NCBI GenBank assembly: GCA_021794075.1
Contig: JAJYRM010000013.1
Location: forward strand, 1-56,352
Reading direction: 5' to 3'
Length of the DNA stretch: 56,352 nt
Source: Bacteroidota bacterium
Lineage (GTDB): Bacteria > Bacteroidota > Ignavibacteria > Kryptoniales > JAKASW01
Shown here piece after piece: positions 1 through 56,352 of this stretch; position 1 is the stretch's first letter, and each line of letters starts with the position of its first letter. Position numbers and translations under genes: made by a program. Below the pieces are notes generated by a model, which was given only the letters and a program-made list of their open reading frames with translations, was not told the DNA's origin and ran no database searches.

Positions 1-8
1 GTTGAAAG

Positions 9-719
9 TTGAAGCTCAAGGATAGGGTCGCCGTTGTGACCGGCGCGAGCCGCGGCATCGGGCGTTCCATTGCGCTCCATTTTGCCGGCGAAGGAGCGAA
101 GCTCGCGATATCGGGACGCGACCCTGATCGGCTGACTGAACTCCATGACGAGCTGCGCGCCAAGGGAAACGAGGTCATCTCCATCCTCGGTGATGTATCC
201 AACGAGGCGGACGTCGTGAAACTCATCAAGGGCACAGTCGAGGCGTTCGGTAGAATAGACATACTAGTCAACAATGCTGGTTTCGGGATATTCAAGCCCG
301 TTATCCATATGAAGACAGAGGAGTTCGACTCGCTATTCGGCGTAAACATGCGGGGCGCTTTCATCGCGACGAGGGAGGCGCTTCGATACATGATCGCACA
401 GAACGACGGCGTAATCATAAACATCGCATCACTTGCCGGGAAAAACGCCCTTGAGAACGGTGCGGCATATGCCGCGACGAAGTGGGCTATGATTGGTTTC
501 GCCAAGAGCGTCATGCTCGAAGTTCGTAAGCACAACATAAGAGTCGTCACCATTTCACCGGGGTCAGTCGATACAGACTTTGGCCTTTCAAACCGTCACA
601 ACCGTGACAGAATTCTCAAGCCGGACGACGTAGCGGAGGCGGCGGTTCTCGCCGCGGGCTTACCGGCAACTGCGATGATGAGCGAAATTGACCTCAGGCC
701 GACCAATCCCAAGGCATAA
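9..719 (+). CDS. SDR-family NAD(P)-dependent oxidoreductase
   Basis: Classical short-chain dehydrogenase of 236 residues, the usual length for the family. The cofactor-binding TGASRGIG loop is at residues 11-18, the structural NNAG at 88-91, and the catalytic Ser141, Tyr154 and Lys158 are all present, so it should be an active cytosolic oxidoreductase. The substrate cannot be read from the sequence; the best general resemblance is to 3-oxoacyl-ACP or sepiapterin-type reductases. The start is a TTG just after an in-frame stop at 3-5, so the protein cannot extend further upstream. The next gene begins 1 nt after its stop, which suggests co-transcription with the ferredoxin reductase. Confidence 0.9.
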   Translation: MKLKDRVAVVTGASRGIGRSIALHFAGEGAKLAISGRDPDRLTELHDELRAKGNEVISILGDVSNEADVVKLIKGTVEAFGRIDILVNNAGFGIFKPVIHMKTEEFDSLFGVNMRGAFIATREALRYMIAQNDGVIINIASLAGKNALENGAAYAATKWAMIGFAKSVMLEVRKHNIRVVTISPGSVDTDFGLSNRHNRDRILKPDDVAEAAVLAAGLPATAMMSEIDLRPTNPKA

Positions 720-720
720 C

Positions 721-1749
721 TTGACTAATCCAGCCGACATTTTTGACGTTACGATAATCGGGAGCGGGCCCGCCGGATTGTATGGCGCGTTCTATGCCGG
801 CATGAGAGGAATGAAAACGAAAATCCTCGATGCGCTTCCGGAGCTTGGCGGACAACTGGTGACACTTTATCCTGAGAAGTGGGTGTTTGATGTCGGAGGC
901 TTTCCGAAAATTCTGGCGAAGGATCTCGCGAAGAACCTCGTCGAGCAGGCTATGACTTTCGGTCCAACCGTTTGTCTTGATGAAAAAGTGATCTCGGTGA
1001 AAACACACATCGAGAACGGGGCTAAAATATTCGAGCTCGCCACGGATAAAGGGACGTCTCATTTCACTAAGGCGATTGTACTGACGGCAGGTATAGGAGC
1101 CTTCAAACCCAAAAAGCTGGACGCGCCCGGGATTTCGACGTTTGAGGGGAAGGGAGTCTACTACTTTGTCCAGGAGAAAAAAGTTTTCGAAGATAAAGAC
1201 ATTCTCATCGTAGGCGGCGGTGACTCGGCGGTTGACTGGTGTCTGAACCTCCTCGACACGGCGAAGAGGATCACTTTGATTCACCGCAGCGATCAGTTCC
1301 GTGCCCACGAAGAGAGCGTCAAGGCCTTGTTGACTTCGCCAATCGAGATATTGACATTCCATGAGCTGCGATCGGCGAGCGGAAATGAGAGACTTGAACA
1401 AGCGGTCATCTATGACAACAGAACTCATCAGGAAAAGACTCTCGATGTGGCCGCCATAATATTGAACCTTGGCTTCCACGCTGACCTTGGGCCAATTAGA
1501 GGATGGGGACTCGAACTCGACAAGGGCGGAATCAAAGTCAATTACCGTATGGAGACGAATGTCGAGGGAATATTTGCGGCAGGGGATGTCGCGAGTCATC
1601 CAGGGAAACTCAAACTCATAAGCACGGGTTTCGGGGAAGTTGTTACCGCGGTGAATTTCGCCAAGAACCTGATCGATCCTTCAGCGAAGGTCTATCCGGG
1701 ACATTCCACAGACCTTAAAAGTATTCCTAACGGGAAAATGGGAAGTTGA
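721..1749 (+). CDS. Ferredoxin--NADP+ reductase, thioredoxin-reductase-like type
   Basis: Two-dinucleotide-domain flavoprotein of 342 residues. The FAD-binding GSGPAG is at residues 14-19, an NADPH-binding GGGDSA at 165-170, and the second FAD contact (AAGD) near 286-289. The CxxC redox pair of true thioredoxin reductases is missing, and the C-terminal tail has the VYPGHS pattern of the YumC-type ferredoxin-NADP reductases. By family it moves electrons between ferredoxin or flavodoxin and NADP(H) in the cytosol. I chose TTG at 721, directly after the SDR stop; an in-frame start at 688 would overlap the SDR and add eleven unlikely residues. Electron partners are not visible in the window. Confidence 0.88.
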   Translation: MTNPADIFDVTIIGSGPAGLYGAFYAGMRGMKTKILDALPELGGQLVTLYPEKWVFDVGGFPKILAKDLAKNLVEQAMTFGPTVCLDEKVISVKTHIENGAKIFELATDKGTSHFTKAIVLTAGIGAFKPKKLDAPGISTFEGKGVYYFVQEKKVFEDKDILIVGGGDSAVDWCLNLLDTAKRITLIHRSDQFRAHEESVKALLTSPIEILTFHELRSASGNERLEQAVIYDNRTHQEKTLDVAAIILNLGFHADLGPIRGWGLELDKGGIKVNYRMETNVEGIFAAGDVASHPGKLKLISTGFGEVVTAVNFAKNLIDPSAKVYPGHSTDLKSIPNGKMGS

Positions 1750-1876
1750 TTCGTTAAGAAGCCCGTGGAGTTTTTTGCGGGGGGTGGTTTATGCATCCAT
1801 GCCTGGCAGTGGTCACTCCCAATCGAAAAATCATAAGAATTTTAGCTCCCGTCTCTTATATTTCATCTCCAAACGA

Positions 1877-3181
1877 ATGTCGAGAATGACAATGGCGGTC
1901 ATGAGCCGTCTCAGGGTGCTGATAAAGAAAAATTTCAAATCACTCAAGCACTACAACTATAGGCTCTACTGGGCGTCGCAGCTGATATCGGTTACCGGTA
2001 CCTGGATGCAGAACGTGGCCTTATCATGGTTGGTCGTGACCATGACAGGTTCGGCTGTGGTGCTCGGAATAGTCACGGCGCTTCAATTTCTCCCGATCCT
2101 ACTTCTCTCGCTTTTTGCGGGTGTCTTTGTAGATCGCTGGCAGAAGCTTAGAATTATTATTGTCACTCAAAGCCTTTCTGCCGTGCAGGCGTTCCTCATC
2201 TGGGCGCTCGTAGCGGCAAAATCTATTACGCTTTGGGAGATATATGTCCTCTCCCTTTTTCTCGGTATCGTCAACGCTTTCGATCAGCCGGGGAGGCAGG
2301 CGTTTGTCGCGGAAATGGTACCCGATGAAGATGTGGGCAACGCGATCGCGCTGAACTCACTTCTCTTTAACGCGGCCAGAACCCTCGGCCCAGCAGTCGC
2401 AGGTGTCACCATCGCGGAGCTGGGAGTTGCTCCAAGTTTTCTGATAAACGCGCTCTCATTTGTGGCCATCATCATCGCTCTTCTGTTGATGAGAAAGTCG
2501 GAGCTTCGGATTTTAAAATCGAAGGTGCAATCGACGATAGTGCAGGGAATCAAGGAAGGGGTTTCGTTCGCTGTCCATGAGCCTAATATCGCTTCCATTC
2601 TAATCGTCTTGATATTTGTCGGTACGTTCGGTTATAACTTCTCAACCGCTCTTCCGCTCTTCGCAAAATACGTCCTGAATGGTGGGCCTGAAATATTTGG
2701 CGCCGTCACCGCGTCACTCGGAATCGGGTCAATGTTAGGGGCTCTCCTTGTTGCGGGGAGGCAGAGACCGACGAGAAAGTTCATCTATTCTTTCGCGGCG
2801 ATATTCGGAGCGATAGATATAGGGATCTCGTTTTCCAGAAGCGTCCCTTTAACGCTCACTCTCCTCGTTTTCTTCGGTCTCGCAAGCATAGCTTATATCG
2901 CGTCGACAAACACTTCACTCCAGATGAACAGCCCCATGGAGCTGAGGGGGCGGATCATGGGACTATATGTCGTCGTGTTTGCCGGGAGCACTCCGATCGG
3001 AGCTCTCTTCACCGGGTTCATGGCCGACTGGATAGGCACGGCAGGCATGATACTAGTCGAGGGCGTGCTATGCCTGCTCGGTGTCGGAATGGGCGTGTTA
3101 TATTTGCGCAGGAAAAAAGAGCTGCGAAGGTCGTCAATCCTGCAGAATTTAGTCCCGGGCGATGAGTCGCCGAAAGACTGA
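1877..3181 (+). CDS. MFS transporter (EntS/MFS_3-like)
   Basis: Polytopic inner-membrane protein of about 434 residues with the twelve-segment organisation of the major facilitator superfamily. After a cytosolic N-terminus it shows the LYWASQ/TGTWMQ pattern of the first helix and a GVFVDRW loop between helices 2 and 3, as in the EntS/MFS_3 exporters. It probably exports a small molecule by proton antiport; the substrate is unknown. The reading frame is open back to a TTG at 1775, but a TATATT element at 1857-1862 and several ATGs at 1877, 1886, 1892 and 1901 make a start in that group more likely. No good Shine-Dalgarno distinguishes them. It ends in a lysine/arginine-rich cytosolic tail. Confidence 0.85.
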   Translation: MSRMTMAVMSRLRVLIKKNFKSLKHYNYRLYWASQLISVTGTWMQNVALSWLVVTMTGSAVVLGIVTALQFLPILLLSLFAGVFVDRWQKLRIIIVTQSLSAVQAFLIWALVAAKSITLWEIYVLSLFLGIVNAFDQPGRQAFVAEMVPDEDVGNAIALNSLLFNAARTLGPAVAGVTIAELGVAPSFLINALSFVAIIIALLLMRKSELRILKSKVQSTIVQGIKEGVSFAVHEPNIASILIVLIFVGTFGYNFSTALPLFAKYVLNGGPEIFGAVTASLGIGSMLGALLVAGRQRPTRKFIYSFAAIFGAIDIGISFSRSVPLTLTLLVFFGLASIAYIASTNTSLQMNSPMELRGRIMGLYVVVFAGSTPIGALFTGFMADWIGTAGMILVEGVLCLLGVGMGVLYLRRKKELRRSSILQNLVPGDESPKD

Positions 3182-3286
3182 AGGCGAAACGCTCTGTATC
3201 TCTCGATTGGGAGACTTAAGTCCGAATGAGCGCCCGTGTTTCCGAGTATTAGATAACGACAACGGCGATTTGTAATCTGTAGTCAG

Positions 3287-3718
3287 TTATTTACCGATGA
3301 TTATCGCGCCACCGTGACAGTCGAAGGTTGTGCCGGCTGTCGTGGTCCCGAGCACGCGCCAACACCTCGGCGTAATTTCCACCGGGTGCGCTTTGTGCGA
3401 ATAGAAATTCCCTTGAAGCACTTGCACCCTGTGATTGTCAAAATCTGTGACGGAAACTTCGAATAGAACCGTGTTGTGCTCTCTGTCGATGAGCATCAAT
3501 GCCGAAGGCTTCGCGATGAGTCTGTATCGGTCTTAATGATCAAATGAAAATAAGTTGCGGATCAGCTTAGCGACCTGGATACCCTTGGTGTCGTAAACGT
3601 CCATCGTTAACAGCAGCTGGGAGTTCTGATCCAGTTCCAAATAGATTTGGTCCTTTCCTTCAATCTTGAAGATCCCATTTGTGTTTCTGATGACGTTTGA
3701 ACCCATAGTGACTTCCAT
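3287..3718 (-). pseudogene. Small hypothetical protein gene interrupted by an in-frame TAA
   Basis: Read on the minus strand, an ATG preceded by a GAGGT Shine-Dalgarno opens a frame that runs 61 codons to a TAA at 3533-3535. It then continues in the same frame, with no indel, for 82 more codons to a TAA at 3287. The two halves read like one compact beta-rich domain: before the stop, ...LIRNLFSFDH; after it, DRYRLIAKPSALMLIDRE, with no plausible start until residue 13 of the second half. A single base change in a sense codon (AAA, CAA or GAA to TAA) would explain it. I do not recognise the family. It could be a recent pseudogene, a readthrough gene or a sequence error. Confidence 0.55.
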
Positions 3719-4092
3719 GGTCTACCTCGGTGGGCCGCAGCTTGCCGTTTCAGGAATCCATCTTTTCAACTCTTCGAAGAAGGCCGAAGGTGACGGTGCT
3801 TCTGTCGGAGTTTGTGCGTGCCATTTGTATTGAATTGTCTTCATAACTTTAGGCAGCCCACCTGCAGAAATGTATTTCTACGTTCTGATAGAGTCAAGCG
3901 CGGCAGCATTGGATCGTGAGCTAGATTACAACCTCTTTTTTTCCCGCGCGTTTGCGCAGAGTAAGGTGTTGCCTTGGTTAGTCAAGCAAGATAAAATTTC
4001 ATTGTATGGATGAATACCTTTGAACGTTGATTGTTTAACCCCTCTTTTTTATATTTTTTCAGTTCCTGACATAACTTCAGAGAGGTATTCGG
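3719..4092. other. Intergenic region upstream of nuoJ
   Basis: Divergent gap between the interrupted minus-strand gene and nuoJ. It becomes AT-rich towards nuoJ and holds the promoter candidate at 4027-4055 and the nuoJ Shine-Dalgarno (AGAGGT, 4081-4086). I saw no convincing ORF, repeat or RNA fold in the remainder. Confidence 0.5.
4027..4055 (+). promoter_or_regulatory. Promoter candidate for nuoJKLMN
   Basis: TTGATT at 4027-4032 and TATATT at 4050-4055 are separated by exactly 17 nt. The predicted transcript start near 4062 would leave a leader of about 30 nt containing the AGAGGT ribosome-binding site. The element also fits the TTG-N20-TAnnTT pattern seen at other first genes of operons in this window. 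Confidence 0.5.
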
Positions 4093-4602
4093 TTGAACCT
4101 TGAACTAATTGTTTTTTTGATCCTTGCCGCGGCTGCCAATGTATCTGCCGTATTAATGATAACCCGCAAGAACCCAGTCACAAGTGCGTTATATCTGGTC
4201 TTCAACTTTTTCATTATAGCAATACTGTATTTGTTTCTCCGCGCGCAATTTATCGCAGTCATTCAGATTACTGTTTACGCCGGAGCGATCATGGTGTTGT
4301 TCCTCTTCGTGATCATGTTACTCAATCTCGGCGAAGACAAATTGCTGAAGTGGAAACTGAATTCTACGAGGACCATCGCGTCTATTCTGGGATTGGTGCT
4401 TCTTGCTGAAATAGCTTATTATGTTATGAACTTCACTTCTAACTCCGGTCTTTCGCCGCAATCTGAATCGATGGGAACGGTCGAGTCAATTGGAAAGGTG
4501 CTCTACGCGAGCTACCTGTTTCCCTTTGAGATCACATCGATACTTCTTTTGGCCGCGGTAGTCGGTGCGATTTTCCTTGCAAAGAGAAAGCTCGAACAAT
4601 AG
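4093..4602 (+). CDS. nuoJ: NADH-quinone oxidoreductase subunit J
   Basis: Membrane-arm subunit of respiratory complex I (169 residues, five predicted membrane segments). The helix-3 region with the [18 protein letters not shown] pattern is the family signature and forms part of the path linking quinone reduction to proton pumping. The TTG start has AGAGGT six bases upstream, and no ATG is available in a sensible position. It is the first gene of a J-K-L-M-N block; nuoA to nuoI are not in the window. Confidence 0.96.
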
Positions 4603-4603
4603 A

Positions 4604-4906
4604 ATGGTACCATTAGGATATTACATAGGACTTAGCGCAATTCTTTTTACGATAGGAGTCGTTGGAGTCTTGACGCTTCGAAATGCCATCGTGATTTTCA
4701 TGTCGGTGGAACTGATGCTCAACTCGGTCAACCTTGCTCTGATTGCATTCTCCGCTTACTCAGGCAATCCGGCAGGGCAAATACTTGTTTTCTTTTCGAT
4801 AGCCGTCGCGGCTGCGGAATCCGCCGTCGGCCTCGCGATCATTATCGCGCTGTTTAGGAACAAGCTGACCGTGAATATTGACGAAGTAAACGTTCTTAAA
4901 TGGTGA
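4604..4906 (+). CDS. nuoK: NADH-quinone oxidoreductase subunit K
   Basis: 100-residue, three-helix complex I subunit, the usual size. It keeps the acidic residue in the second helix ([14 protein letters not shown]) and the [13 protein letters not shown] stretch with the second buried glutamate, both part of the antiporter-like proton channel relay. The ATG lies 1 nt after the nuoJ stop. An in-frame start at 4565 inside nuoJ would add thirteen non-family residues and is discarded. Confidence 0.97.
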
Positions 4907-4967
4907 TCCACGGTCTGAAAAAATCTGCGGACGATTGGGCTAAAGTACCTTCCTCAAAGGATAAACT

Positions 4968-6917
4968 ATGCAAAATCTAGTTGTATATATCGTTTTGTTT
5001 CCAATCATAGGGGTCTTCATAAACGGCCTCTTCGGTAATTTGCTCCAGAAGAAACTCGGCGAGAAAATCGTCGGCGTGATCGGCAGCGCCACGATCGGCC
5101 TGTCGTTCCTTTTCGCGGTGCTCATCTTCATAAATATGCTGGGCCAACCGGCGGACGCGAGAAGCCATGTCGTCGATGTCTATCAATGGATGGCCGCGGG
5201 GAGTTTCTCCGTCAACGTCTCTTACCTGATTGACCAGCTCTCCATCGTCATGCTGCTTGTTGTAACTGGAGTCAGCTTCCTAATACATGTTTACTCGATG
5301 GGGTATATGCACGGAGACAAAGGATACTTCAGGTTTTTCACTTACCTGAACCTTTTCGTTTTCGCCATGCTGAACCTCATATTGGCAGACAACTATTTGC
5401 TGATGTTCCTCGGCTGGGAGGGAGTGGGGCTCTGCTCTTACCTCCTTATCGGATTCTGGTACGACAGGAAGTTTGAGGGAACGAACCTAACCTGGACCGG
5501 CGACGCGGGTATGAAAGCTTTCATCGTCAACAGGATCGGAGATTTCGCTTTCCTAACAGGAATGTTCTTAATATTCACCAACTTCGGTACTTTCAATTTC
5601 AATACGATCTTCAGCACGGCTTCTTCGCACTTCACAACTGGTGATCCGACCGTAACGTGGATCGCGATTTTGCTCTTCATCGGTGCCACTGGAAAGAGCG
5701 CTCAGATACCGCTTTACATTTGGTTGCCGGATGCCATGGCGGGTCCGACACCGGTCTCCGCTCTAATTCATGCCGCTACAATGGTGACTGCCGGTGTATA
5801 TATGATAGCGAGGAGCTCGATCCTGTACGCTCTTGCTCCGGGCGCAATGATGACGGTCGCGGTCGTAGGTGCAGTGACTGCAATGTTCGCCGCTTCAATG
5901 GCGCTCGTCCAGAATGATATCAAGAAGGTGCTCGCGTACTCAACTGTCAGCCAGCTGGGCTATATGTTCCTTGCTTTAGGCGTCGGCGCCTTCGGCGCGG
6001 GTATTTTTCACCTTATGACACACGCTTTCTTCAAGGCCCTTCTGTTCCTCGGCGCCGGGGCTGTCATACATTCTCTCCACGAGAATCAGGATCTTCGCGA
6101 CATGGGCGGCCTGAAAGGGTTCATGCCGGGGACGTACAAAGTTTATCTTATTGCTTGTCTTGCAATATCCGGTATCCCTCCTTTTTCAGGTTTCTTTAGC
6201 AAGGACGAAATCCTTGGGAAGACATTCGGAGTCTCCTTCATACTCTGGCTCATCGGCGCCGTGACCGCTTTCCTAACCGCGTTCTACATCTTCCGGCTTT
6301 TTGTGATGGCGTTCGAGGGGAAGCCGCGGTTCGACGTTCATCATTTACACGTCCATGAAGCTCCGAAGACTATGCTTCTCCCGATGTGGGTTCTCGGTAT
6401 CCTCGCGGCCATCGGAGGCTTTGTGGGGATTCCGGCCGCGCTCGGAGGAGGAGACAGCTTTGACAAGTTCCTCGACCCTGTATTTGAAAACGCGCAGTCG
6501 AAACTGTCCACCGTATCGTTCATGGGAGCTGGTACGGAATATCTTCTAATGGCGATTTCGGTTCTGCTCGGCATTGGCGGCATTTATCTGGCCTACAGTG
6601 CCTACTTGAAGAAGCCCGAGCTTTCAGCAAAGTTGAAGAAAAGCGTTGGGGACTTTTACGATGTGCTGCTCCATAAGTATTATATCGACGAGATCTATCA
6701 GGCTATCGTAGTCAAGCCGATGCTTTACGTCAGCGAGAGATACTTGTGGCACGGAGTCGACGAGATCATGATAGACGGCTCCGTAAACGGCACGGGTAAG
6801 ACGGTTAGATTCGTCGGGAGAGTCCTGCGAAAGATCCAGACGGGATTTGTTCAGAACTACGCGCTCGCCTTTGTAATCGGCATCGTCATCATGCTTGGAT
6901 ACCTAATCTTGAAGTAA
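4968..6917 (+). CDS. nuoL: NADH-quinone oxidoreductase subunit L
   Basis: 649-residue antiporter-like pump subunit at the distal end of complex I. Family landmarks are GWEGVGLCSYLLIGFW (Glu151) and the lysine-containing segment KSAQIPLYIWLPDAMAGPTP, then SALIHAATMVTAGVYM. The C-terminal part carries the polar stretch expected for the long lateral helix (around residues 540-600) and a final membrane anchor. The ATG has AAAGGA upstream. It follows nuoK after 61 nt and precedes nuoM by 15 nt. Confidence 0.97.
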   Translation: MQNLVVYIVLFPIIGVFINGLFGNLLQKKLGEKIVGVIGSATIGLSFLFAVLIFINMLGQPADARSHVVDVYQWMAAGSFSVNVSYLIDQLSIVMLLVVTGVSFLIHVYSMGYMHGDKGYFRFFTYLNLFVFAMLNLILADNYLLMFLGWEGVGLCSYLLIGFWYDRKFEGTNLTWTGDAGMKAFIVNRIGDFAFLTGMFLIFTNFGTFNFNTIFSTASSHFTTGDPTVTWIAILLFIGATGKSAQIPLYIWLPDAMAGPTPVSALIHAATMVTAGVYMIARSSILYALAPGAMMTVAVVGAVTAMFAASMALVQNDIKKVLAYSTVSQLGYMFLALGVGAFGAGIFHLMTHAFFKALLFLGAGAVIHSLHENQDLRDMGGLKGFMPGTYKVYLIACLAISGIPPFSGFFSKDEILGKTFGVSFILWLIGAVTAFLTAFYIFRLFVMAFEGKPRFDVHHLHVHEAPKTMLLPMWVLGILAAIGGFVGIPAALGGGDSFDKFLDPVFENAQSKLSTVSFMGAGTEYLLMAISVLLGIGGIYLAYSAYLKKPELSAKLKKSVGDFYDVLLHKYYIDEIYQAIVVKPMLYVSERYLWHGVDEIMIDGSVNGTGKTVRFVGRVLRKIQTGFVQNYALAFVIGIVIMLGYLILK

Positions 6918-6932
6918 CCTGAGAACTACGAA

Positions 6933-8465
6933 ATGTTCGAAACAAACATACTGTCATACATAATCTTCACGCCTCTCGTTGGGGCACTCATACTTTTGCT
7001 GATCCGGAATGAGAAGCTTGTCAAGAGCGTATCCATCCTGTTCGCGGCAATCACGTTCGTGTTTTCCGTCGTTCTTTATTTGCTCTTCGACGCGAGCAAG
7101 CCTGGTTTTCAGTTCGTCGAATATGTGCCCTGGATACAGAGTCTGCATGTCGGCTATCATCTTGGAATCGATGGCATATCGCTCCTCCTGATAGTCCTTA
7201 CGACATTTCTCACGCTTATCGCGTTGATTGCTTCGTGGGGTTCTATAAACAAGAGGATTACCAGTTTCAACTTCTTCGTGCTCCTTCTCGAAGTCGGGAT
7301 GCTCGGCGTTTTTTCTTCGCTCGACCTCTTCCTGTTCTACATATTCTGGGAGGCGATGCTCGTCCCGATGTACTTTATCATTGGTATTTGGGGACACGAG
7401 CGTCGTGTGTACGCGGCCCTAAAGTTCTTTCTTTACACGATGGTCGGTAGCCTGTTGATGCTGGTTGCGATAATCTGGCTTGGCTACTATGCCAGCACGC
7501 TTCCAGGGGGCACGTTTACGACCAACCTTGTTGAGTTGTACCAAATAGCGCCGACGATTCCGATGTCGATCCAGGTCTGGATGTTCCTGGCATTCACGCT
7601 CTCCTTTGCGATCAAAGTTCCAATTTTCCCGCTCCACACCTGGCTGCCCGACGCTCATACCGAAGCGCCGATGGCTGGCAGTGTGCTCCTCGCCGGAGTG
7701 CTACTGAAAATGGGCACGTATGGCCTGCTCAGGTTCTCACTCCCGCTTTTTCCGCAGGCTGCTTTCGAATTCCTGCCGTTCATAGCAATACTCGGCATAA
7801 TTGGGATTATATATGGCGCTTTCGTTTCGATGGTGCAAAAAGACCTAAAGAAACTTGTGGCGTATTCGTCAGTCGCGCACCTTGGGTTCGTCGTGCTCGG
7901 CATCTTCGCGCTCACTGTCACGTCCGTGCAGGGCTCGGTTATTCAGATGGTGAACCACGGACTCACGACAGGCGCGTTGTTCCTTCTCGTTGGCATGCTC
8001 TATGACAGACGCCATACCAGACTCATCAGCGATTTCGGAGGTCTCGCCAAGAGCGTACCAATCATGGCCACTTTCTTCATGATTGCCATGCTCGGCTCCG
8101 TTGGCCTGCCCGGTTTAAATGGCTTCGTTGGTGAATTTATGATTTTGCTCGGCTCTTTCAAGAGCCAGTTCCTCGGCACGCCAGCCTATGCGATCGTTGC
8201 AGCAAGCGGAGTCATATTGGCTGCCGTCTACCTTCTCTGGATGTACCAGCGCGTCTTCTTCAAGAAGTTGGACAAGCCTGAAAACGAAAAGATGAAGGAT
8301 TTGAACGGACGCGATATCGCCGTCCTTGCCGCCATGGTAGTGTTTATTGTATGGATCGGCGTACATCCGATGACCTTTCTTTCCAAGAGCGAGCCCGCGG
8401 TTAAGGCTTTGGTGAACACGATGACCAAAGCGAGAGTGGGCGGCTTTAGCGCGTTACAGCGATGA
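6933..8465 (+). CDS. nuoM: NADH-quinone oxidoreductase subunit M
   Basis: 510-residue antiporter-like pump subunit of complex I. It has the conserved helix-5 glutamate in FWEAMLVPMYFIIGIWG (Glu140), the lysine segment KVPIFPLHTWLPDAHTEAP, and the second-half lysine in the VQKDLKKLVAYSSVAHLGF segment. Length and order are normal. No strong Shine-Dalgarno precedes the ATG, so translation may be coupled to nuoL just upstream. Confidence 0.97.
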   Translation: MFETNILSYIIFTPLVGALILLLIRNEKLVKSVSILFAAITFVFSVVLYLLFDASKPGFQFVEYVPWIQSLHVGYHLGIDGISLLLIVLTTFLTLIALIASWGSINKRITSFNFFVLLLEVGMLGVFSSLDLFLFYIFWEAMLVPMYFIIGIWGHERRVYAALKFFLYTMVGSLLMLVAIIWLGYYASTLPGGTFTTNLVELYQIAPTIPMSIQVWMFLAFTLSFAIKVPIFPLHTWLPDAHTEAPMAGSVLLAGVLLKMGTYGLLRFSLPLFPQAAFEFLPFIAILGIIGIIYGAFVSMVQKDLKKLVAYSSVAHLGFVVLGIFALTVTSVQGSVIQMVNHGLTTGALFLLVGMLYDRRHTRLISDFGGLAKSVPIMATFFMIAMLGSVGLPGLNGFVGEFMILLGSFKSQFLGTPAYAIVAASGVILAAVYLLWMYQRVFFKKLDKPENEKMKDLNGRDIAVLAAMVVFIVWIGVHPMTFLSKSEPAVKALVNTMTKARVGGFSALQR

Positions 8466-8521
8466 AATTTTCTGAATGTAAAATGAGTGATTCGACCAAT
8501 TTCCCGTTGAGAGGAATATAA

Positions 8522-9946
8522 ATGGTGTTCAATTATAGCGACATGATTGCGGTTAGCCCGATACTTTTTTTAAGTGTGTTTTCACTTCTGTTGCTTGTAG
8601 TGGACGTTAGTGTAAAGAAGCCCGCCACTGTACTTTACTGGCTGACTCTTATAGGACTGGCGATCACGGGTTTCCTGACTGTCAATACTTACAACATCCC
8701 CGGTTCAGCTTTTAACGGGATGGTTTTCACCGGAAAATTTCCGGCATTTTTCGAGGTGGTATTTGTTCTTAGCGCCGCGCTGAGCGTTCTTCTTTCAAAA
8801 CCGTATCTCGAGAAGATCGAGGATCATTACGGCGAATATTACTCTCTCGTTAGTTTTGCGACCGTAGGCATGATGTTGATGGCGAGTTCCCGCGACCTGA
8901 TGGTACTTTTCCTCGGTCTGGAATTGATGTCGATAAGTCTCTATGTACTTGCCGGCTATGTGAAGAGGGACGCTAGATCAAATGAAGCATCTCTCAAGTA
9001 TTTTCTTCTTGGCGCTTTCGCGACAGGATTTTTCCTCTATGGTATCGCTCTAATCTACGGCGCGACGGGCACGACAAACTTGGCCGATATTCTCGGGAAA
9101 TGGATGTCGGTACAAAACGATCCACTCCTATGGATCGGAGCGGCGTTAATATTGGTCGGCCTGAGTTTCAAAATATCTGCCGTTCCGTTTCACATGTGGG
9201 TTCCGGATGTTTATGAAGGTGCACCGACGACGGTATCAGCGTTTATGTCGACGGGGAGCAAGGCGGCGGCGTTTGCGGCGCTTGTCCTCCTGTTCAGCTA
9301 TTCCGTGCATCCGTCGCCTCAGCTGCAGGTGGTCATCGCGTACCTTGCGGCTTTCACCATGGTGGTCGGGAACGTGATCGCTCTAGTCCAGACGAATATC
9401 AAAAGGATGCTTTCATATTCAAGCATCGCACATGCAGGCTATGCGTTGGTCGGAATCGCTGCCGCCAATTCTTTGGGCAGAACTGGCGTCATGTATTACA
9501 TGCTTGCGTACACATTCATGCAGATCGGCGCGTTCGGAGTTGTATCAGTCCTGGAGAGCAAAGAGGGTAAGTATCTGGAGGTCTCCGATTATCAGGGCCT
9601 TGCGTACAAGCACCCCGTGATCTCAGGCTTGATGGCGCTTTTCATGTTTTCGCTGGCAGGGCTTCCGCCTCTTGCTGGATTTTTCGGAAAGTATTATCTT
9701 TTCGCATCAGCCGTGTCTGCGAATATGACATGGCTCGCCATTGTCGGAGTGCTGGCAAGTGTCGTGTCCGTTTATTATTACTTGAGCGTCGTTGTGAATA
9801 TGTACTTCAAGGAGGTACCGGAAGGTACCACGTCAGTTGTGATATCGAAGCTGGGGGCCACGGCTTTGATTATTGCGGCGGCTGCGATAATCGAGCTTGG
9901 ACTGACACCGGGTTACATCGTATCGCTGACGGAGAAACTGTTCTAA
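8522..9946 (+). CDS. nuoN: NADH-quinone oxidoreductase subunit N
   Basis: 474-residue antiporter-like complex I subunit closest to the quinone module. It has LFLGLELMSISLYVLAGY (helix-5 glutamate) and FKISAVPFHMWVPDVYEGAP (proton-path lysine). GAGAGGA just before the ATG is a good ribosome-binding site. It is the last gene of the block; a strong intrinsic terminator follows 30 nt after the stop. Confidence 0.97.
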   Translation: MVFNYSDMIAVSPILFLSVFSLLLLVVDVSVKKPATVLYWLTLIGLAITGFLTVNTYNIPGSAFNGMVFTGKFPAFFEVVFVLSAALSVLLSKPYLEKIEDHYGEYYSLVSFATVGMMLMASSRDLMVLFLGLELMSISLYVLAGYVKRDARSNEASLKYFLLGAFATGFFLYGIALIYGATGTTNLADILGKWMSVQNDPLLWIGAALILVGLSFKISAVPFHMWVPDVYEGAPTTVSAFMSTGSKAAAFAALVLLFSYSVHPSPQLQVVIAYLAAFTMVVGNVIALVQTNIKRMLSYSSIAHAGYALVGIAAANSLGRTGVMYYMLAYTFMQIGAFGVVSVLESKEGKYLEVSDYQGLAYKHPVISGLMALFMFSLAGLPPLAGFFGKYYLFASAVSANMTWLAIVGVLASVVSVYYYLSVVVNMYFKEVPEGTTSVVISKLGATALIIAAAAIIELGLTPGYIVSLTEKLF

Positions 9947-9976
9947 CATTCGAACGTATACCTTGCGAATTTGATC

Positions 9977-10008
9977 AGCCGCTTCTAATTTGAGGCGGCT
10001 TTTTTTTT
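9977..10008 (+). terminator. Rho-independent terminator after nuoN
   Basis: AGCCGCTTC (9977-9985) pairs with GAGGCGGCT (9992-10000) as a nine-pair stem with one G-T pair and a six-base loop. It is followed directly by an uninterrupted T run to 10008. This is the clearest intrinsic terminator in the window and separates the complex I block from the next genes. Confidence 0.9.
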
Positions 10009-10027
10009 ATTTTGAATCGGAGTAGAC

Positions 10028-11614
10028 ATGGAATATTTGCTCACTGCAGAAGAGATGAGGGCGTGCGACCGGGAGGCTGTTGAAAGTGGAAGGATCACTG
10101 GTCAGGCGCTCATGGACAAAGCGAGCCTTGGTGTCGCCAAGGTGGCTGCGAAGGTTCTGGGCGACGTGCGCGGTAAGCGAATCGTCGTAATTTGCGGGAG
10201 AGGGAACAACGGGGGAGATGGATTTGGCGCGGCCGTTTATCTCGGCCAGATGGGCGCGTATGTAAAAGTCATATTGACAGGGACGTCGGTGGAAGTGTCC
10301 GGCGACGCGAAGGTTTTCTACGAAAAAGCCAAGAGCATGTCGTCCGGACAGCTGAAGATAGAGGTCGAAGAATTCGAGAAGGCTTCGTCTTCTCTCAATC
10401 TCAACGACTATGACCTGATTGTGGACGCGGTCCTCGGTACAGGCTTGAAAGATGAACCCAGAGATAACGCGAAGACGGCCATAGATTTGATGTCTAAGGC
10501 TGTGCCGCCTGTTCTTGCCGTGGATGTTCCAAGCGGTCTCGATTCCGATTCGGGAAATGTTTTTGAATCCGCGACGGCGTCAGTCGCGACAGCTACGATG
10601 GGATTCCCCAAGCGAGGACTCTTACTGAACCAGGGAAAACAGAACTCGGGTACCGTATATGTGGTGGACATCGGGATGCCTCCAAATCTCAACGCGCTCG
10701 CGACTGTCGAGACAACCGTCATAACAGGACCAGAAGTTCGCGAGTTGCTTCCTCGCCGAAACATCGAGACTCACAAACATGCGGTCGGAAAAGTCTTTGC
10801 TCTGGTTGGCTCTGTAGGGATGACAGGAGCGGGCATCATGGTTGGCAAAGCGGCGATGAGAGCCGGTGCCGGTGCGGTCATTCTCGGCGTTCCATCCGAA
10901 CTTAACCCGATATTTGAATCTCAATTAACAGAAGTGATGACCGTACCTCTCCCGCAAACTGGAGACGGTTCGCTTTCGCTGGCGGTGCTCCTGCAGATAC
11001 AGAAGAACCTCGAATGGGCAGATGTCCTTGTCATAGGGCCTGGCCTTTCCAGGAACCAGGAGACTTCCCAGATGGTCGCCAAGGTGCTCAGAAGCCAGGA
11101 GCGCACCATCATAGTGGATGCCGACGGCCTGAACGCCATCGCTGACCAGCCTAGCATTTTGGGCGATTCGAAAGCCGACATCATACTCACACCCCATCAC
11201 GGTGAATTCAGCAGGCTGACCGGATTTTCAGCCGAAGAAATTGCCAGGGACAGGATTGAGATGGCACGCAGTTACGCGACAGAGAAGAAGGTGACATTGG
11301 TCTTGAAGGGATCGCCTACCGTAATTGCCACGAAAGAAGGAAAGGTGCACGTCAACGTCCACGGAAATCCCGGCATGGCGACGGCTGGAATGGGAGACGT
11401 TCTGACTGGAATAATCGCCGCGATGGTAAGTCAGAAGCTCAGTCCTTCGGACGCGGCCATTGTCGGGACTTATATCCATAGCGTGGCAGGTGATGTGGCG
11501 TTCCAGTCCAAAGGGATGTATTCGCTAATTTCTACCGATGTTATTGAATCGCTTTCCCAGGCTTTCAAGAAAATAGAAAATGGAGAGGTAGTTGAATTTC
11601 AAAGAATCTCCTGA
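10028..11614 (+). CDS. nnr: Bifunctional NAD(P)H-hydrate epimerase / ADP-dependent dehydratase
   Basis: 528-residue fusion that repairs hydrated NADH and NADPH. The N-terminal YjeF-type epimerase domain shows CGRGNNGGDGFGAA, DAVLGTG and DVPSGLDSDSG. The C-terminal ribokinase-like dehydratase domain shows GPGLSR, VDADGLNAIA, LTPHHGEFSRL and the catalytic GNPGMATAGMGDVLTG. Both halves look intact. GGAG precedes the ATG. Placement directly behind nuoN is functionally suggestive, since complex I consumes NADH, but the terminator argues for separate transcription. The 3' end overlaps the VanZ-like gene by 23 nt. Confidence 0.95.
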   Translation: MEYLLTAEEMRACDREAVESGRITGQALMDKASLGVAKVAAKVLGDVRGKRIVVICGRGNNGGDGFGAAVYLGQMGAYVKVILTGTSVEVSGDAKVFYEKAKSMSSGQLKIEVEEFEKASSSLNLNDYDLIVDAVLGTGLKDEPRDNAKTAIDLMSKAVPPVLAVDVPSGLDSDSGNVFESATASVATATMGFPKRGLLLNQGKQNSGTVYVVDIGMPPNLNALATVETTVITGPEVRELLPRRNIETHKHAVGKVFALVGSVGMTGAGIMVGKAAMRAGAGAVILGVPSELNPIFESQLTEVMTVPLPQTGDGSLSLAVLLQIQKNLEWADVLVIGPGLSRNQETSQMVAKVLRSQERTIIVDADGLNAIADQPSILGDSKADIILTPHHGEFSRLTGFSAEEIARDRIEMARSYATEKKVTLVLKGSPTVIATKEGKVHVNVHGNPGMATAGMGDVLTGIIAAMVSQKLSPSDAAIVGTYIHSVAGDVAFQSKGMYSLISTDVIESLSQAFKKIENGEVVEFQRIS

Positions 11615-12005
11615 CTTCGTAAAGTATCAACTCCCAGTCCTACTTTGGATGGGATTGATATTCGCATTGTCATGCGTGCCGGGCTCAACGCTGGCGCCGA
11701 TTGAATTTATAGACGCTCATCTGATTGCCCACTCGCTTCTTTTCGGAATGCTTTACATTCTTGGGTACAGGGCCTTGAAGTACCAGAACTATAGCAGATT
11801 TCTTCGCGAGTTCAGTCTCCTAGCGTCTCTCGCACTTGTCGCTTTGTACGGAGCTAGCGATGAGTTTCATCAGTCGTTCACTCCCGGACGGACGGAAGAG
11901 TTCAAAGACTTGATGATCGATGTGACGGCTGGACTCGTCGCACTCTTTATCGTGATGGCGTACGAGCGTTTCCGAAATACCACCAGGAAGCTAGAGGGGA
12001 ATTGA
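11592..12005 (+). CDS. VanZ-like integral membrane protein
   Basis: 137 residues with about four hydrophobic segments and the VanZ-family signature: an early LPVLLWMGLIFALSCVPG, the HLIAHSLLFGMLYILGYRAL helix, and the ASDEFHQSFTPGRTEEFKDL loop near the C-terminus. VanZ relatives are small inner-membrane proteins; the role outside glycopeptide resistance is generally unknown. The TTG start has GGAGAGGT immediately upstream inside the nnr gene, giving a coupled 23-nt overlap. Confidence 0.85.
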   Translation: MNFKESPDFVKYQLPVLLWMGLIFALSCVPGSTLAPIEFIDAHLIAHSLLFGMLYILGYRALKYQNYSRFLREFSLLASLALVALYGASDEFHQSFTPGRTEEFKDLMIDVTAGLVALFIVMAYERFRNTTRKLEGN

Positions 12006-12053
12006 CGACCTGAGTGGCGATGGAGGCTGATTTAACCCAAACCGGGGGAGCAA

Positions 12054-12143
12054 ATGAATTTATTCCCGGAGTTTGCCTGCGATGAGCGAAACGATCATAC
12101 TGGTCCTTTCGCTTCTCCTAATGGCGCTTTTTGCCGCCGCTGA
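12054..12143 (+). CDS. Possible upstream small ORF overlapping the CNNM-family gene
   Basis: An ATG with a near-perfect Shine-Dalgarno (GGGGGAG, four bases away) opens a 29-codon frame beginning MNLFPEFACDERNDHTG. It overlaps the following gene out of frame and ends with TGA at 12141-12143. It may be a leader peptide whose translation affects the downstream start. Alternatively it is the true N-terminus of the CNNM protein separated by a frameshift, because MNLFPEF would suit such a protein. No homology is claimed. Confidence 0.3.
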   Translation: MNLFPEFACDERNDHTGPFASPNGAFCRR

Positions 12144-13287
12144 AACTGCTTTCGTTTCTGCCGACAAAGTGGGACTGGTAATTGATCTTCCCGGCGGACC
12201 GGTATCCCGCTCAGTTTTTTACTTCCTGCGCAACAACGACGTGTTCTTCGCGACGGTAGTCGTTGCGAGCAACCTCTTTGTGACGGTATTCTCATCGGTG
12301 GCCGAAGTGTTCTTTCACGCGAGCCTGAAGATACAACTTCCCATTGTAATTGGAGCGACCACAGTCGTGGGCTTCCTGCTGGGGGAATTGGTCCCTAAGA
12401 GTGTCGCCATTGAAAACCCCGAACAGGCGGCTAAGCTCCTTCTCCCGCTTGTTAGAGGTTTTGCATTTCTGACGAAACCGATTGTGGCCTTTACGGCGGC
12501 GGGATCAAATTTCCTCGCGCGTGTGGTTTTCAATTCTCCCTCTTCGAACTCTCTCATGTTTCAACGCCGCGACGTGTACAGGTTTCTCGGTAGTACGGTT
12601 ACCGGCGGATACCTCGATAAAATTGAATCCGACCTGATCCGCAGGCTTCTTGAGAACGCGAGTGTTCCGGTCAAGAACATAGCGATACCGAGGACTGAAA
12701 TAATCGCGGTGGAGGCGGGTACTCGTATCGAAAAGCTTCGTGAGACGTTTGAAAAAACAGGGAAGAGTAAAGTAATCGTTTTCGATTCCAATATTGACAA
12801 CGTTGTTGGGGTCGTCTACGCGAAAGACATTTTCAAGGACGTGAAGCTGACAGACGAGGTGGTCAACGACGTCCTTTTTGTTCCTGAGCAGATATCTGTT
12901 GTCGACTTGCTCGACGAATTCAGAACGGAAAGTGTTTATGTAGCTATTCTGATTGACGAGTTTGGCGGTACTTCAGGGCTCGTTACGTCATCGGACGTGA
13001 TGGAACTATTTCTCGGTGAGGTGGCGCTGTGGGACAATGAAGCGCGAGTGAAGGCGATCGGGCCGAACCAGTTCGTCATCCAGGGCAACGCGGAGATTCA
13101 TGAAGTTGAGGAGGCAGCTGGGGTCACTTTTCCTGTGGGAGAGTATTCTACCGTTGCCGGTCTAATCATTTCGCAAGTTGGCAGGATCCCTTCAAGGGGT
13201 GAAGTCTTCAGGATCGGGAACCTTGAATTTCAAATCGTCGGAGCTGACGGGCGAAAAATCAATACATTGAAGTTGATTCTGAAATAG
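12082..13287 (+). CDS. CNNM/CorC-type (DUF21 + CBS pair) membrane protein
   Basis: 401-residue protein with the three-part layout of the CNNM/HlyC-CorC family: an N-terminal DUF21 membrane region with the AAAETAFVSAD pattern, a paired CBS module around residues 190-310 (IPRTEIIAVEAGT, VYAKDIF, DEFGGTSGLVTSSDVMELFLGE), and a C-terminal CorC_HlyC domain ending near residue 400. Members are linked to Mg2+ or divalent-cation transport. I prefer ATG 12082, with GGAG ten bases upstream, over an in-frame TTG at 12073. A well-placed out-of-frame ATG at 12054 is listed separately. Confidence 0.85.
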   Translation: MSETIILVLSLLLMALFAAAETAFVSADKVGLVIDLPGGPVSRSVFYFLRNNDVFFATVVVASNLFVTVFSSVAEVFFHASLKIQLPIVIGATTVVGFLLGELVPKSVAIENPEQAAKLLLPLVRGFAFLTKPIVAFTAAGSNFLARVVFNSPSSNSLMFQRRDVYRFLGSTVTGGYLDKIESDLIRRLLENASVPVKNIAIPRTEIIAVEAGTRIEKLRETFEKTGKSKVIVFDSNIDNVVGVVYAKDIFKDVKLTDEVVNDVLFVPEQISVVDLLDEFRTESVYVAILIDEFGGTSGLVTSSDVMELFLGEVALWDNEARVKAIGPNQFVIQGNAEIHEVEEAAGVTFPVGEYSTVAGLIISQVGRIPSRGEVFRIGNLEFQIVGADGRKINTLKLILK

Positions 13288-13671
13288 ACGAAAATGGTCG
13301 TGATGCCGAGTACGATTTGACGTTTTTGCAGTTGATGCGTCAAATCATGAGTATTTGCTGAAACTGTTTTGAGAGCTCGTCTGTTATTTTAGTTGATGCA
13401 TTTTGCCCCTTATCTGGATTCTGCGGGGAGTCGAGTTTGAGGAAAGGAAGAAGTACCGTTTCACGAATGCTAAAAGTTGTCGATTTTTCGCCGATGCCCC
13501 GTTTCAGACTCAAGCCGTCATGCGTTTTCAGTGCTCCCTCCAAAAGTGTGGGAGTTCATGCTCATTTTCCTGAAACCGAGATCGAAAGGGTTGCTGCTCC
13601 CGCACATTCGCCTGTGGGTCTTCTAACACCAGAGTTTCAATAGGATTACCTATCTAATTATAAGGATTACA
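13288..13671. other. Intergenic region with a long inverted repeat
   Basis: 384 nt between the CNNM-family gene and the large surface protein gene. It holds the 9-bp inverted repeat at 13314-13346 and the AAGGA ribosome-binding site of the next gene. A 68-codon plus-strand frame (13437-13643, TTG start) has no recognisable domain or ribosome-binding site and is not called. I found no promoter matching the pattern used elsewhere. Confidence 0.5.
13314..13346. repeat. Perfect 9-bp inverted repeat, 15-nt spacer
   Basis: GATTTGACG (13314-13322) and CGTCAAATC (13338-13346) are exact reverse complements separated by 15 nt, starting 26 nt after the CNNM-family stop. No T run follows on the plus strand, so it is not a standard intrinsic terminator. 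It could be an RNA stem-loop or a two-half-site operator. Confidence 0.6.
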
Positions 13672-16600
13672 ATGAGAAAGGTTGTGCTCGCCGTCTTAAT
13701 TCTTGCGTCGGCATTCCCGCTTGCTGCCCAGGAATTTGGCAAGAACAAAGTTCACTACGTTACCTTTAAGTGGAGCTATATCAAATCTCCTCACTTCAAT
13801 GTTTACTTCACGAAGGGTGGATACCTGCTCGCCGAGTTTGTTGCGGTCGAGGCAGAGAGTTCGCTCGCGTCGATTGAAGAGAGTTTTCACTATCAGATTA
13901 ATAAACGTATCGACCTAACGGTGTTCAATTCGCACAACGATTTCCAACAGAACAATATTATCTCTGAGTACTTGGGCCAAAGCACCGGCGGTGTCACAAC
14001 TTTATATAAGAACAGGGTGGTCTATCCATGGGACGGAGACCTTAGCCTTATGCGTCACGTGATCCACCACGAGCTGGTGCATGCCACGTTTAACGAAATG
14101 TTTTACGGCGGTTCTGTCCAGGCGATGATAGAACATGACATCACGTTCCAGCTCCCGACGTGGTTCAATGAGGGGATGGCGGAGTATCAATCTCTCAACC
14201 ACTGGGAGGTGAACTCCGACCAGTTTCTGATGGATGCGACGATCAATCACTACATGCCGCCGATTGATTACCTGCAGGGATTCTTATGGTACAGAGGGGG
14301 AGAATCCGTCTGGCACTATATCGATGTCACTTACGGCCATCAGAAAGTGGGAGAGATTGTAAACGCGGTCCTCGCGACACACAGTGTGAACAAAGGTCTC
14401 GAGAGGGCTATCGGGCTCAACCTGGACCAACTGTCCGATGCGTGGCACGAATACAACCGAAAGCAGTATTATCCTGAGGTGGCAGAGAGACAGGCTCTCT
14501 CAACCTTCGCCAAACATGTGACGAACCATTTGGAAGACGGGAGCTCTTACAATACTTCGCCCGTCATTTCCCCGGATGGGAATTTGGTGGCCTATATTAC
14601 CGACCGCACAGGATTCTTTGACGTAGTTCTCGCTTCCACGGTAACCGGCAAGGTAATACGAACTTTAGTGAAGGGAAGCCGCACGGCGAATTTCGAAGAG
14701 CTCCACCTTCTTAATCCCGGCATCGCATGGACGCCGGACGGGAAGTACATCGCCGTGGTGTCCAAGACGGGAGAGTACGATGACGTCTTCATGATTAACG
14801 TCAGGACGGGGGCGACCAAGGAGCTTCCCGGACTGAGTCTCGACGGGATAAAGGGCATTAATTTCTCTCCGAACGGGGAAGAACTGGCGTTGTCGGCCTA
14901 CGAACCGCTCCAGTCGGATATATACTTGTACAACATGAAGACACACAAGCTGCGGAACCTTACCGACGATATCTTCAGCGACGAGCAGCCGCACTGGTCT
15001 CCTGACGGTAAGGTAATCTATTTCACGTCCGACAGGGGGGACAGTCTTAACCAGGACGGAAGAAATCCGCTCCCTCTTGCTCACTGGGCGGCGGGAAATC
15101 CTTGGGACATATTTTCGATAAACGTGGCGACGGGTAAGATAGAAAGACTAACTTATACTAATTTCCCGAACACGCCTTGGGTCGTACCCCACGGAGGGGG
15201 CGATCAGTATCCGCTCCCGACAGTTAATGGAAAGGGATTGATTTTCGAATCCAGCCGGAACGGCATCGATAATTTGTACTATTTGGATTTCGCCACCAAG
15301 AAAATTGTCCCGCTGACCAATTCGCTCGACGGGATCAACCAGCCGTCGATGTCCAAGAATGGAGAGAAGATTGCGTTCACGTCGCTCAATGACGGCGGCT
15401 ACGATATTTTTACGATGGACCTTCCGCTGAAGCATAAATTCAGCGGCCCGCTGAAGCCGACGAAGTATGTAAAATCTTTCTTTGCGAAACTTGAACTGGC
15501 GCAGCACAAGGACACGACATCAACGAAATCGACGAGCCTTGCCTCCTTGTACGGCATGTCGGTGACGTCGGATTTCAACCACTACGTCTTTTCACCTTAT
15601 TACAACCAGACCACCCACAAGAAGCCAAAAGTTTCCCCCTTCCTTCTCAAAGGCAACGTCGACTCATTGGGGGAATATTATGTCTATCCCTATAAGGTGG
15701 ATTTTTCGCCTGATATCATTACAGGAGGAGCCGGCTTCAACACGTTCTACGGCTTCCAGGGGGCAACAGAACTTGCCTTCAGCGATATGCTCGGTAACAA
15801 CGAGGTTGATCTGTACACGGATTTTCAGATTGATTTGCAGAACAGCGACTACGCAATTTCATACGCCAACATGGCATCCAGGATAAACTACGGTGTCGAT
15901 CTTCTTCACACTGCGAACTTCCTGTATCTATATGACAACACAACCGGTTACTACGAACTCAACCGTTTTCAATCGCTAATAGGTCAGCTGAGCTTCTCAC
16001 GTCCATTCGATAGGTTCAGGCGGCTTGATCTCAATGTGGCCTACGTCGGAATAAACGAGCAGAACATAGACAACCCAGCCATACCAAGCGCTTCCGCAAA
16101 CGCGGCACTGATCTCACTTGACTACGTCAAAGACAATACGTTGGCAGGATATTTCGCTCCGGTTGCCGGGACTAGATACGAAGTAACGCTTTCACTCGTA
16201 CCGAAGATCGCACCTAGCTTTCTCGGATTTGAGACGCTTGGATTTGACTGGAGGAAGTATCTTCCGTTCTGGAATGAGAACGTCTTTGCTGTGAGGTTCT
16301 CCGGAGCAGCGAGCACCGGGCCGAATCCGCAGAAGTTCTTCATGGGCGGCGTGAGTAACTGGATCAACAGAAGTTACGCGACACAGCTGATTCCGATCAG
16401 CAGCGTCGCAGACTACGCTTTCCTAACACCTGTATTCCCGATGAGAGGATACAGTTACGACGCTCAGCTCGGAACAAACTACTTCCTAGCTAATATAGAA
16501 ATCAGATTCCCTCTCGTGCAGTACTTTGTACCTGGTTTGATCCCAATACTACTTTCCAACATAGAGGGAGTGATTTTCACAGACGCGGGAAGCGCGTTCG

Positions 16601-16797
16601 ATTCCTTCTCAAGCTATAAACCGTTTATGAAGAGCCCCTCGGGCGCTCTCGTGACGCAGGATCTCCTGATAGGATCTGGTTTTGGAGCAAGAGTCCCTTT
16701 TTTGTATTTTGTCCTGAGGTTTGACGAAGCTTGGCAGTATGACATCCAGGGATTCCATAATCCGACGTTCTATTTCTCGCTTGGAGGCGACTTCTAA
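13672..16797 (+). CDS. Zn-peptidase / PD40 propeller / outer-membrane barrel fusion protein
   Basis: 1041 residues with a signal peptide (about 1-20, ending PLAAQ). Residues about 25-280 resemble a gluzincin-type peptidase domain: HELVH at 133-137 and WFNEGMAEY with Glu167 as the likely third zinc ligand. Then come about six TolB/PD40-type repeats with SPDG-like turns (roughly 290-590). The last 390 or so residues are amphipathic, aromatic-rich strands ending in the LRFDEAW...FSLGGDF style of BamA-like (surface antigen) barrels. It is probably anchored in the outer membrane with the peptidase and propeller domains exposed. AAGGA precedes the ATG. It overlaps the next, PorV-like gene. Substrate and activity are unknown. 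Confidence 0.8.
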   Translation: MRKVVLAVLILASAFPLAAQEFGKNKVHYVTFKWSYIKSPHFNVYFTKGGYLLAEFVAVEAESSLASIEESFHYQINKRIDLTVFNSHNDFQQNNIISEYLGQSTGGVTTLYKNRVVYPWDGDLSLMRHVIHHELVHATFNEMFYGGSVQAMIEHDITFQLPTWFNEGMAEYQSLNHWEVNSDQFLMDATINHYMPPIDYLQGFLWYRGGESVWHYIDVTYGHQKVGEIVNAVLATHSVNKGLERAIGLNLDQLSDAWHEYNRKQYYPEVAERQALSTFAKHVTNHLEDGSSYNTSPVISPDGNLVAYITDRTGFFDVVLASTVTGKVIRTLVKGSRTANFEELHLLNPGIAWTPDGKYIAVVSKTGEYDDVFMINVRTGATKELPGLSLDGIKGINFSPNGEELALSAYEPLQSDIYLYNMKTHKLRNLTDDIFSDEQPHWSPDGKVIYFTSDRGDSLNQDGRNPLPLAHWAAGNPWDIFSINVATGKIERLTYTNFPNTPWVVPHGGGDQYPLPTVNGKGLIFESSRNGIDNLYYLDFATKKIVPLTNSLDGINQPSMSKNGEKIAFTSLNDGGYDIFTMDLPLKHKFSGPLKPTKYVKSFFAKLELAQHKDTTSTKSTSLASLYGMSVTSDFNHYVFSPYYNQTTHKKPKVSPFLLKGNVDSLGEYYVYPYKVDFSPDIITGGAGFNTFYGFQGATELAFSDMLGNNEVDLYTDFQIDLQNSDYAISYANMASRINYGVDLLHTANFLYLYDNTTGYYELNRFQSLIGQLSFSRPFDRFRRLDLNVAYVGINEQNIDNPAIPSASANAALISLDYVKDNTLAGYFAPVAGTRYEVTLSLVPKIAPSFLGFETLGFDWRKYLPFWNENVFAVRFSGAASTGPNPQKFFMGGVSNWINRSYATQLIPISSVADYAFLTPVFPMRGYSYDAQLGTNYFLANIEIRFPLVQYFVPGLIPILLSNIEGVIFTDAGSAFDSFSSYKPFMKSPSGALVTQDLLIGSGFGARVPFLYFVLRFDEAWQYDIQGFHNPTFYFSLGGDF

Positions 16798-17896
16798 ACC
16801 CGCGCAAGTCGCGCTTGTAATTGTGATTCTTACCTCCGCCTCGGCATCGGGACAGTCGATGTTTCTGGGCGGAGGTTACGTTTTGGGGAACAGGGCCGCG
16901 GGAATGTCGGCGTATGTGGCCGACCCTGATTTCGCGCACGCTGTCATCCTGAACCCGGCGAAGCTCAGTTTCGCCGAAACTGTCTACGCAGCGAGCGACT
17001 ATGAATATTTTTCCCGCGATGTCGGACTTCTTTTCTTACCATCCACCCCTTCAGACTATTTATCAAGCGGCGAGTTGAGTGCATGGGACGCGTCATTTGC
17101 GATGCCGGTCGGTCCGGTGGGAGCAGGCGCTTCCTTCAGTGCGTTCGATCTGGCCGGTTGGAGGACTACGTTGTCCGCCGTTGGTGCGGCAGTGCGCATG
17201 CCATTCGGCTTTTCACTAGGCGTGACGGGCAAATATATAACTCTCAGACGGCCCGAGGTGATACCGGGCGGTATGGGAAAATCGAGCTTTGAGAAATTCA
17301 CGTTCGATCTCGGCGCGATGAACCGCGCCGTATTGGCGAACACCACCTTTTTCCAGGCGATATTGTCTTCAGGGGTAGTCTTTTCCAATATCCTGCCCGG
17401 GGTTACCTGGACTCAAGACGGAGCGTCGAGCGGAAATTTGCTAAACACTCCGGCGAATTTGCCCCAGACTTTGCAGTGTGGCATCGCGTATACGTTTGCC
17501 TCGAACTATCGCTTGTCCGACTTCGAGCTTTTCAGGGTGACTGGGGCGATAGATTATTCGCATCTCTTCAGTAAATCTTCCCCAATTGATGAGTTCACTT
17601 TTCAGCGCGATCAATACAGGATAGGTGTCGAGACCGTTGCGCTCGGCATACTCGCCGTTCGTATAGGGTATACGCTCAAGACTCCGGTCGTAATGGGAGA
17701 AGACCTTTACAACAACCTGACCATTTCTCGAATGGGCTCAGGTGTCTCATATGGATTCTCTCTAAGATTCCCGGTGAAACTTGTGTTACCGGCATTGCCG
17801 GTAACGTCAATGGAGTTATCCTACGCTAAGAATCCGGAGTGGAATTCAGGAGCGTACCATGATTTGTTCGGTGTAGTGATGGAAATGTTGTTCTGA
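16739..17896 (+). CDS. PorV/OmpP1-like outer-membrane barrel protein
   Basis: About 385 residues. A hydrophobic signal segment (ALVIVILTSASASGQ) is followed by a GNRAAGMSAYVADPDFAHAV...LNPAKLSF motif. That corresponds to the glycine-rich 'abundant NPA' start of PorV/PorQ and FadL-like barrels. The rest is alternating hydrophobic strands ending in VVMEMLF with a terminal Phe, typical for an outer-membrane barrel. It overlaps the end of the peptidase-propeller-barrel gene by about 59 nt if ATG 16739 is used; TTG 16781 would give a shorter, cleaner signal peptide. The pair probably acts together, but the exact function is not known. Confidence 0.65.
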   Translation: MTSRDSIIRRSISRLEATSKPAQVALVIVILTSASASGQSMFLGGGYVLGNRAAGMSAYVADPDFAHAVILNPAKLSFAETVYAASDYEYFSRDVGLLFLPSTPSDYLSSGELSAWDASFAMPVGPVGAGASFSAFDLAGWRTTLSAVGAAVRMPFGFSLGVTGKYITLRRPEVIPGGMGKSSFEKFTFDLGAMNRAVLANTTFFQAILSSGVVFSNILPGVTWTQDGASSGNLLNTPANLPQTLQCGIAYTFASNYRLSDFELFRVTGAIDYSHLFSKSSPIDEFTFQRDQYRIGVETVALGILAVRIGYTLKTPVVMGEDLYNNLTISRMGSGVSYGFSLRFPVKLVLPALPVTSMELSYAKNPEWNSGAYHDLFGVVMEMLF

Positions 17897-17924
17897 TCCG
17901 GCGCAATCTCGATCCACATTCGGA

Positions 17925-17953
17925 TTGGAAAGAACCGCGGTCTCTGATAAATT
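17925..17953 (+). promoter_or_regulatory. Promoter candidate for hisD
   Basis: TTGGAA (17925-17930), a 17-nt spacer, then TAAATT (17948-17953). The -10 element ends only six bases before the hisD ATG and there is no Shine-Dalgarno, so a leaderless or nearly leaderless transcript is predicted. Confidence 0.45.
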
Positions 17954-17959
17954 ATTAAC

Positions 17960-19276
17960 ATGAAGAAAGAAGAGAGTTTTCCCATTCTCAAGGCGGGAAG
18001 CGCGGATGCGGCTGACCGTCTTAAGAAGATCATGAGCAGAAATCTAACGCTCGACAAGGAATTGATGGACAAGGTGTCCGCCATCGTGCAGACGGTTCGT
18101 GCCGAAGGTGATGCGGCCTTAAAGCGGTATACACGGGAGTTTGACGGCGTTGAATTGCCGCGCATAAGAATATCCGCCGAGGAAATAGACAAAGCGAAGG
18201 AAGGAACGAGCGAGCATATTCTCGAAATCATCTCGGAAGCCGCGACGAATGTCAGAAAGTTCCATGAAAGGCAGCGCGCCAATTCGTGGATGATTCACAA
18301 TGAAGATGGAACAGTGCTCGGCCAGCGAATCATCCCTCTCGAGCGTGTGGGCCTCTATGTGCCGGGAGGTACTGCCGCGTATCCCTCCACTGTCATCATG
18401 AACGCCGTTCCGGCGCAGGTTGCAGGCGTCGAGGAGATACACGTGCTGACTCCGCCGAACCGTGACGGGGAAGTGAATCGGATTGTCCTCGCCACATGCG
18501 GCGTGCTTGGTATAAAGAATGTGTATGCCGTCGGCGGCGCGCAGGGGATCGCTGCGGCAGCCTACGGCACGGAGTCCGTCAGCAAAGTGGATAAGATAGT
18601 GGGACCGGGGAACATATATGTCGCCGCCGCGAAGAAGATAGTGTTTGGCGATGTGGACATCGATATGATTGCAGGACCGAGCGAGGTGGTCGTCCTGGCA
18701 GATTCCACCGCCGACGCAGGGCACGTTGCGGCCGATCTGCTTGCTCAGGCGGAGCATGACGGTAATGCGGCGGCAGTGCTGGTTACCACTGACCGGGGAC
18801 TGGCAAAGAAAGTTCAGCGGAAGATGACGGAGTTTCTCGGCGGCCTATCGCGTAAAAAGATTGCCGCGGATTCAGTACGGCGAAACGGAGCCGCGTTCGT
18901 CGTTGAGGACATGATCGAAGCGGTTGCTCTCGTGAACGACATCGCCCCGGAGCATCTGGAGATAGAAGCTGAATCGGCCTGGGAACTCCTCGGACGCATA
19001 AATAATGCAGGCGCGGTCTTCATCGGCGATTATTCGCCCGAGCCTGTCGGCGATTACTTTGCCGGACCAAGCCACGTGCTCCCAACGGGCGGAACCGCGC
19101 GCTTCTCGTCGGTATTAAGCGTGGACACCTTTGTGAAGAGATCAAGTGTAATCCATTATTCCAGAGAGGCATTTGAGCGCGATGCCCGCAAGATTCAGGT
19201 ATTTGCCGAAAACGAGGGCCTTACAGCGCATGCCTTGTCAATCAGCGTAAGAGAAAAACGTGGACGTAAGAAATAA
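17960..19276 (+). CDS. hisD: Histidinol dehydrogenase
   Basis: 438-residue, zinc-dependent enzyme of the last two histidine-biosynthesis steps (histidinol to histidine with two NAD+). Diagnostic stretches include [29 protein letters not shown], the metal-binding AQAEHDGNA, the catalytic Glu-His pair in APEHLEIE, and [14 protein letters not shown]. Length is normal. The start lacks a Shine-Dalgarno and lies right behind a promoter candidate. It overlaps hisC by 17 nt. The remaining his genes are not in the window. Confidence 0.97.
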
Positions 19277-20336
19277 CTTCAGGAAATCAGTCTTAGATAT
19301 TTCAGCCTATAACGTTTCAGGCCATCCGGCGAAAATAAAACTCAACCAGAATGAAAGCCCATTCGACATTCCTGATAAACTCAAGAGAGAGATTATAGAG
19401 GAATTTGTTCGCATACATTGGAACAGGTATCCGGATGTCTTTTCAAGAACACTTCCCGAACGGTTTGCGACAATGTATGGCTTACCGGTTGCTTCGTTCA
19501 TCGCGTCGAATGGATCCAACGAGTTGATTTACACCATCGAGATGGCGCTTGTGGAACATGGGACAGAGGTGCTTATACCACAGCCTACGTTCTATCTCTT
19601 CGAGAAGGTGGCACTCATACTCGGCGGAAGAGTGCGCAAGGTTTTCGCGGAGCCCTCGCTTGAATTCAACGAGGAAGAAATCATGCGTGTCGCGAGCTCA
19701 ATGCCGTCAGGGCTCATTATCCTGGGCTCGCCGAACAATCCGACGGGGAAGTCAGTCTCGGACGGATTCATCGAAGAGCTTTTAAAGTCGACCCCGGCGA
19801 TGGTACTTGTCGATGAAGCCTACATCGAATTCTCTCCGAAGGAAAGCGTGATCGGCCTTACAAAGACTTTCAAGAACCTTATTGTCTTGAGGACTTTCTC
19901 AAAGGCATACAGTCTTGCAGGGCTGCGTGTCGGATATCTGATCGCGCATCCCGATACCGCGAGTCAGGTACTCAAGGTTAAGATTCCCTTTACTGTGAAT
20001 CCTTTATCGGAGTTCACTGCGATGAAGCTGCTCGAAGACCGGCGTCTGTTCACCGAGCGTGTCGAGTTTCTTAAACGCCAGAAGGTCATCATGGCCGAGT
20101 CTCTCCGGAAAATTTCTAGAGTTAAAGTCGTTGATTCGGACGCGAACTTCTTCTTATTTTCCGCGCCGATGCAGGCTACGAAGCTTTTCGAGCAGCTTCT
20201 TGAGAAGAAGAGTGTTCTCATTAGAGATGTGACTTCGTATCCTATGCTCGATAATTATCTGCGGGTCAACGTCGGATCTGAAGAAGAGTGCCGTTACTTT
20301 GTCGAGTCGGTTAAATCATGTTTGGAAAATCAGTAG
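19260..20336 (+). CDS. hisC: Histidinol-phosphate aminotransferase
   Basis: 358-residue class I/II fold aminotransferase that converts imidazole-acetol phosphate and glutamate to histidinol phosphate. It shows the substrate-loop LNQNESPFDIP, SPNNPTG, DEAYIEF, and the pyridoxal-phosphate lysine in RTFSKAYSLAGLRVGY (Lys215). The GTG start lies inside hisD, a coupled overlap. Such enzymes may also transaminate aromatic amino acids. An 11-bp stem-loop spans its stop codon. Confidence 0.95.
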   Translation: MDVRNNFRKSVLDISAYNVSGHPAKIKLNQNESPFDIPDKLKREIIEEFVRIHWNRYPDVFSRTLPERFATMYGLPVASFIASNGSNELIYTIEMALVEHGTEVLIPQPTFYLFEKVALILGGRVRKVFAEPSLEFNEEEIMRVASSMPSGLIILGSPNNPTGKSVSDGFIEELLKSTPAMVLVDEAYIEFSPKESVIGLTKTFKNLIVLRTFSKAYSLAGLRVGYLIAHPDTASQVLKVKIPFTVNPLSEFTAMKLLEDRRLFTERVEFLKRQKVIMAESLRKISRVKVVDSDANFFLFSAPMQATKLFEQLLEKKSVLIRDVTSYPMLDNYLRVNVGSEEECRYFVESVKSCLENQ

Positions 20337-20354
20337 TCTAAAGTTTTCCAAACA
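20320..20354. repeat. 11-bp perfect stem-loop across the hisC stop codon
   Basis: TGTTTGGAAAA (20320-20330) is the exact reverse complement of TTTTCCAAACA (20344-20354), with a 13-nt loop that contains the hisC TAG (20334-20336). No U run follows, so it is either a degenerate terminator, an mRNA 3' stabiliser, or a fold that affects termination. Confidence 0.65.
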
Positions 20355-20495
20355 GTGGCGCGGGTTCACCGTTGGTTCTCTTGTCGAGTGCTTGCTTCTC
20401 GGCATCTGAATCCGAACTTGGAATGTGGTTCGTAAAGTGTAGCTTTACTTCTTCCTGCGATGGCACATCTTATCTACGCGATGTGACAGGGGCTA

Positions 20496-20524
20496 TTGTG
20501 CGTAACTGGAGGGTAGTTTATATT
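20496..20524 (+). promoter_or_regulatory. Weak promoter candidate for the NtrC-type regulator
   Basis: TTGTGC (20496-20501), 17 nt, TATATT (20519-20524). The -10 element is good and the -35 only partial. It ends nine bases before the ATG, again implying a very short leader. Confidence 0.35.
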
Positions 20525-20533
20525 TAGGTCAAG

Positions 20534-21895
20534 ATGGCTGTACCTCTGATTTATTTTCTTGACGATGATGAAAACATCATCAAACTCGTTAAGTACGGAT
20601 TGCGGAACGAGCAATTGAACGTTAAGTACTTTTCCCGTCCGACAACCCTGATCGAAGCGATCAAGGCCGAGTATCCCGATGTCGTCGTAAGCGATGTCAT
20701 GATGCCGGATATGGATGGGATTGAACTCATCGACAAAATGAGGGGCTTGTCCAGAGCGATGCCTGTTATATTGGTGACGGCGCGTGCGGCAGTGGATACG
20801 GCGGTAAGGGCAATGAAGGCGGGCGCTTTTGAGTATCTCACCAAGCCGATAAACTTTGACGAGCTGAAGCTCGCGGTTGGACGCGCAGTTGAAGTTGGAA
20901 GGCTTCGCTCCGAGGTTGATGAGATCAAATCTGGGTTTAAGTCGCGTTATTCGTTCGACAATCTGATCGGAGAGAGTGAGCCGATTAATGCTATGCGCGA
21001 ATTGATAAAACGTCTTTCGACAGTTTCGGAGGCGGTGATCCTGCTGCGAGGAGAAAGCGGCGTGGGAAAGAATCTCGTTGCGCGTGTTATTCACTATACG
21101 AGCCCGATATCTGACAAGCGTTATCTTGAAATTAATTGTGCCTCTCTCCCATCCAATCTCCTGGAAGCTGAACTCTTCGGTTACGAGAAGGGTGCTTTTA
21201 CCGACGCGAAGAATTCTAAGAAGGGATTGCTAGAAGTCGCGAGCGGAGGTACTGTTCTCCTTGATGAAATAACGAGCATGGACCTTCCTCTGCAGGCGAA
21301 ATTCCTCTCATTTATTGAGAACCGACGGATCCGCAGGGTAGGAGGGCTTGAAGAAATTCCCGTCGACCTTAGGGTCATCTCGGCGACAAATTCCGATCTC
21401 GAATCCGATGTGGCGTCAGGAAAATTTAGAAGCGATTTGTTTTACAGGATCAACGTCGTCTCTATCGTCGTTCCGCCCCTCAGGGAACGAGGGAAAGACG
21501 TCATACTCATCGGAAGGAAATTCATCGAGGACTTCAACACGAAGTTCAAGAAGCACGTGAAAGGATTCACAAACTCGGCGGAGCGCAAGCTGTCGTCGCA
21601 CGGCTGGCCTGGAAACGTGCGTGAACTTCGCAACGTCGTGGAACGCGCAATGATATTCGCGGAGAACGAATATATTGACGGCGACGAGATTGCACTTACC
21701 AACATCGCTCAAATCCCGATATCCGACGACGGACTGCATCTTGCCAAGGGACTCTCGCTTGACCAGGTCGAGGGAGAATATTTGAAGAAAGTGCTTGAGT
21801 GGAACAATTTCAACCTTGAGGAAACAGCCAGGCAGCTCGGTGTGACCAGAAAAACTCTCTGGGAGAAGCGGAAGAAGTACGGACTCCTAAATTAA
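20534..21895 (+). CDS. NtrC-family sigma-54-dependent response regulator
   Basis: 453 residues in three parts. Residues 1-120 are a receiver domain with acidic pocket D10-D12 and phosphoacceptor Asp54. Residues 145-380 are an AAA+ activator domain with Walker A GESGVGK (173-179), Walker B LLDE (242-245) and the sigma-54-contacting loop GAFTDA (220-225) in place of the common GAFTGA. The last 30 residues are a Fis-type helix-turn-helix. It should remodel sigma-54 holoenzyme at -24/-12 promoters when phosphorylated. No cognate kinase is nearby and the targets are unknown. Its last 9 nt overlap the convergent glycosyltransferase gene. Confidence 0.93.
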   Translation: MAVPLIYFLDDDENIIKLVKYGLRNEQLNVKYFSRPTTLIEAIKAEYPDVVVSDVMMPDMDGIELIDKMRGLSRAMPVILVTARAAVDTAVRAMKAGAFEYLTKPINFDELKLAVGRAVEVGRLRSEVDEIKSGFKSRYSFDNLIGESEPINAMRELIKRLSTVSEAVILLRGESGVGKNLVARVIHYTSPISDKRYLEINCASLPSNLLEAELFGYEKGAFTDAKNSKKGLLEVASGGTVLLDEITSMDLPLQAKFLSFIENRRIRRVGGLEEIPVDLRVISATNSDLESDVASGKFRSDLFYRINVVSIVVPPLRERGKDVILIGRKFIEDFNTKFKKHVKGFTNSAERKLSSHGWPGNVRELRNVVERAMIFAENEYIDGDEIALTNIAQIPISDDGLHLAKGLSLDQVEGEYLKKVLEWNNFNLEETARQLGVTRKTLWEKRKKYGLLN

Positions 21896-23008
21896 CCGTT
21901 CCACGGAGTCAAGGAATTTGCCTTTTTCAACCTGCCAGTTTAGTTCAAGAGCGGCCTTTTCACATCGCTCCCGCAGTTTCGCGTATAAATCGGGATCGCC
22001 TGTGAATTCCATAACAACCTCCGCGGTACGCTTCAGATCAGATGGATCTACTGCTGCACCGATCCCGTAGCTGTTTACTATCTTCTCCATCTCGGGAAAT
22101 GTGGGGACAATTACAGGCAACCTTGCCGAAATGAACTGGAAGAACTTATTGGGCAAGGCGAGGTAATGGCATAGCCCTGAGTTTTCCATCAGATAAATCC
22201 CAATGTGCGCCTTGGACAATTCTTCCACAACACTTCCGCTTTCAACTCTTCCAGTAAAATGTACTCTGTCAACCACCTTCAATGAGGAGGCGAGTTGTTC
22301 TAGTTCACTTCGAAGGCTGCCGTCGCCGATGATCTTCAGGTGATATTTTTCAGGAAGACGAGCGATTAGCCGGATAAGGTTGTGTAATCCGCGTCCCGGC
22401 TGGAGTCCCCCTGAAAAAGCGAGAATGATTCTATCTAATGTACTCGGCGCCGAAGGGGCATCGCTACGTTCGGGAACGTTGCGTACGACGGTGAATGGAA
22501 GCGCCCATCTTCGACTGAGTATATCCGCGATTGAATCGTTCACCGTAAATGCTGAATCGACGTACCGGATCGAGCTCTTTTCCACGAGATTCCAGAAAAG
22601 AAAGCTGCTTCTCTTTCGTTTGAGGCTCGGAAGTTCGTCATACAATTCCTTGGAGTCGTATATCAGCTTGACCGGCATGGCCTTGCGTTTATAGCGGATT
22701 TTGTTCAAGATTGCCGGTGGAAGTGAAAAGAGGTCGCCAGCAATAACCACACTTGCGGAAGTCTTCAAAGCCTGAGGAATAACCCCCTGGTAGAACTCTT
22801 TGAAGAATGCCTTGCCTGATTTCACATTTATTGGGACACGTACGATTCCAGGCATGCCATAGCTTTTGCCATCACTGCAGACACCGACCACCATCGCCTT
22901 GTGTCCGGCTTCGGTCAGTGTCCCAAGGAATTTCGTGCTCCTGGTGTCGTACCTTGGATCCGAGCTGACGATTATAAGTACGTCAAGTTCGAAATGTCCG
23001 GTCGACAT
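21887..23008 (-). CDS. Glycosyltransferase family 4 (GT-B) protein
   Basis: 373-residue GT-B enzyme. The N-terminal acceptor domain has SSDPRYDTRSTKFL; the C-terminal donor domain starts with AFSGGLQPGRGLHNLI and shows HLKIIGDGSLRSELE and VHFTGRVESGSVVEELSKA. The usual late E-x7-E is weak here (ALPNKFFQFISARLPVI), as in several GT4 relatives. It probably adds a sugar to a surface glycan or lipid. It is the last gene of the ten-gene minus-strand run, starting 1 nt after the PorV-like gene. Donor and acceptor are unknown. Confidence 0.82.
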   Translation of the reverse strand: MSTGHFELDVLIIVSSDPRYDTRSTKFLGTLTEAGHKAMVVGVCSDGKSYGMPGIVRVPINVKSGKAFFKEFYQGVIPQALKTSASVVIAGDLFSLPPAILNKIRYKRKAMPVKLIYDSKELYDELPSLKRKRSSFLFWNLVEKSSIRYVDSAFTVNDSIADILSRRWALPFTVVRNVPERSDAPSAPSTLDRIILAFSGGLQPGRGLHNLIRLIARLPEKYHLKIIGDGSLRSELEQLASSLKVVDRVHFTGRVESGSVVEELSKAHIGIYLMENSGLCHYLALPNKFFQFISARLPVIVPTFPEMEKIVNSYGIGAAVDPSDLKRTAEVVMEFTGDPDLYAKLRERCEKAALELNWQVEKGKFLDSVERLI

Positions 23009-23009
23009 C

Positions 23010-23915
23010 TTAGAGGAGGAAGGAAAGTGTGAAAGTCTGGCTGTTTCCGAAGTCGAGTTTCATCGGAATGTACGAATAATCGAGTCTCAGGAAGCCGTAA
23101 TGGATGCCCGCTCCATACGAGAAGCCGGTTAGGTCGTTTCCCGTGCCGTAACCCGCGCGAAGCTGTAGCAGGTTCTGGAAATTCAAATTAGCCCCGATAC
23201 TTGGCGTGATCCCACCGGACTTGAACGTCACCACTCCTAGAAAACCGGTCAGTGAGAAATTGTTATCCATATGGGTAGTATAGCTTCCGCCGGCGCGCAG
23301 GTAAACCGGAAGGTCTATCTTCTGCGATATCATTGCAGACGATGAACCGAGATTGCCCGCGGAGATGCCAACTTCGGTATTCTGAAGCGGGGAGAATTGA
23401 ACCCCGGCATTGAAGGCAAAACCAGTCGACTCATACACAAAGAGCTTTTCATACAGGAACATGCCGGACACTCCGACATCGACGTTTCCGAAACGCCTCG
23501 CCATGCCAGCGGCAAACGCGAAGTCTTTGGCGGAGAATGTCGCCTGCGCGGCACCGGGCACTGTCCTCACTTCTATGTCCGGGACACTTGAGAGGAGGAG
23601 GCTTGTCCCAAACGACATGGTGCCCGCCTGAAATCTAGTGCCGAACATGTCTATCGTTGTACCGGCTATGTAGGTTCGATGCGTAAGCATCACGTCAAGT
23701 CCGATTCCGCCCGGGTTCTCGCTTCTGGCCAGTCCCGCCGGGTTTAGATATACCGCGACAGGTTCGTTGGAGACAGCGTCTCCCGAGGCCGAAAGAGCGA
23801 GGTCGCGGGCGGAGTAACCGAGCCTTAGTATCTGGAACCCGGCACTCCCCGCCTGGGAGTATGCCTGCGAAGTTATAAGCAAAGTGGCGGCAAAAGCCAG
23901 AGCTAAAGATTTCAT
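23010..23915 (-). CDS. PorV/PorQ-family outer-membrane protein
   Basis: 301 residues with a clear signal peptide (1-21, ending AYSQ). The PorV/PorQ opening motif follows: GFQILRLGYSARDLALSASGDAVS, then VYLNPAGLARSE. The remainder is a beta-barrel pattern. In Bacteroidota, PorV shuttles and PorQ-like proteins work with the type IX secretion system; this resemblance is at family level. It sits next to a second barrel of similar type and an Asp-box/FlgD-like secreted protein, suggesting a cargo-partner relationship. Confidence 0.8.
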   Translation of the reverse strand: MKSLALAFAATLLITSQAYSQAGSAGFQILRLGYSARDLALSASGDAVSNEPVAVYLNPAGLARSENPGGIGLDVMLTHRTYIAGTTIDMFGTRFQAGTMSFGTSLLLSSVPDIEVRTVPGAAQATFSAKDFAFAAGMARRFGNVDVGVSGMFLYEKLFVYESTGFAFNAGVQFSPLQNTEVGISAGNLGSSSAMISQKIDLPVYLRAGGSYTTHMDNNFSLTGFLGVVTFKSGGITPSIGANLNFQNLLQLRAGYGTGNDLTGFSYGAGIHYGFLRLDYSYIPMKLDFGNSQTFTLSFLL

Positions 23916-23920
23916 GTCAC

Positions 23921-24850
23921 TTAAAATCCAAACATTAGTGAAATTGTCTGTATCCCGTAGGGAGTATATGGTTCAAACACATAAGCGTAATTTATCTCCG
24001 GCGCAAAATCAAGGAGCTCAATCTTTGCCCCGAACCCGAACGATGGCGTGACCACGGTGCCGAGGTTGAGTTGGTTTGATGTGTACAATCCAGCTCTAAG
24101 TGCCAGAAGAGGAATCGGAGAGACCTCCAGACCGGCCCTTATGCCGCTGAGGGCACCTGGAGCGATGTCGTATTCCGCAGTAACGCATGAATGGAATATC
24201 GGCAAATCGTAGGAAGCGCCGAGCTTCACGATGTGTGGAAATGGAGAGGTGAAGCTGGAGCCGTCAGTCCCATAAAGGTTAGACGAATCCCAATGATATT
24301 TCACTCCGAGGTCGGTCACGACGGCGCCAAGCGACAGGTCGTTTGTCACTCTGTAGAGTGCACCGATGTCAAAGCCGAGCGCGGTTGAAGTCAGACCGGA
24401 ATAAAGATTGTTGTAATACATCTTGAGATTCACGCCTACGGAGAATCCGCTGAAGAACTCATTCGAGAAACTAAAATACGCAAGATACTCGCTTGTTGAG
24501 AAATTTCCGGTTGGAGCTCCGTCGGCGTCTCTACCGTCAATGTTCGTAACGTTGGCGTTGATGAGCCCCAATGACATTCCGGCTCCGGGTCTCAATCCTT
24601 GCGTGTAAGTTATGACGTTCAGCTGTCTTCCAAGTGACATAAGTGCCACGGATCCGGATATGCTTCCTCCCATTTGAAAGGAGGCGAGGGCGGGGTTATA
24701 GTAAGTGTAAACGTTTCCTTCAGGCATTGCCGAGATAGAATTTCCGAGCGCCATCCCTTTGGCGTTCAAGCCAATTCTCGAGAAACTTCCAGGATAGCTT
24801 TGCGCGAAGGCTACAGAACAAAAGAGCAGGCTCATGATTATCGTTTTCAT
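23921..24850 (-). CDS. PorV/PorQ-like outer-membrane barrel protein
   Basis: 309 residues. MKTIIMSLLFCSVAFAQ is a good signal peptide. Then comes SRIGLNAKGMALGNSISAMPEG and YTYYNPALASF, the same NPA-type opening as the neighbouring PorV-like gene, followed by barrel strands ending in ISLMFGF with terminal Phe. The ATG at 24850 overlaps the TGA of the upstream gene (ATGA), so it is preferred to an in-frame start at 24874. It is likely a paralogue of the gene at 23010-23915; the two may partner in the outer membrane. Confidence 0.72.
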   Translation of the reverse strand: MKTIIMSLLFCSVAFAQSYPGSFSRIGLNAKGMALGNSISAMPEGNVYTYYNPALASFQMGGSISGSVALMSLGRQLNVITYTQGLRPGAGMSLGLINANVTNIDGRDADGAPTGNFSTSEYLAYFSFSNEFFSGFSVGVNLKMYYNNLYSGLTSTALGFDIGALYRVTNDLSLGAVVTDLGVKYHWDSSNLYGTDGSSFTSPFPHIVKLGASYDLPIFHSCVTAEYDIAPGALSGIRAGLEVSPIPLLALRAGLYTSNQLNLGTVVTPSFGFGAKIELLDFAPEINYAYVFEPYTPYGIQTISLMFGF

Positions 24851-26385
24851 CTTGCCACCAAAATCTTTCCCCAAATGGGAGTGCCGCCGTTTATGACGAC
24901 GCTGTAAAAGTAAACTCCGTTATCGACCAGATTGCCCGTGTCATCCTTACCGTCCCACGGAACGTCTATCTCGCCGGTTGGCCGAGGCGCGTTCTGAAGG
25001 AGAGTCCTCACAACGTGCATCGAGAAATCAAATATTCTGATTGTTACCGTGCTGTTCGGGCTCTTGACGCTGAAGTGGACTCGTCCCACGTCGAGATTAG
25101 GTGAAAACGGATTCGGATAAAAATATGTCGTGTTCGAAGCGCCGACTGGCACGTATGTTCTCAGCACATTCCAGGCGCTTTGTATGAAGCCGGTTCCGGG
25201 ATCTATTCCGATCGCGTTGCCATCGCCCGACGCGAGCCAAACACTGTCTCCCGTCGCAGCCACGGCGTAGAAAGCCTTGGAGAGTATCGACTGTTGGTTC
25301 CTCTGGTCGTAAATGCTTGTTATGACGGTGTTCGATTTTCCAAAATCAGGAGTCCTGAAGAGTCCGTCATCTGAGGCTCCGTATACTATTTGCCCGTTGA
25401 AACTTATGCTGTGGAAAAAATGTCCCTGAAGTATGTTCTGCCAGGTCGCGCCTTCATCTGTCGTGTAGCTCAAGGCTGGGACTTCAGTCGGGTCGTTAGC
25501 GTTCACGGTAGCCCCCCATATATTGTGGACGCCGCCGTAATTCTGTGCCGCGAGCCAAACTACGAAGTCGCCAGAAATTCCCGGATCGTTTTGGTGGTTG
25601 AACTTGTGCCAGGAGTAACCATTGTCCGTAGTCTTGTCGATGCCGTCCGCAGTGCCTACATAAAGGGCGCTGTCTCCATCGCAATACAGTGAGAAGGCCT
25701 CGTGGTTATAATTTGTTTCCTGCGTGAATTTCCCGGCTATCGGCGATAGTTGAAAGTTATAAGTGCTGTCAGGGTTTTGAGTGATGTAATCGAGATAATC
25801 GGGAGGCATGACGACTCTGTGCCAGGTCTTGCCGAGATCGCCGCTCCTTCTAAGCCCACCGGCGAAGTTCGCTGCATAAAGGTACCCTCCGTAGAAAGCC
25901 AGTGCGTAGGAAATGTTGTTTACGTCGGTAGTGATCGGAAGGGCGCGAAGTATGTTTTTGCCGAAAGCTACCGTCGTGTCGGAATTTGTGTCCACATCCT
26001 GTGAATCGTGAGCCCATGTCGCGCCGTTGTCTGTCGACACATAGAGTCCTTGGCCGACGGGCAGCGAGTTCCCGTTCTGATTGAGGCTTGTCGATGCCGC
26101 CACCACGATCGTGTCGCCCTTGACAGCGAGAGCGTTTGTGCTGACGCCCGTCGGACCGCTCGTTCCCCAGTTGGTCTGGAAAGTCGCTCCGCCGTCTGTC
26201 GAGACATTAAGCCCTTTGTTTGTCGCGAGGTAAACCACGCCATTCTTTATCAGTATCTGGCTGACCGAATTGCTGGAGGGCATTGTCTGCGTTGGCGTGC
26301 CGCTCAGCTTGTATGTGGTGATCGCGGTTTGACCGAAGGCAGCGGCGCTAAGGAACAAAACTGAAATGGCAATCGGTAGTCTCAT
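24847..26385 (-). CDS. Secreted Asp-box propeller protein with FlgD-like Ig C-terminus
   Basis: 512 residues. A signal peptide (ending AAAFGQ) is followed by five or six Asp-box (BNR) motifs, for example STDGGATF, STDNGATW, SGDLGKTW, TTDNGYSW and TTDEGATW, which imply a sialidase/sortilin-type beta-propeller. The last 90 residues are a FlgD-like immunoglobulin domain opening with FYPNPFSP and containing DGKDDTGNLVDNGVYFYSV, ending GKILVAR. In the FCB group this C-terminal region commonly serves as a sorting or attachment signal. It is probably exported to the cell surface with help from the PorV-like neighbours. There is no sign of an enzymatic active site. Confidence 0.82.
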   Translation of the reverse strand: MRLPIAISVLFLSAAAFGQTAITTYKLSGTPTQTMPSSNSVSQILIKNGVVYLATNKGLNVSTDGGATFQTNWGTSGPTGVSTNALAVKGDTIVVAASTSLNQNGNSLPVGQGLYVSTDNGATWAHDSQDVDTNSDTTVAFGKNILRALPITTDVNNISYALAFYGGYLYAANFAGGLRRSGDLGKTWHRVVMPPDYLDYITQNPDSTYNFQLSPIAGKFTQETNYNHEAFSLYCDGDSALYVGTADGIDKTTDNGYSWHKFNHQNDPGISGDFVVWLAAQNYGGVHNIWGATVNANDPTEVPALSYTTDEGATWQNILQGHFFHSISFNGQIVYGASDDGLFRTPDFGKSNTVITSIYDQRNQQSILSKAFYAVAATGDSVWLASGDGNAIGIDPGTGFIQSAWNVLRTYVPVGASNTTYFYPNPFSPNLDVGRVHFSVKSPNSTVTIRIFDFSMHVVRTLLQNAPRPTGEIDVPWDGKDDTGNLVDNGVYFYSVVINGGTPIWGKILVAR

Positions 26386-27200
26386 TTGTATACCTCGATA
26401 TCATGTGAAACTGGTTGACTTACGGCGCCGCTTCTATCCTCTGCATAAAACTTGAAAACATACTTTCCTAAAGCCGGTGGTGTAGGCGCGTCAAGGGCCG
26501 GAAGTTGCACGATCAACGTGTAAATACCGTCATTGGCGACCGAGTCGCCATCGGCCGGATTGCCGCTCGCGCCGCCGTCATCGTACATATAGAACGGGTT
26601 ACCAGTGGAAGCCTTGCCGTCCGGCTTAAATGTATCGAAGTAAACATGCTTTATGTCATTCAACCCGTTGGGGTCGTTCGCGGTCGCGTATAGGTAGAAT
26701 AGGATTGCGTGAGTGCTGTCGATCTGTAAGGAATCTGGGGCGGAAACGCTGTCAATCACCGGTGGAAGGTTCTTCGAATTGTATAGCTTGAGAATGGTCG
26801 AAACGGAATTACCCGGCTCAGCTATCTGGTTATACGGAGTAAACGTATATGTAAGGTTGCCGACATAGACGCTTGGGGGAGCGACGGTAATCGTTCCGCT
26901 GACCGTGCTGTCCACTATGGTTTTGTACCGATCCGAGGCGATCGTGTTGCCTGAATCGTTCTGAACATTCACGGTTAGGTAGCTGAACCCCTGAGGGTAG
27001 TCGACATTCACGCGGAAGCTGTCGGTCAGTACGAGCTGTGACGAATCGTTGTTGATGTACGAAGCGATATCCACGCTGTCGCCCGAGAAGTATGTGAGCT
27101 GCGGATTGATAAACCTTGAATTGTCGATCACCGCGTTGCTTGCTTTCTGGCATGCGCTTACAATCAGGCTGAGAAAGATGATGATGAGGACTTTTTTCAA
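26382..27200 (-). CDS. Outer-membrane or periplasmic lipoprotein with Ig-like domains
   Basis: 272 residues with a lipoprotein signal peptide whose lipobox VSAC places the lipidated cysteine at residue 17. The mature part is beta-rich, with an N-terminal domain around residues 30-130 and a second one whose calcium-loop-like segment reads DDGGASGNPADGDS followed by NDGIYTL. That pattern recurs in surface proteins of this bacterial group. The TTG start has AGAGG upstream. It overlaps the Asp-box gene by 4 nt. It may be a cell-surface partner of that protein. No enzyme motif is visible. Confidence 0.75.
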   Translation of the reverse strand: MKKVLIIIFLSLIVSACQKASNAVIDNSRFINPQLTYFSGDSVDIASYINNDSSQLVLTDSFRVNVDYPQGFSYLTVNVQNDSGNTIASDRYKTIVDSTVSGTITVAPPSVYVGNLTYTFTPYNQIAEPGNSVSTILKLYNSKNLPPVIDSVSAPDSLQIDSTHAILFYLYATANDPNGLNDIKHVYFDTFKPDGKASTGNPFYMYDDGGASGNPADGDSVANDGIYTLIVQLPALDAPTPPALGKYVFKFYAEDRSGAVSQPVSHDIEVYK

Positions 27201-27209
27201 TTGCGCCTC

Positions 27210-28205
27210 TTATGAAATAGTGAAGGGAGTTGGTGAAAAGGAGACAACGAATATCAGTATCGTCAGCCACCCGATGATCATCCTTTTTTTATCAAGCGGA
27301 GTGGTATCCATGACCGGCGGGTGATCGAGCTTGACGACGAAGAAGAGAATGGCACACCAGAATAGCCAGCCCGTCCATCCGAAGTTGATATTCACCCCGA
27401 CCAGAGGAAGAAGGCCTAGAATACCTACGGCGAGGATGATGAAGAAGAAAACACGCGCGACCTTCTTGTGAGCTTTCCCGAACATCGCGTAAATCATGTG
27501 CCCGCCGTCGAGCTGTCCGATAGGGAGCAAGTTCATCGCGGTGACGAAGAGTCCGAACCATCCCGTGCAGAGTAGGGGGTAGTGATAAATCTCTGTCATT
27601 GGAGGGACGAACTCAGTATGCGGGTTTGTGAAGAGCACCTCGAGAAGCTTAAACAGGATCGTGTTTCCAAAAGCCAAGGGTATACCATCCACGATGCCGG
27701 ATGAATTGGTTGAAAAGTTATAATCCGGGTGAATCTGCAAGATGTATTCGCGTGAAGGCAAATGAGTGAAACCGATTATCAGGACGGCGACGCTGACGAT
27801 GAATCCGATAATCGGGCCGGAAACTCCTATGTCGAATATCGCTTTGCGGGATGGCACAGGTGTCTTTGTTCGGATGATAGCGCCAAGCGTTCCAAAGTTC
27901 AGCATGCCAGGGATGAAAGGGAAGGGGATGAAATAGGGTAACGTGGCGCGTACTTTATGTTTCAATGAATAGAAAAAATGTCCGAACTCATGCGAGCCAA
28001 GTATCGCGAGAAGGGATACGCTGTAAGTCAAACCGTAGGCGAAGTTCAGAAGGTTAAGAGGATCTTTTCCGATCCACTCGACTCCTGCGAGTGTGGTTGT
28101 GAAAAAAGTTATGAGGAAAAGGCCGGCGTGAAGAGGAAGCTTCAGTTCCCGCCATGAGATAGAAAACGTGTCCAAGTCTTCCAGTCTCTGCCAATATTCC
28201 GACAT
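27210..28205 (-). CDS. Site-2-type membrane metalloprotease (peptidase M50)
   Basis: 331 residues, several membrane segments, and the two zinc-binding signatures of M50 proteases: HEFGH at 72-76 and LDGGH near residue 233 (following MNLLPIGQ). No PDZ domain is present, so it resembles the short archaeal/cyanobacterial branch rather than RseP. These enzymes cleave substrates within the membrane. Target unknown; it lies between a lipoprotein and a glycosyltransferase, starting immediately at the upstream stop. Confidence 0.88.
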   Translation of the reverse strand: MSEYWQRLEDLDTFSISWRELKLPLHAGLFLITFFTTTLAGVEWIGKDPLNLLNFAYGLTYSVSLLAILGSHEFGHFFYSLKHKVRATLPYFIPFPFIPGMLNFGTLGAIIRTKTPVPSRKAIFDIGVSGPIIGFIVSVAVLIIGFTHLPSREYILQIHPDYNFSTNSSGIVDGIPLAFGNTILFKLLEVLFTNPHTEFVPPMTEIYHYPLLCTGWFGLFVTAMNLLPIGQLDGGHMIYAMFGKAHKKVARVFFFIILAVGILGLLPLVGVNINFGWTGWLFWCAILFFVVKLDHPPVMDTTPLDKKRMIIGWLTILIFVVSFSPTPFTIS

Positions 28206-29309
28206 TCAGTATTTTCGTCCCTTCCATGTGATTGCCTTCCCGAGGTATACCGAGAACGGCAGAAGCGCTACGTAAACCAGATAATAAATCTCAAAATAAA
28301 CTATGAATTTCAAGTGAACAATCTTTCCATAAAACCTCAAGGTCGGGAATACGAAGAGTGCGTCAAGAATGGTTTTCACAAGGAGGAAAAGGGGCAACGT
28401 AGCGGGCGAAAGAACAGCGCTGAGTATGATGCTCCAATTGAGGAGGAACCCGGGGGCGAGAGTGGCGATTCCGAAAAAGCCGGTCTCTTTTCCTCCGGTT
28501 GCCCATCGCTTCCTTTGCGCGAAGACTTGCTTCAGCGATGTCACCGGGAGCGTCTCGACCAGTGTTCGCCTGTCCATGGGATAACGGTAATCCCACCGCC
28601 CCGATTCAGCGATTGCTTTGAAGAGCGCGTAATCCTCTGTGACACTGAACCTGATCTTGCGATAGCCTCCCACATCCTGGTAGGCTTTCATTCTGAACGC
28701 CAGGTTGTTTCCAAGACACGCCAGAGGTTTCCTTAGTGTCGCTGCTCCGGCGCCGATGCTCAGGAGAAAATCCCAGTCGAGCGTCTGAATGCCTGATAGT
28801 ATGTCATCGGCTTTTGAGATCAGCGTCACCCCGCCGACGATACCGGTATTCTCCTCGAAATATTTCAGCATCCCGCTTATCCATGTTACCGGTACGGAGC
28901 AATCGGCATCAGTGAGGAAAATGAATTCTCCGTGTGCGCTGTCGATACCTTGGCTGAGAGCATTGGCTTTCCCTCGCATGTCGGTTCCATCTACCGCGTC
29001 AACGCGACGGACGAAATCGTAATTGTGCGAGTATCCGTTAATGACGGCGGGTGTGCTGTCGCCGGACTGGTCGTTAACTACTATTATTTCGAGGAGATCG
29101 ACCGGATAATCTACATTGACAAGAGATGCGAGGCAGGCCGGAAGATTTTCTTCTTCATCTTTTGCCGCAACAACCACGGATACTTTCGGAAGTGTCCTGA
29201 ACGGGTAAGGACCTTTTCGGGTTCGTCTCGCAAGGCGGGCGGCAAATGAGTAGAACGCGAGCTCTACCAAATAGAGAACTCCGAGGATTAGTAGAAGGAG
29301 AGTCAGCAT
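28206..29309 (-). CDS. Membrane-associated family 2 glycosyltransferase
   Basis: About 367 residues. One N-terminal membrane helix, a GT-A catalytic domain with VSVVVAAKDEEENLPACL, the metal-binding LTDADCS (DxD-like), an ED near residue 226, and the QRKRWATGG motif of processive and polyprenol-phosphate transferases. Several C-terminal membrane segments follow. It overlaps the DUF2723 gene by 1 nt (TGATG); a GTG three bases earlier is possible. It is a plausible maker of polyprenyl-phospho-sugar or a glycolipid for its neighbours; this is inference. Confidence 0.85.
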   Translation of the reverse strand: MLTLLLLILGVLYLVELAFYSFAARLARRTRKGPYPFRTLPKVSVVVAAKDEEENLPACLASLVNVDYPVDLLEIIVVNDQSGDSTPAVINGYSHNYDFVRRVDAVDGTDMRGKANALSQGIDSAHGEFIFLTDADCSVPVTWISGMLKYFEENTGIVGGVTLISKADDILSGIQTLDWDFLLSIGAGAATLRKPLACLGNNLAFRMKAYQDVGGYRKIRFSVTEDYALFKAIAESGRWDYRYPMDRRTLVETLPVTSLKQVFAQRKRWATGGKETGFFGIATLAPGFLLNWSIILSAVLSPATLPLFLLVKTILDALFVFPTLRFYGKIVHLKFIVYFEIYYLVYVALLPFSVYLGKAITWKGRKY

Positions 29310-31288
29310 CACTTTTTCCGAAGTTGCTCGATAATTTGTGCCTCGGCGGCCTGGACGGCCTGAAGAGAGGGATTTACCTCAAGAGCTTTCCTAAGCCACG
29401 CAAGCGTGCGATGCAGGTGTTTGAACGCATATTCATACTGGGCACGAACAATGAACATGCGCTCGTAGAAACCTAATATCTGCCGAGTATAGTCGTTGTG
29501 AATCTTCTGGGCCGCTCTAAAACCGTTGAGCCCCGCCTCACCGAATGGCACGTACGTAGTGTCTTTGGTTAATTCGTACAGCAATCCGTACGGTACTTTC
29601 TTGTACCCGTACAAATATTTGTCTTCAATCTCCGGCCCCACAAAAACTTGCCGCCTGTCCCGGATCGCTCCGGAAATTATCTCTCTTATATAATCGGAAT
29701 AAGTGTGCTGAATGCTGCTCGGGTCGTACGGCAGGCCGTTCTCGAAAAGCCGGAGGTTCTCCTGGTACGCGCTGTAAATGGGATCGTCTGCCGGGAAGAG
29801 GAAAGGATACCTTTCATGCACCTGGGCAGCGTACCATGAACGCCTGAGGAGCTCTTTATCGATAACAATTACGTCCGGACGAACTTTGTCGACATGCTGG
29901 TAGTACAATGAACCCGCGACCCAATCGTCCCACTGGAAGGAAAGGATCACGGAATTGTGAGGAACGCTCGTCAGTATGTCCCTCGTGTACATTTCTACCG
30001 CGAAGTCGTTGTGCCTGTCGACTTTCGAGAAATTCTCCGCGGCGGAAAAACCTGGGAAGATCAAAAGCGCCGCGAGAGCGACAGCCCTAAGGCGTTTTTG
30101 TGAGACAAAACGCCGGAGGACGAACCGGAATCCTATAGCACCGAGCAGGGCGAGCGAGATGTATGCAAGGAGGAAATAGCTTGAGATGTTGTGAATACTA
30201 TAGTTGGTCGCGTAAACTAGATCGCCCACGAGGAGAAGGAGGGTCCACCAGAACAACTTCCGTTGATAGATGAAGGATACGAACACTCCGGCGAGTATGA
30301 AGACCAAGGCAATCCTGTATTCAATGTACAGTGACGAGATGAAGACCCAGAATTGATGTTTGAATACCGCGAACGAACTGAACATCCAGGTATTAAATTG
30401 CTTTCCCGTAACCTGCCAGATGAACCTCTTGAAAGTATCCGGGTTCCCCCAGTTCATTAGCGGATTTTGTGACGCGCGAATGGGAAGATAGAGATAAAGA
30501 AACCCGGCGAGGAGTCCTCCGCATAAAGTGTAAAGTATTAGCCTTGGACTGAACTTCGTGTTCCTGTATTTGAGTACAGCGAGAAAAATGAGAGCTGGCA
30601 AAGTTAGGATCGTGGTCATGTGGTTGGTGAAGCCTAGGCCGAGGGCAAGCCCGGCGACAAACGCGCTTGACTTCTTTGGACTTGCGTAAAGGCCTAACCA
30701 GGTAAACATGATGAGTGAGAATAGGATAAGCTGTAGCGAGTATGACTCGACGCGAGTGCTTTCATCCCAGAACGTGAGAGAGAAGACAAGAGTGAAGGCC
30801 GCTATCAATGAGCTCCACCGGACAATGTCCTCGTTGTAGGAAGAGACGATGCGCGAGCTTTGCGATCCCTTAACGCTTCCGGACTTCTGCGCTTGCTTCG
30901 TTTCCCGCAAAGCGAAGACAGTTTGTGCCCTGAAGAAAGCGAGATACACGATGCCCGCGGCGATCGACGTACACAGCGCCGCGAACAGGTTGGCCCGCAT
31001 GGCGACTTCGGGAAGGATGGGGATATGGACGAAGAGATAGCCGAGCAAGGTGTAAAGTGGATAACCGGTGGGATGAGCTATTCCGAGTGTCCACAGGTCG
31101 GTTGTAAGTTCTCCTCCGTCTATATAGGGGATGCTTCTCGACATCGTTTGAATATAGATTAGGAAGGAAAAAGCAGCCACGATAGTTGAGATGAGAATGT
31201 CCTGCCGCGCGACCGCTATCGATGGACACCCGACGTTTTCTTTCCCAGGCGCGCGGGAATCCGACGCCCTCTTCCTTGATCCCTTCAA
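29309..31288 (-). CDS. DUF2723 membrane protein, putative protein O-glycosyltransferase
   Basis: 659 residues. The first half is a bundle of about ten membrane segments starting with ILISTIVAAFSFLIYIQTMSR and the DUF2723 signature DGGELTTDLWTLGIAHPTGYPLYTLLG. The soluble second half (from about residue 430) resembles the periplasmic part of GT-C transferases and ends in a tetratricopeptide-like helical stretch. DUF2723 is shared with the animal O-mannosyltransferase TMEM260. A role in glycosylating exported proteins is therefore likely but unproven. The TTG start has GGAGG nearby. Confidence 0.82.
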   Translation of the reverse strand: MKGSRKRASDSRAPGKENVGCPSIAVARQDILISTIVAAFSFLIYIQTMSRSIPYIDGGELTTDLWTLGIAHPTGYPLYTLLGYLFVHIPILPEVAMRANLFAALCTSIAAGIVYLAFFRAQTVFALRETKQAQKSGSVKGSQSSRIVSSYNEDIVRWSSLIAAFTLVFSLTFWDESTRVESYSLQLILFSLIMFTWLGLYASPKKSSAFVAGLALGLGFTNHMTTILTLPALIFLAVLKYRNTKFSPRLILYTLCGGLLAGFLYLYLPIRASQNPLMNWGNPDTFKRFIWQVTGKQFNTWMFSSFAVFKHQFWVFISSLYIEYRIALVFILAGVFVSFIYQRKLFWWTLLLLVGDLVYATNYSIHNISSYFLLAYISLALLGAIGFRFVLRRFVSQKRLRAVALAALLIFPGFSAAENFSKVDRHNDFAVEMYTRDILTSVPHNSVILSFQWDDWVAGSLYYQHVDKVRPDVIVIDKELLRRSWYAAQVHERYPFLFPADDPIYSAYQENLRLFENGLPYDPSSIQHTYSDYIREIISGAIRDRRQVFVGPEIEDKYLYGYKKVPYGLLYELTKDTTYVPFGEAGLNGFRAAQKIHNDYTRQILGFYERMFIVRAQYEYAFKHLHRTLAWLRKALEVNPSLQAVQAAEAQIIEQLRKK

Positions 31289-31300
31289 CAGCCCTCCCCG

Positions 31301-34186
31301 TTAATCCGCCGCTTCCGCAAGTTCTGCGATGACCTTCTTGAAGAGCGAGCTCATCCTTCGCATTCTCGATTTCAAACTGTCGAGGAACTCATCCGAATTC
31401 TTGAAATCAAGGTGGGCCGCTAGGGAAGCGAGCTCATGCTCGTCGTGAGGGATCTTGTGGTTCGTCTTTGACAACGAGGCATAATTCGAGAACTCTATCA
31501 TCCTGTAAAATTCGAAGCTCTCTTTCGCCTCCTGTGCCGACTCCTCGGGCAACGCCCCGATTCGTGCTAGCTTTTCGAGAAGGTCGGTGACCGTTCCGGG
31601 AAGGAAGGCGCGCATCTTGTCAAGATGGGCGAGCACAAGCGTCTGTACCAAGAACTCAACCGCAAACATCCCGCCGTCGCCTGACTTGACGTCGGTCTCG
31701 TGGAAATAGCTTTTGCTCTGGATCACCTTGCCGTATATCGAGGAAATTTCTTCGATGGCCGGTCGAGTAAGACGAAAAGTTCCGAGCGTTCGGGAAATGG
31801 CCTCGGTGATTCTGTCGGAAGGGATGATGCTCCTGAATCTTGTCATCGCCATGACTTCCCAGACCGACATACGCTTCTCAAGGTAGACCTCATATTCAGA
31901 TTCGGTCATGAGAAGCGGGGCGCTCTTTCCCTCGGGACGCAGCTTCAGGTCAACAGTGAATATCGGCTTTTCGTTCGTGTCCAGGAGTCTCTTTTGAATT
32001 TCCGGTATCTTTTTTTCGAAAGAGGGCTTGTTCTTTTTCAGCTTATCGGGAAGAATGAACACTACATCAAGATCGGACATGAAAGACATCTCTCCTGAGC
32101 CGAACTTCCCGCCAGCTATGACGACCGGCCTGTTCTTCGGGAAGATTTTCTCAATCGAGTCAAGGAGAAATGTTTCCGCTACGGCCGTCCATTTGACCTG
32201 ACCCTGCGACAGCGTCAAATCCTCGAGCAGATAAAGCATGCCGAGCTTTATTTCATTGAACTGGCGCACAAGCGAAAGGGACAATGTCGTCGGATAATAA
32301 GTCGCCACATCGAGGAGCCTCTCGGGTGAAATGAGAAGATCGAGCAGGAGCGGCTCGACGGTCAGATATTCGACAAACCTTGTGGCTTTCGAGCAGAGCG
32401 TCAGTATGAGGCGCCTGAATGTTTCATCCTCAAGCGATTTGTAAAAAACCTCCAGACTCTTCACAGCTGTAACCACGCGAGAGAGGTTCTTGAGCGTCAG
32501 GTCTTGATCAACTGTCAGCTTGATGTCTTCGAATAAGGAGGGGGCAACTTCACGGAACGCTTTCGTGACGCCGGATGGGAACTCGATGTCCCCGGTTCTC
32601 GTGACGCCCCGAGATAGGAATTGAACATTTCTGTAGCTCTCATCGATTCTCTCGAAACCGTAATTCTCGAGCACCTTGCGCGTCCTGTCTTCGTTCACGG
32701 AACCTTCCAGCAGCTGTTCGATCTCGCTTCGTTCGATGGGTTGCTCGATCCTGAAGATGTTATTGAAAAGGTCCGACACGCTGTCGAAGTAGCCGAAGAG
32801 CTCGTTCCTGAACCTTCGTTCGTTTTTGTACCCGCAGCGCTTCGATAGGTTTCTGAATTCGACGGCCTCGGAAGGAAGCGTGTGCGTTTGAAGGTTGCTG
32901 AAAAGCTGGAGACGATGTTCAACGAGTCTGTAGAATCTGTAGGCGTTTGAAAGAAGAGCCGCCTCCTGCTTATTGAGGATCTTATTTTTGCCGAGTAGTT
33001 TGATAGCGCTGAGCGTGTTGCCGGTCTGAACTTCAGGTACCGGGCCGCCGTTCAGGAGCTGCAAGGCTTGGATGATGAACTCTATATCCCGTATTCCGCC
33101 GCGCCGCAGCTTTATGTTGAACTCGTTCGGATTCGCGGTCTCGATTCGTATCTTCATCCTCGGGATTTCATCGATCGGGTTTTCGAGCCACGTTCTCGGG
33201 TAGATGAAAGGGCGGAGGTGATTTAGGAATGTGTGGCTCAGCGAGTCGTCTCCGGCAACGTGACGCGCCTTTATAAGCATCTGCCTTTCCCAGAGCTCAC
33301 CCCTTGACTCGTAGTAAGCTATCATTCCCTCGAGGCTCTGCGCCGCCGCGCTCGATGAGCCGTCGGGCCGCAGCCTGAGGTCGATCCTGTAAAGGTGTCC
33401 CTCCGGCGACTCACCGGTCAAATGCTTCATCAGCTCGGTGACGAACAGGTTGGCTTCCTGCGACGCTTCCACATCTCCCTGGCCTTTCCCCTTGGCATAA
33501 AGGAATATAAGGTCGATGTCGGAACTGTAATTCAACTCGTTGCCGCCGAACTTGCCAAGTGCAATGCAGCTGATGGAAGAGGCGATGGCGCCGCGCTTGG
33601 TCTTCACTTCCTTCGAGGCGATCTCGAAGGAAATCCTGAGCATGCACTCCGCGAGGCGCGAAATCTGCAGCGTCGTATCTTCAAGCTTATCCCTCCCGCA
33701 GATGTCGCGGGCGCCTATTCTCAATATTTCCCTTTTATAAATCCTGCGGATGTAATCGTTCTTGTGCGAGGCTTCTTTGTAAATGCCAACCTGGTTGTAG
33801 AGTTCGCCGTAGAGAGACTCTGGCGCAAGTTGAGTCTGGATTCCGGAAGGGGAGAAGAGAAAGCGAAAATATGACGGATGCCTGACGAGTATGTCCGCGA
33901 GATACTGACTTGTGGAAATAATCTTCAGGAAGTCGTTAAAGAGCTTTTGATCCCGCGACAAATCGGAAAGGGCGGACGCGGAGTTCGGCGTCACGTCGAG
34001 GAATCGCTCGAAATTGTTCAGCGTCATGAACTGGTCCGGAAGAGCGGCGGTTGCCTGTTCGAGCCTGTCTGTGAACTCGGCCGGATTGAGATCAGCGCCG
34101 GAGTGGATGATCAGCTCGAAAATCTTCTTGAGAAGGCCTGCGATGCCTTCTTTAGTGGCGGAGTCCACTCTTCCTTCCGGATGCAT
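31301..34186 (-). CDS. glnE: Bifunctional glutamine synthetase adenylyltransferase / adenylyl-removase
   Basis: About 961 residues, the usual length. Both nucleotidyltransferase cores are intact: GKFGGNELNYSSDIDLIFLY near residues 210-230 (deadenylating half) and GGKFGSGEMSFMSDLDVVF near 690-710 (adenylylating half). It controls glutamine synthetase by AMP attachment in response to nitrogen status. The frame is open to 34237. I use ATG 34186; a GTG at 34162 with GGAAGGA directly upstream is a strong alternative. It overlaps the M20 gene and sits at the head of a surface-protein operon, an unusual location. Confidence 0.93.
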   Translation of the reverse strand: MHPEGRVDSATKEGIAGLLKKIFELIIHSGADLNPAEFTDRLEQATAALPDQFMTLNNFERFLDVTPNSASALSDLSRDQKLFNDFLKIISTSQYLADILVRHPSYFRFLFSPSGIQTQLAPESLYGELYNQVGIYKEASHKNDYIRRIYKREILRIGARDICGRDKLEDTTLQISRLAECMLRISFEIASKEVKTKRGAIASSISCIALGKFGGNELNYSSDIDLIFLYAKGKGQGDVEASQEANLFVTELMKHLTGESPEGHLYRIDLRLRPDGSSSAAAQSLEGMIAYYESRGELWERQMLIKARHVAGDDSLSHTFLNHLRPFIYPRTWLENPIDEIPRMKIRIETANPNEFNIKLRRGGIRDIEFIIQALQLLNGGPVPEVQTGNTLSAIKLLGKNKILNKQEAALLSNAYRFYRLVEHRLQLFSNLQTHTLPSEAVEFRNLSKRCGYKNERRFRNELFGYFDSVSDLFNNIFRIEQPIERSEIEQLLEGSVNEDRTRKVLENYGFERIDESYRNVQFLSRGVTRTGDIEFPSGVTKAFREVAPSLFEDIKLTVDQDLTLKNLSRVVTAVKSLEVFYKSLEDETFRRLILTLCSKATRFVEYLTVEPLLLDLLISPERLLDVATYYPTTLSLSLVRQFNEIKLGMLYLLEDLTLSQGQVKWTAVAETFLLDSIEKIFPKNRPVVIAGGKFGSGEMSFMSDLDVVFILPDKLKKNKPSFEKKIPEIQKRLLDTNEKPIFTVDLKLRPEGKSAPLLMTESEYEVYLEKRMSVWEVMAMTRFRSIIPSDRITEAISRTLGTFRLTRPAIEEISSIYGKVIQSKSYFHETDVKSGDGGMFAVEFLVQTLVLAHLDKMRAFLPGTVTDLLEKLARIGALPEESAQEAKESFEFYRMIEFSNYASLSKTNHKIPHDEHELASLAAHLDFKNSDEFLDSLKSRMRRMSSLFKKVIAELAEAAD

Positions 34187-35369
34187 CTTTTCTTCTGAGG
34201 TACTCGATTGCCACTGAGGCGAGCTGCGCCGCTCCATACACGAACGCGGCTTCGTCTATCTTGAATCTCGCGCTGTGAATGGATGCAGTAGCGCCCATCG
34301 CCTTGTTAGCCGCGCCAATCCACCAGAAACTTCCCGGTACCTTCTGCAGGTAGTAAGCAAAATCTTCGGCTCCCATCTGAGGCTGGACTACTTTGGCCGC
34401 GTTCCTGCCGAAGAGGGCCGAAGCAGCTTCAAAGGCGAGGTTGGTCTCGCTTTCTGAGTTAACCAGAACAGGATAGCCGTGACTCACTTCCACTTTGCAG
34501 TCGCCGCCAAAGCCGCGGGCGCACTGGACAGCCGTTTTCTCTATAAGAATAAGCGCTTTCTTCCGCCACTCCTCGTTCATTGTTCTCAAAGTTCCGGAGA
34601 GTTTGACGTAATCCGGAATAATGTTGGTCGCAGTGCCGCCGTGTATCGAGCCGATAGTAAGCACCGAAGGTTCCAATGGATCTTTCATTCGGCTGATTAC
34701 AGTCTGAAGTTCCATGATGAGCTGCGCGCTGATGACGATTGGGTCGACTGCGTTGTGAGGTTTCGCGCCGTGTCCTCCGCGGCCCAACACCGTTATGTAA
34801 ATCTCGTCGGCAGATGCCATGAGCGGACCCGCCCTAAAACCGAGCTTACCGGTTGGAAGATCCGTCGTGATATGCTGGCCGAATATCGCGTCGACGCTCG
34901 GTTCCTCCAATGCGCCGTCATCTATCATCGCGGGTGCGCCGCCCGGATTTTTTTCCTCGCTTGGCTGGAAAATAAACTTTACCGTGCCGGGTACATCATC
35001 CTTCAGAGCGGATAGAATTTTAGCCGCTCCTAGAAGCATAGCCATATGTGAATCGTGACCGCACGCGTGCATGACTCCCTTGTTGCGGCTGGCGAAGCTC
35101 AAGCCCGTTTCTTCCAAGATGGGCAACGCGTCCATATCGGCGCGAAGTCCGACGACGCCGGATTTGCCGCCACCATTAAGAATACCGGCGAGCCCCGTCT
35201 TTCCGATACCGCGCTGAACTCTGATACCAAGCCGTGAGAGTTCGGAAGCGATGAGTTTTCCGGTGGCTACCTCCTCGAACGCGAGCTCAGGTTGTTGGTG
35301 AAGCGCTCGCCTGATTTTGACAACATCCGGGAGGATTTTCTTTGAAAGTGAAAGGATTTTATCAGTCAT
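34152..35369 (-). CDS. M20D-type metallo-amidohydrolase (N-acyl-amino-acid/hippurate hydrolase-like)
   Basis: 405-residue dizinc amidohydrolase. The M20D signatures are GLRADMDALPILEETG, the metal-binding MHACGHDSHM, QPSEEKNPGGA with the catalytic-type glutamate pair, FGQHI, and a final IHSARFKIDE with the last ligand histidine. It likely removes an acyl or similar group from an amino acid or peptide in the cytosol; the substrate is uncertain. It is the first gene of the minus-strand run, immediately behind a promoter candidate. Confidence 0.9.
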   Translation of the reverse strand: MTDKILSLSKKILPDVVKIRRALHQQPELAFEEVATGKLIASELSRLGIRVQRGIGKTGLAGILNGGGKSGVVGLRADMDALPILEETGLSFASRNKGVMHACGHDSHMAMLLGAAKILSALKDDVPGTVKFIFQPSEEKNPGGAPAMIDDGALEEPSVDAIFGQHITTDLPTGKLGFRAGPLMASADEIYITVLGRGGHGAKPHNAVDPIVISAQLIMELQTVISRMKDPLEPSVLTIGSIHGGTATNIIPDYVKLSGTLRTMNEEWRKKALILIEKTAVQCARGFGGDCKVEVSHGYPVLVNSESETNLAFEAASALFGRNAAKVVQPQMGAEDFAYYLQKVPGSFWWIGAANKAMGATASIHSARFKIDEAAFVYGAAQLASVAIEYLRRKDASGRKSGLRH

Positions 35370-35375
35370 TGCCTC

Positions 35376-35404
35376 AAAATATTTGGTCCGCCCCTTAAAA
35401 TCAA
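35376..35404 (-). promoter_or_regulatory. Promoter candidate for the ten-gene minus-strand run
   Basis: On the minus strand, TTGATT (35404-35399), 17 nt, TATTTT (35381-35376). Only six bases separate the -10 element from the M20 ATG, so a leaderless mRNA is predicted. Confidence 0.4.
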
Positions 35405-35663
35405 CGGTTAGAGGTTCACCGCTATCTGCAAACCTTTCAAGTCGGAAGTAGGTCTACGAATGAACGGTGAGAAGAACAATCATGGCATTCTCTGTACTTC
35501 GAAGCGGTATACGAGATCGAAATTAATTGCTAAGCAGGTTCTGGTAATAATACACTTGGAAATACATGTGGAGACGTCATCACTCTTCAAAACGCACAGC
35601 GAAGCCATGCATACATCGGCCAATGACGTGAGACAACTCGGGCTTGGTTACATTGTCACGGAC

Positions 35664-35692
35664 TTGACCTCCATTTCAATCACAGTTAAATT
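35664..35692 (+). promoter_or_regulatory. Promoter candidate for pgsA
   Basis: TTGACC (35664-35669), 17 nt, TAAATT (35687-35692). This is the best -35 match in the window. The -10 element ends eight bases before the pgsA ATG, which lacks a Shine-Dalgarno; the transcript would be essentially leaderless. Confidence 0.5.
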
Positions 35693-35700
35693 GTGGCAAG

Positions 35701-36306
35701 ATGACCGTACCGAACCAACTGACTATTCTTAGAATTTTGCTGACGCCGATATTTGTCGTGCTGTTTATAAGCGAACGACTGATTTTCAAGCAAGTATCGG
35801 TGTTAGTTTTTGCCGTAGCCGCGCTGACGGACTGGTACGATGGGTGGGTGGCGAGAAAATTCGGAACAGTATCGAGATGGGGCATCTTCCTGGATCCTCT
35901 CGCCGATAAGATACTTACTTCCGCTGCCTTCATTGCATTTGCCTGGCTTGGACTTGTCGAGTGGTGGATGGTCTGGGTAATTGTTGTTCGCGATATCTCG
36001 ATCACGTTACTTCGTTCTTTTGCCGAACTTCGGGGAAGGACCTTGCACACGAACTTCAGCGCGAAAGTGAAGACTTTCGCGCAAATGGTATTTATTTATG
36101 CCATCCTCCTAGCGATCGTCCTGAAAAATTCATTGCCCGGTCTCCTCCCGATTTTCAATGTGGTGCTTGACCGCAGTGTCGTTTACTACTCGATGCTGGT
36201 CATCACCATCCTCACATTTGGCACCGGAGTTCAGTACATCATTGGCAATTACAGGATACTTTACTCCTCGCTGCGGGCTTTCAGTGGAAGAACACAATCA
36301 GAATGA
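35701..36306 (+). CDS. pgsA: CDP-diacylglycerol--glycerol-3-phosphate 3-phosphatidyltransferase
   Basis: 201-residue inner-membrane enzyme that makes phosphatidylglycerol phosphate. The full CDP-alcohol phosphotransferase signature is present: Asp44, Asp47-Gly48, Ala51-Arg52, Gly61, Asp65 and Asp69. The N-terminus MTVPNQLTILRILLTP is the usual PgsA start, so ATG 35701 is secure. The next enzyme of the pathway, PgpA, overlaps by about 23 nt. Confidence 0.95.
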   Translation: MTVPNQLTILRILLTPIFVVLFISERLIFKQVSVLVFAVAALTDWYDGWVARKFGTVSRWGIFLDPLADKILTSAAFIAFAWLGLVEWWMVWVIVVRDISITLLRSFAELRGRTLHTNFSAKVKTFAQMVFIYAILLAIVLKNSLPGLLPIFNVVLDRSVVYYSMLVITILTFGTGVQYIIGNYRILYSSLRAFSGRTQSE

Positions 36307-36811
36307 TTCCGTAAGGGGAGAAGCGGAAGAAGCAAGCGGCTCGTCAGCCTCGGTGGAGGGCGGTCCGAATCTCCTCGATAAGATCATAGCTACCGGTCTC
36401 GGGACCGGATTGTCCCCATTCGCGCCGGGAACAGTCGGATCTTTGCTCGCCTTCCTGATCTACTTCATTCCAGGATTTCACGAAACTTTCATTATGCTGC
36501 CGGCGATTTTAATTTTCTTCGCGTGGGGGACGCTTGCTGCTGATAGAATGGAAAAAGCGTATGGTCACGACCCTTCGAGGGTGGTAATCGATGAAATAGT
36601 CGCCTTATGGATTTCACTCCTTTTTCTTCCCCATCGACTCCTCCTTGCGCTGATGGCATTCGTGATCTTCAGAGTCCTGGATATTTTTAAACCTTTTCCC
36701 GCAAATTATTTCGACAGGCGGGATCGGGGGATTTCTATCATGATGGACGATGTGGTTTGCGGAGTTTACACAAATATAATCCTGCAACTATATCTGTTCT
36801 TTGGAAAGTGA
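36284..36811 (+). CDS. pgpA: Phosphatidylglycerophosphatase A
   Basis: About 175 residues. PgpA landmarks are GTGLSPFAPGTVGSL, DPSRVVIDEIVALW and FRVLDIFKPFPANYFDRR, then MMDDVVCGVYTN. It removes the phosphate from PgsA's product at the inner membrane. The start is uncertain: GTG 36284 inside pgsA gives a normal length with an acidic 25-residue head; GTG 36353 would begin right at the conserved domain. Neither has a clear Shine-Dalgarno. Confidence 0.9.
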   Translation: MEEHNQNDSVRGEAEEASGSSASVEGGPNLLDKIIATGLGTGLSPFAPGTVGSLLAFLIYFIPGFHETFIMLPAILIFFAWGTLAADRMEKAYGHDPSRVVIDEIVALWISLLFLPHRLLLALMAFVIFRVLDIFKPFPANYFDRRDRGISIMMDDVVCGVYTNIILQLYLFFGK

Positions 36812-36825
36812 CCAGGCTGCCTGGT
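36811..36825 (+). terminator. Small hairpin directly after pgpA
   Basis: ACCAGG (36811-36816) pairs with CCTGGT (36820-36825) around a three-base loop, beginning in the pgpA stop codon. There is only a poor T run afterwards, so terminator function is doubtful. Confidence 0.25.
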
Positions 36826-37057
36826 TCATTACGGAATGGGTTCCAGTGCGTCATATTGAATCAATGGAGTTTTCTCGCCGGTCCGCGTGATCGTTTCACG
36901 ATAAATCTCAAGGATGGATCCAGCCGCGTAGCGCTGAAATGATTTCTGTGACTATTTGAGAGAGTCATGCGCGGTTTCATAAGGACTTGAGATTATGCGT
37001 GCCTCAATTTTGCGCCCGAGACCCCTAAGCACTTTTGATAAGAACGGAGACTTTTTG

Positions 37058-38305
37058 ATGAGAACTGCTTCAATAATCACCATAGGCGACGAGGTTTTAA
37101 TTGGCCAGGTGGTGAATACCAACGCATCTTTTTTGGGACAGCGGCTGTCCGAGGTCGGACTCGAAGTTGTTCGCACTATTGTCGTCGGCGATGACTATGA
37201 CGAGATAATGCGGGCGTTCAAAGAGTACAATGCCAGTTATGATGCAGTTTTTGTAACAGGCGGCCTTGGTCCGACGCACGATGATATTACAAAGAAGGTA
37301 GTCGCGGATTTTTTCGGGGCGAAACTCGTGGAGGACGCGGATGTGCTTGAGAATGTCAAGGACCGGTTGGCAAGAAGGAACATTCCTCTAAAGCAGGTTA
37401 ACCGCGACCAGGCGCTCGTCCCCGAAGGTTGCACGGTCCTTATGAATCATTGGGGGACGGCCCCCGGAATGCTCTTCGAAAAAGACGGGAAGTTTTTCGC
37501 GGTCATGCCCGGCGTCCCGCACGAAATGCGGAATATAATGACGGAGCACCTGGTTCCCAGACTCAAGGAGAAGGTCGTCGGACAGGTTATCAGGCACAAG
37601 GTGTTGAAGACCGCAGGTATCGCCGAGTCAAGCCTGTTTGAGCTCCTTGGAAATCTCGACGACATTTTGGGCGGGAAAGCCAAGCTTGCGTTTCTGCCGA
37701 GTCAGTTCGGTGTCAGGCTTCGAATAAGCGTCAAGGCTAAGACCGCGGAGGAAGCGGACGTGATAGCTGACGAAGTCGCTGCAAAGATACAGGCAAAGGC
37801 ACAGAAATACATTTACGCAGAAGGCGAAGTCGATCTTGAAGAGGCGCTGGGAAATCTCCTCAAAGAAAGGGGGCTCACGCTGGCGGTTGCGGAGAGTTGT
37901 ACTGGTGGCTTGATTTCTCATCGTCTGACCAACATATCTGGCAGCACCGCTTACTTCGAAAGAGGGGTGGTAACATATAGCAATCAGGCAAAGGTCGAGA
38001 TCCTTCACGTTCCGGAAGAACTCATTCAGAAGTTTGGCGCCGTCAGTGAGGAGGTGGCCAGAGCGATGGCTGATGGAGTCAGGGCTATTTCGCGGACCGA
38101 CATCGGCGTATCTGTAACCGGCATAGCGGGTCCAACAGGCGGCACGGAGGAGAAACCTGTCGGGCTTGTTTACATAGGTATTTCAGATGTTCGCGGTACG
38201 ATGGTTGATAAACATAATTTTCCCGACGAGCGCGTTCGCTTTAAAGACAGGGCCTCTCAGGCCGCTTTGGAGCTGGTGAGGCGCCGTGTCCTGGGCCTCG
38301 CGTGA
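37058..38305 (+). CDS. cinA: CinA-family protein (competence/damage-inducible, nicotinamide-nucleotide amidase type)
   Basis: 415 residues in two domains. The N-terminal MoaB/MoeA-like domain has TIGDEVLIGQVVNTNASFLGQRL and TGGLGPTHDDITKK; the C-terminal domain has LAVAESCTGGLISHRLT and SVTGIAGPTGGTEEKPVG, the amidase region that deamidates nicotinamide mononucleotide in PncC-type members. ATG 37058 has GGAG eight bases upstream and starts directly at the conserved strand; an in-frame start at 36995 would add an unlikely basic head. It belongs to the conserved pgsA-cinA-recA neighbourhood. Confidence 0.93.
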   Translation: MRTASIITIGDEVLIGQVVNTNASFLGQRLSEVGLEVVRTIVVGDDYDEIMRAFKEYNASYDAVFVTGGLGPTHDDITKKVVADFFGAKLVEDADVLENVKDRLARRNIPLKQVNRDQALVPEGCTVLMNHWGTAPGMLFEKDGKFFAVMPGVPHEMRNIMTEHLVPRLKEKVVGQVIRHKVLKTAGIAESSLFELLGNLDDILGGKAKLAFLPSQFGVRLRISVKAKTAEEADVIADEVAAKIQAKAQKYIYAEGEVDLEEALGNLLKERGLTLAVAESCTGGLISHRLTNISGSTAYFERGVVTYSNQAKVEILHVPEELIQKFGAVSEEVARAMADGVRAISRTDIGVSVTGIAGPTGGTEEKPVGLVYIGISDVRGTMVDKHNFPDERVRFKDRASQAALELVRRRVLGLA

Positions 38306-38386
38306 TTCCGGCCGTGAGCTACCATCGTTCAGCGCGAGAATTTTGTTCGTGAACATGCCGGCAAGTTCTAGATGCGGAATCGGATA

Positions 38387-39052
38387 ATGAGGATTTTTTT
38401 CGGAGCAACGCTTCCAGAGATAACCAAAGACGAAATCGCGGAGCTGGTAAGTTCTCTTCGGCTATCGCTGAGGAATGCCAGGTTCGAGGGAAGGGACAAG
38501 CTCCACATCACGCTTCAGTTCATCGGCGATTTTTCTGCCGATCGGGCAGGCGAACTCTTCGAGTCTGCCTCCTCGGGACTTGCGAAGCTGCCGCCAATGG
38601 CGTCTGTCACGGAAATTGTTGGCTTAAGCTATTTTCCGAATAATAGAGTTAGAAGAGGAGTCTGGCTGGAATGTCGCGATGATGGTACGCTCGCACGAGT
38701 TTCGCAAGTCATCAAGGAAGCTTCGTCGTCTTACGGCATTGCTCCGGATGCGCGCGAATTCAAGCCTCACATTACTATAGCACGCATGTCGCAGCCATTT
38801 GACGCGAGAGGAAGGAGAGGCGACACGCGCGGAGCATTTGACCGCAGCGGGCCCATGTTCCCCGAAGACTTGCAGAAGTTACTGGGCGGGGGTAAATTAT
38901 CGGTGGATCGATTCTTCCCCAAGAGCGTTGCACTATTCGAAAGCACTTTGAAGCCCACGGGCTCGGAATATAAAATTTTGTACGAGTATTCACTAGAAAA
39001 GTCCGAAAATGAAATCACCCGGCAGGGGACGTCGGACGGGAAAGGAATTTGA
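38387..39052 (+). CDS. thpR: RNA 2',3'-cyclic phosphodiesterase
   Basis: About 221 residues of the 2H phosphoesterase fold. The two catalytic HxT motifs are HITLQFIG and HITIAR, and the N-terminus [11 protein letters not shown] is family-typical, so I prefer ATG 38387 to 38372. It opens 2',3'-cyclic phosphate ends and may act in RNA 2'-5' ligation. A stretch between the second HxT motif and the last strand (about residues 140-160) is slightly longer than usual. It ends 2 nt before recA. Confidence 0.9.
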
Positions 39053-39054
39053 AA

Positions 39055-40131
39055 ATGTCTGAAGAGAAAGATGCCAAGCTGAAGGCGCTGGATATCGCGC
39101 TTAATCAGATCGAACGCGACTACGGCAAAGGCGCCGTGATGAAGATGGGAGAGGGTCCCATCGCGAAGATAGACGCGATTTCTACGGGATCGATCTCTCT
39201 CGATTGGGCCCTGGGCATCGGAGGCATTCCGAGGGGAAGGATCACAGAAATATTTGGCCCGGAGAGTTCCGGTAAAACCACTCTCTGTCTCAGCGTGATT
39301 GCTGAAGCCCAAAGACGCGGCGGGATCGCGGCTTTCATTGACGCCGAGCATGCTCTCGACCTTAACTATGCCAAGAGGATTGGCGTTGATACTAACAACC
39401 TTCTTCTCTCTCAACCGGAATTCGGAGAGCAGGCTCTCGATATCGTCGAGACGCTCGTACGCAGCGGTGCCATAGACGTCGTTGTGATCGACTCGGTTGC
39501 TGCGTTGACGCCGCGGGCGGAGATCGAAGGGGAAATGGGCGACGCGCAGATGGGCGCTCAGGCGAGGCTTATGTCTCAGGCGCTGAGGAAACTCACCGCG
39601 GCCATAAACAAGAGCAATACATCCGTCATATTCACGAACCAGCTCAGAAGCAAAATCGGCGTGGTTTACGGAAATCCAGAGACGACCACCGGCGGCAACG
39701 CTTTGAAATTTTATGCCGCGCTTCGGCTCGATATCAGACGCCGCGACCATATCAAGGAAGGTCAGGAAGTGATCGGGAACCGAGTCCGCGTGAAAGTCGT
39801 GAAGAACAAGGTGGCGCCGCCCTTCAAGGAAGTGGAGTTCGACATCGCGTACAACGAAGGGATTTCACGAATTGGCGATCTTCTCGATGTCGGCGTAGAC
39901 CAGGGCGTGGTTCAGAAGAGTGGGACATGGTTCTCTTACAAGACCGAAAGACTCGGACAAGGAAGAGAGGCGGCAAAGAAATATTTCCAGGAGAATCCTC
40001 AGTCGCTCGCGGATGTCGAGAACGAGATTAAGGTTAAGTTGGGTCTCTCCCAGCCGAAAAACGGCGGCGCTCCCGCCGCGACTCAGGAGAAATCTGAGAA
40101 GACCAAAGAATCCAAGAAGGCGAAAGAATAA
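39055..40131 (+). CDS. recA: Recombinase RecA
   Basis: 358 residues. Walker A GPESSGKT is at 68-75, [19 protein letters not shown] carries Walker B, and the L2 region ends in [27 protein letters not shown]. It catalyses homologous pairing and stimulates LexA-type cleavage. The acidic/lysine-rich tail (about the last 20 residues) is unusually rich in Lys and Glu but within family variation. ATG 39055 has AAAGGA at good spacing; the in-frame TTG at 39049 is discarded. No SOS-box consensus was recognised upstream, since the gene is packed against thpR. Confidence 0.98.
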
Positions 40132-40154
40132 GAAACTGAACGGCCTCCCCGAGC

Positions 40155-40799
40155 ATGCGAATCGAATCGATTGAAAAAGCGCGCAAGGGGGCAAAGTTCG
40201 CGGTTTCACTGGATGATGGGACCTCTCTTCTGTTGAGCCGTGAAGTGATAATTGACTTCGGGCTTAGAAAGAACGATGAGCTTAGCGGAGATACGGTGAC
40301 TTCTATCATGGATGCTCAGTTGTATCGAGATGCTTACTACGCGGCCGGACGGCTCCTGGACTACAGGATGCGGACACGAAGTGAACTGGATCAAAGGCTT
40401 CTGAAGAAAGGATACCCTGAGAAGGTGGTCGCGAAAGTCATCGGGAAAATGAGCGAGCTCGGACTGATTGACGATTCACGTTTCGCGGACGCCTTCATCG
40501 CGTCCAAAATAGCGGGCAAGCCGATCGGCAAAAGAGAGTTGGAGCGGGGACTTAGAGAAAAAGGAATTTCAAAAGAAGCCGCCCAGGCCGCAGTACTGCA
40601 GGTCAGTGATGACGATACTCAGCTTGAGCTTGCCATCCAAGCGGCAAAGACGAAAATGCGATCCCTCCGAAAGTTCGAACCGAGGAAGAGACAGGAAAAA
40701 CTTGTAGCCTTCCTCGCCAGGAGGGGATTCGACTGGGACGTGATCAAAAAGGCAACCCGACAAATCTTCAAAGGTGATGAGGATGCCGTCGATTTTTAA
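40155..40799 (+). CDS. recX: RecA regulatory protein RecX
   Basis: 214-residue, helix-rich protein with the three-repeat RecX core: AAGRLLDYRMRTRSELDQRLLKKGYPEKVV, then LGLIDDSRFADAFIASK and a C-terminal LARRGFDWDVIKKATRQ. These are described in pieces; the first repeat holds the conserved YRxRSE-like pattern. It binds RecA filaments and limits their activity. It follows recA by 23 nt, the common order, and overlaps the next gene by 17 nt. Confidence 0.93.
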   Translation: MRIESIEKARKGAKFAVSLDDGTSLLLSREVIIDFGLRKNDELSGDTVTSIMDAQLYRDAYYAAGRLLDYRMRTRSELDQRLLKKGYPEKVVAKVIGKMSELGLIDDSRFADAFIASKIAGKPIGKRELERGLREKGISKEAAQAAVLQVSDDDTQLELAIQAAKTKMRSLRKFEPRKRQEKLVAFLARRGFDWDVIKKATRQIFKGDEDAVDF

Positions 40800-41877
40800 A
40801 AAGAACAGCTTCAAAGTTTTCATTTTGGTCGTGTTCCTCCTTCTGATGTTTTGGTTCCTTTCATTTCTCGGTGGCGTCTTCGTAATACTAATTTTTTCGA
40901 TACTTGTGACATTTCTTCTGTCGCCTTTGATCGAGATGCTCGAGATGAGAGGCGTTAACAGGGCCGCCGGCATACTCATCGTATATGCTTTGATCGCGGT
41001 AGTCATATTCGGCTTGTTGCGGACTCTCCTGCCGCCACTTGTCGACCAGGTAGTGAGCCTCGAGAGCGCGATAAGATCTCCCGGTTTCGGGAAACAGATT
41101 GAGGCGATTCAGGCAGGGCTGCAGAGCAAGGTGCCGTTTATAAATTTCGGCGACATATCGGACAAGGTGAGCCAGGCGCTGGTTCAGCTGGCAGGGAGGT
41201 GGCTCGAGATAGTTACAAGCGCCGGCTCCGCGCTGATGATTCTCGTGGTAGGACCGTTTGTGGCTTTCTTCCTCCTTAAGGACGGCGACCGATTTGTAAG
41301 AGGCTTTGTCGCGTTAATACCGAATCGATATTTCGAAATGACACTGAATGTCTTGCACAAAATTGGTGTGCAACTCGGTCGTTACATACGCGCGTGGCTG
41401 ACGGAGGCGGCGATTGTTGGCGCGCTCTCGATTATCGGGCTCGCTGTCATGGGGGTGAAGTATGCCGTCATTATCGGAATAGTGGCGGGCATCGCTAACT
41501 TGATTCCGTACCTCGGCCCTGTCGTCGGGGCGGTGCCAGCCATGGTCGTCTCGGTTGTGCAGACTGGAAATCTGAGCATGCTCATTCCGATTGTCGTCCT
41601 GTTCGCTTCCATTCGAATCATAGATGACGTACTTATAGTACCGGCGGTCTATTCGCGCGGCGCGTCGATGCATCCTCTTACAGTGGTGTTGCTGATATTG
41701 ATTGCGGCTGAACTGAAGGGGGTACTCGGCATGGTTCTGGCCATGCCGCTTTACACTGTCTTCAAAGTCATCGCTCGTGAAACTTACTGGGGCCTCGAAT
41801 CCTATGGAATAACTAAGTTGGACGCGAGGAGTAGAAGTGTCAGCCCAGGAGAACCCGGTTGGGGAAGCCGGGAATAG
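40783..41877 (+). CDS. AI-2E/PerM-family membrane protein
   Basis: About 364 residues with the eight-segment organisation of the AI-2E (TqsA/PerM, DUF20) family: two early helices around LVVFLLLMFWFLSFLGGVF, a central soluble region, then LSIIGLAVMGVKYAVIIGIVAGIANLIPYLGPVVGAVPA as the hallmark, and RIIDDVLIVPAVYSRGASMHPL near the end. Members export small molecules or exchange ions; the substrate here is unknown. I use ATG 40783 with AAAGGT upstream; GTG 40774 and ATG 40777 are alternatives. It overlaps recX. Confidence 0.85.
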   Translation: MPSIFKKNSFKVFILVVFLLLMFWFLSFLGGVFVILIFSILVTFLLSPLIEMLEMRGVNRAAGILIVYALIAVVIFGLLRTLLPPLVDQVVSLESAIRSPGFGKQIEAIQAGLQSKVPFINFGDISDKVSQALVQLAGRWLEIVTSAGSALMILVVGPFVAFFLLKDGDRFVRGFVALIPNRYFEMTLNVLHKIGVQLGRYIRAWLTEAAIVGALSIIGLAVMGVKYAVIIGIVAGIANLIPYLGPVVGAVPAMVVSVVQTGNLSMLIPIVVLFASIRIIDDVLIVPAVYSRGASMHPLTVVLLILIAAELKGVLGMVLAMPLYTVFKVIARETYWGLESYGITKLDARSRSVSPGEPGWGSRE

Positions 41878-41896
41878 TTGCTGCTACTTCCATTTG

Positions 41897-42088
41897 TCAG
41901 GCGGCTTTCTTAACTCGACCCTGTTTTATGCACGACGCGCAAACTTTCATGCGCTTTACTTTACCTTCAACCACCGCTCGAACGCTCTGCAGGTTTGGAT
42001 TCCATCTGCGGTTGGTGATATTGTGCGCGTGACTCACGTTATGTCCATAAACCGGCTTCTTGCCGCAAACTTCACATACTCTTGCCAT
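41897..42088 (-). CDS. rpmB: 50S ribosomal protein bL28
   Basis: 63-residue ribosomal protein with the N-terminal [11 protein letters not shown] and the [16 protein letters not shown] core. Two CxxC pairs (residues 5/8 and 50/53) mark it as the zinc-binding form. It is alone on the minus strand between two plus-strand operons, with its own promoter candidate and a GGAG ribosome-binding site. Confidence 0.97.
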
Positions 42089-42110
42089 TTAATGCTCCGA
42101 AATTTTACAT

Positions 42111-42139
42111 AATTTAACGAAACAGAGACAATTTTACAA
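42111..42139 (-). promoter_or_regulatory. Promoter candidate for rpmB
   Basis: On the minus strand, TTGTAA (42139-42134), 17 nt, TAAATT (42116-42111). The leader to the ATG would be about 16 nt and includes GGAG. Confidence 0.4.
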
Positions 42140-42373
42140 CTCCGCGAAAGTGCTGGCGGGAGGCCTTTCAAACCATCGTAAGCGGGAATCACGGAGAGAT
42201 CGCCGAGCGTAACAAACCGGCGGATAAAATATCGCTATCATCCTTGTATGTCGCAGGCTATGCGTGCCTTCATTGTGCAATTTCGAATTGAACGGTCCAC
42301 CATCGACAATGATGGCGTGAATAACAGACTTTAAATTTTATCACGCAGTTTGATCCCGAACCTAAGTTTTATA

Positions 42374-42402
42374 TTGAAACTCCATCCCCGTAATGATATA
42401 TT
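42374..42402 (+). promoter_or_regulatory. Promoter candidate for the polysaccharide operon
   Basis: TTGAAA (42374-42379), 17 nt, TATATT (42397-42402), about 67 nt before the rmlB start. The leader carries an AGGTGGGG ribosome-binding site. No other promoter-like element was seen inside the nine-gene operon. Confidence 0.5.
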
Positions 42403-42468
42403 TTTCAATCACATGCGAAAATTAAAAATCCAAAATTCCAACGAGCTATTACAGCGACAGGTGGGGTT

Positions 42469-43503
42469 GTGACATTGACTAATACCAATTTCAAAACAGT
42501 CCTAATCACCGGCGGAGCGGGTTTCATCGGAAATAATTTCATCCGTCTATTCTTGGAAAGGCACAAAGGCGTCGAAGTCGTCAATCTCGACAAACTGACT
42601 TACGCGGGTAACCTTGAGAGTCTGCGGGATATCGAATCGAATCCATCGTATCACTTCTATAAAGGCGATATCGCTGATGACGCTTTCGTAAGGCGCCTAT
42701 TCAATGAATGGCATTTCGATGCCGTCGTGAATTTCGCGGCAGAGTCGCACGTCGACCGCAGCATACTAGGACCTTCAGCGTTCATTGATACAAACGTTCG
42801 CGGGACCATGACGCTTCTTGAAGTGGCGAGAGAGTTTGGAGTAGGGCGATTCCTCCAGGTCTCGACGGACGAGGTCTACGGATCGCTCGGGGCGACGGGG
42901 AAGTTTACCGAATTGACGCACATAGCGCCCAATAGTCCGTACTCCGCGAGTAAGGCGAGTTCGGACTTTCTTGTCAGGGCGTGGTGGAAGACGTTCGATC
43001 TTCCGACGCTCACCACCCGCTGCTCGAACAATTACGGGCCGTACCAGTTCCCTGAGAAGTTTATACCGCTAATGATAGCGAACGCCATGCAGGACAAGAA
43101 CCTCCCGATTTACGGCGATGGCATGAACGTGCGCGACTGGATATATGTCGATGATCATTGCGACGCCATCGACGCCGTCCTCTACAATGGAAAGATCGGA
43201 GAGATTTATAACATCGGGGGCGGCAACGAAATACCCAACATCGAAATGGCAAAGCTCATACTATCGAAGCTGGGCAAACCCGAGACTCTTCTTGAGTACG
43301 TCAAAGACCGCCCCGGTCATGACAGGCGATACGCGATGGACTCTTCTAAAATCGAAAAGGAACTCGGGTGGAAACCGGCCAAGGCGTTCAGCGAAGGCAT
43401 CGAGTTGACCGTGAAGTGGTATCTCGACAACGAAAAATGGTGGAAGAGAATCATTTCCGGCGAGTACCAGGATTACTACAAACTTCAGTATGGTGGAAGA
43501 TGA
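42469..43503 (+). CDS. rmlB: dTDP-glucose 4,6-dehydratase
   Basis: 344-residue extended SDR enzyme. NAD-binding GGAGFIG is at 15-21, the STDEVYG catalytic loop follows, and the Tyr158-Lys162 pair (PYSASK) is intact. It turns dTDP-glucose into dTDP-4-keto-6-deoxyglucose, the precursor of rhamnose and other deoxysugars. rmlA, rmlC and rmlD are not in the window, so the final sugar is unknown. The GTG start has AGGTGGGG upstream. First gene of the polysaccharide operon; the next gene overlaps by 4 nt (ATGA). Confidence 0.94.
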   Translation: MTLTNTNFKTVLITGGAGFIGNNFIRLFLERHKGVEVVNLDKLTYAGNLESLRDIESNPSYHFYKGDIADDAFVRRLFNEWHFDAVVNFAAESHVDRSILGPSAFIDTNVRGTMTLLEVAREFGVGRFLQVSTDEVYGSLGATGKFTELTHIAPNSPYSASKASSDFLVRAWWKTFDLPTLTTRCSNNYGPYQFPEKFIPLMIANAMQDKNLPIYGDGMNVRDWIYVDDHCDAIDAVLYNGKIGEIYNIGGGNEIPNIEMAKLILSKLGKPETLLEYVKDRPGHDRRYAMDSSKIEKELGWKPAKAFSEGIELTVKWYLDNEKWWKRIISGEYQDYYKLQYGGR

Positions 43504-44834
43504 AAGACGTGCCTGGACTGTTCCGGAGCAAGATTGAAGATAAAAGTCTGAAAGTCGCTGTAGTAGGACTAGGGTATGTGGGACTTCCTCTTGCAGTTGA
43601 GTACGCAAGTCGTGGTTTCTCCACGCTGGGAATTGACCTGGACAAGAGAAAAGTCGATAATGTTAAGGAAAGCAAAAACTATATCGACGATGTCGACGAT
43701 TCCGAATTAGCTGCCGACATTAAGTCAGGGAAATTAACCGCAGAAGAAAATTATGACTCGATAGGGACCTGCGACGCCGTTTTCATTTGCGTTCCGACGC
43801 CGTTCACTCCGAACAAAGAGCCTGACATTTCTTTCATAGTGAGTTCGTCAAAAGAGATAGCTAAGAGGTTGCGGAAGGGGCAGCTGATTGTCTTAAGGAG
43901 CACAACGTTTCCCAACACCACGGAAGGATACGTGCTTCCCATCCTGGAAGAGTCGGGCCTCAAGGCCGGTAAGGATTTCTATCTTGCCTTTTCTCCGGAA
44001 CGGATCGATCCGGGTAACAAGAAATTTAAAACCGGGAACATTCCGACCATTGTTGGCGGGATAGACGAAACGAGCACCGAACTCGCGTCGCTGGTGGTGG
44101 GACAGAGTGTTACGGAAGTTGTGAAGGTCTCAAGTCCCCGGGTGGCGGAGATGGAAAAACTTCTCGAAAATGTTTTCCGGAGCGTGAACATAGCGCTGGT
44201 CAACGAGCTGGCACAACTTTGCGACAGGATGGGCGGCGTAAACATTTGGGAAGTCGTGGACGCGGCGGCTACCAAGCCTTTCGGATTCATGCCGTTCTAT
44301 CCCGGGCCCGGCATCGGCGGCCACTGCATACTCATCGATCCGTATTATCTCGAATGGCTTGCAAAGGCTTATGACTTTCAGACGAATTTCATTTCGCTCG
44401 CCGCCGAGGTTAACGAGAACATGCCGTTCTACGTTCGCAACATGATCCAGCGCGAGCTGAGTTTCAAACCGGTCAGTTTCAAGAAAGCGAAGATACTTAT
44501 ATTGGGCGTGGCTTTTAAGAGAGATGTTGACGATACAAGGCACTCTCCCGCGCTTAAGGTCATGGAGCTTCTGCTTCAGGATGGCGCCGAGAACATATCT
44601 TACAATGATCCTCATGTTCCGACTGCGCTCGTCGACGGGAAGACTTTCAGTTCTGTGAAGCTGACCCCGCGAGCGTTGAAGTCAGCCGACTGCGTCCTGA
44701 TCACCACCGATCACTCGTCGTACGATTACGAGGCGATCGTCAGGTACTCGAAGTGCGTCATCGATGCGCGGAACGCGACGAAGCATGTGAAGGAGGGAAG
44801 GGAGAAAATAGTCCTTCTCGGGGATGGGAAGTGA
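43500..44834 (+). CDS. Nucleotide-sugar 6-dehydrogenase (WbpA/WecC-like)
   Basis: 444-residue NAD-dependent oxidase of the UDP-glucose/GDP-mannose dehydrogenase family. GLGYVG at 23-28 binds NAD, FSPERIDPGN is typical of the UDP-HexNAc branch, and the catalytic cysteine is Cys276 in GIGGHCILIDP. It oxidises the C6 of a UDP-N-acetylhexosamine to a uronic acid. WbpA (UDP-GlcNAc) is the closest impression, but adjacency to wecB makes a WecC-like role (UDP-ManNAc) possible. ATG 43500 overlaps the rmlB stop; longer frames upstream lie inside rmlB and are discarded. Confidence 0.88.
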   Translation: MKDVPGLFRSKIEDKSLKVAVVGLGYVGLPLAVEYASRGFSTLGIDLDKRKVDNVKESKNYIDDVDDSELAADIKSGKLTAEENYDSIGTCDAVFICVPTPFTPNKEPDISFIVSSSKEIAKRLRKGQLIVLRSTTFPNTTEGYVLPILEESGLKAGKDFYLAFSPERIDPGNKKFKTGNIPTIVGGIDETSTELASLVVGQSVTEVVKVSSPRVAEMEKLLENVFRSVNIALVNELAQLCDRMGGVNIWEVVDAAATKPFGFMPFYPGPGIGGHCILIDPYYLEWLAKAYDFQTNFISLAAEVNENMPFYVRNMIQRELSFKPVSFKKAKILILGVAFKRDVDDTRHSPALKVMELLLQDGAENISYNDPHVPTALVDGKTFSSVKLTPRALKSADCVLITTDHSSYDYEAIVRYSKCVIDARNATKHVKEGREKIVLLGDGK

Positions 44835-45982
44835 GCCGGAAACTGAAGTTCGTAAGCGCTGTCGGCGCGCGCCCGAATTTCATGAAGGTCGCGCCGCTCC
44901 ACAGGATCTTCAGCAAAATTGAGGCGGTCCAACATCTTATCGTTCATACCGGCCAGCATTACGACCGGAACATGTCGAAGGTTTTTTTCGACGATCTCGA
45001 TCTCCCAAGGCCTGATATTTATCTTGGAGTCGGATCGGGATCACACGCGGAACAGACCGCGCGGGTTATGATCGAGTTTGAAAAAGTCCTTCTAAGAGAA
45101 AAGCCGGATCTTGTCATCGTTGTAGGAGATGTGAATTCCACCGTCGCATGCAGCCTTGCCGCCGCCAAGCTCCAGGTCCCTGTAGCGCACGTCGAAGCGG
45201 GTTTGCGGAGCTTCGATCGAGCAATGCCGGAGGAGCTCAATAGGATAGTTACGGATGTTTTAAGCGACTATCTCTTTGTGACTGAAGATGTGGGCGTTGA
45301 GAACCTGGCTCATGAAGGAATAGACCCAGATAAAGTGTTCCTCGTCGGCGATGTGATGGTTGATTCGCTTGTGGTGTATCGCGAGAAGGCAAAAGCGTCC
45401 GAAGTCAAAAGGATCATGGGCGTGACGGCTCGGTCGTATACGCTTGTCACCCTTCATCGCCCGTCGAATGTGGATGATGAGGTCAATCTTAAAAGGATAC
45501 TTGAGATATTTGAACGCATTGAGAAACACGGACCGATAATTTTTCCAATCCATCCGAGGACGAGGAAGCGTATTGAAGAATTCGGATTAATGGCCCATTT
45601 TCAGGCGGTGAAAGGACTGCTTCTGACCGACCCACTGGGATATCTCGATTTTCTCAATCTCATGATGGACGCGAGGCTCGTGATGACGGATTCAGGCGGA
45701 ATCCAGGAGGAAACGTTTTTCTTGAATGTGCCATGCCTGACATTGCGAAACTCGACGGAACGCCCCGCGACGGTTTCTGAAGGTACGAATGTTCTGGCAG
45801 GGCTGGATGTCGATGTCGTTTGCGGATTGACTGCGGAGTGTTATGGTGGAAAGTGGAAAAGGAGCACGATCCCGAATTTTCTCGACGGGCGGGCAGCGGA
45901 GAGAATTGCGGAAGTTTTATTGAACTCGCCGAAATTGAAATCGGCGGCAGATACCATCAAAGTTGAGGAGTCTATTAGGTGA
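44831..45982 (+). CDS. wecB: UDP-N-acetylglucosamine 2-epimerase (non-hydrolysing)
   Basis: 383-residue GT-B-fold epimerase. Signatures are SAVGARPNFMKVAPL, HTGQHYDRNMS, HVEAGLRSFDRAMPEELNR and TDSGGIQEE. It interconverts UDP-GlcNAc and UDP-ManNAc; a WbpI-like role on UDP-GlcNAc-uronic acid derivatives is the alternative, given the dehydrogenase next door. The GTG start overlaps the upstream stop as GTGA, so translation is coupled. Confidence 0.9.
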   Translation: MSRKLKFVSAVGARPNFMKVAPLHRIFSKIEAVQHLIVHTGQHYDRNMSKVFFDDLDLPRPDIYLGVGSGSHAEQTARVMIEFEKVLLREKPDLVIVVGDVNSTVACSLAAAKLQVPVAHVEAGLRSFDRAMPEELNRIVTDVLSDYLFVTEDVGVENLAHEGIDPDKVFLVGDVMVDSLVVYREKAKASEVKRIMGVTARSYTLVTLHRPSNVDDEVNLKRILEIFERIEKHGPIIFPIHPRTRKRIEEFGLMAHFQAVKGLLLTDPLGYLDFLNLMMDARLVMTDSGGIQEETFFLNVPCLTLRNSTERPATVSEGTNVLAGLDVDVVCGLTAECYGGKWKRSTIPNFLDGRAAERIAEVLLNSPKLKSAADTIKVEESIR

Positions 45983-47211
45983 GCGAAAGAGGAGATAAGA
46001 AATCAGTTGCCTGGGAGTTCTTCGAGCTGTGTTATTCCTGGAGGAAATTCATCGTTATAGTCACAGGAGTATTTACCGTTCTCGGAGTTGTACTGGCATT
46101 CGTATTGCCGATTCAATACGAGGGAGTAGCCTCCGTACTGCCGTCAAAAAACATGGGGCTTCTCGGAATGCTCGGCGGGGCAGGTGGCTCGACCGTCTCA
46201 AAACTGGCGCAGCAGTTCGCGCCACTTGTGGGAGGAAGCGAGTCCCAAATTGGAAGCGGCTACAGCTATCTTGCGATTCTCAACAGTCGCGATGCAATGT
46301 TAAAGGTTGTGAAGAAGTTTGATCTCGTGAGCGTCTACGACATAAAAGACTCATCTGTAGACGCAGCTATAAAGAAGCTCCGTGGGAACGTCGACTTCCA
46401 AATCGACAAATACGGCGCGGTTGTGGTTGAAGTCTTCGACCACAGTCGAATTAGGGCAGCGGCGATGGCCAATTATTTTGTCGACGTACTTAATAAAATA
46501 AACGGGTCCCTCTCGTCGGAAGATGCGAGGAACATGAGGCTGGTGCTAGAATCCAGGTACATGAAGAACGTTCGCGATCTCGAGAACGCTGAAGACAGCA
46601 TGAAGGTTTTTCAGCAGAAGTACGGCGTGTTTTCGCTTCCAGATCAAGCGAGAGCTTCGGTTTCGGCGGGGGCCGAGCTGGAATCTCAATTAATACTCCT
46701 GCAGGTACGGCGTTCAGTTTACAAGAAGCAGCTTGCGGAGAACGCCCCGGAGCTCGAGACATTGAACCAGCAGATCGCGGCCCTGCGTCAGAAGATTAAT
46801 GATCTCAGGACAGGTGAAGGTATCTCGGGGACGAACGGTGCCGGTGTGTTGCTCCCATTCCAGGAGATGCCAAGCAGGGCGATGCAGTATTTCGATTTGT
46901 ATCGTGAAGTGGAAATACAATCAAAGCTGATGGAAATAATTTATCCAATGTACGAGCAGGCGAAGCTTGAAGAAGCGCGAGAGACTCCAACGGTGTTGGT
47001 CCTCGATCACGCGGTGCCGCCCGAGAAGAAAGCGAGGCCGCTGAGGGCGTTGATAGTGATTTCGTCGTTCGTCTTGGGATTGACGTTATGCGTACTTTTA
47101 ATGCTATTTGTGGACGCCGGGCTTCGGGACCAAGCTAATGCAGGTGAGTTGCGACGAAAGTACAGGGATCTCTCAACTTCACTGGCTCACAAGCTTGGCC
47201 CACGCCAGTGA
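45979..47211 (+). CDS. Wzz/GumC-type polysaccharide co-polymerase
   Basis: 410 residues. The first membrane segment (about 24-46) leads into the Wzz motif around YEGVASVLPSKNMG. A long periplasmic helical domain with coiled-coil character follows (about 180-300), then a proline-containing second membrane segment (ARPLRALIVISSFVLGLTLC). There is no Walker A kinase domain, so it is the Wzz-only form that sets chain length with Wzy. The GTG start overlaps the wecB stop by 4 nt. Confidence 0.88.
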   Translation: MSERGDKKSVAWEFFELCYSWRKFIVIVTGVFTVLGVVLAFVLPIQYEGVASVLPSKNMGLLGMLGGAGGSTVSKLAQQFAPLVGGSESQIGSGYSYLAILNSRDAMLKVVKKFDLVSVYDIKDSSVDAAIKKLRGNVDFQIDKYGAVVVEVFDHSRIRAAAMANYFVDVLNKINGSLSSEDARNMRLVLESRYMKNVRDLENAEDSMKVFQQKYGVFSLPDQARASVSAGAELESQLILLQVRRSVYKKQLAENAPELETLNQQIAALRQKINDLRTGEGISGTNGAGVLLPFQEMPSRAMQYFDLYREVEIQSKLMEIIYPMYEQAKLEEARETPTVLVLDHAVPPEKKARPLRALIVISSFVLGLTLCVLLMLFVDAGLRDQANAGELRRKYRDLSTSLAHKLGPRQ

Positions 47212-47245
47212 TCGTGTGCAAGAAAAATAATCCCAATTTCTTCCG

Positions 47246-48535
47246 ATGCTAGTTGTACCAATTGCAGCCGGCACCATACTCGGGCTCGTGGCGTACTGCT
47301 ATATTCTCGCGGATGACAGGAGATGGCTGCTCGTTGCCATCTTCTCCCACGTTTTGTTGTTTGTCCATTCTTCGTCCGGTGGAAATAGCGCGGTTACACC
47401 AATTGCTTTGACTGACATCCTTTTTTCCGTTGTATTCTTCCCTGGATTGGCTTTGTGGTTCTTTAGAAGAATCAGGTCCCGCGACAAAATAGTTGAAGGC
47501 TGGGCTGATGTTGTTGTATTTGTTTTCCTTGTTTATGCATTCCTAAGTATAGGGCTTGCGGCGTACCAGGGATTTTCCGTAGAGAAAGGCATTCGGGAAT
47601 TTCTGCTTTTCGTTCCTCTCCTTTTGATCTTCCCTGTAAGACGAGAAGCCAAGAAAAACAAAGGAGCACAACTCATAGTATGGACTCTCCTGTTGACATC
47701 CGTCACCGTCGGACTTGTGATCGTTGTTCGATATAAGCTAGATCTGATGGCCGCACATTACCTCTGGCAGGTGATCAGCAACCGACAGCAAAAGGAGGAG
47801 AGTCTCTATATGAGCAGCATCATTATACTGCTCGCCTTCCTTGTCGGAAATAAATATTCAAAAACGCTCAATCTATTCCTGATTGGTATTGAACTGTTTT
47901 CCCTGGCCATAACTTTCTCAAGGGGGTATTGGATCACCACGTTCTTGGGTGTTGTGGCGTCCACGTTTTTCATGCGCGGAAAAGCCAGGAAGCGATTGCT
48001 TGCACTCATGGTAGGGGGCGGGCTGCTCAGTGCGGCCGTTGCATTTCTCCTTCTTCCTCATATTTTCGGTTCGCTGATCACGGGAATAATTGAACGAGCG
48101 GGCTCAATCTCGCCGGATGCTCTTACCATTCGCTCCCGATTAGTGGAATCCGAAGCAGCATTAGGGAAATTTGTTCGGAATCCTGTGATTGGTTACGGAA
48201 TGGGAGCGCTTTTTACTTTTTACAATATCCTCACGAATGAGTCGCTGAGAACTTGGTACATTCATAACGCTTATGTTTTTCTACTGTTCAAGTTTGGCAT
48301 CGTTGGGTTCATAATGTTTCTTTCAATGTATTTCAAAAGAGTTTCGGAATTATGGGAGCTCTGGAAGAGAAAGTTGGAAACGCCGGATAACTCATTTGTA
48401 ACCGCCCTTCTGTTGATCCCTCTTATGATGCTGTTCTTAAGCGGAACCTCTCCACAATTTTTCGACCGTGGTTCGCTGATGATATTAGCAATCGTTTGGG
48501 GAATAGGGGAATCAATGCTGGAAGGGGCTGCCTAA
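47246..48535 (+). CDS. O-antigen ligase/polymerase-family membrane protein
   Basis: 429 residues, about eleven membrane segments and a central periplasmic loop, the Wzy_C/WaaL layout. SRGYWIT near residue 230 and the GYGMGALFTFY...THNAY-like region with WYIHNAYVFLLFKFGIVG are the family pattern. From context with Wzz and a flippase, a Wzy polymerase role is more likely than a lipid-A ligase, but sequence alone does not separate them. No Shine-Dalgarno is evident; it begins 35 nt after wzz. Confidence 0.85.
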   Translation: MLVVPIAAGTILGLVAYCYILADDRRWLLVAIFSHVLLFVHSSSGGNSAVTPIALTDILFSVVFFPGLALWFFRRIRSRDKIVEGWADVVVFVFLVYAFLSIGLAAYQGFSVEKGIREFLLFVPLLLIFPVRREAKKNKGAQLIVWTLLLTSVTVGLVIVVRYKLDLMAAHYLWQVISNRQQKEESLYMSSIIILLAFLVGNKYSKTLNLFLIGIELFSLAITFSRGYWITTFLGVVASTFFMRGKARKRLLALMVGGGLLSAAVAFLLLPHIFGSLITGIIERAGSISPDALTIRSRLVESEAALGKFVRNPVIGYGMGALFTFYNILTNESLRTWYIHNAYVFLLFKFGIVGFIMFLSMYFKRVSELWELWKRKLETPDNSFVTALLLIPLMMLFLSGTSPQFFDRGSLMILAIVWGIGESMLEGAA

Positions 48536-49962
48536 TGCCGGAGCGTCAGAGCATAAGAAAAAACATCGGGTGGCTTGCACTTGGAAATGTGGTGGTAAAG
48601 CCGCTATGGTTCGTCCTGCTTTTGCTTACGGCCAGGCTTCTTGGAGCCTCTGACTTCGGGAAGTTTATGTTGGCAATTTCTTTTGTATCAGTGGCATCGG
48701 TCATGCTGGAGGGTGGTGTCGATATATTGACGGTGCGAGAGTTATCCAACAAACCGGACGAGTTCAGGAAATTTTTCGGGCATACAGCGACAATCAAAAT
48801 TGCCTCAGGCATTCTCAGCTCGATTGCGGCTATTGCAGCATCTTTCCTTTTGAAGATGGGGCGCGAGATAACTGTTCTAGTGATCTTTGCGTCGCTGTAC
48901 AGTATTTCAAACACTCTTCTGTTGCACTTCAGGTCTATATTCAGGTCCTTCGAGGTATTAAAATATGAAGCGATCTCGATGATTCTCGAGAAAGGGGCAG
49001 TCATCATTCTTTGCGGCGGGATTCTGCTAATGCACATGGGCCTCCGCGCATACATGGCCGGGTATGTCGTCGCGTATGTGATAACAAGTATTGCCACGTT
49101 TGTAATAGTCGGTGTGAAAATTGGGTTGCCCACTTTTCATCCTCAAATGTCCTATCTTTGGCAAAACGTCTTGAAGCCAGCTCTCCCGTTTGCGGTTTTG
49201 AATTTATTTACTGTTATCTATTTCAGGTCAGGTACGCTTATGTTGGGAGCGTTGACTGGGCGGGAGGAACTGGTCGGGTATTATAATGCGGGGTACAAAC
49301 TTGTCGAGTCTTTCATGCTTTTCCCGACGATAATAGTGGCCCCCATCTATCCGGTGATTTCTAGGAACCGGGAGAATTCTGAGCAGATCAAACGTGTTAT
49401 TGTGGAAGCGGCGCGAGTTCTTTTACTGATAGGGGTCTCGGTCGGATTTATGATCTTTCTCTTCAGAGAAAAGGCGACGCTTTTGCTTTTCGGTAAGGGA
49501 TATGAGCTTGCTTCTAACTCTGTCGGAATTCTGGCCCTGACCATGATACCGATAAGTGTAAATTTTGGTGCAGGCACACTCGTAGCTGCTCTTGATAGGC
49601 AAGGGAAATCAAATATTTTCGTGTTGACAGTGACCCTTCTCAATCTGGTACTTAATTATTTCATGATAATGAAGCTTGCCGTACTGGGTGCTGTGTTAAC
49701 CACGGTGATCACGGAAACGCTGCTGGTACTTTGTAATTTATTCGTCGTGCACGACTACATCCCGTGGCGGAAGCTGATTGATCTTTCGGCGCGGTCGATT
49801 GTCCCGGCGGTGTTAGCAGGATTGCTCCTGCTTACACCGGCTCGAGAATTGACTTTTCCGCTTCAGGTGGGCCTGGTGGTGATCGCCATGCTGGGTGGAT
49901 ATCTCGCATTGAAGGTGCTGACATTCGGGGACTTTCGCACCTTGTGGCGGATCGCGGTATGA
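48535..49962 (+). CDS. Wzx-type polysaccharide flippase
   Basis: 475 residues with about fourteen hydrophobic segments and the MOP/Wzx opening: NIGWLALGNVVVKPLWFVLLLLTARLLGASDFGKF, described here in two pieces of the first helix pair, followed by LTVRELS. It moves lipid-linked repeat units across the inner membrane. Its ATG shares one base with the stop of the previous gene (TAATG). Confidence 0.9.
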   Translation: MPERQSIRKNIGWLALGNVVVKPLWFVLLLLTARLLGASDFGKFMLAISFVSVASVMLEGGVDILTVRELSNKPDEFRKFFGHTATIKIASGILSSIAAIAASFLLKMGREITVLVIFASLYSISNTLLLHFRSIFRSFEVLKYEAISMILEKGAVIILCGGILLMHMGLRAYMAGYVVAYVITSIATFVIVGVKIGLPTFHPQMSYLWQNVLKPALPFAVLNLFTVIYFRSGTLMLGALTGREELVGYYNAGYKLVESFMLFPTIIVAPIYPVISRNRENSEQIKRVIVEAARVLLLIGVSVGFMIFLFREKATLLLFGKGYELASNSVGILALTMIPISVNFGAGTLVAALDRQGKSNIFVLTVTLLNLVLNYFMIMKLAVLGAVLTTVITETLLVLCNLFVVHDYIPWRKLIDLSARSIVPAVLAGLLLLTPARELTFPLQVGLVVIAMLGGYLALKVLTFGDFRTLWRIAV

Positions 49963-51098
49963 AAGTTCTCCTAATTGACAAAAACCTTGTAGACTTCTCA
50001 AACTATCAGAAATGGGACCTGCTCTCAAAGAAAGCCGGCGTGGTCCTTCGTGGCATAACGCCTGCTACGTGGGTCGAGAATGCCAGGTTAGTGAGGTTTT
50101 CAGATTCTTTTGCAAAGGAATTTTCAGTGACTCCTTTACCTACCGTCTGGAAAGGAAAGGAAAATCGCGGATTCTATCTCAAAGGGCTTTCTAGGGAGAT
50201 GAGAAGATTCAAGCCTGATATAATAGTCTGTTTCGAAGAACCTTTCAGCTTTTTTGCACTACAGACCACATTCTTGGCCAGGCTATTTGCGTCAAAGGCT
50301 AAGCTCGTCTTTTACAGTTGGGATAACCGTGCTAAGGGCAAAGACTACGGTTATCGTCCTGCTTTTGTTTATGGGGCGATTGAGAGGGGAGTGATGAAAC
50401 GTGCCGACATGCTTCTCACCGCAAGCGAGGAAGGAACAAATTACTTTCGTTCGGCCTACGCGACTCCCGTGCGGAAGCTGTATTTTGGTGTGAATGTCGA
50501 TCCACCGCAACGTGAAAGTTATGATGCCAAAAGTGTTTTCGAAGGACTGCCCCAAGGGGCTTTCGTGGTAGGATATGCAGGAAGATTACTTCACATGAAA
50601 GGAGTAGATCTCCTAATAAGGTCGCTGCCGCTGCTGAGAAGCAATGCGTTTTTGGTTATCTTGGGCAGTGGACCCGATGAACAGCGGTTGAGGTGTATTG
50701 CATCTGAACTTTCCGTCGAGTCCCGGGTTATTTTTGTTCCAGCTGTTCCTTCATCTCAAACGAAACAAATAATTTCGAAGTTTGGCGTCTTGGTATTGCC
50801 TTCGAGAACTACAAAAGTCTGGAAAGAGCAATTTGGACGCGTGTTGGTGGAAGGTATGAGCCTTGGGATCCCAGTGATAGGGTCGGACTCGGGGGCAATT
50901 CCAGACGTCATCGGCGAAGCAGGTTTAATATTCAGGGAGAATGAACATAGCTCCCTTGCCGAAATGATTGCCCGGTTGATGAGTGATGAAAAATTGAATG
51001 CTGAACTTGCTTGCAAAGGAAAAGCCCGCGCGCAGGAGTTTTCGTCGGCCCGGTTCGCTGATAGAATGCACGACCTGCTTTTGGAGTTGACTTCTTGA
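49959..51098 (+). CDS. Glycosyltransferase family 4 protein
   Basis: 379 residues, GT-B fold. The donor domain shows VVGYAGRLLHMKGVDLLIR, FLVILGSGPDEQRL and the E-x7-E region FGRVLVEGMSLGIPVIGSD. It adds one sugar of the repeat unit; donor and acceptor are unknown. ATG 49959 overlaps the flippase stop by 4 nt (ATGA); an in-frame start at 49944 would add five residues and is less likely. Confidence 0.9.
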   Translation: MKVLLIDKNLVDFSNYQKWDLLSKKAGVVLRGITPATWVENARLVRFSDSFAKEFSVTPLPTVWKGKENRGFYLKGLSREMRRFKPDIIVCFEEPFSFFALQTTFLARLFASKAKLVFYSWDNRAKGKDYGYRPAFVYGAIERGVMKRADMLLTASEEGTNYFRSAYATPVRKLYFGVNVDPPQRESYDAKSVFEGLPQGAFVVGYAGRLLHMKGVDLLIRSLPLLRSNAFLVILGSGPDEQRLRCIASELSVESRVIFVPAVPSSQTKQIISKFGVLVLPSRTTKVWKEQFGRVLVEGMSLGIPVIGSDSGAIPDVIGEAGLIFRENEHSSLAEMIARLMSDEKLNAELACKGKARAQEFSSARFADRMHDLLLELTS

Positions 51099-51826
51099 GC
51101 GACCTTAAATATTCAAAAGAATATTTTGAAAAGTATGAAGAGAAAGGAAGATATTCCGGAATTGAAAGAGGACGGCGCCTCCCTCAATTCAAGTATTGGA
51201 TACGTTATGCCTCAAGGAGGCATCCCAAGGGCGCGCGTCTTCTCGAGGTAGGCTGCGGAATGGGATACTTGTCCGAAGTGGCATCGAAATCTTTCCACTA
51301 CTTCGGTACCGATATCTCAGTCATCCCGCTTCTGGCAGCTAAGGGTAGGGTTAGTGGCACCGACTTCATTCAGAGTAATGCTATGATGCTTTCCTTTCGC
51401 CAGGAAGCTTTCGAATTTATAGTGGCGTTCGACATATTGGAACACACCGATAAGCCCGAGAGTGTTATTGCTGAAGCTTATAGAGTCTTGCGGAAGGGCG
51501 GCTCTCTCATTGTGACTGTGCCGAATACAAGGTCGCTTGGCAATAGAATTAAGGGTGGGGCATCCGGAATGGTGCCTTCTATGCATATGGACCCAACACA
51601 CGTAAGCCTTTTGAGTCCCGAAAAATGGAAGGAGTTGTTTAGACAGTCGGGTTTTCAAATTGTGCGGTTCCACTCAGACACTCTTTGGGACCTGCCATAT
51701 TCTAGAAAGGTACCGATCCACCTTCAGAAGTTGGTGCTGATTCCGTTCAACCTTGCCGTATCCGTTCTATTCGGAAGTTTGCCGTGGCCCATTGGCGAGA
51801 ATCTGGTCTTTGTGTGTAAGAAATGA
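51095..51826 (+). CDS. SAM-dependent methyltransferase
   Basis: 243 residues, class I fold. Motif I LLEVGCGMG is at 49-57, the acidic strand after the second motif reads FIVAFDILEHTDKPE, and AYRVLRKGGSLIVTVPN is the post-motif. It probably methylates a sugar of the polysaccharide or caps the chain, judging from context. The TTG start overlaps the upstream stop as TTGA and is followed by another ATGA junction. Confidence 0.88.
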   Translation: MSDLKYSKEYFEKYEEKGRYSGIERGRRLPQFKYWIRYASRRHPKGARLLEVGCGMGYLSEVASKSFHYFGTDISVIPLLAAKGRVSGTDFIQSNAMMLSFRQEAFEFIVAFDILEHTDKPESVIAEAYRVLRKGGSLIVTVPNTRSLGNRIKGGASGMVPSMHMDPTHVSLLSPEKWKELFRQSGFQIVRFHSDTLWDLPYSRKVPIHLQKLVLIPFNLAVSVLFGSLPWPIGENLVFVCKK

Positions 51827-52995
51827 AAACTTGTCTGGTTGTCCATCCAGATTTTAATGTTGTAGGAGGAGCAGAACGTGTCGCCGGGAATTTCATTCAG
51901 TGGCTCGCTGATAATGCCGGGATGGAAGTCACTCTGCTCTCCCTTTTCCCTCCTAGCGCAAGCGCGCTCGAGAAGGCTGGCGTAGCGCCTGAAATCGTTC
52001 GCCGCCTAAAGCTGGCTACAGCTAATTGTCCAGGTTTTGTCCGAGAGGCACCCGGATCGATGTATTTGCTTAGACTTGCGTTTCTACATCGAAGTGCAAA
52101 AGCCCTCAGCGGAATGTTTGAAGTGTGCGTTAGTACCTATAACGAACTTGATTTTGGCAAACCTGGTATCCAGTATATCCATCATCCATCCTTTGCCAAT
52201 AGGGCGCTCCTGAAGGAGATGCACATACTTGGACGGCAAAGTGTGCTGGACAGGGTACCTCAGCTGGAATTGATACATCGCAAAATTGTTTCGAGAATTT
52301 CTGGAGATACTGAGATAGGTTTCGCAAGAAACCTAACCCTTGTCAACTCAGTATTCATGCGAGATTTGGTATCACGGGCATACGGATTTTGCAGCGAAGT
52401 AGTGTATCCTGCAGCGGTCGTGGACTTGTCAAATATTGGCGGGAGTTCCTGGATGGAGCGCGAGGAGAGATTCGTGACGATTTCGAGGATCGCTGCCGAC
52501 AAGGGGTTACTTGCACTGATAGATCTGTTTTCTAGTCTGCAAAAAGAATTTCCTCGTGCAGACTTCGCTATACTGGGAAGAGGCCATGACACGGGATATG
52601 AAAACCTTTTGTCATTAAGGGCCAAGGAGCTCGGCGTTCGACTGAAGATAGTCAAGGATCTTTCGGACAGAGAGATGAAAGCGTATCTTGAGAAGACAAA
52701 ATATTATGTTCAAGGGAAAGTGAATGAACATTTTGGGATAGCGGTCGTCGAAGCGGTTGCCGCTGGCTGCCTGGTGATGGTTCACGACTCGGGCGGGCCA
52801 ACAGAAATAGTCCAACGGAGTGACCTGAGATTCAACAGTTCAGAAGATCTAATATCCAAAATCAAGCGGCTTATTGATGATCCGCCGCTGCGTTTTCAAG
52901 TCATTTCTGATACTCAGGCAGGTCTGAGCAGGTTTACTTTGTCAGCTTTTAATTCGCGTCTTGACGCGACAATTCGTCCGTTCCTTGGAAACTAG
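51823..52995 (+). CDS. Glycosyltransferase family 4 protein (ALG11-like pattern)
   Basis: 390 residues, GT-B fold. The N-terminus VVHPDFNVVGGAERV is the acceptor-domain loop often seen in ALG2/ALG11-like enzymes. The donor half contains VTISRIAADKGLLALIDLF and the E-x7-E motif EHFGIAVVEAVAAGCLV with the following HDSGGPTEIV. It is likely another repeat-unit transferase. Last gene of the polysaccharide operon; no terminator was found behind it. Confidence 0.88.
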   Translation: MKTCLVVHPDFNVVGGAERVAGNFIQWLADNAGMEVTLLSLFPPSASALEKAGVAPEIVRRLKLATANCPGFVREAPGSMYLLRLAFLHRSAKALSGMFEVCVSTYNELDFGKPGIQYIHHPSFANRALLKEMHILGRQSVLDRVPQLELIHRKIVSRISGDTEIGFARNLTLVNSVFMRDLVSRAYGFCSEVVYPAAVVDLSNIGGSSWMEREERFVTISRIAADKGLLALIDLFSSLQKEFPRADFAILGRGHDTGYENLLSLRAKELGVRLKIVKDLSDREMKAYLEKTKYYVQGKVNEHFGIAVVEAVAAGCLVMVHDSGGPTEIVQRSDLRFNSSEDLISKIKRLIDDPPLRFQVISDTQAGLSRFTLSAFNSRLDATIRPFLGN

Positions 52996-53439
52996 TCCAG
53001 GCATTGTTAACCGCAACTCTGGTTGCCCTTGAGCGTTGCACTTCAAAGACTGGTAGGTAGCTGGCGAGGTGAACCAATCCCACCTGTTAGACGGAAATGT
53101 TGGTGAATCGATGCGATTTGCCGGTCGTAACGCAACTAATCCAACCTGCAATTTCATCATTTGCATGGAGTCAGTTCTATCAAGTCAAGCCGAAGGGACC
53201 CCATCCTCCTCAATGGTCAGCTCTCCACCTTCTCAGGTTCCCATTTGGATCAGCCAGCCATTTGCATCACTCTTGACCGGAACACTAACTTATCGTTGGC
53301 ACATCAATCGGGGACGGGTCAAGGCAGCGTGAGCTGTCTACCAACGCGAGCGAATCTGAGTTCATGACCGCATACGATTATTCGCGACAATTTTGGATTA
53401 GATGATATTGTGTTTATTCTACGAGGCGACTAATCACTT
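52996..53439. other. 444-nt gap without a recognisable gene
   Basis: Between the polysaccharide operon and the TonB-dependent receptor. Short frames on both strands (for example 53069-53332 plus, 52942-53166 minus) have no motif, ribosome-binding site or conserved-looking start. A small GCAAC/GTTGC hairpin lies near its left end with no T run. It could be a decayed gene, a regulatory leader or an untranslated RNA; nothing specific can be supported. Confidence 0.4.
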
Positions 53440-56352
53440 ATGATTGAGCGATATGACAGACAACATTCGGACACGCAGGAGTCTCATTTCGGCGGCGGAT
53501 TGCCAGTGCGAACAATTTCAAATTCGAACACTCCTATTAAAGGACATTCTGTCCAATTTGTAATTTACATAAGACTCTTTTATGCCATATTCTTCATTGG
53601 CATATTAACCACCGTAAATGCCTTCGCATCGTCTGCGACTGTTGAAGGTGCCGTTGTCGATTCTCTGACGCGGGAACCGTTGCCGGGTGCAACGGTGACG
53701 CTTATCGGCACGGGCATGGGCGCGGCAACTCATCTTAATGGGCGATTCACAATTCGACATGTACCGCCTGGTATTTATAAATTGAGAACTGTCTTCGTGG
53801 GTTATAGAACAAAGAGAGTTTTTGTAAAGGTTGTGTCGGGTGCAGTTTCAAGGGTAATAATCATGCTGCGAGGCGTCGGTTTAAAGGCCAAAGACAATAT
53901 AGTCACGGGACAGGCAAGCGGACAGAATGGTGCAATCAACCAGCAGCTTTCCTCTGATAGGATTGAGAACGTCGTATCAGCGGGGTTCATCAAAGAACTT
54001 CCGGATGCCAATGCTGCCGAGTCAGTTGGCAGGCTTCCTGGTGTTTCACTAATCAGAGAAGGTGGACAGGCTACGGAAGTTGTTATACGCGGTCTTGAGC
54101 CAAAGTATAATTTGATAACGATAGACGGTGTCCGAATGCCGGGAAATGACTATTCTGATCGTGCGGTTGACCTAAGCATGATCTCTTCGAGCATGCTGGG
54201 CGGCATCCAGGTTACAAAAGCAATCACGCCAGATATGGACGCAGCCGTACTCGGCGGCGTCGTCAACTTTACGCTGAGGGAAGCCACTTCGAACAAGCCT
54301 CAAATCCATCTTCTTGCCCAGGGTGAGTACGACAATCTGATGAACACACACAACGGTTACAAGTTCGTTGCAACTTTTGAGAAGCGTTTTTTCAGTGATA
54401 AGTTTGGATTATTTGCCGAGGGAGATGCAGAACGGCAGGATTTATCTGCAAATGAGCTTGGGGCTGACTATGTAGTCGATACAAAAAACTTCGGCATCCC
54501 CAACAAAGTTCTCCTTCTCGGTATGACTTTGGCTGACATCCCCAAAACCCAAAGACGGTATGATGGCACTTTGACCATGGATTACCGTCTACCCGATGGT
54601 AAGATAGGTCTTATGAACTTTTTCAGTTATGGAATCGCTAACACTGTTGATCGCAGTGAGAGCTTCAACCTCAGTACAGGCGATAACGGAACCAGCCACA
54701 TATACGCGCTCAATGCAAGTGAGACGGATCTAACCGAAGCAACCAGTATACTTGATTTCCAACAGCAGGTATCGGCGCTGAACGTGCACCTGAAGCTTTC
54801 AAACTCATTTTCTCAAAACCTCTCGCCTTACATAAACTCGTGGTCCTTCACCCAAGGATCCCCAACTGGTTACGGTACCTACGCGGACGAGAGCCTCAGT
54901 CCGCAAGAGATTCCGGCTTTGGCTAATGACAGCCTGCTGATTACAAACTTCAGCGGCGCGGCAAACGAATACAACATTTTGCGGCAGGACAACTTAGGTG
55001 CTTCGCTTGACATTAAGAGAGGCATCGACTTTTCTAGCAATATTACAAGCGTCCTGAAATTCGGGGGAGCTTTCACATTTGCAGACAGATCTTATAATTC
55101 CATGCAGTCGAGCGGTGGCCTGAGCAAAATAAGCAGTCCGGGTGCGATCAAGGAACTCGAGCAAGAATATCCATGGATGCAGGCGACCATCAATTCGTAC
55201 GGTCCGATTCTCCCTTTATTCGTCGACAGCACATTTAGTTACGGCAATTTTCTGGGTGGCAAATACAAAATGGGTCTCCCCATAAACCTGGGTCTCATGG
55301 AACAGGTGATGAAGGTTCTACAACGAACAGCGACGCCGGAGTCATGGGTTTTTAATTCATTCCAATCGGTAACCAACAATTATTGGGGGAAGGAATACAG
55401 GAGTGCCGGTTATGGAATGGTAACGGTACATTTCGGCCATGACCTGACTTTCTTGCCAGGGGTTAGATACCAGGTTTTGCAGACTCTATACGGCGCTCCA
55501 AGGGGGACAGCGCAGATCGGCCCGGATGCGGTATTTCAATATCCGCACTTCGATACAACAATGGATTTATCCCACGGTTTCTGGCTTCCCATGGTTCATT
55601 TGATCTACGACCCGACTCCTTGGCTCCAGATTCACCTTGCATACACAAACACCATAACCTATCCAGATTTTATCGATATTACACCAGAGCTTTTTGTTTC
55701 AACAAATTCTGTAGAGTATCACAATTACCTTCTCAAACCTGGAACTTCTGCAAATTACGATGCCATTGTCTCCTTGTACAATAATACAATTGGACTTCTT
55801 TCGGCAGACGGTTTTTACAAGAGGATCGACAATCTTATTTTCAGCACTGGGGAAACATACGTAATCAATGCTGCCCAGTATCCTGGAGTTCCCAATTATG
55901 CTGACGGGTATCCGTTATACACTTACGTCAATGACCCATATCCAGCATATGTTTATGGCGTCGAGCTTGATTGGCAAACTCACTTCTGGTACCTACCCGG
56001 ACTCCTCTCCGGCCTTATCTTGAACGTCAATTATACGCACATAAACTCAACGGCGAAGTATCCATTCACTTACCTCGATGCAGTCCACCCCACCTATCCG
56101 GTGGTGATCGACACTATTAACACATACTTTCCCGACAGATTAATTGATCAACCTAACGACATAGTGAATTTAACCGTCGGTTACGATCTTGGCGGGTTCG
56201 GCGCGCGAGTGGCCATGCAATACACGAGCAATATTTTCAGTGCTTACAATTTCTGGCCGGGGTTGCGATCGGCTACAGCGCCGTACCTGGAGTGGGACGC
56301 CCAAGTTAAGCAGAACCTTCCATGGTCAGGGCTTCAGCTCTTTCTTGATCTG
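53440..56352 (+). CDS. TonB-dependent receptor, 3' end beyond the window
   Basis: Open for 971 codons to the window end with no stop. Residues about 37-63 form a hydrophobic export signal ending in NAFASSA. Residues 68-145 are a carboxypeptidase-regulatory-like domain (VEGAVVDS, GATVTLIGTGMGAATHLNG, VGYRTKRV). The plug domain, about 165-290, has LPDANAAESVGRLPGVSL and VVIRGLEPKYNLITIDG. The rest is barrel strands. It takes up an unknown ligand across the outer membrane using TonB energy. The ATG at 53440 is the only ATG before the signal, but it leaves a 36-residue polar head, so a later TTG (53500) or GTG (53506) may be the true start. Confidence 0.88.
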   Translation, partial: MIERYDRQHSDTQESHFGGGLPVRTISNSNTPIKGHSVQFVIYIRLFYAIFFIGILTTVNAFASSATVEGAVVDSLTREPLPGATVTLIGTGMGAATHLNGRFTIRHVPPGIYKLRTVFVGYRTKRVFVKVVSGAVSRVIIMLRGVGLKAKDNIVTGQASGQNGAINQQLSSDRIENVVSAGFIKELPDANAAESVGRLPGVSLIREGGQATEVVIRGLEPKYNLITIDGVRMPGNDYSDRAVDLSMISSSMLGGIQVTKAITPDMDAAVLGGVVNFTLREATSNKPQIHLLAQGEYDNLMNTHNGYKFVATFEKRFFSDKFGLFAEGDAERQDLSANELGADYVVDTKNFGIPNKVLLLGMTLADIPKTQRRYDGTLTMDYRLPDGKIGLMNFFSYGIANTVDRSESFNLSTGDNGTSHIYALNASETDLTEATSILDFQQQVSALNVHLKLSNSFSQNLSPYINSWSFTQGSPTGYGTYADESLSPQEIPALANDSLLITNFSGAANEYNILRQDNLGASLDIKRGIDFSSNITSVLKFGGAFTFADRSYNSMQSSGGLSKISSPGAIKELEQEYPWMQATINSYGPILPLFVDSTFSYGNFLGGKYKMGLPINLGLMEQVMKVLQRTATPESWVFNSFQSVTNNYWGKEYRSAGYGMVTVHFGHDLTFLPGVRYQVLQTLYGAPRGTAQIGPDAVFQYPHFDTTMDLSHGFWLPMVHLIYDPTPWLQIHLAYTNTITYPDFIDITPELFVSTNSVEYHNYLLKPGTSANYDAIVSLYNNTIGLLSADGFYKRIDNLIFSTGETYVINAAQYPGVPNYADGYPLYTYVNDPYPAYVYGVELDWQTHFWYLPGLLSGLILNVNYTHINSTAKYPFTYLDAVHPTYPVVIDTINTYFPDRLIDQPNDIVNLTVGYDLGGFGARVAMQYTSNIFSAYNFWPGLRSATAPYLEWDAQVKQNLPWSGLQLFLDL

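Follow-up and report, generated by a model that had tools for sequence, protein, structure and literature searches.

A predicted gluzincin-type metallopeptidase joined to a TolB-like propeller and an Omp85-type barrel in Bacteroidota, with apparent active and pseudo-peptidase branches

The window, a stretch of 56,352 nucleotides of Bacteroidota DNA, carries a forward-strand gene at 13672..16797 that encodes, on the evidence of its open reading frame, profile matches and a structural model, a protein of 1041 residues consisting of a signal peptide, a peptidase domain, a propeller and an Omp85 barrel. This is the 1041-residue frame that the first-pass annotation had delimited. A Sec-type signal peptide (residues ~1-20; 13672..13731, +) was read by eye from a hydrophobic core and a cut site preceded by small residues, without a lipobox Cys, and the model places a helix at residues 2-13. 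The mature N-terminus bears a conserved motif, FGKNKVHYVTFKW (residues 22-34; 13735..13773, +), identified in a 52-row alignment, and opens a Peptidase_MA_2 or gluzincin-fold domain (residues 22-288; 13735..14535, +; Pfam and fold search). Within this domain, alignments locate HELVH at residues 133-137 (14068..14082, +), which supplies Glu134 as the catalytic residue along with two of the predicted Zn ligands, and NEGMAE at residues 166-171 (14167..14184, +), in which Glu167 is predicted to provide the third. The numbering first assigned to His133, His137 and Glu167 is correct, and all three residues are invariant in a 27-row alignment that includes the window protein.

The peptidase domain is followed by a six-bladed TolB-like PD40 propeller (residues 293-583; 14548..15420, +; profiles, model and Foldseek), a linker of mostly low model confidence whose length varies among relatives (residues 598-670; 15463..15681, +; alignment and model) and an Omp85-type 16-stranded barrel (residues 679-1041; 15706..16794, +; NCBIfam, model and Foldseek). 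In alignments, MRGY (residues 924-927; 16441..16452, +) falls at the position of the Omp85 loop-6 (V/L)RG(F/Y) motif, and Arg925 and Gly926 are each present in 99 of 103 rows. Where about six PD40-type repeats had been proposed from the sequence, six blades can be counted at 293-583 in the AlphaFold2 model; the BamA-like C-terminal barrel, on which the first-pass reading depended, is also seen there, with a match to the BamA fold and 16 strands counted at 679-1037 once three 3-residue strands are omitted. The junction between propeller and barrel is modelled as coil and short helices.

In line with this layout, the whole protein matched the Pfam PD40 family over four stretches (3.2e-21) and Peptidase_MA_2 below its cut-off (2.9e-5), and no POTRA family appeared among its seven Pfam matches at E <=1. 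The peptidase domain of the window protein, searched in isolation, matched Peptidase_MA_2 at 5.3e-7 with 30.1 bits against a gathering threshold of 32.4, and all 27 aligned domain members matched this family at E <=0.01 (best 1e-16). NCBIfam added TolB-type propeller matches as well as weak TamL, Omp85-family and BamA matches between residues 829 and 1038. The full-length AlphaFold2 model, built on 27 aligned sequences, has a pLDDT of 73.8 and a pTM of 0.51, so that the relative placing of the domains is uncertain; Foldseek matched it to TolB (3.2e-13) and to Flavobacterium johnsoniae BamA (4.6e-11). The architecture match lies far beyond chance, and we hold the domain architecture of the window protein to be secure with great confidence.

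A profile of the peptidase domain found no match among PDB sequences at E <=1, so that a fold search was needed. Modelled separately (residues 22-288; pLDDT 78.5, pTM 0.79), the domain was matched by Foldseek to M1 aminopeptidases (best 3.4e-5) and M9 collagenases (best 1.2e-4). Its best VIA-align partner was a Grimontia collagenase (Z 17.0, rmsd 3.6, 228 residues aligned), with M30 lugdulysin at Z 15.9 and M1 aminopeptidases at Z 15.4 at best, on a scale where mostly helical models may score Z ~14 by chance; judged by title, the best 50 structures listed are enzymes of M1, M9 and M30 type. In the AlphaFold2 model, HELVH lies within helix 124-145 and Glu167 within helix 163-174, and the predicted shared Zn site rests on this location of the ligands in the expected helices together with the fold match. 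Membership of the M9 collagenases or M1 aminopeptidases at the sequence level was ruled out on the absence of PDB matches and on sparse, weak Pfam matches (M9 in 2 of 27 members, best E 0.0085; M1 in 1 of 27, best E 0.0052).

We then looked at how widely this protein occurs. The family was matched at E <=0.001 in all 100 class genomes and in 377 of 395 phylum genomes, several families among them matching by the PD40 part only. Across both genome tables, of which the phylum table scored just the two best candidates per genome, 55 of 61 family codes include at least one genome with a profile E <1e-40. Six families (f32, f33, f36, f41, f54 and f61) have no genome at that level, and scoring all candidates in one or two genomes of each, with a second profile (A2, below) for f33 and the first profile for the other five, gave partial matches or none. 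Our guess is that these six perhaps include better-studied families, which may be why the family has been overlooked so far. Further, more distant paralogues are present in many class genomes. One of these is a third copy in the genome of the window (contig C55, ~27714-29513, -), where an open frame of 1064 aa contains HEFTH and PAWFAEG; similar frames of ~955 aa and ~33% identity occur in several class genomes (loci L061, L070 and L075).

The genome of the window encodes two full-length copies, the window copy and one on contig C38. In an 85-row tree (LG+G4, quick method, SH-aLRT support only), window-type and C38-type proteins are joined within the genus with support of 98, and the window type has a stem length of 0.86, compared with 0.35 for the other type. 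The genus members G005 and G007 have the C38 type only among the matches listed. Given the longer stem and the joining within the genus, the window gene is best read as a fast-evolving, diverged duplicate at genus level, outside the tamB cluster described below, and it may have changed its client.

To follow the active site through the family, 153 loci were reduced to 129 frames exceeding 850 aa and 100 bits and then to 103 distinct rows including the window protein. His133, Glu134, His137 and Glu167 are all intact in 96 of these 103 rows, a share that is biased upward because the profiles that retrieved these rows were built from active members. The seven exceptions comprise an N-terminally cut protein (L131), a different PD40 protein judged to lie outside the family (L121) and five true members without the site, and two more members of the last kind were recovered from f42 and f31 (L154 and L155). 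Profile A2, which was built from the seven dead rows and the window protein and favours the dead type, was searched against 35 further genomes and gave full-type matches in 28 of them, with short matches or none in the remaining seven. HExxH is absent from all 24 full-type matches in f31, f40, f43, f44 and f51 and kept in all four from f28.

The 31 rows without the site (from f31, f40, f42, f43, f44 and f51) lie on one side of a single branch with support of 100 in a 52-row tree, so that active-site status changes once on this tree, which was computed from propeller and barrel columns only by a quick method with no bootstrap and no inferred root. This site-less clade, sampled by 31 proteins from six families, retains all three parts, and at least one f40 genome (G128) encodes both forms (L113 active, L157 dead). 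Peptidase_MA_2 is still matched by just one of seven dead-clade proteins (7.5e-4). The best reading of these alignments is that active and pseudo-peptidase forms both exist in the family, and since relatives keep the architecture without the active site, a protease reading cannot by itself account for the family.

The same 52 rows, from active and dead clades alike, share the motif at the mature N-terminus. Its family pattern is F-G-x-N-[KR]-x-x-Y, within which FGxN[KR] is near-invariant: Phe/Tyr22, Gly23 and Lys/Arg26 are each found in 52 of 52 rows and Asn25 in 49 of 52. As AlphaFold2 confidence is low at residues 13-28 (pLDDT <50), we infer that this motif is a candidate docking peptide.

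A survey of the gene neighbourhood in relatives, which the first-pass annotation had suggested, revealed a tamB-rnr-gene order that recurs in part of the class. We examined 48 loci, made up of 28 loci of a first set and 20 larger ones picked for diversity. The first impression from the 28 loci was that no conserved neighbourhood exists, their flanks (up to 6 kb) being genus-specific, with rplI-ssb-rpsF in seven and a few carrying genes of MoxR and M16 type, as identified by reading the sequences; this impression was overturned by the tamB-rnr-gene order in the larger loci. A TamB-like gene, an RNase R gene and a family member follow one another on the same strand in 10 of the 48 loci (L010, L021, L192, L193, L194, L196, L197, L198, L208 and L209), with intergenic gaps down to a few bases in L196. 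The TamB family PF04357 is matched in L010 and L194. The TamB-like proteins beside RNase R in L196, L208 and relatives escape this Pfam model and are caught by DUF748 or AsmA instead.

Across the class, the position of the canonical copy was entered for 94 of 100 genomes, with the C38-type copy used for genus members and six genomes omitted (G008, G019, G059, G068, G090 and G093), the matches listed for these being fragmentary, distant or not displayed. In 30 of the 94 genomes (f4, f6, f10, f12, f13 and f17) the canonical copy is the gene immediately 3' of rnr, counting same-strand pairs only and with rnr as the upstream gene in all 30, although these pairs are not independent and would be equally numerous if a single ancestral order had persisted across many lineages. 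A PF04357 tamB stands upstream of rnr in 16 of these 30 genomes. The tamB-rnr pair is itself recurrent in class genomes (44 pairs with rnr after tamB), often without the family gene, and since rnr is a housekeeping gene, the linkage to rnr may be inherited gene order. The triple is also found outside the class, in two f38 genomes (L208 and L209); neither tamB nor rnr was seen at three dead-clade loci with larger flanks (L205-L207).

In the genome of the window itself the genes are unlinked, the window copy and the C38 copy lying on contigs other than those of tamB (C189) and rnr (C90). The window copy is flanked by a CNNM/GldE-like gene on its upstream side and by a PorV/PorQ-family gene on its downstream side, both identified by NCBIfam matches below curated cut-offs. 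The latter gene (16721-17896, +; NF033709, 1.1e-12, below cut-off) lies immediately 3' of the barrel gene; the TTG listed as its start lies inside the 3' end of the peptidase-barrel gene, and its true start is therefore probably later. This genome also encodes a TamL-like protein (C78:26786-28603; L217) with an E of 4e-57 and 193.6 bits where the cut-off is 400, which gives TamB another candidate partner. The TamL model is matched at E <=0.001 in 41 of 41 genomes and exceeds its cut-off in one of the 41, some of these matches being other Omp85 barrels, such as those of the window family.

It seems reasonable to suggest, as the most likely mechanism, albeit tentatively, that the protein serves as a factor in outer-membrane assembly or quality control, anchored by its own barrel and facing the periplasm. 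After Sec export, the C-terminal Omp85 barrel would insert into the outer membrane, with the peptidase domain and the propeller beneath it in the periplasm. This periplasmic placement is suggested by analogy, since the available text of PMC11116518 describes POTRA-type N-terminal domains of Omp85 proteins as facing the periplasm and the enzyme domain of PlpD as periplasmic. The propeller, TolB- or BamB-like, would probably dock a partner or client, and the short N-terminal motif would offer a second candidate docking site. Held at the membrane, the putatively zinc-binding and proteolytic peptidase domain would probably cleave outer-membrane clients that are immature or wrongly assembled, or else a partner with a regulatory role, and the whole would thus work in a BepA-like manner, as a quality-control protease of BepA type fused to its own barrel platform and serving the TamB/BAM assembly pathway. 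Both the presumed outer-membrane clients and the proposed link to TamB are parts of this model. The architecture, the wide occurrence, the 96 of 103 intact sites, the rnr/tamB linkage and the analogies with PlpD and BepA favour an assembly factor; the unlinked copies in the genome of the window, the tamB-rnr pairs that lack the family gene, the TamL-like alternative, the dead clade and the pTM of 0.51 speak against it. An earlier suggestion of a self-anchoring surface or periplasmic metalloprotease with a built-in binding propeller thereby survives as a self-anchored predicted metallopeptidase with a propeller, but its "surface" option finds no support, given the orientation of POTRA domains and the case of PlpD.

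The main rival to this reading, which we think rather unlikely, is that the peptidase domain serves mainly for binding or as a scaffold while the propeller and barrel do the conserved job, with catalysis an accessory that one lineage has lost. Such a history accords with a single site-less clade in which 31 proteins from six families retain all three parts. The best conserved part of these site-less proteins is the dead domain, with a mean pairwise identity of 37.0% compared with 34.8% for the barrel and 29.2% for the propeller, so that the peptidase domain probably has a function besides catalysis. However, the peptidase domain is top-conserved among active rows as well (41.2%, compared with 34.3% for the propeller and 30.8% for the barrel), and the retention of the four site residues across deep divergence on the window's side (96 of 103 rows) points to selection on catalysis there.

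Two further readings keep the protease and change its target. In one, a signalling or maturation protease would cleave a single dedicated partner in the periplasm or outer membrane, and the duplicate would serve a second, for example the PorV-like neighbour; the PorV/PorQ-family gene directly 3' of the window copy recurs in 9 of the 28 first-set loci (L001-L009), all of them window-type copies, but none was seen at the remaining 19 of these loci or at the 20 larger ones, the C38 copy of the same genome included, and we find this reading improbable. In the other, the N-terminal domains would pass through the barrel or alongside it to reach the cell surface and would act on external proteins there. 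Surface placement was once proposed for PlpD, and the 2014 classification raises it for enzyme-bearing Omp85 proteins (section 10 of PMC4104836), but for PlpD a periplasmic enzyme domain was reported (PMC11116518, in the text available), and the very different host genomes and the partial tamB linkage fit envelope housekeeping better. A surface protease is thus less likely than a periplasm-facing factor, and we would give it very little weight.

Returning to the assembly or quality-control factor, its boldest extension, an unlikely one in our estimate, would be a phylum-wide, unnamed outer-membrane assembly machine composed of TamB and a single polypeptide of barrel, propeller and BepA-like protease, one branch of which had become a pseudoprotease that binds without cutting. 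The 2014 classification gave the propeller and barrel without a known role, and the peptidase domain, the dead clade, the wide spread and the tamB linkage now make of this curiosity of annotation a candidate for outer-membrane quality control that can be put to the test. The existence of active and dead forms provides a natural experiment on the purpose of the peptidase.

Among known systems, the gluzincins (M9 collagenase, M30 lugdulysin and M1 aminopeptidases) share with the window protein the gluzincin fold and an HExxH motif with a downstream Glu, the features by which it is assigned to this group. BepA of Escherichia coli belongs to a different peptidase family, M48, has to our knowledge neither barrel nor propeller, and acts at the separate BAM complex; membership of M48 was ruled out, as that family is not among the Pfam matches at E <=1. 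The proposed likeness is that of a Zn metallopeptidase working in the periplasm alongside the machinery for outer-membrane assembly, BepA being described in the available text of PMC8423444 as acting on LptD at BAM. BamA membership was excluded by the lack of POTRA domains and an NCBIfam BamA score of 14.7 against 1050 bits. With TamA and TamL the family shares the Omp85 barrel and, in many relatives, linkage to tamB, and TamL is its best Omp85-type NCBIfam match (3.2e-7); membership was nevertheless ruled out, as POTRA domains and a Cys at the signal cleavage site are absent and the score is 29.2 against 400 bits. A role as a TamA substitute was considered because of the tamB linkage, and is weakened by the TamL-like protein in the genome of the window and by the missing POTRA and lipobox. 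Bacteroidota tamL and tamB do not share one operon according to the available text of PMC12045153, which gives a tamL2-tamB2 pair for some species, and the main text of PMC4494059, consulted on tamB operons, mentions neither WD40 nor Ignavibacteria. A known extra BAM subunit of Bacteroidota was rejected as well, since none of those listed for the F. johnsoniae complex (BamA, D, G, H, M and P) is described with this architecture in the available text of PMC12611786, in whose main text "peptidase" and "propeller" do not occur and "protease" occurs twice. The propeller resembles TolB by sequence (1.6e-14) as well as by fold and differs from TolB and BamB in being fused to a peptidase and a barrel; a TolB equivalog was ruled out at 122.3 against an NCBIfam cut-off of 343.15 bits.

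We take PF00149 to be a metallophosphoesterase domain. This is the domain that defines the "Omp85-metalloprotease" or "Metallo" group of 2014 (PMC4104836, section 10), whose label may therefore be a misnomer. PlpD-type patatin-Omp85 proteins resemble the window protein in combining an enzyme with an Omp85 barrel in a single polypeptide, and differ in having a patatin-like enzyme and a POTRA domain, no propeller being mentioned for PlpD in the available text of PMC11116518. In the open-licence literature, covered mostly through titles and the beginnings of abstracts, we found no prior description of the three-domain architecture, and PMC4104836 alone, in the sections available, was directly relevant. 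The first-pass annotation knew of no assigned role for the family, which holds for function, but the combination of propeller and barrel had already been classed in 2014 as the WD40-Omp85 subfamily named by Heinz and Lithgow (PMC4104836). As in that subfamily, a TolB-like propeller precedes an Omp85 barrel with a loop-6 RG(F/Y) motif in the window protein, without POTRA domains. The metallopeptidase before the propeller sets the window family apart from the paper's description, in whose main text the word "peptidase" does not occur, and its occurrence is wider than the genus-level, HGT-like pattern given there for the minor Omp85 subfamilies collectively. The family fits WD40-Omp85 by every feature tested, and to that description the present analysis adds the peptidase domain with its apparent active/dead split, the site-less clade, a wide spread in the sampled phylum, the rnr/tamB linkage and the FGxN[KR] motif.
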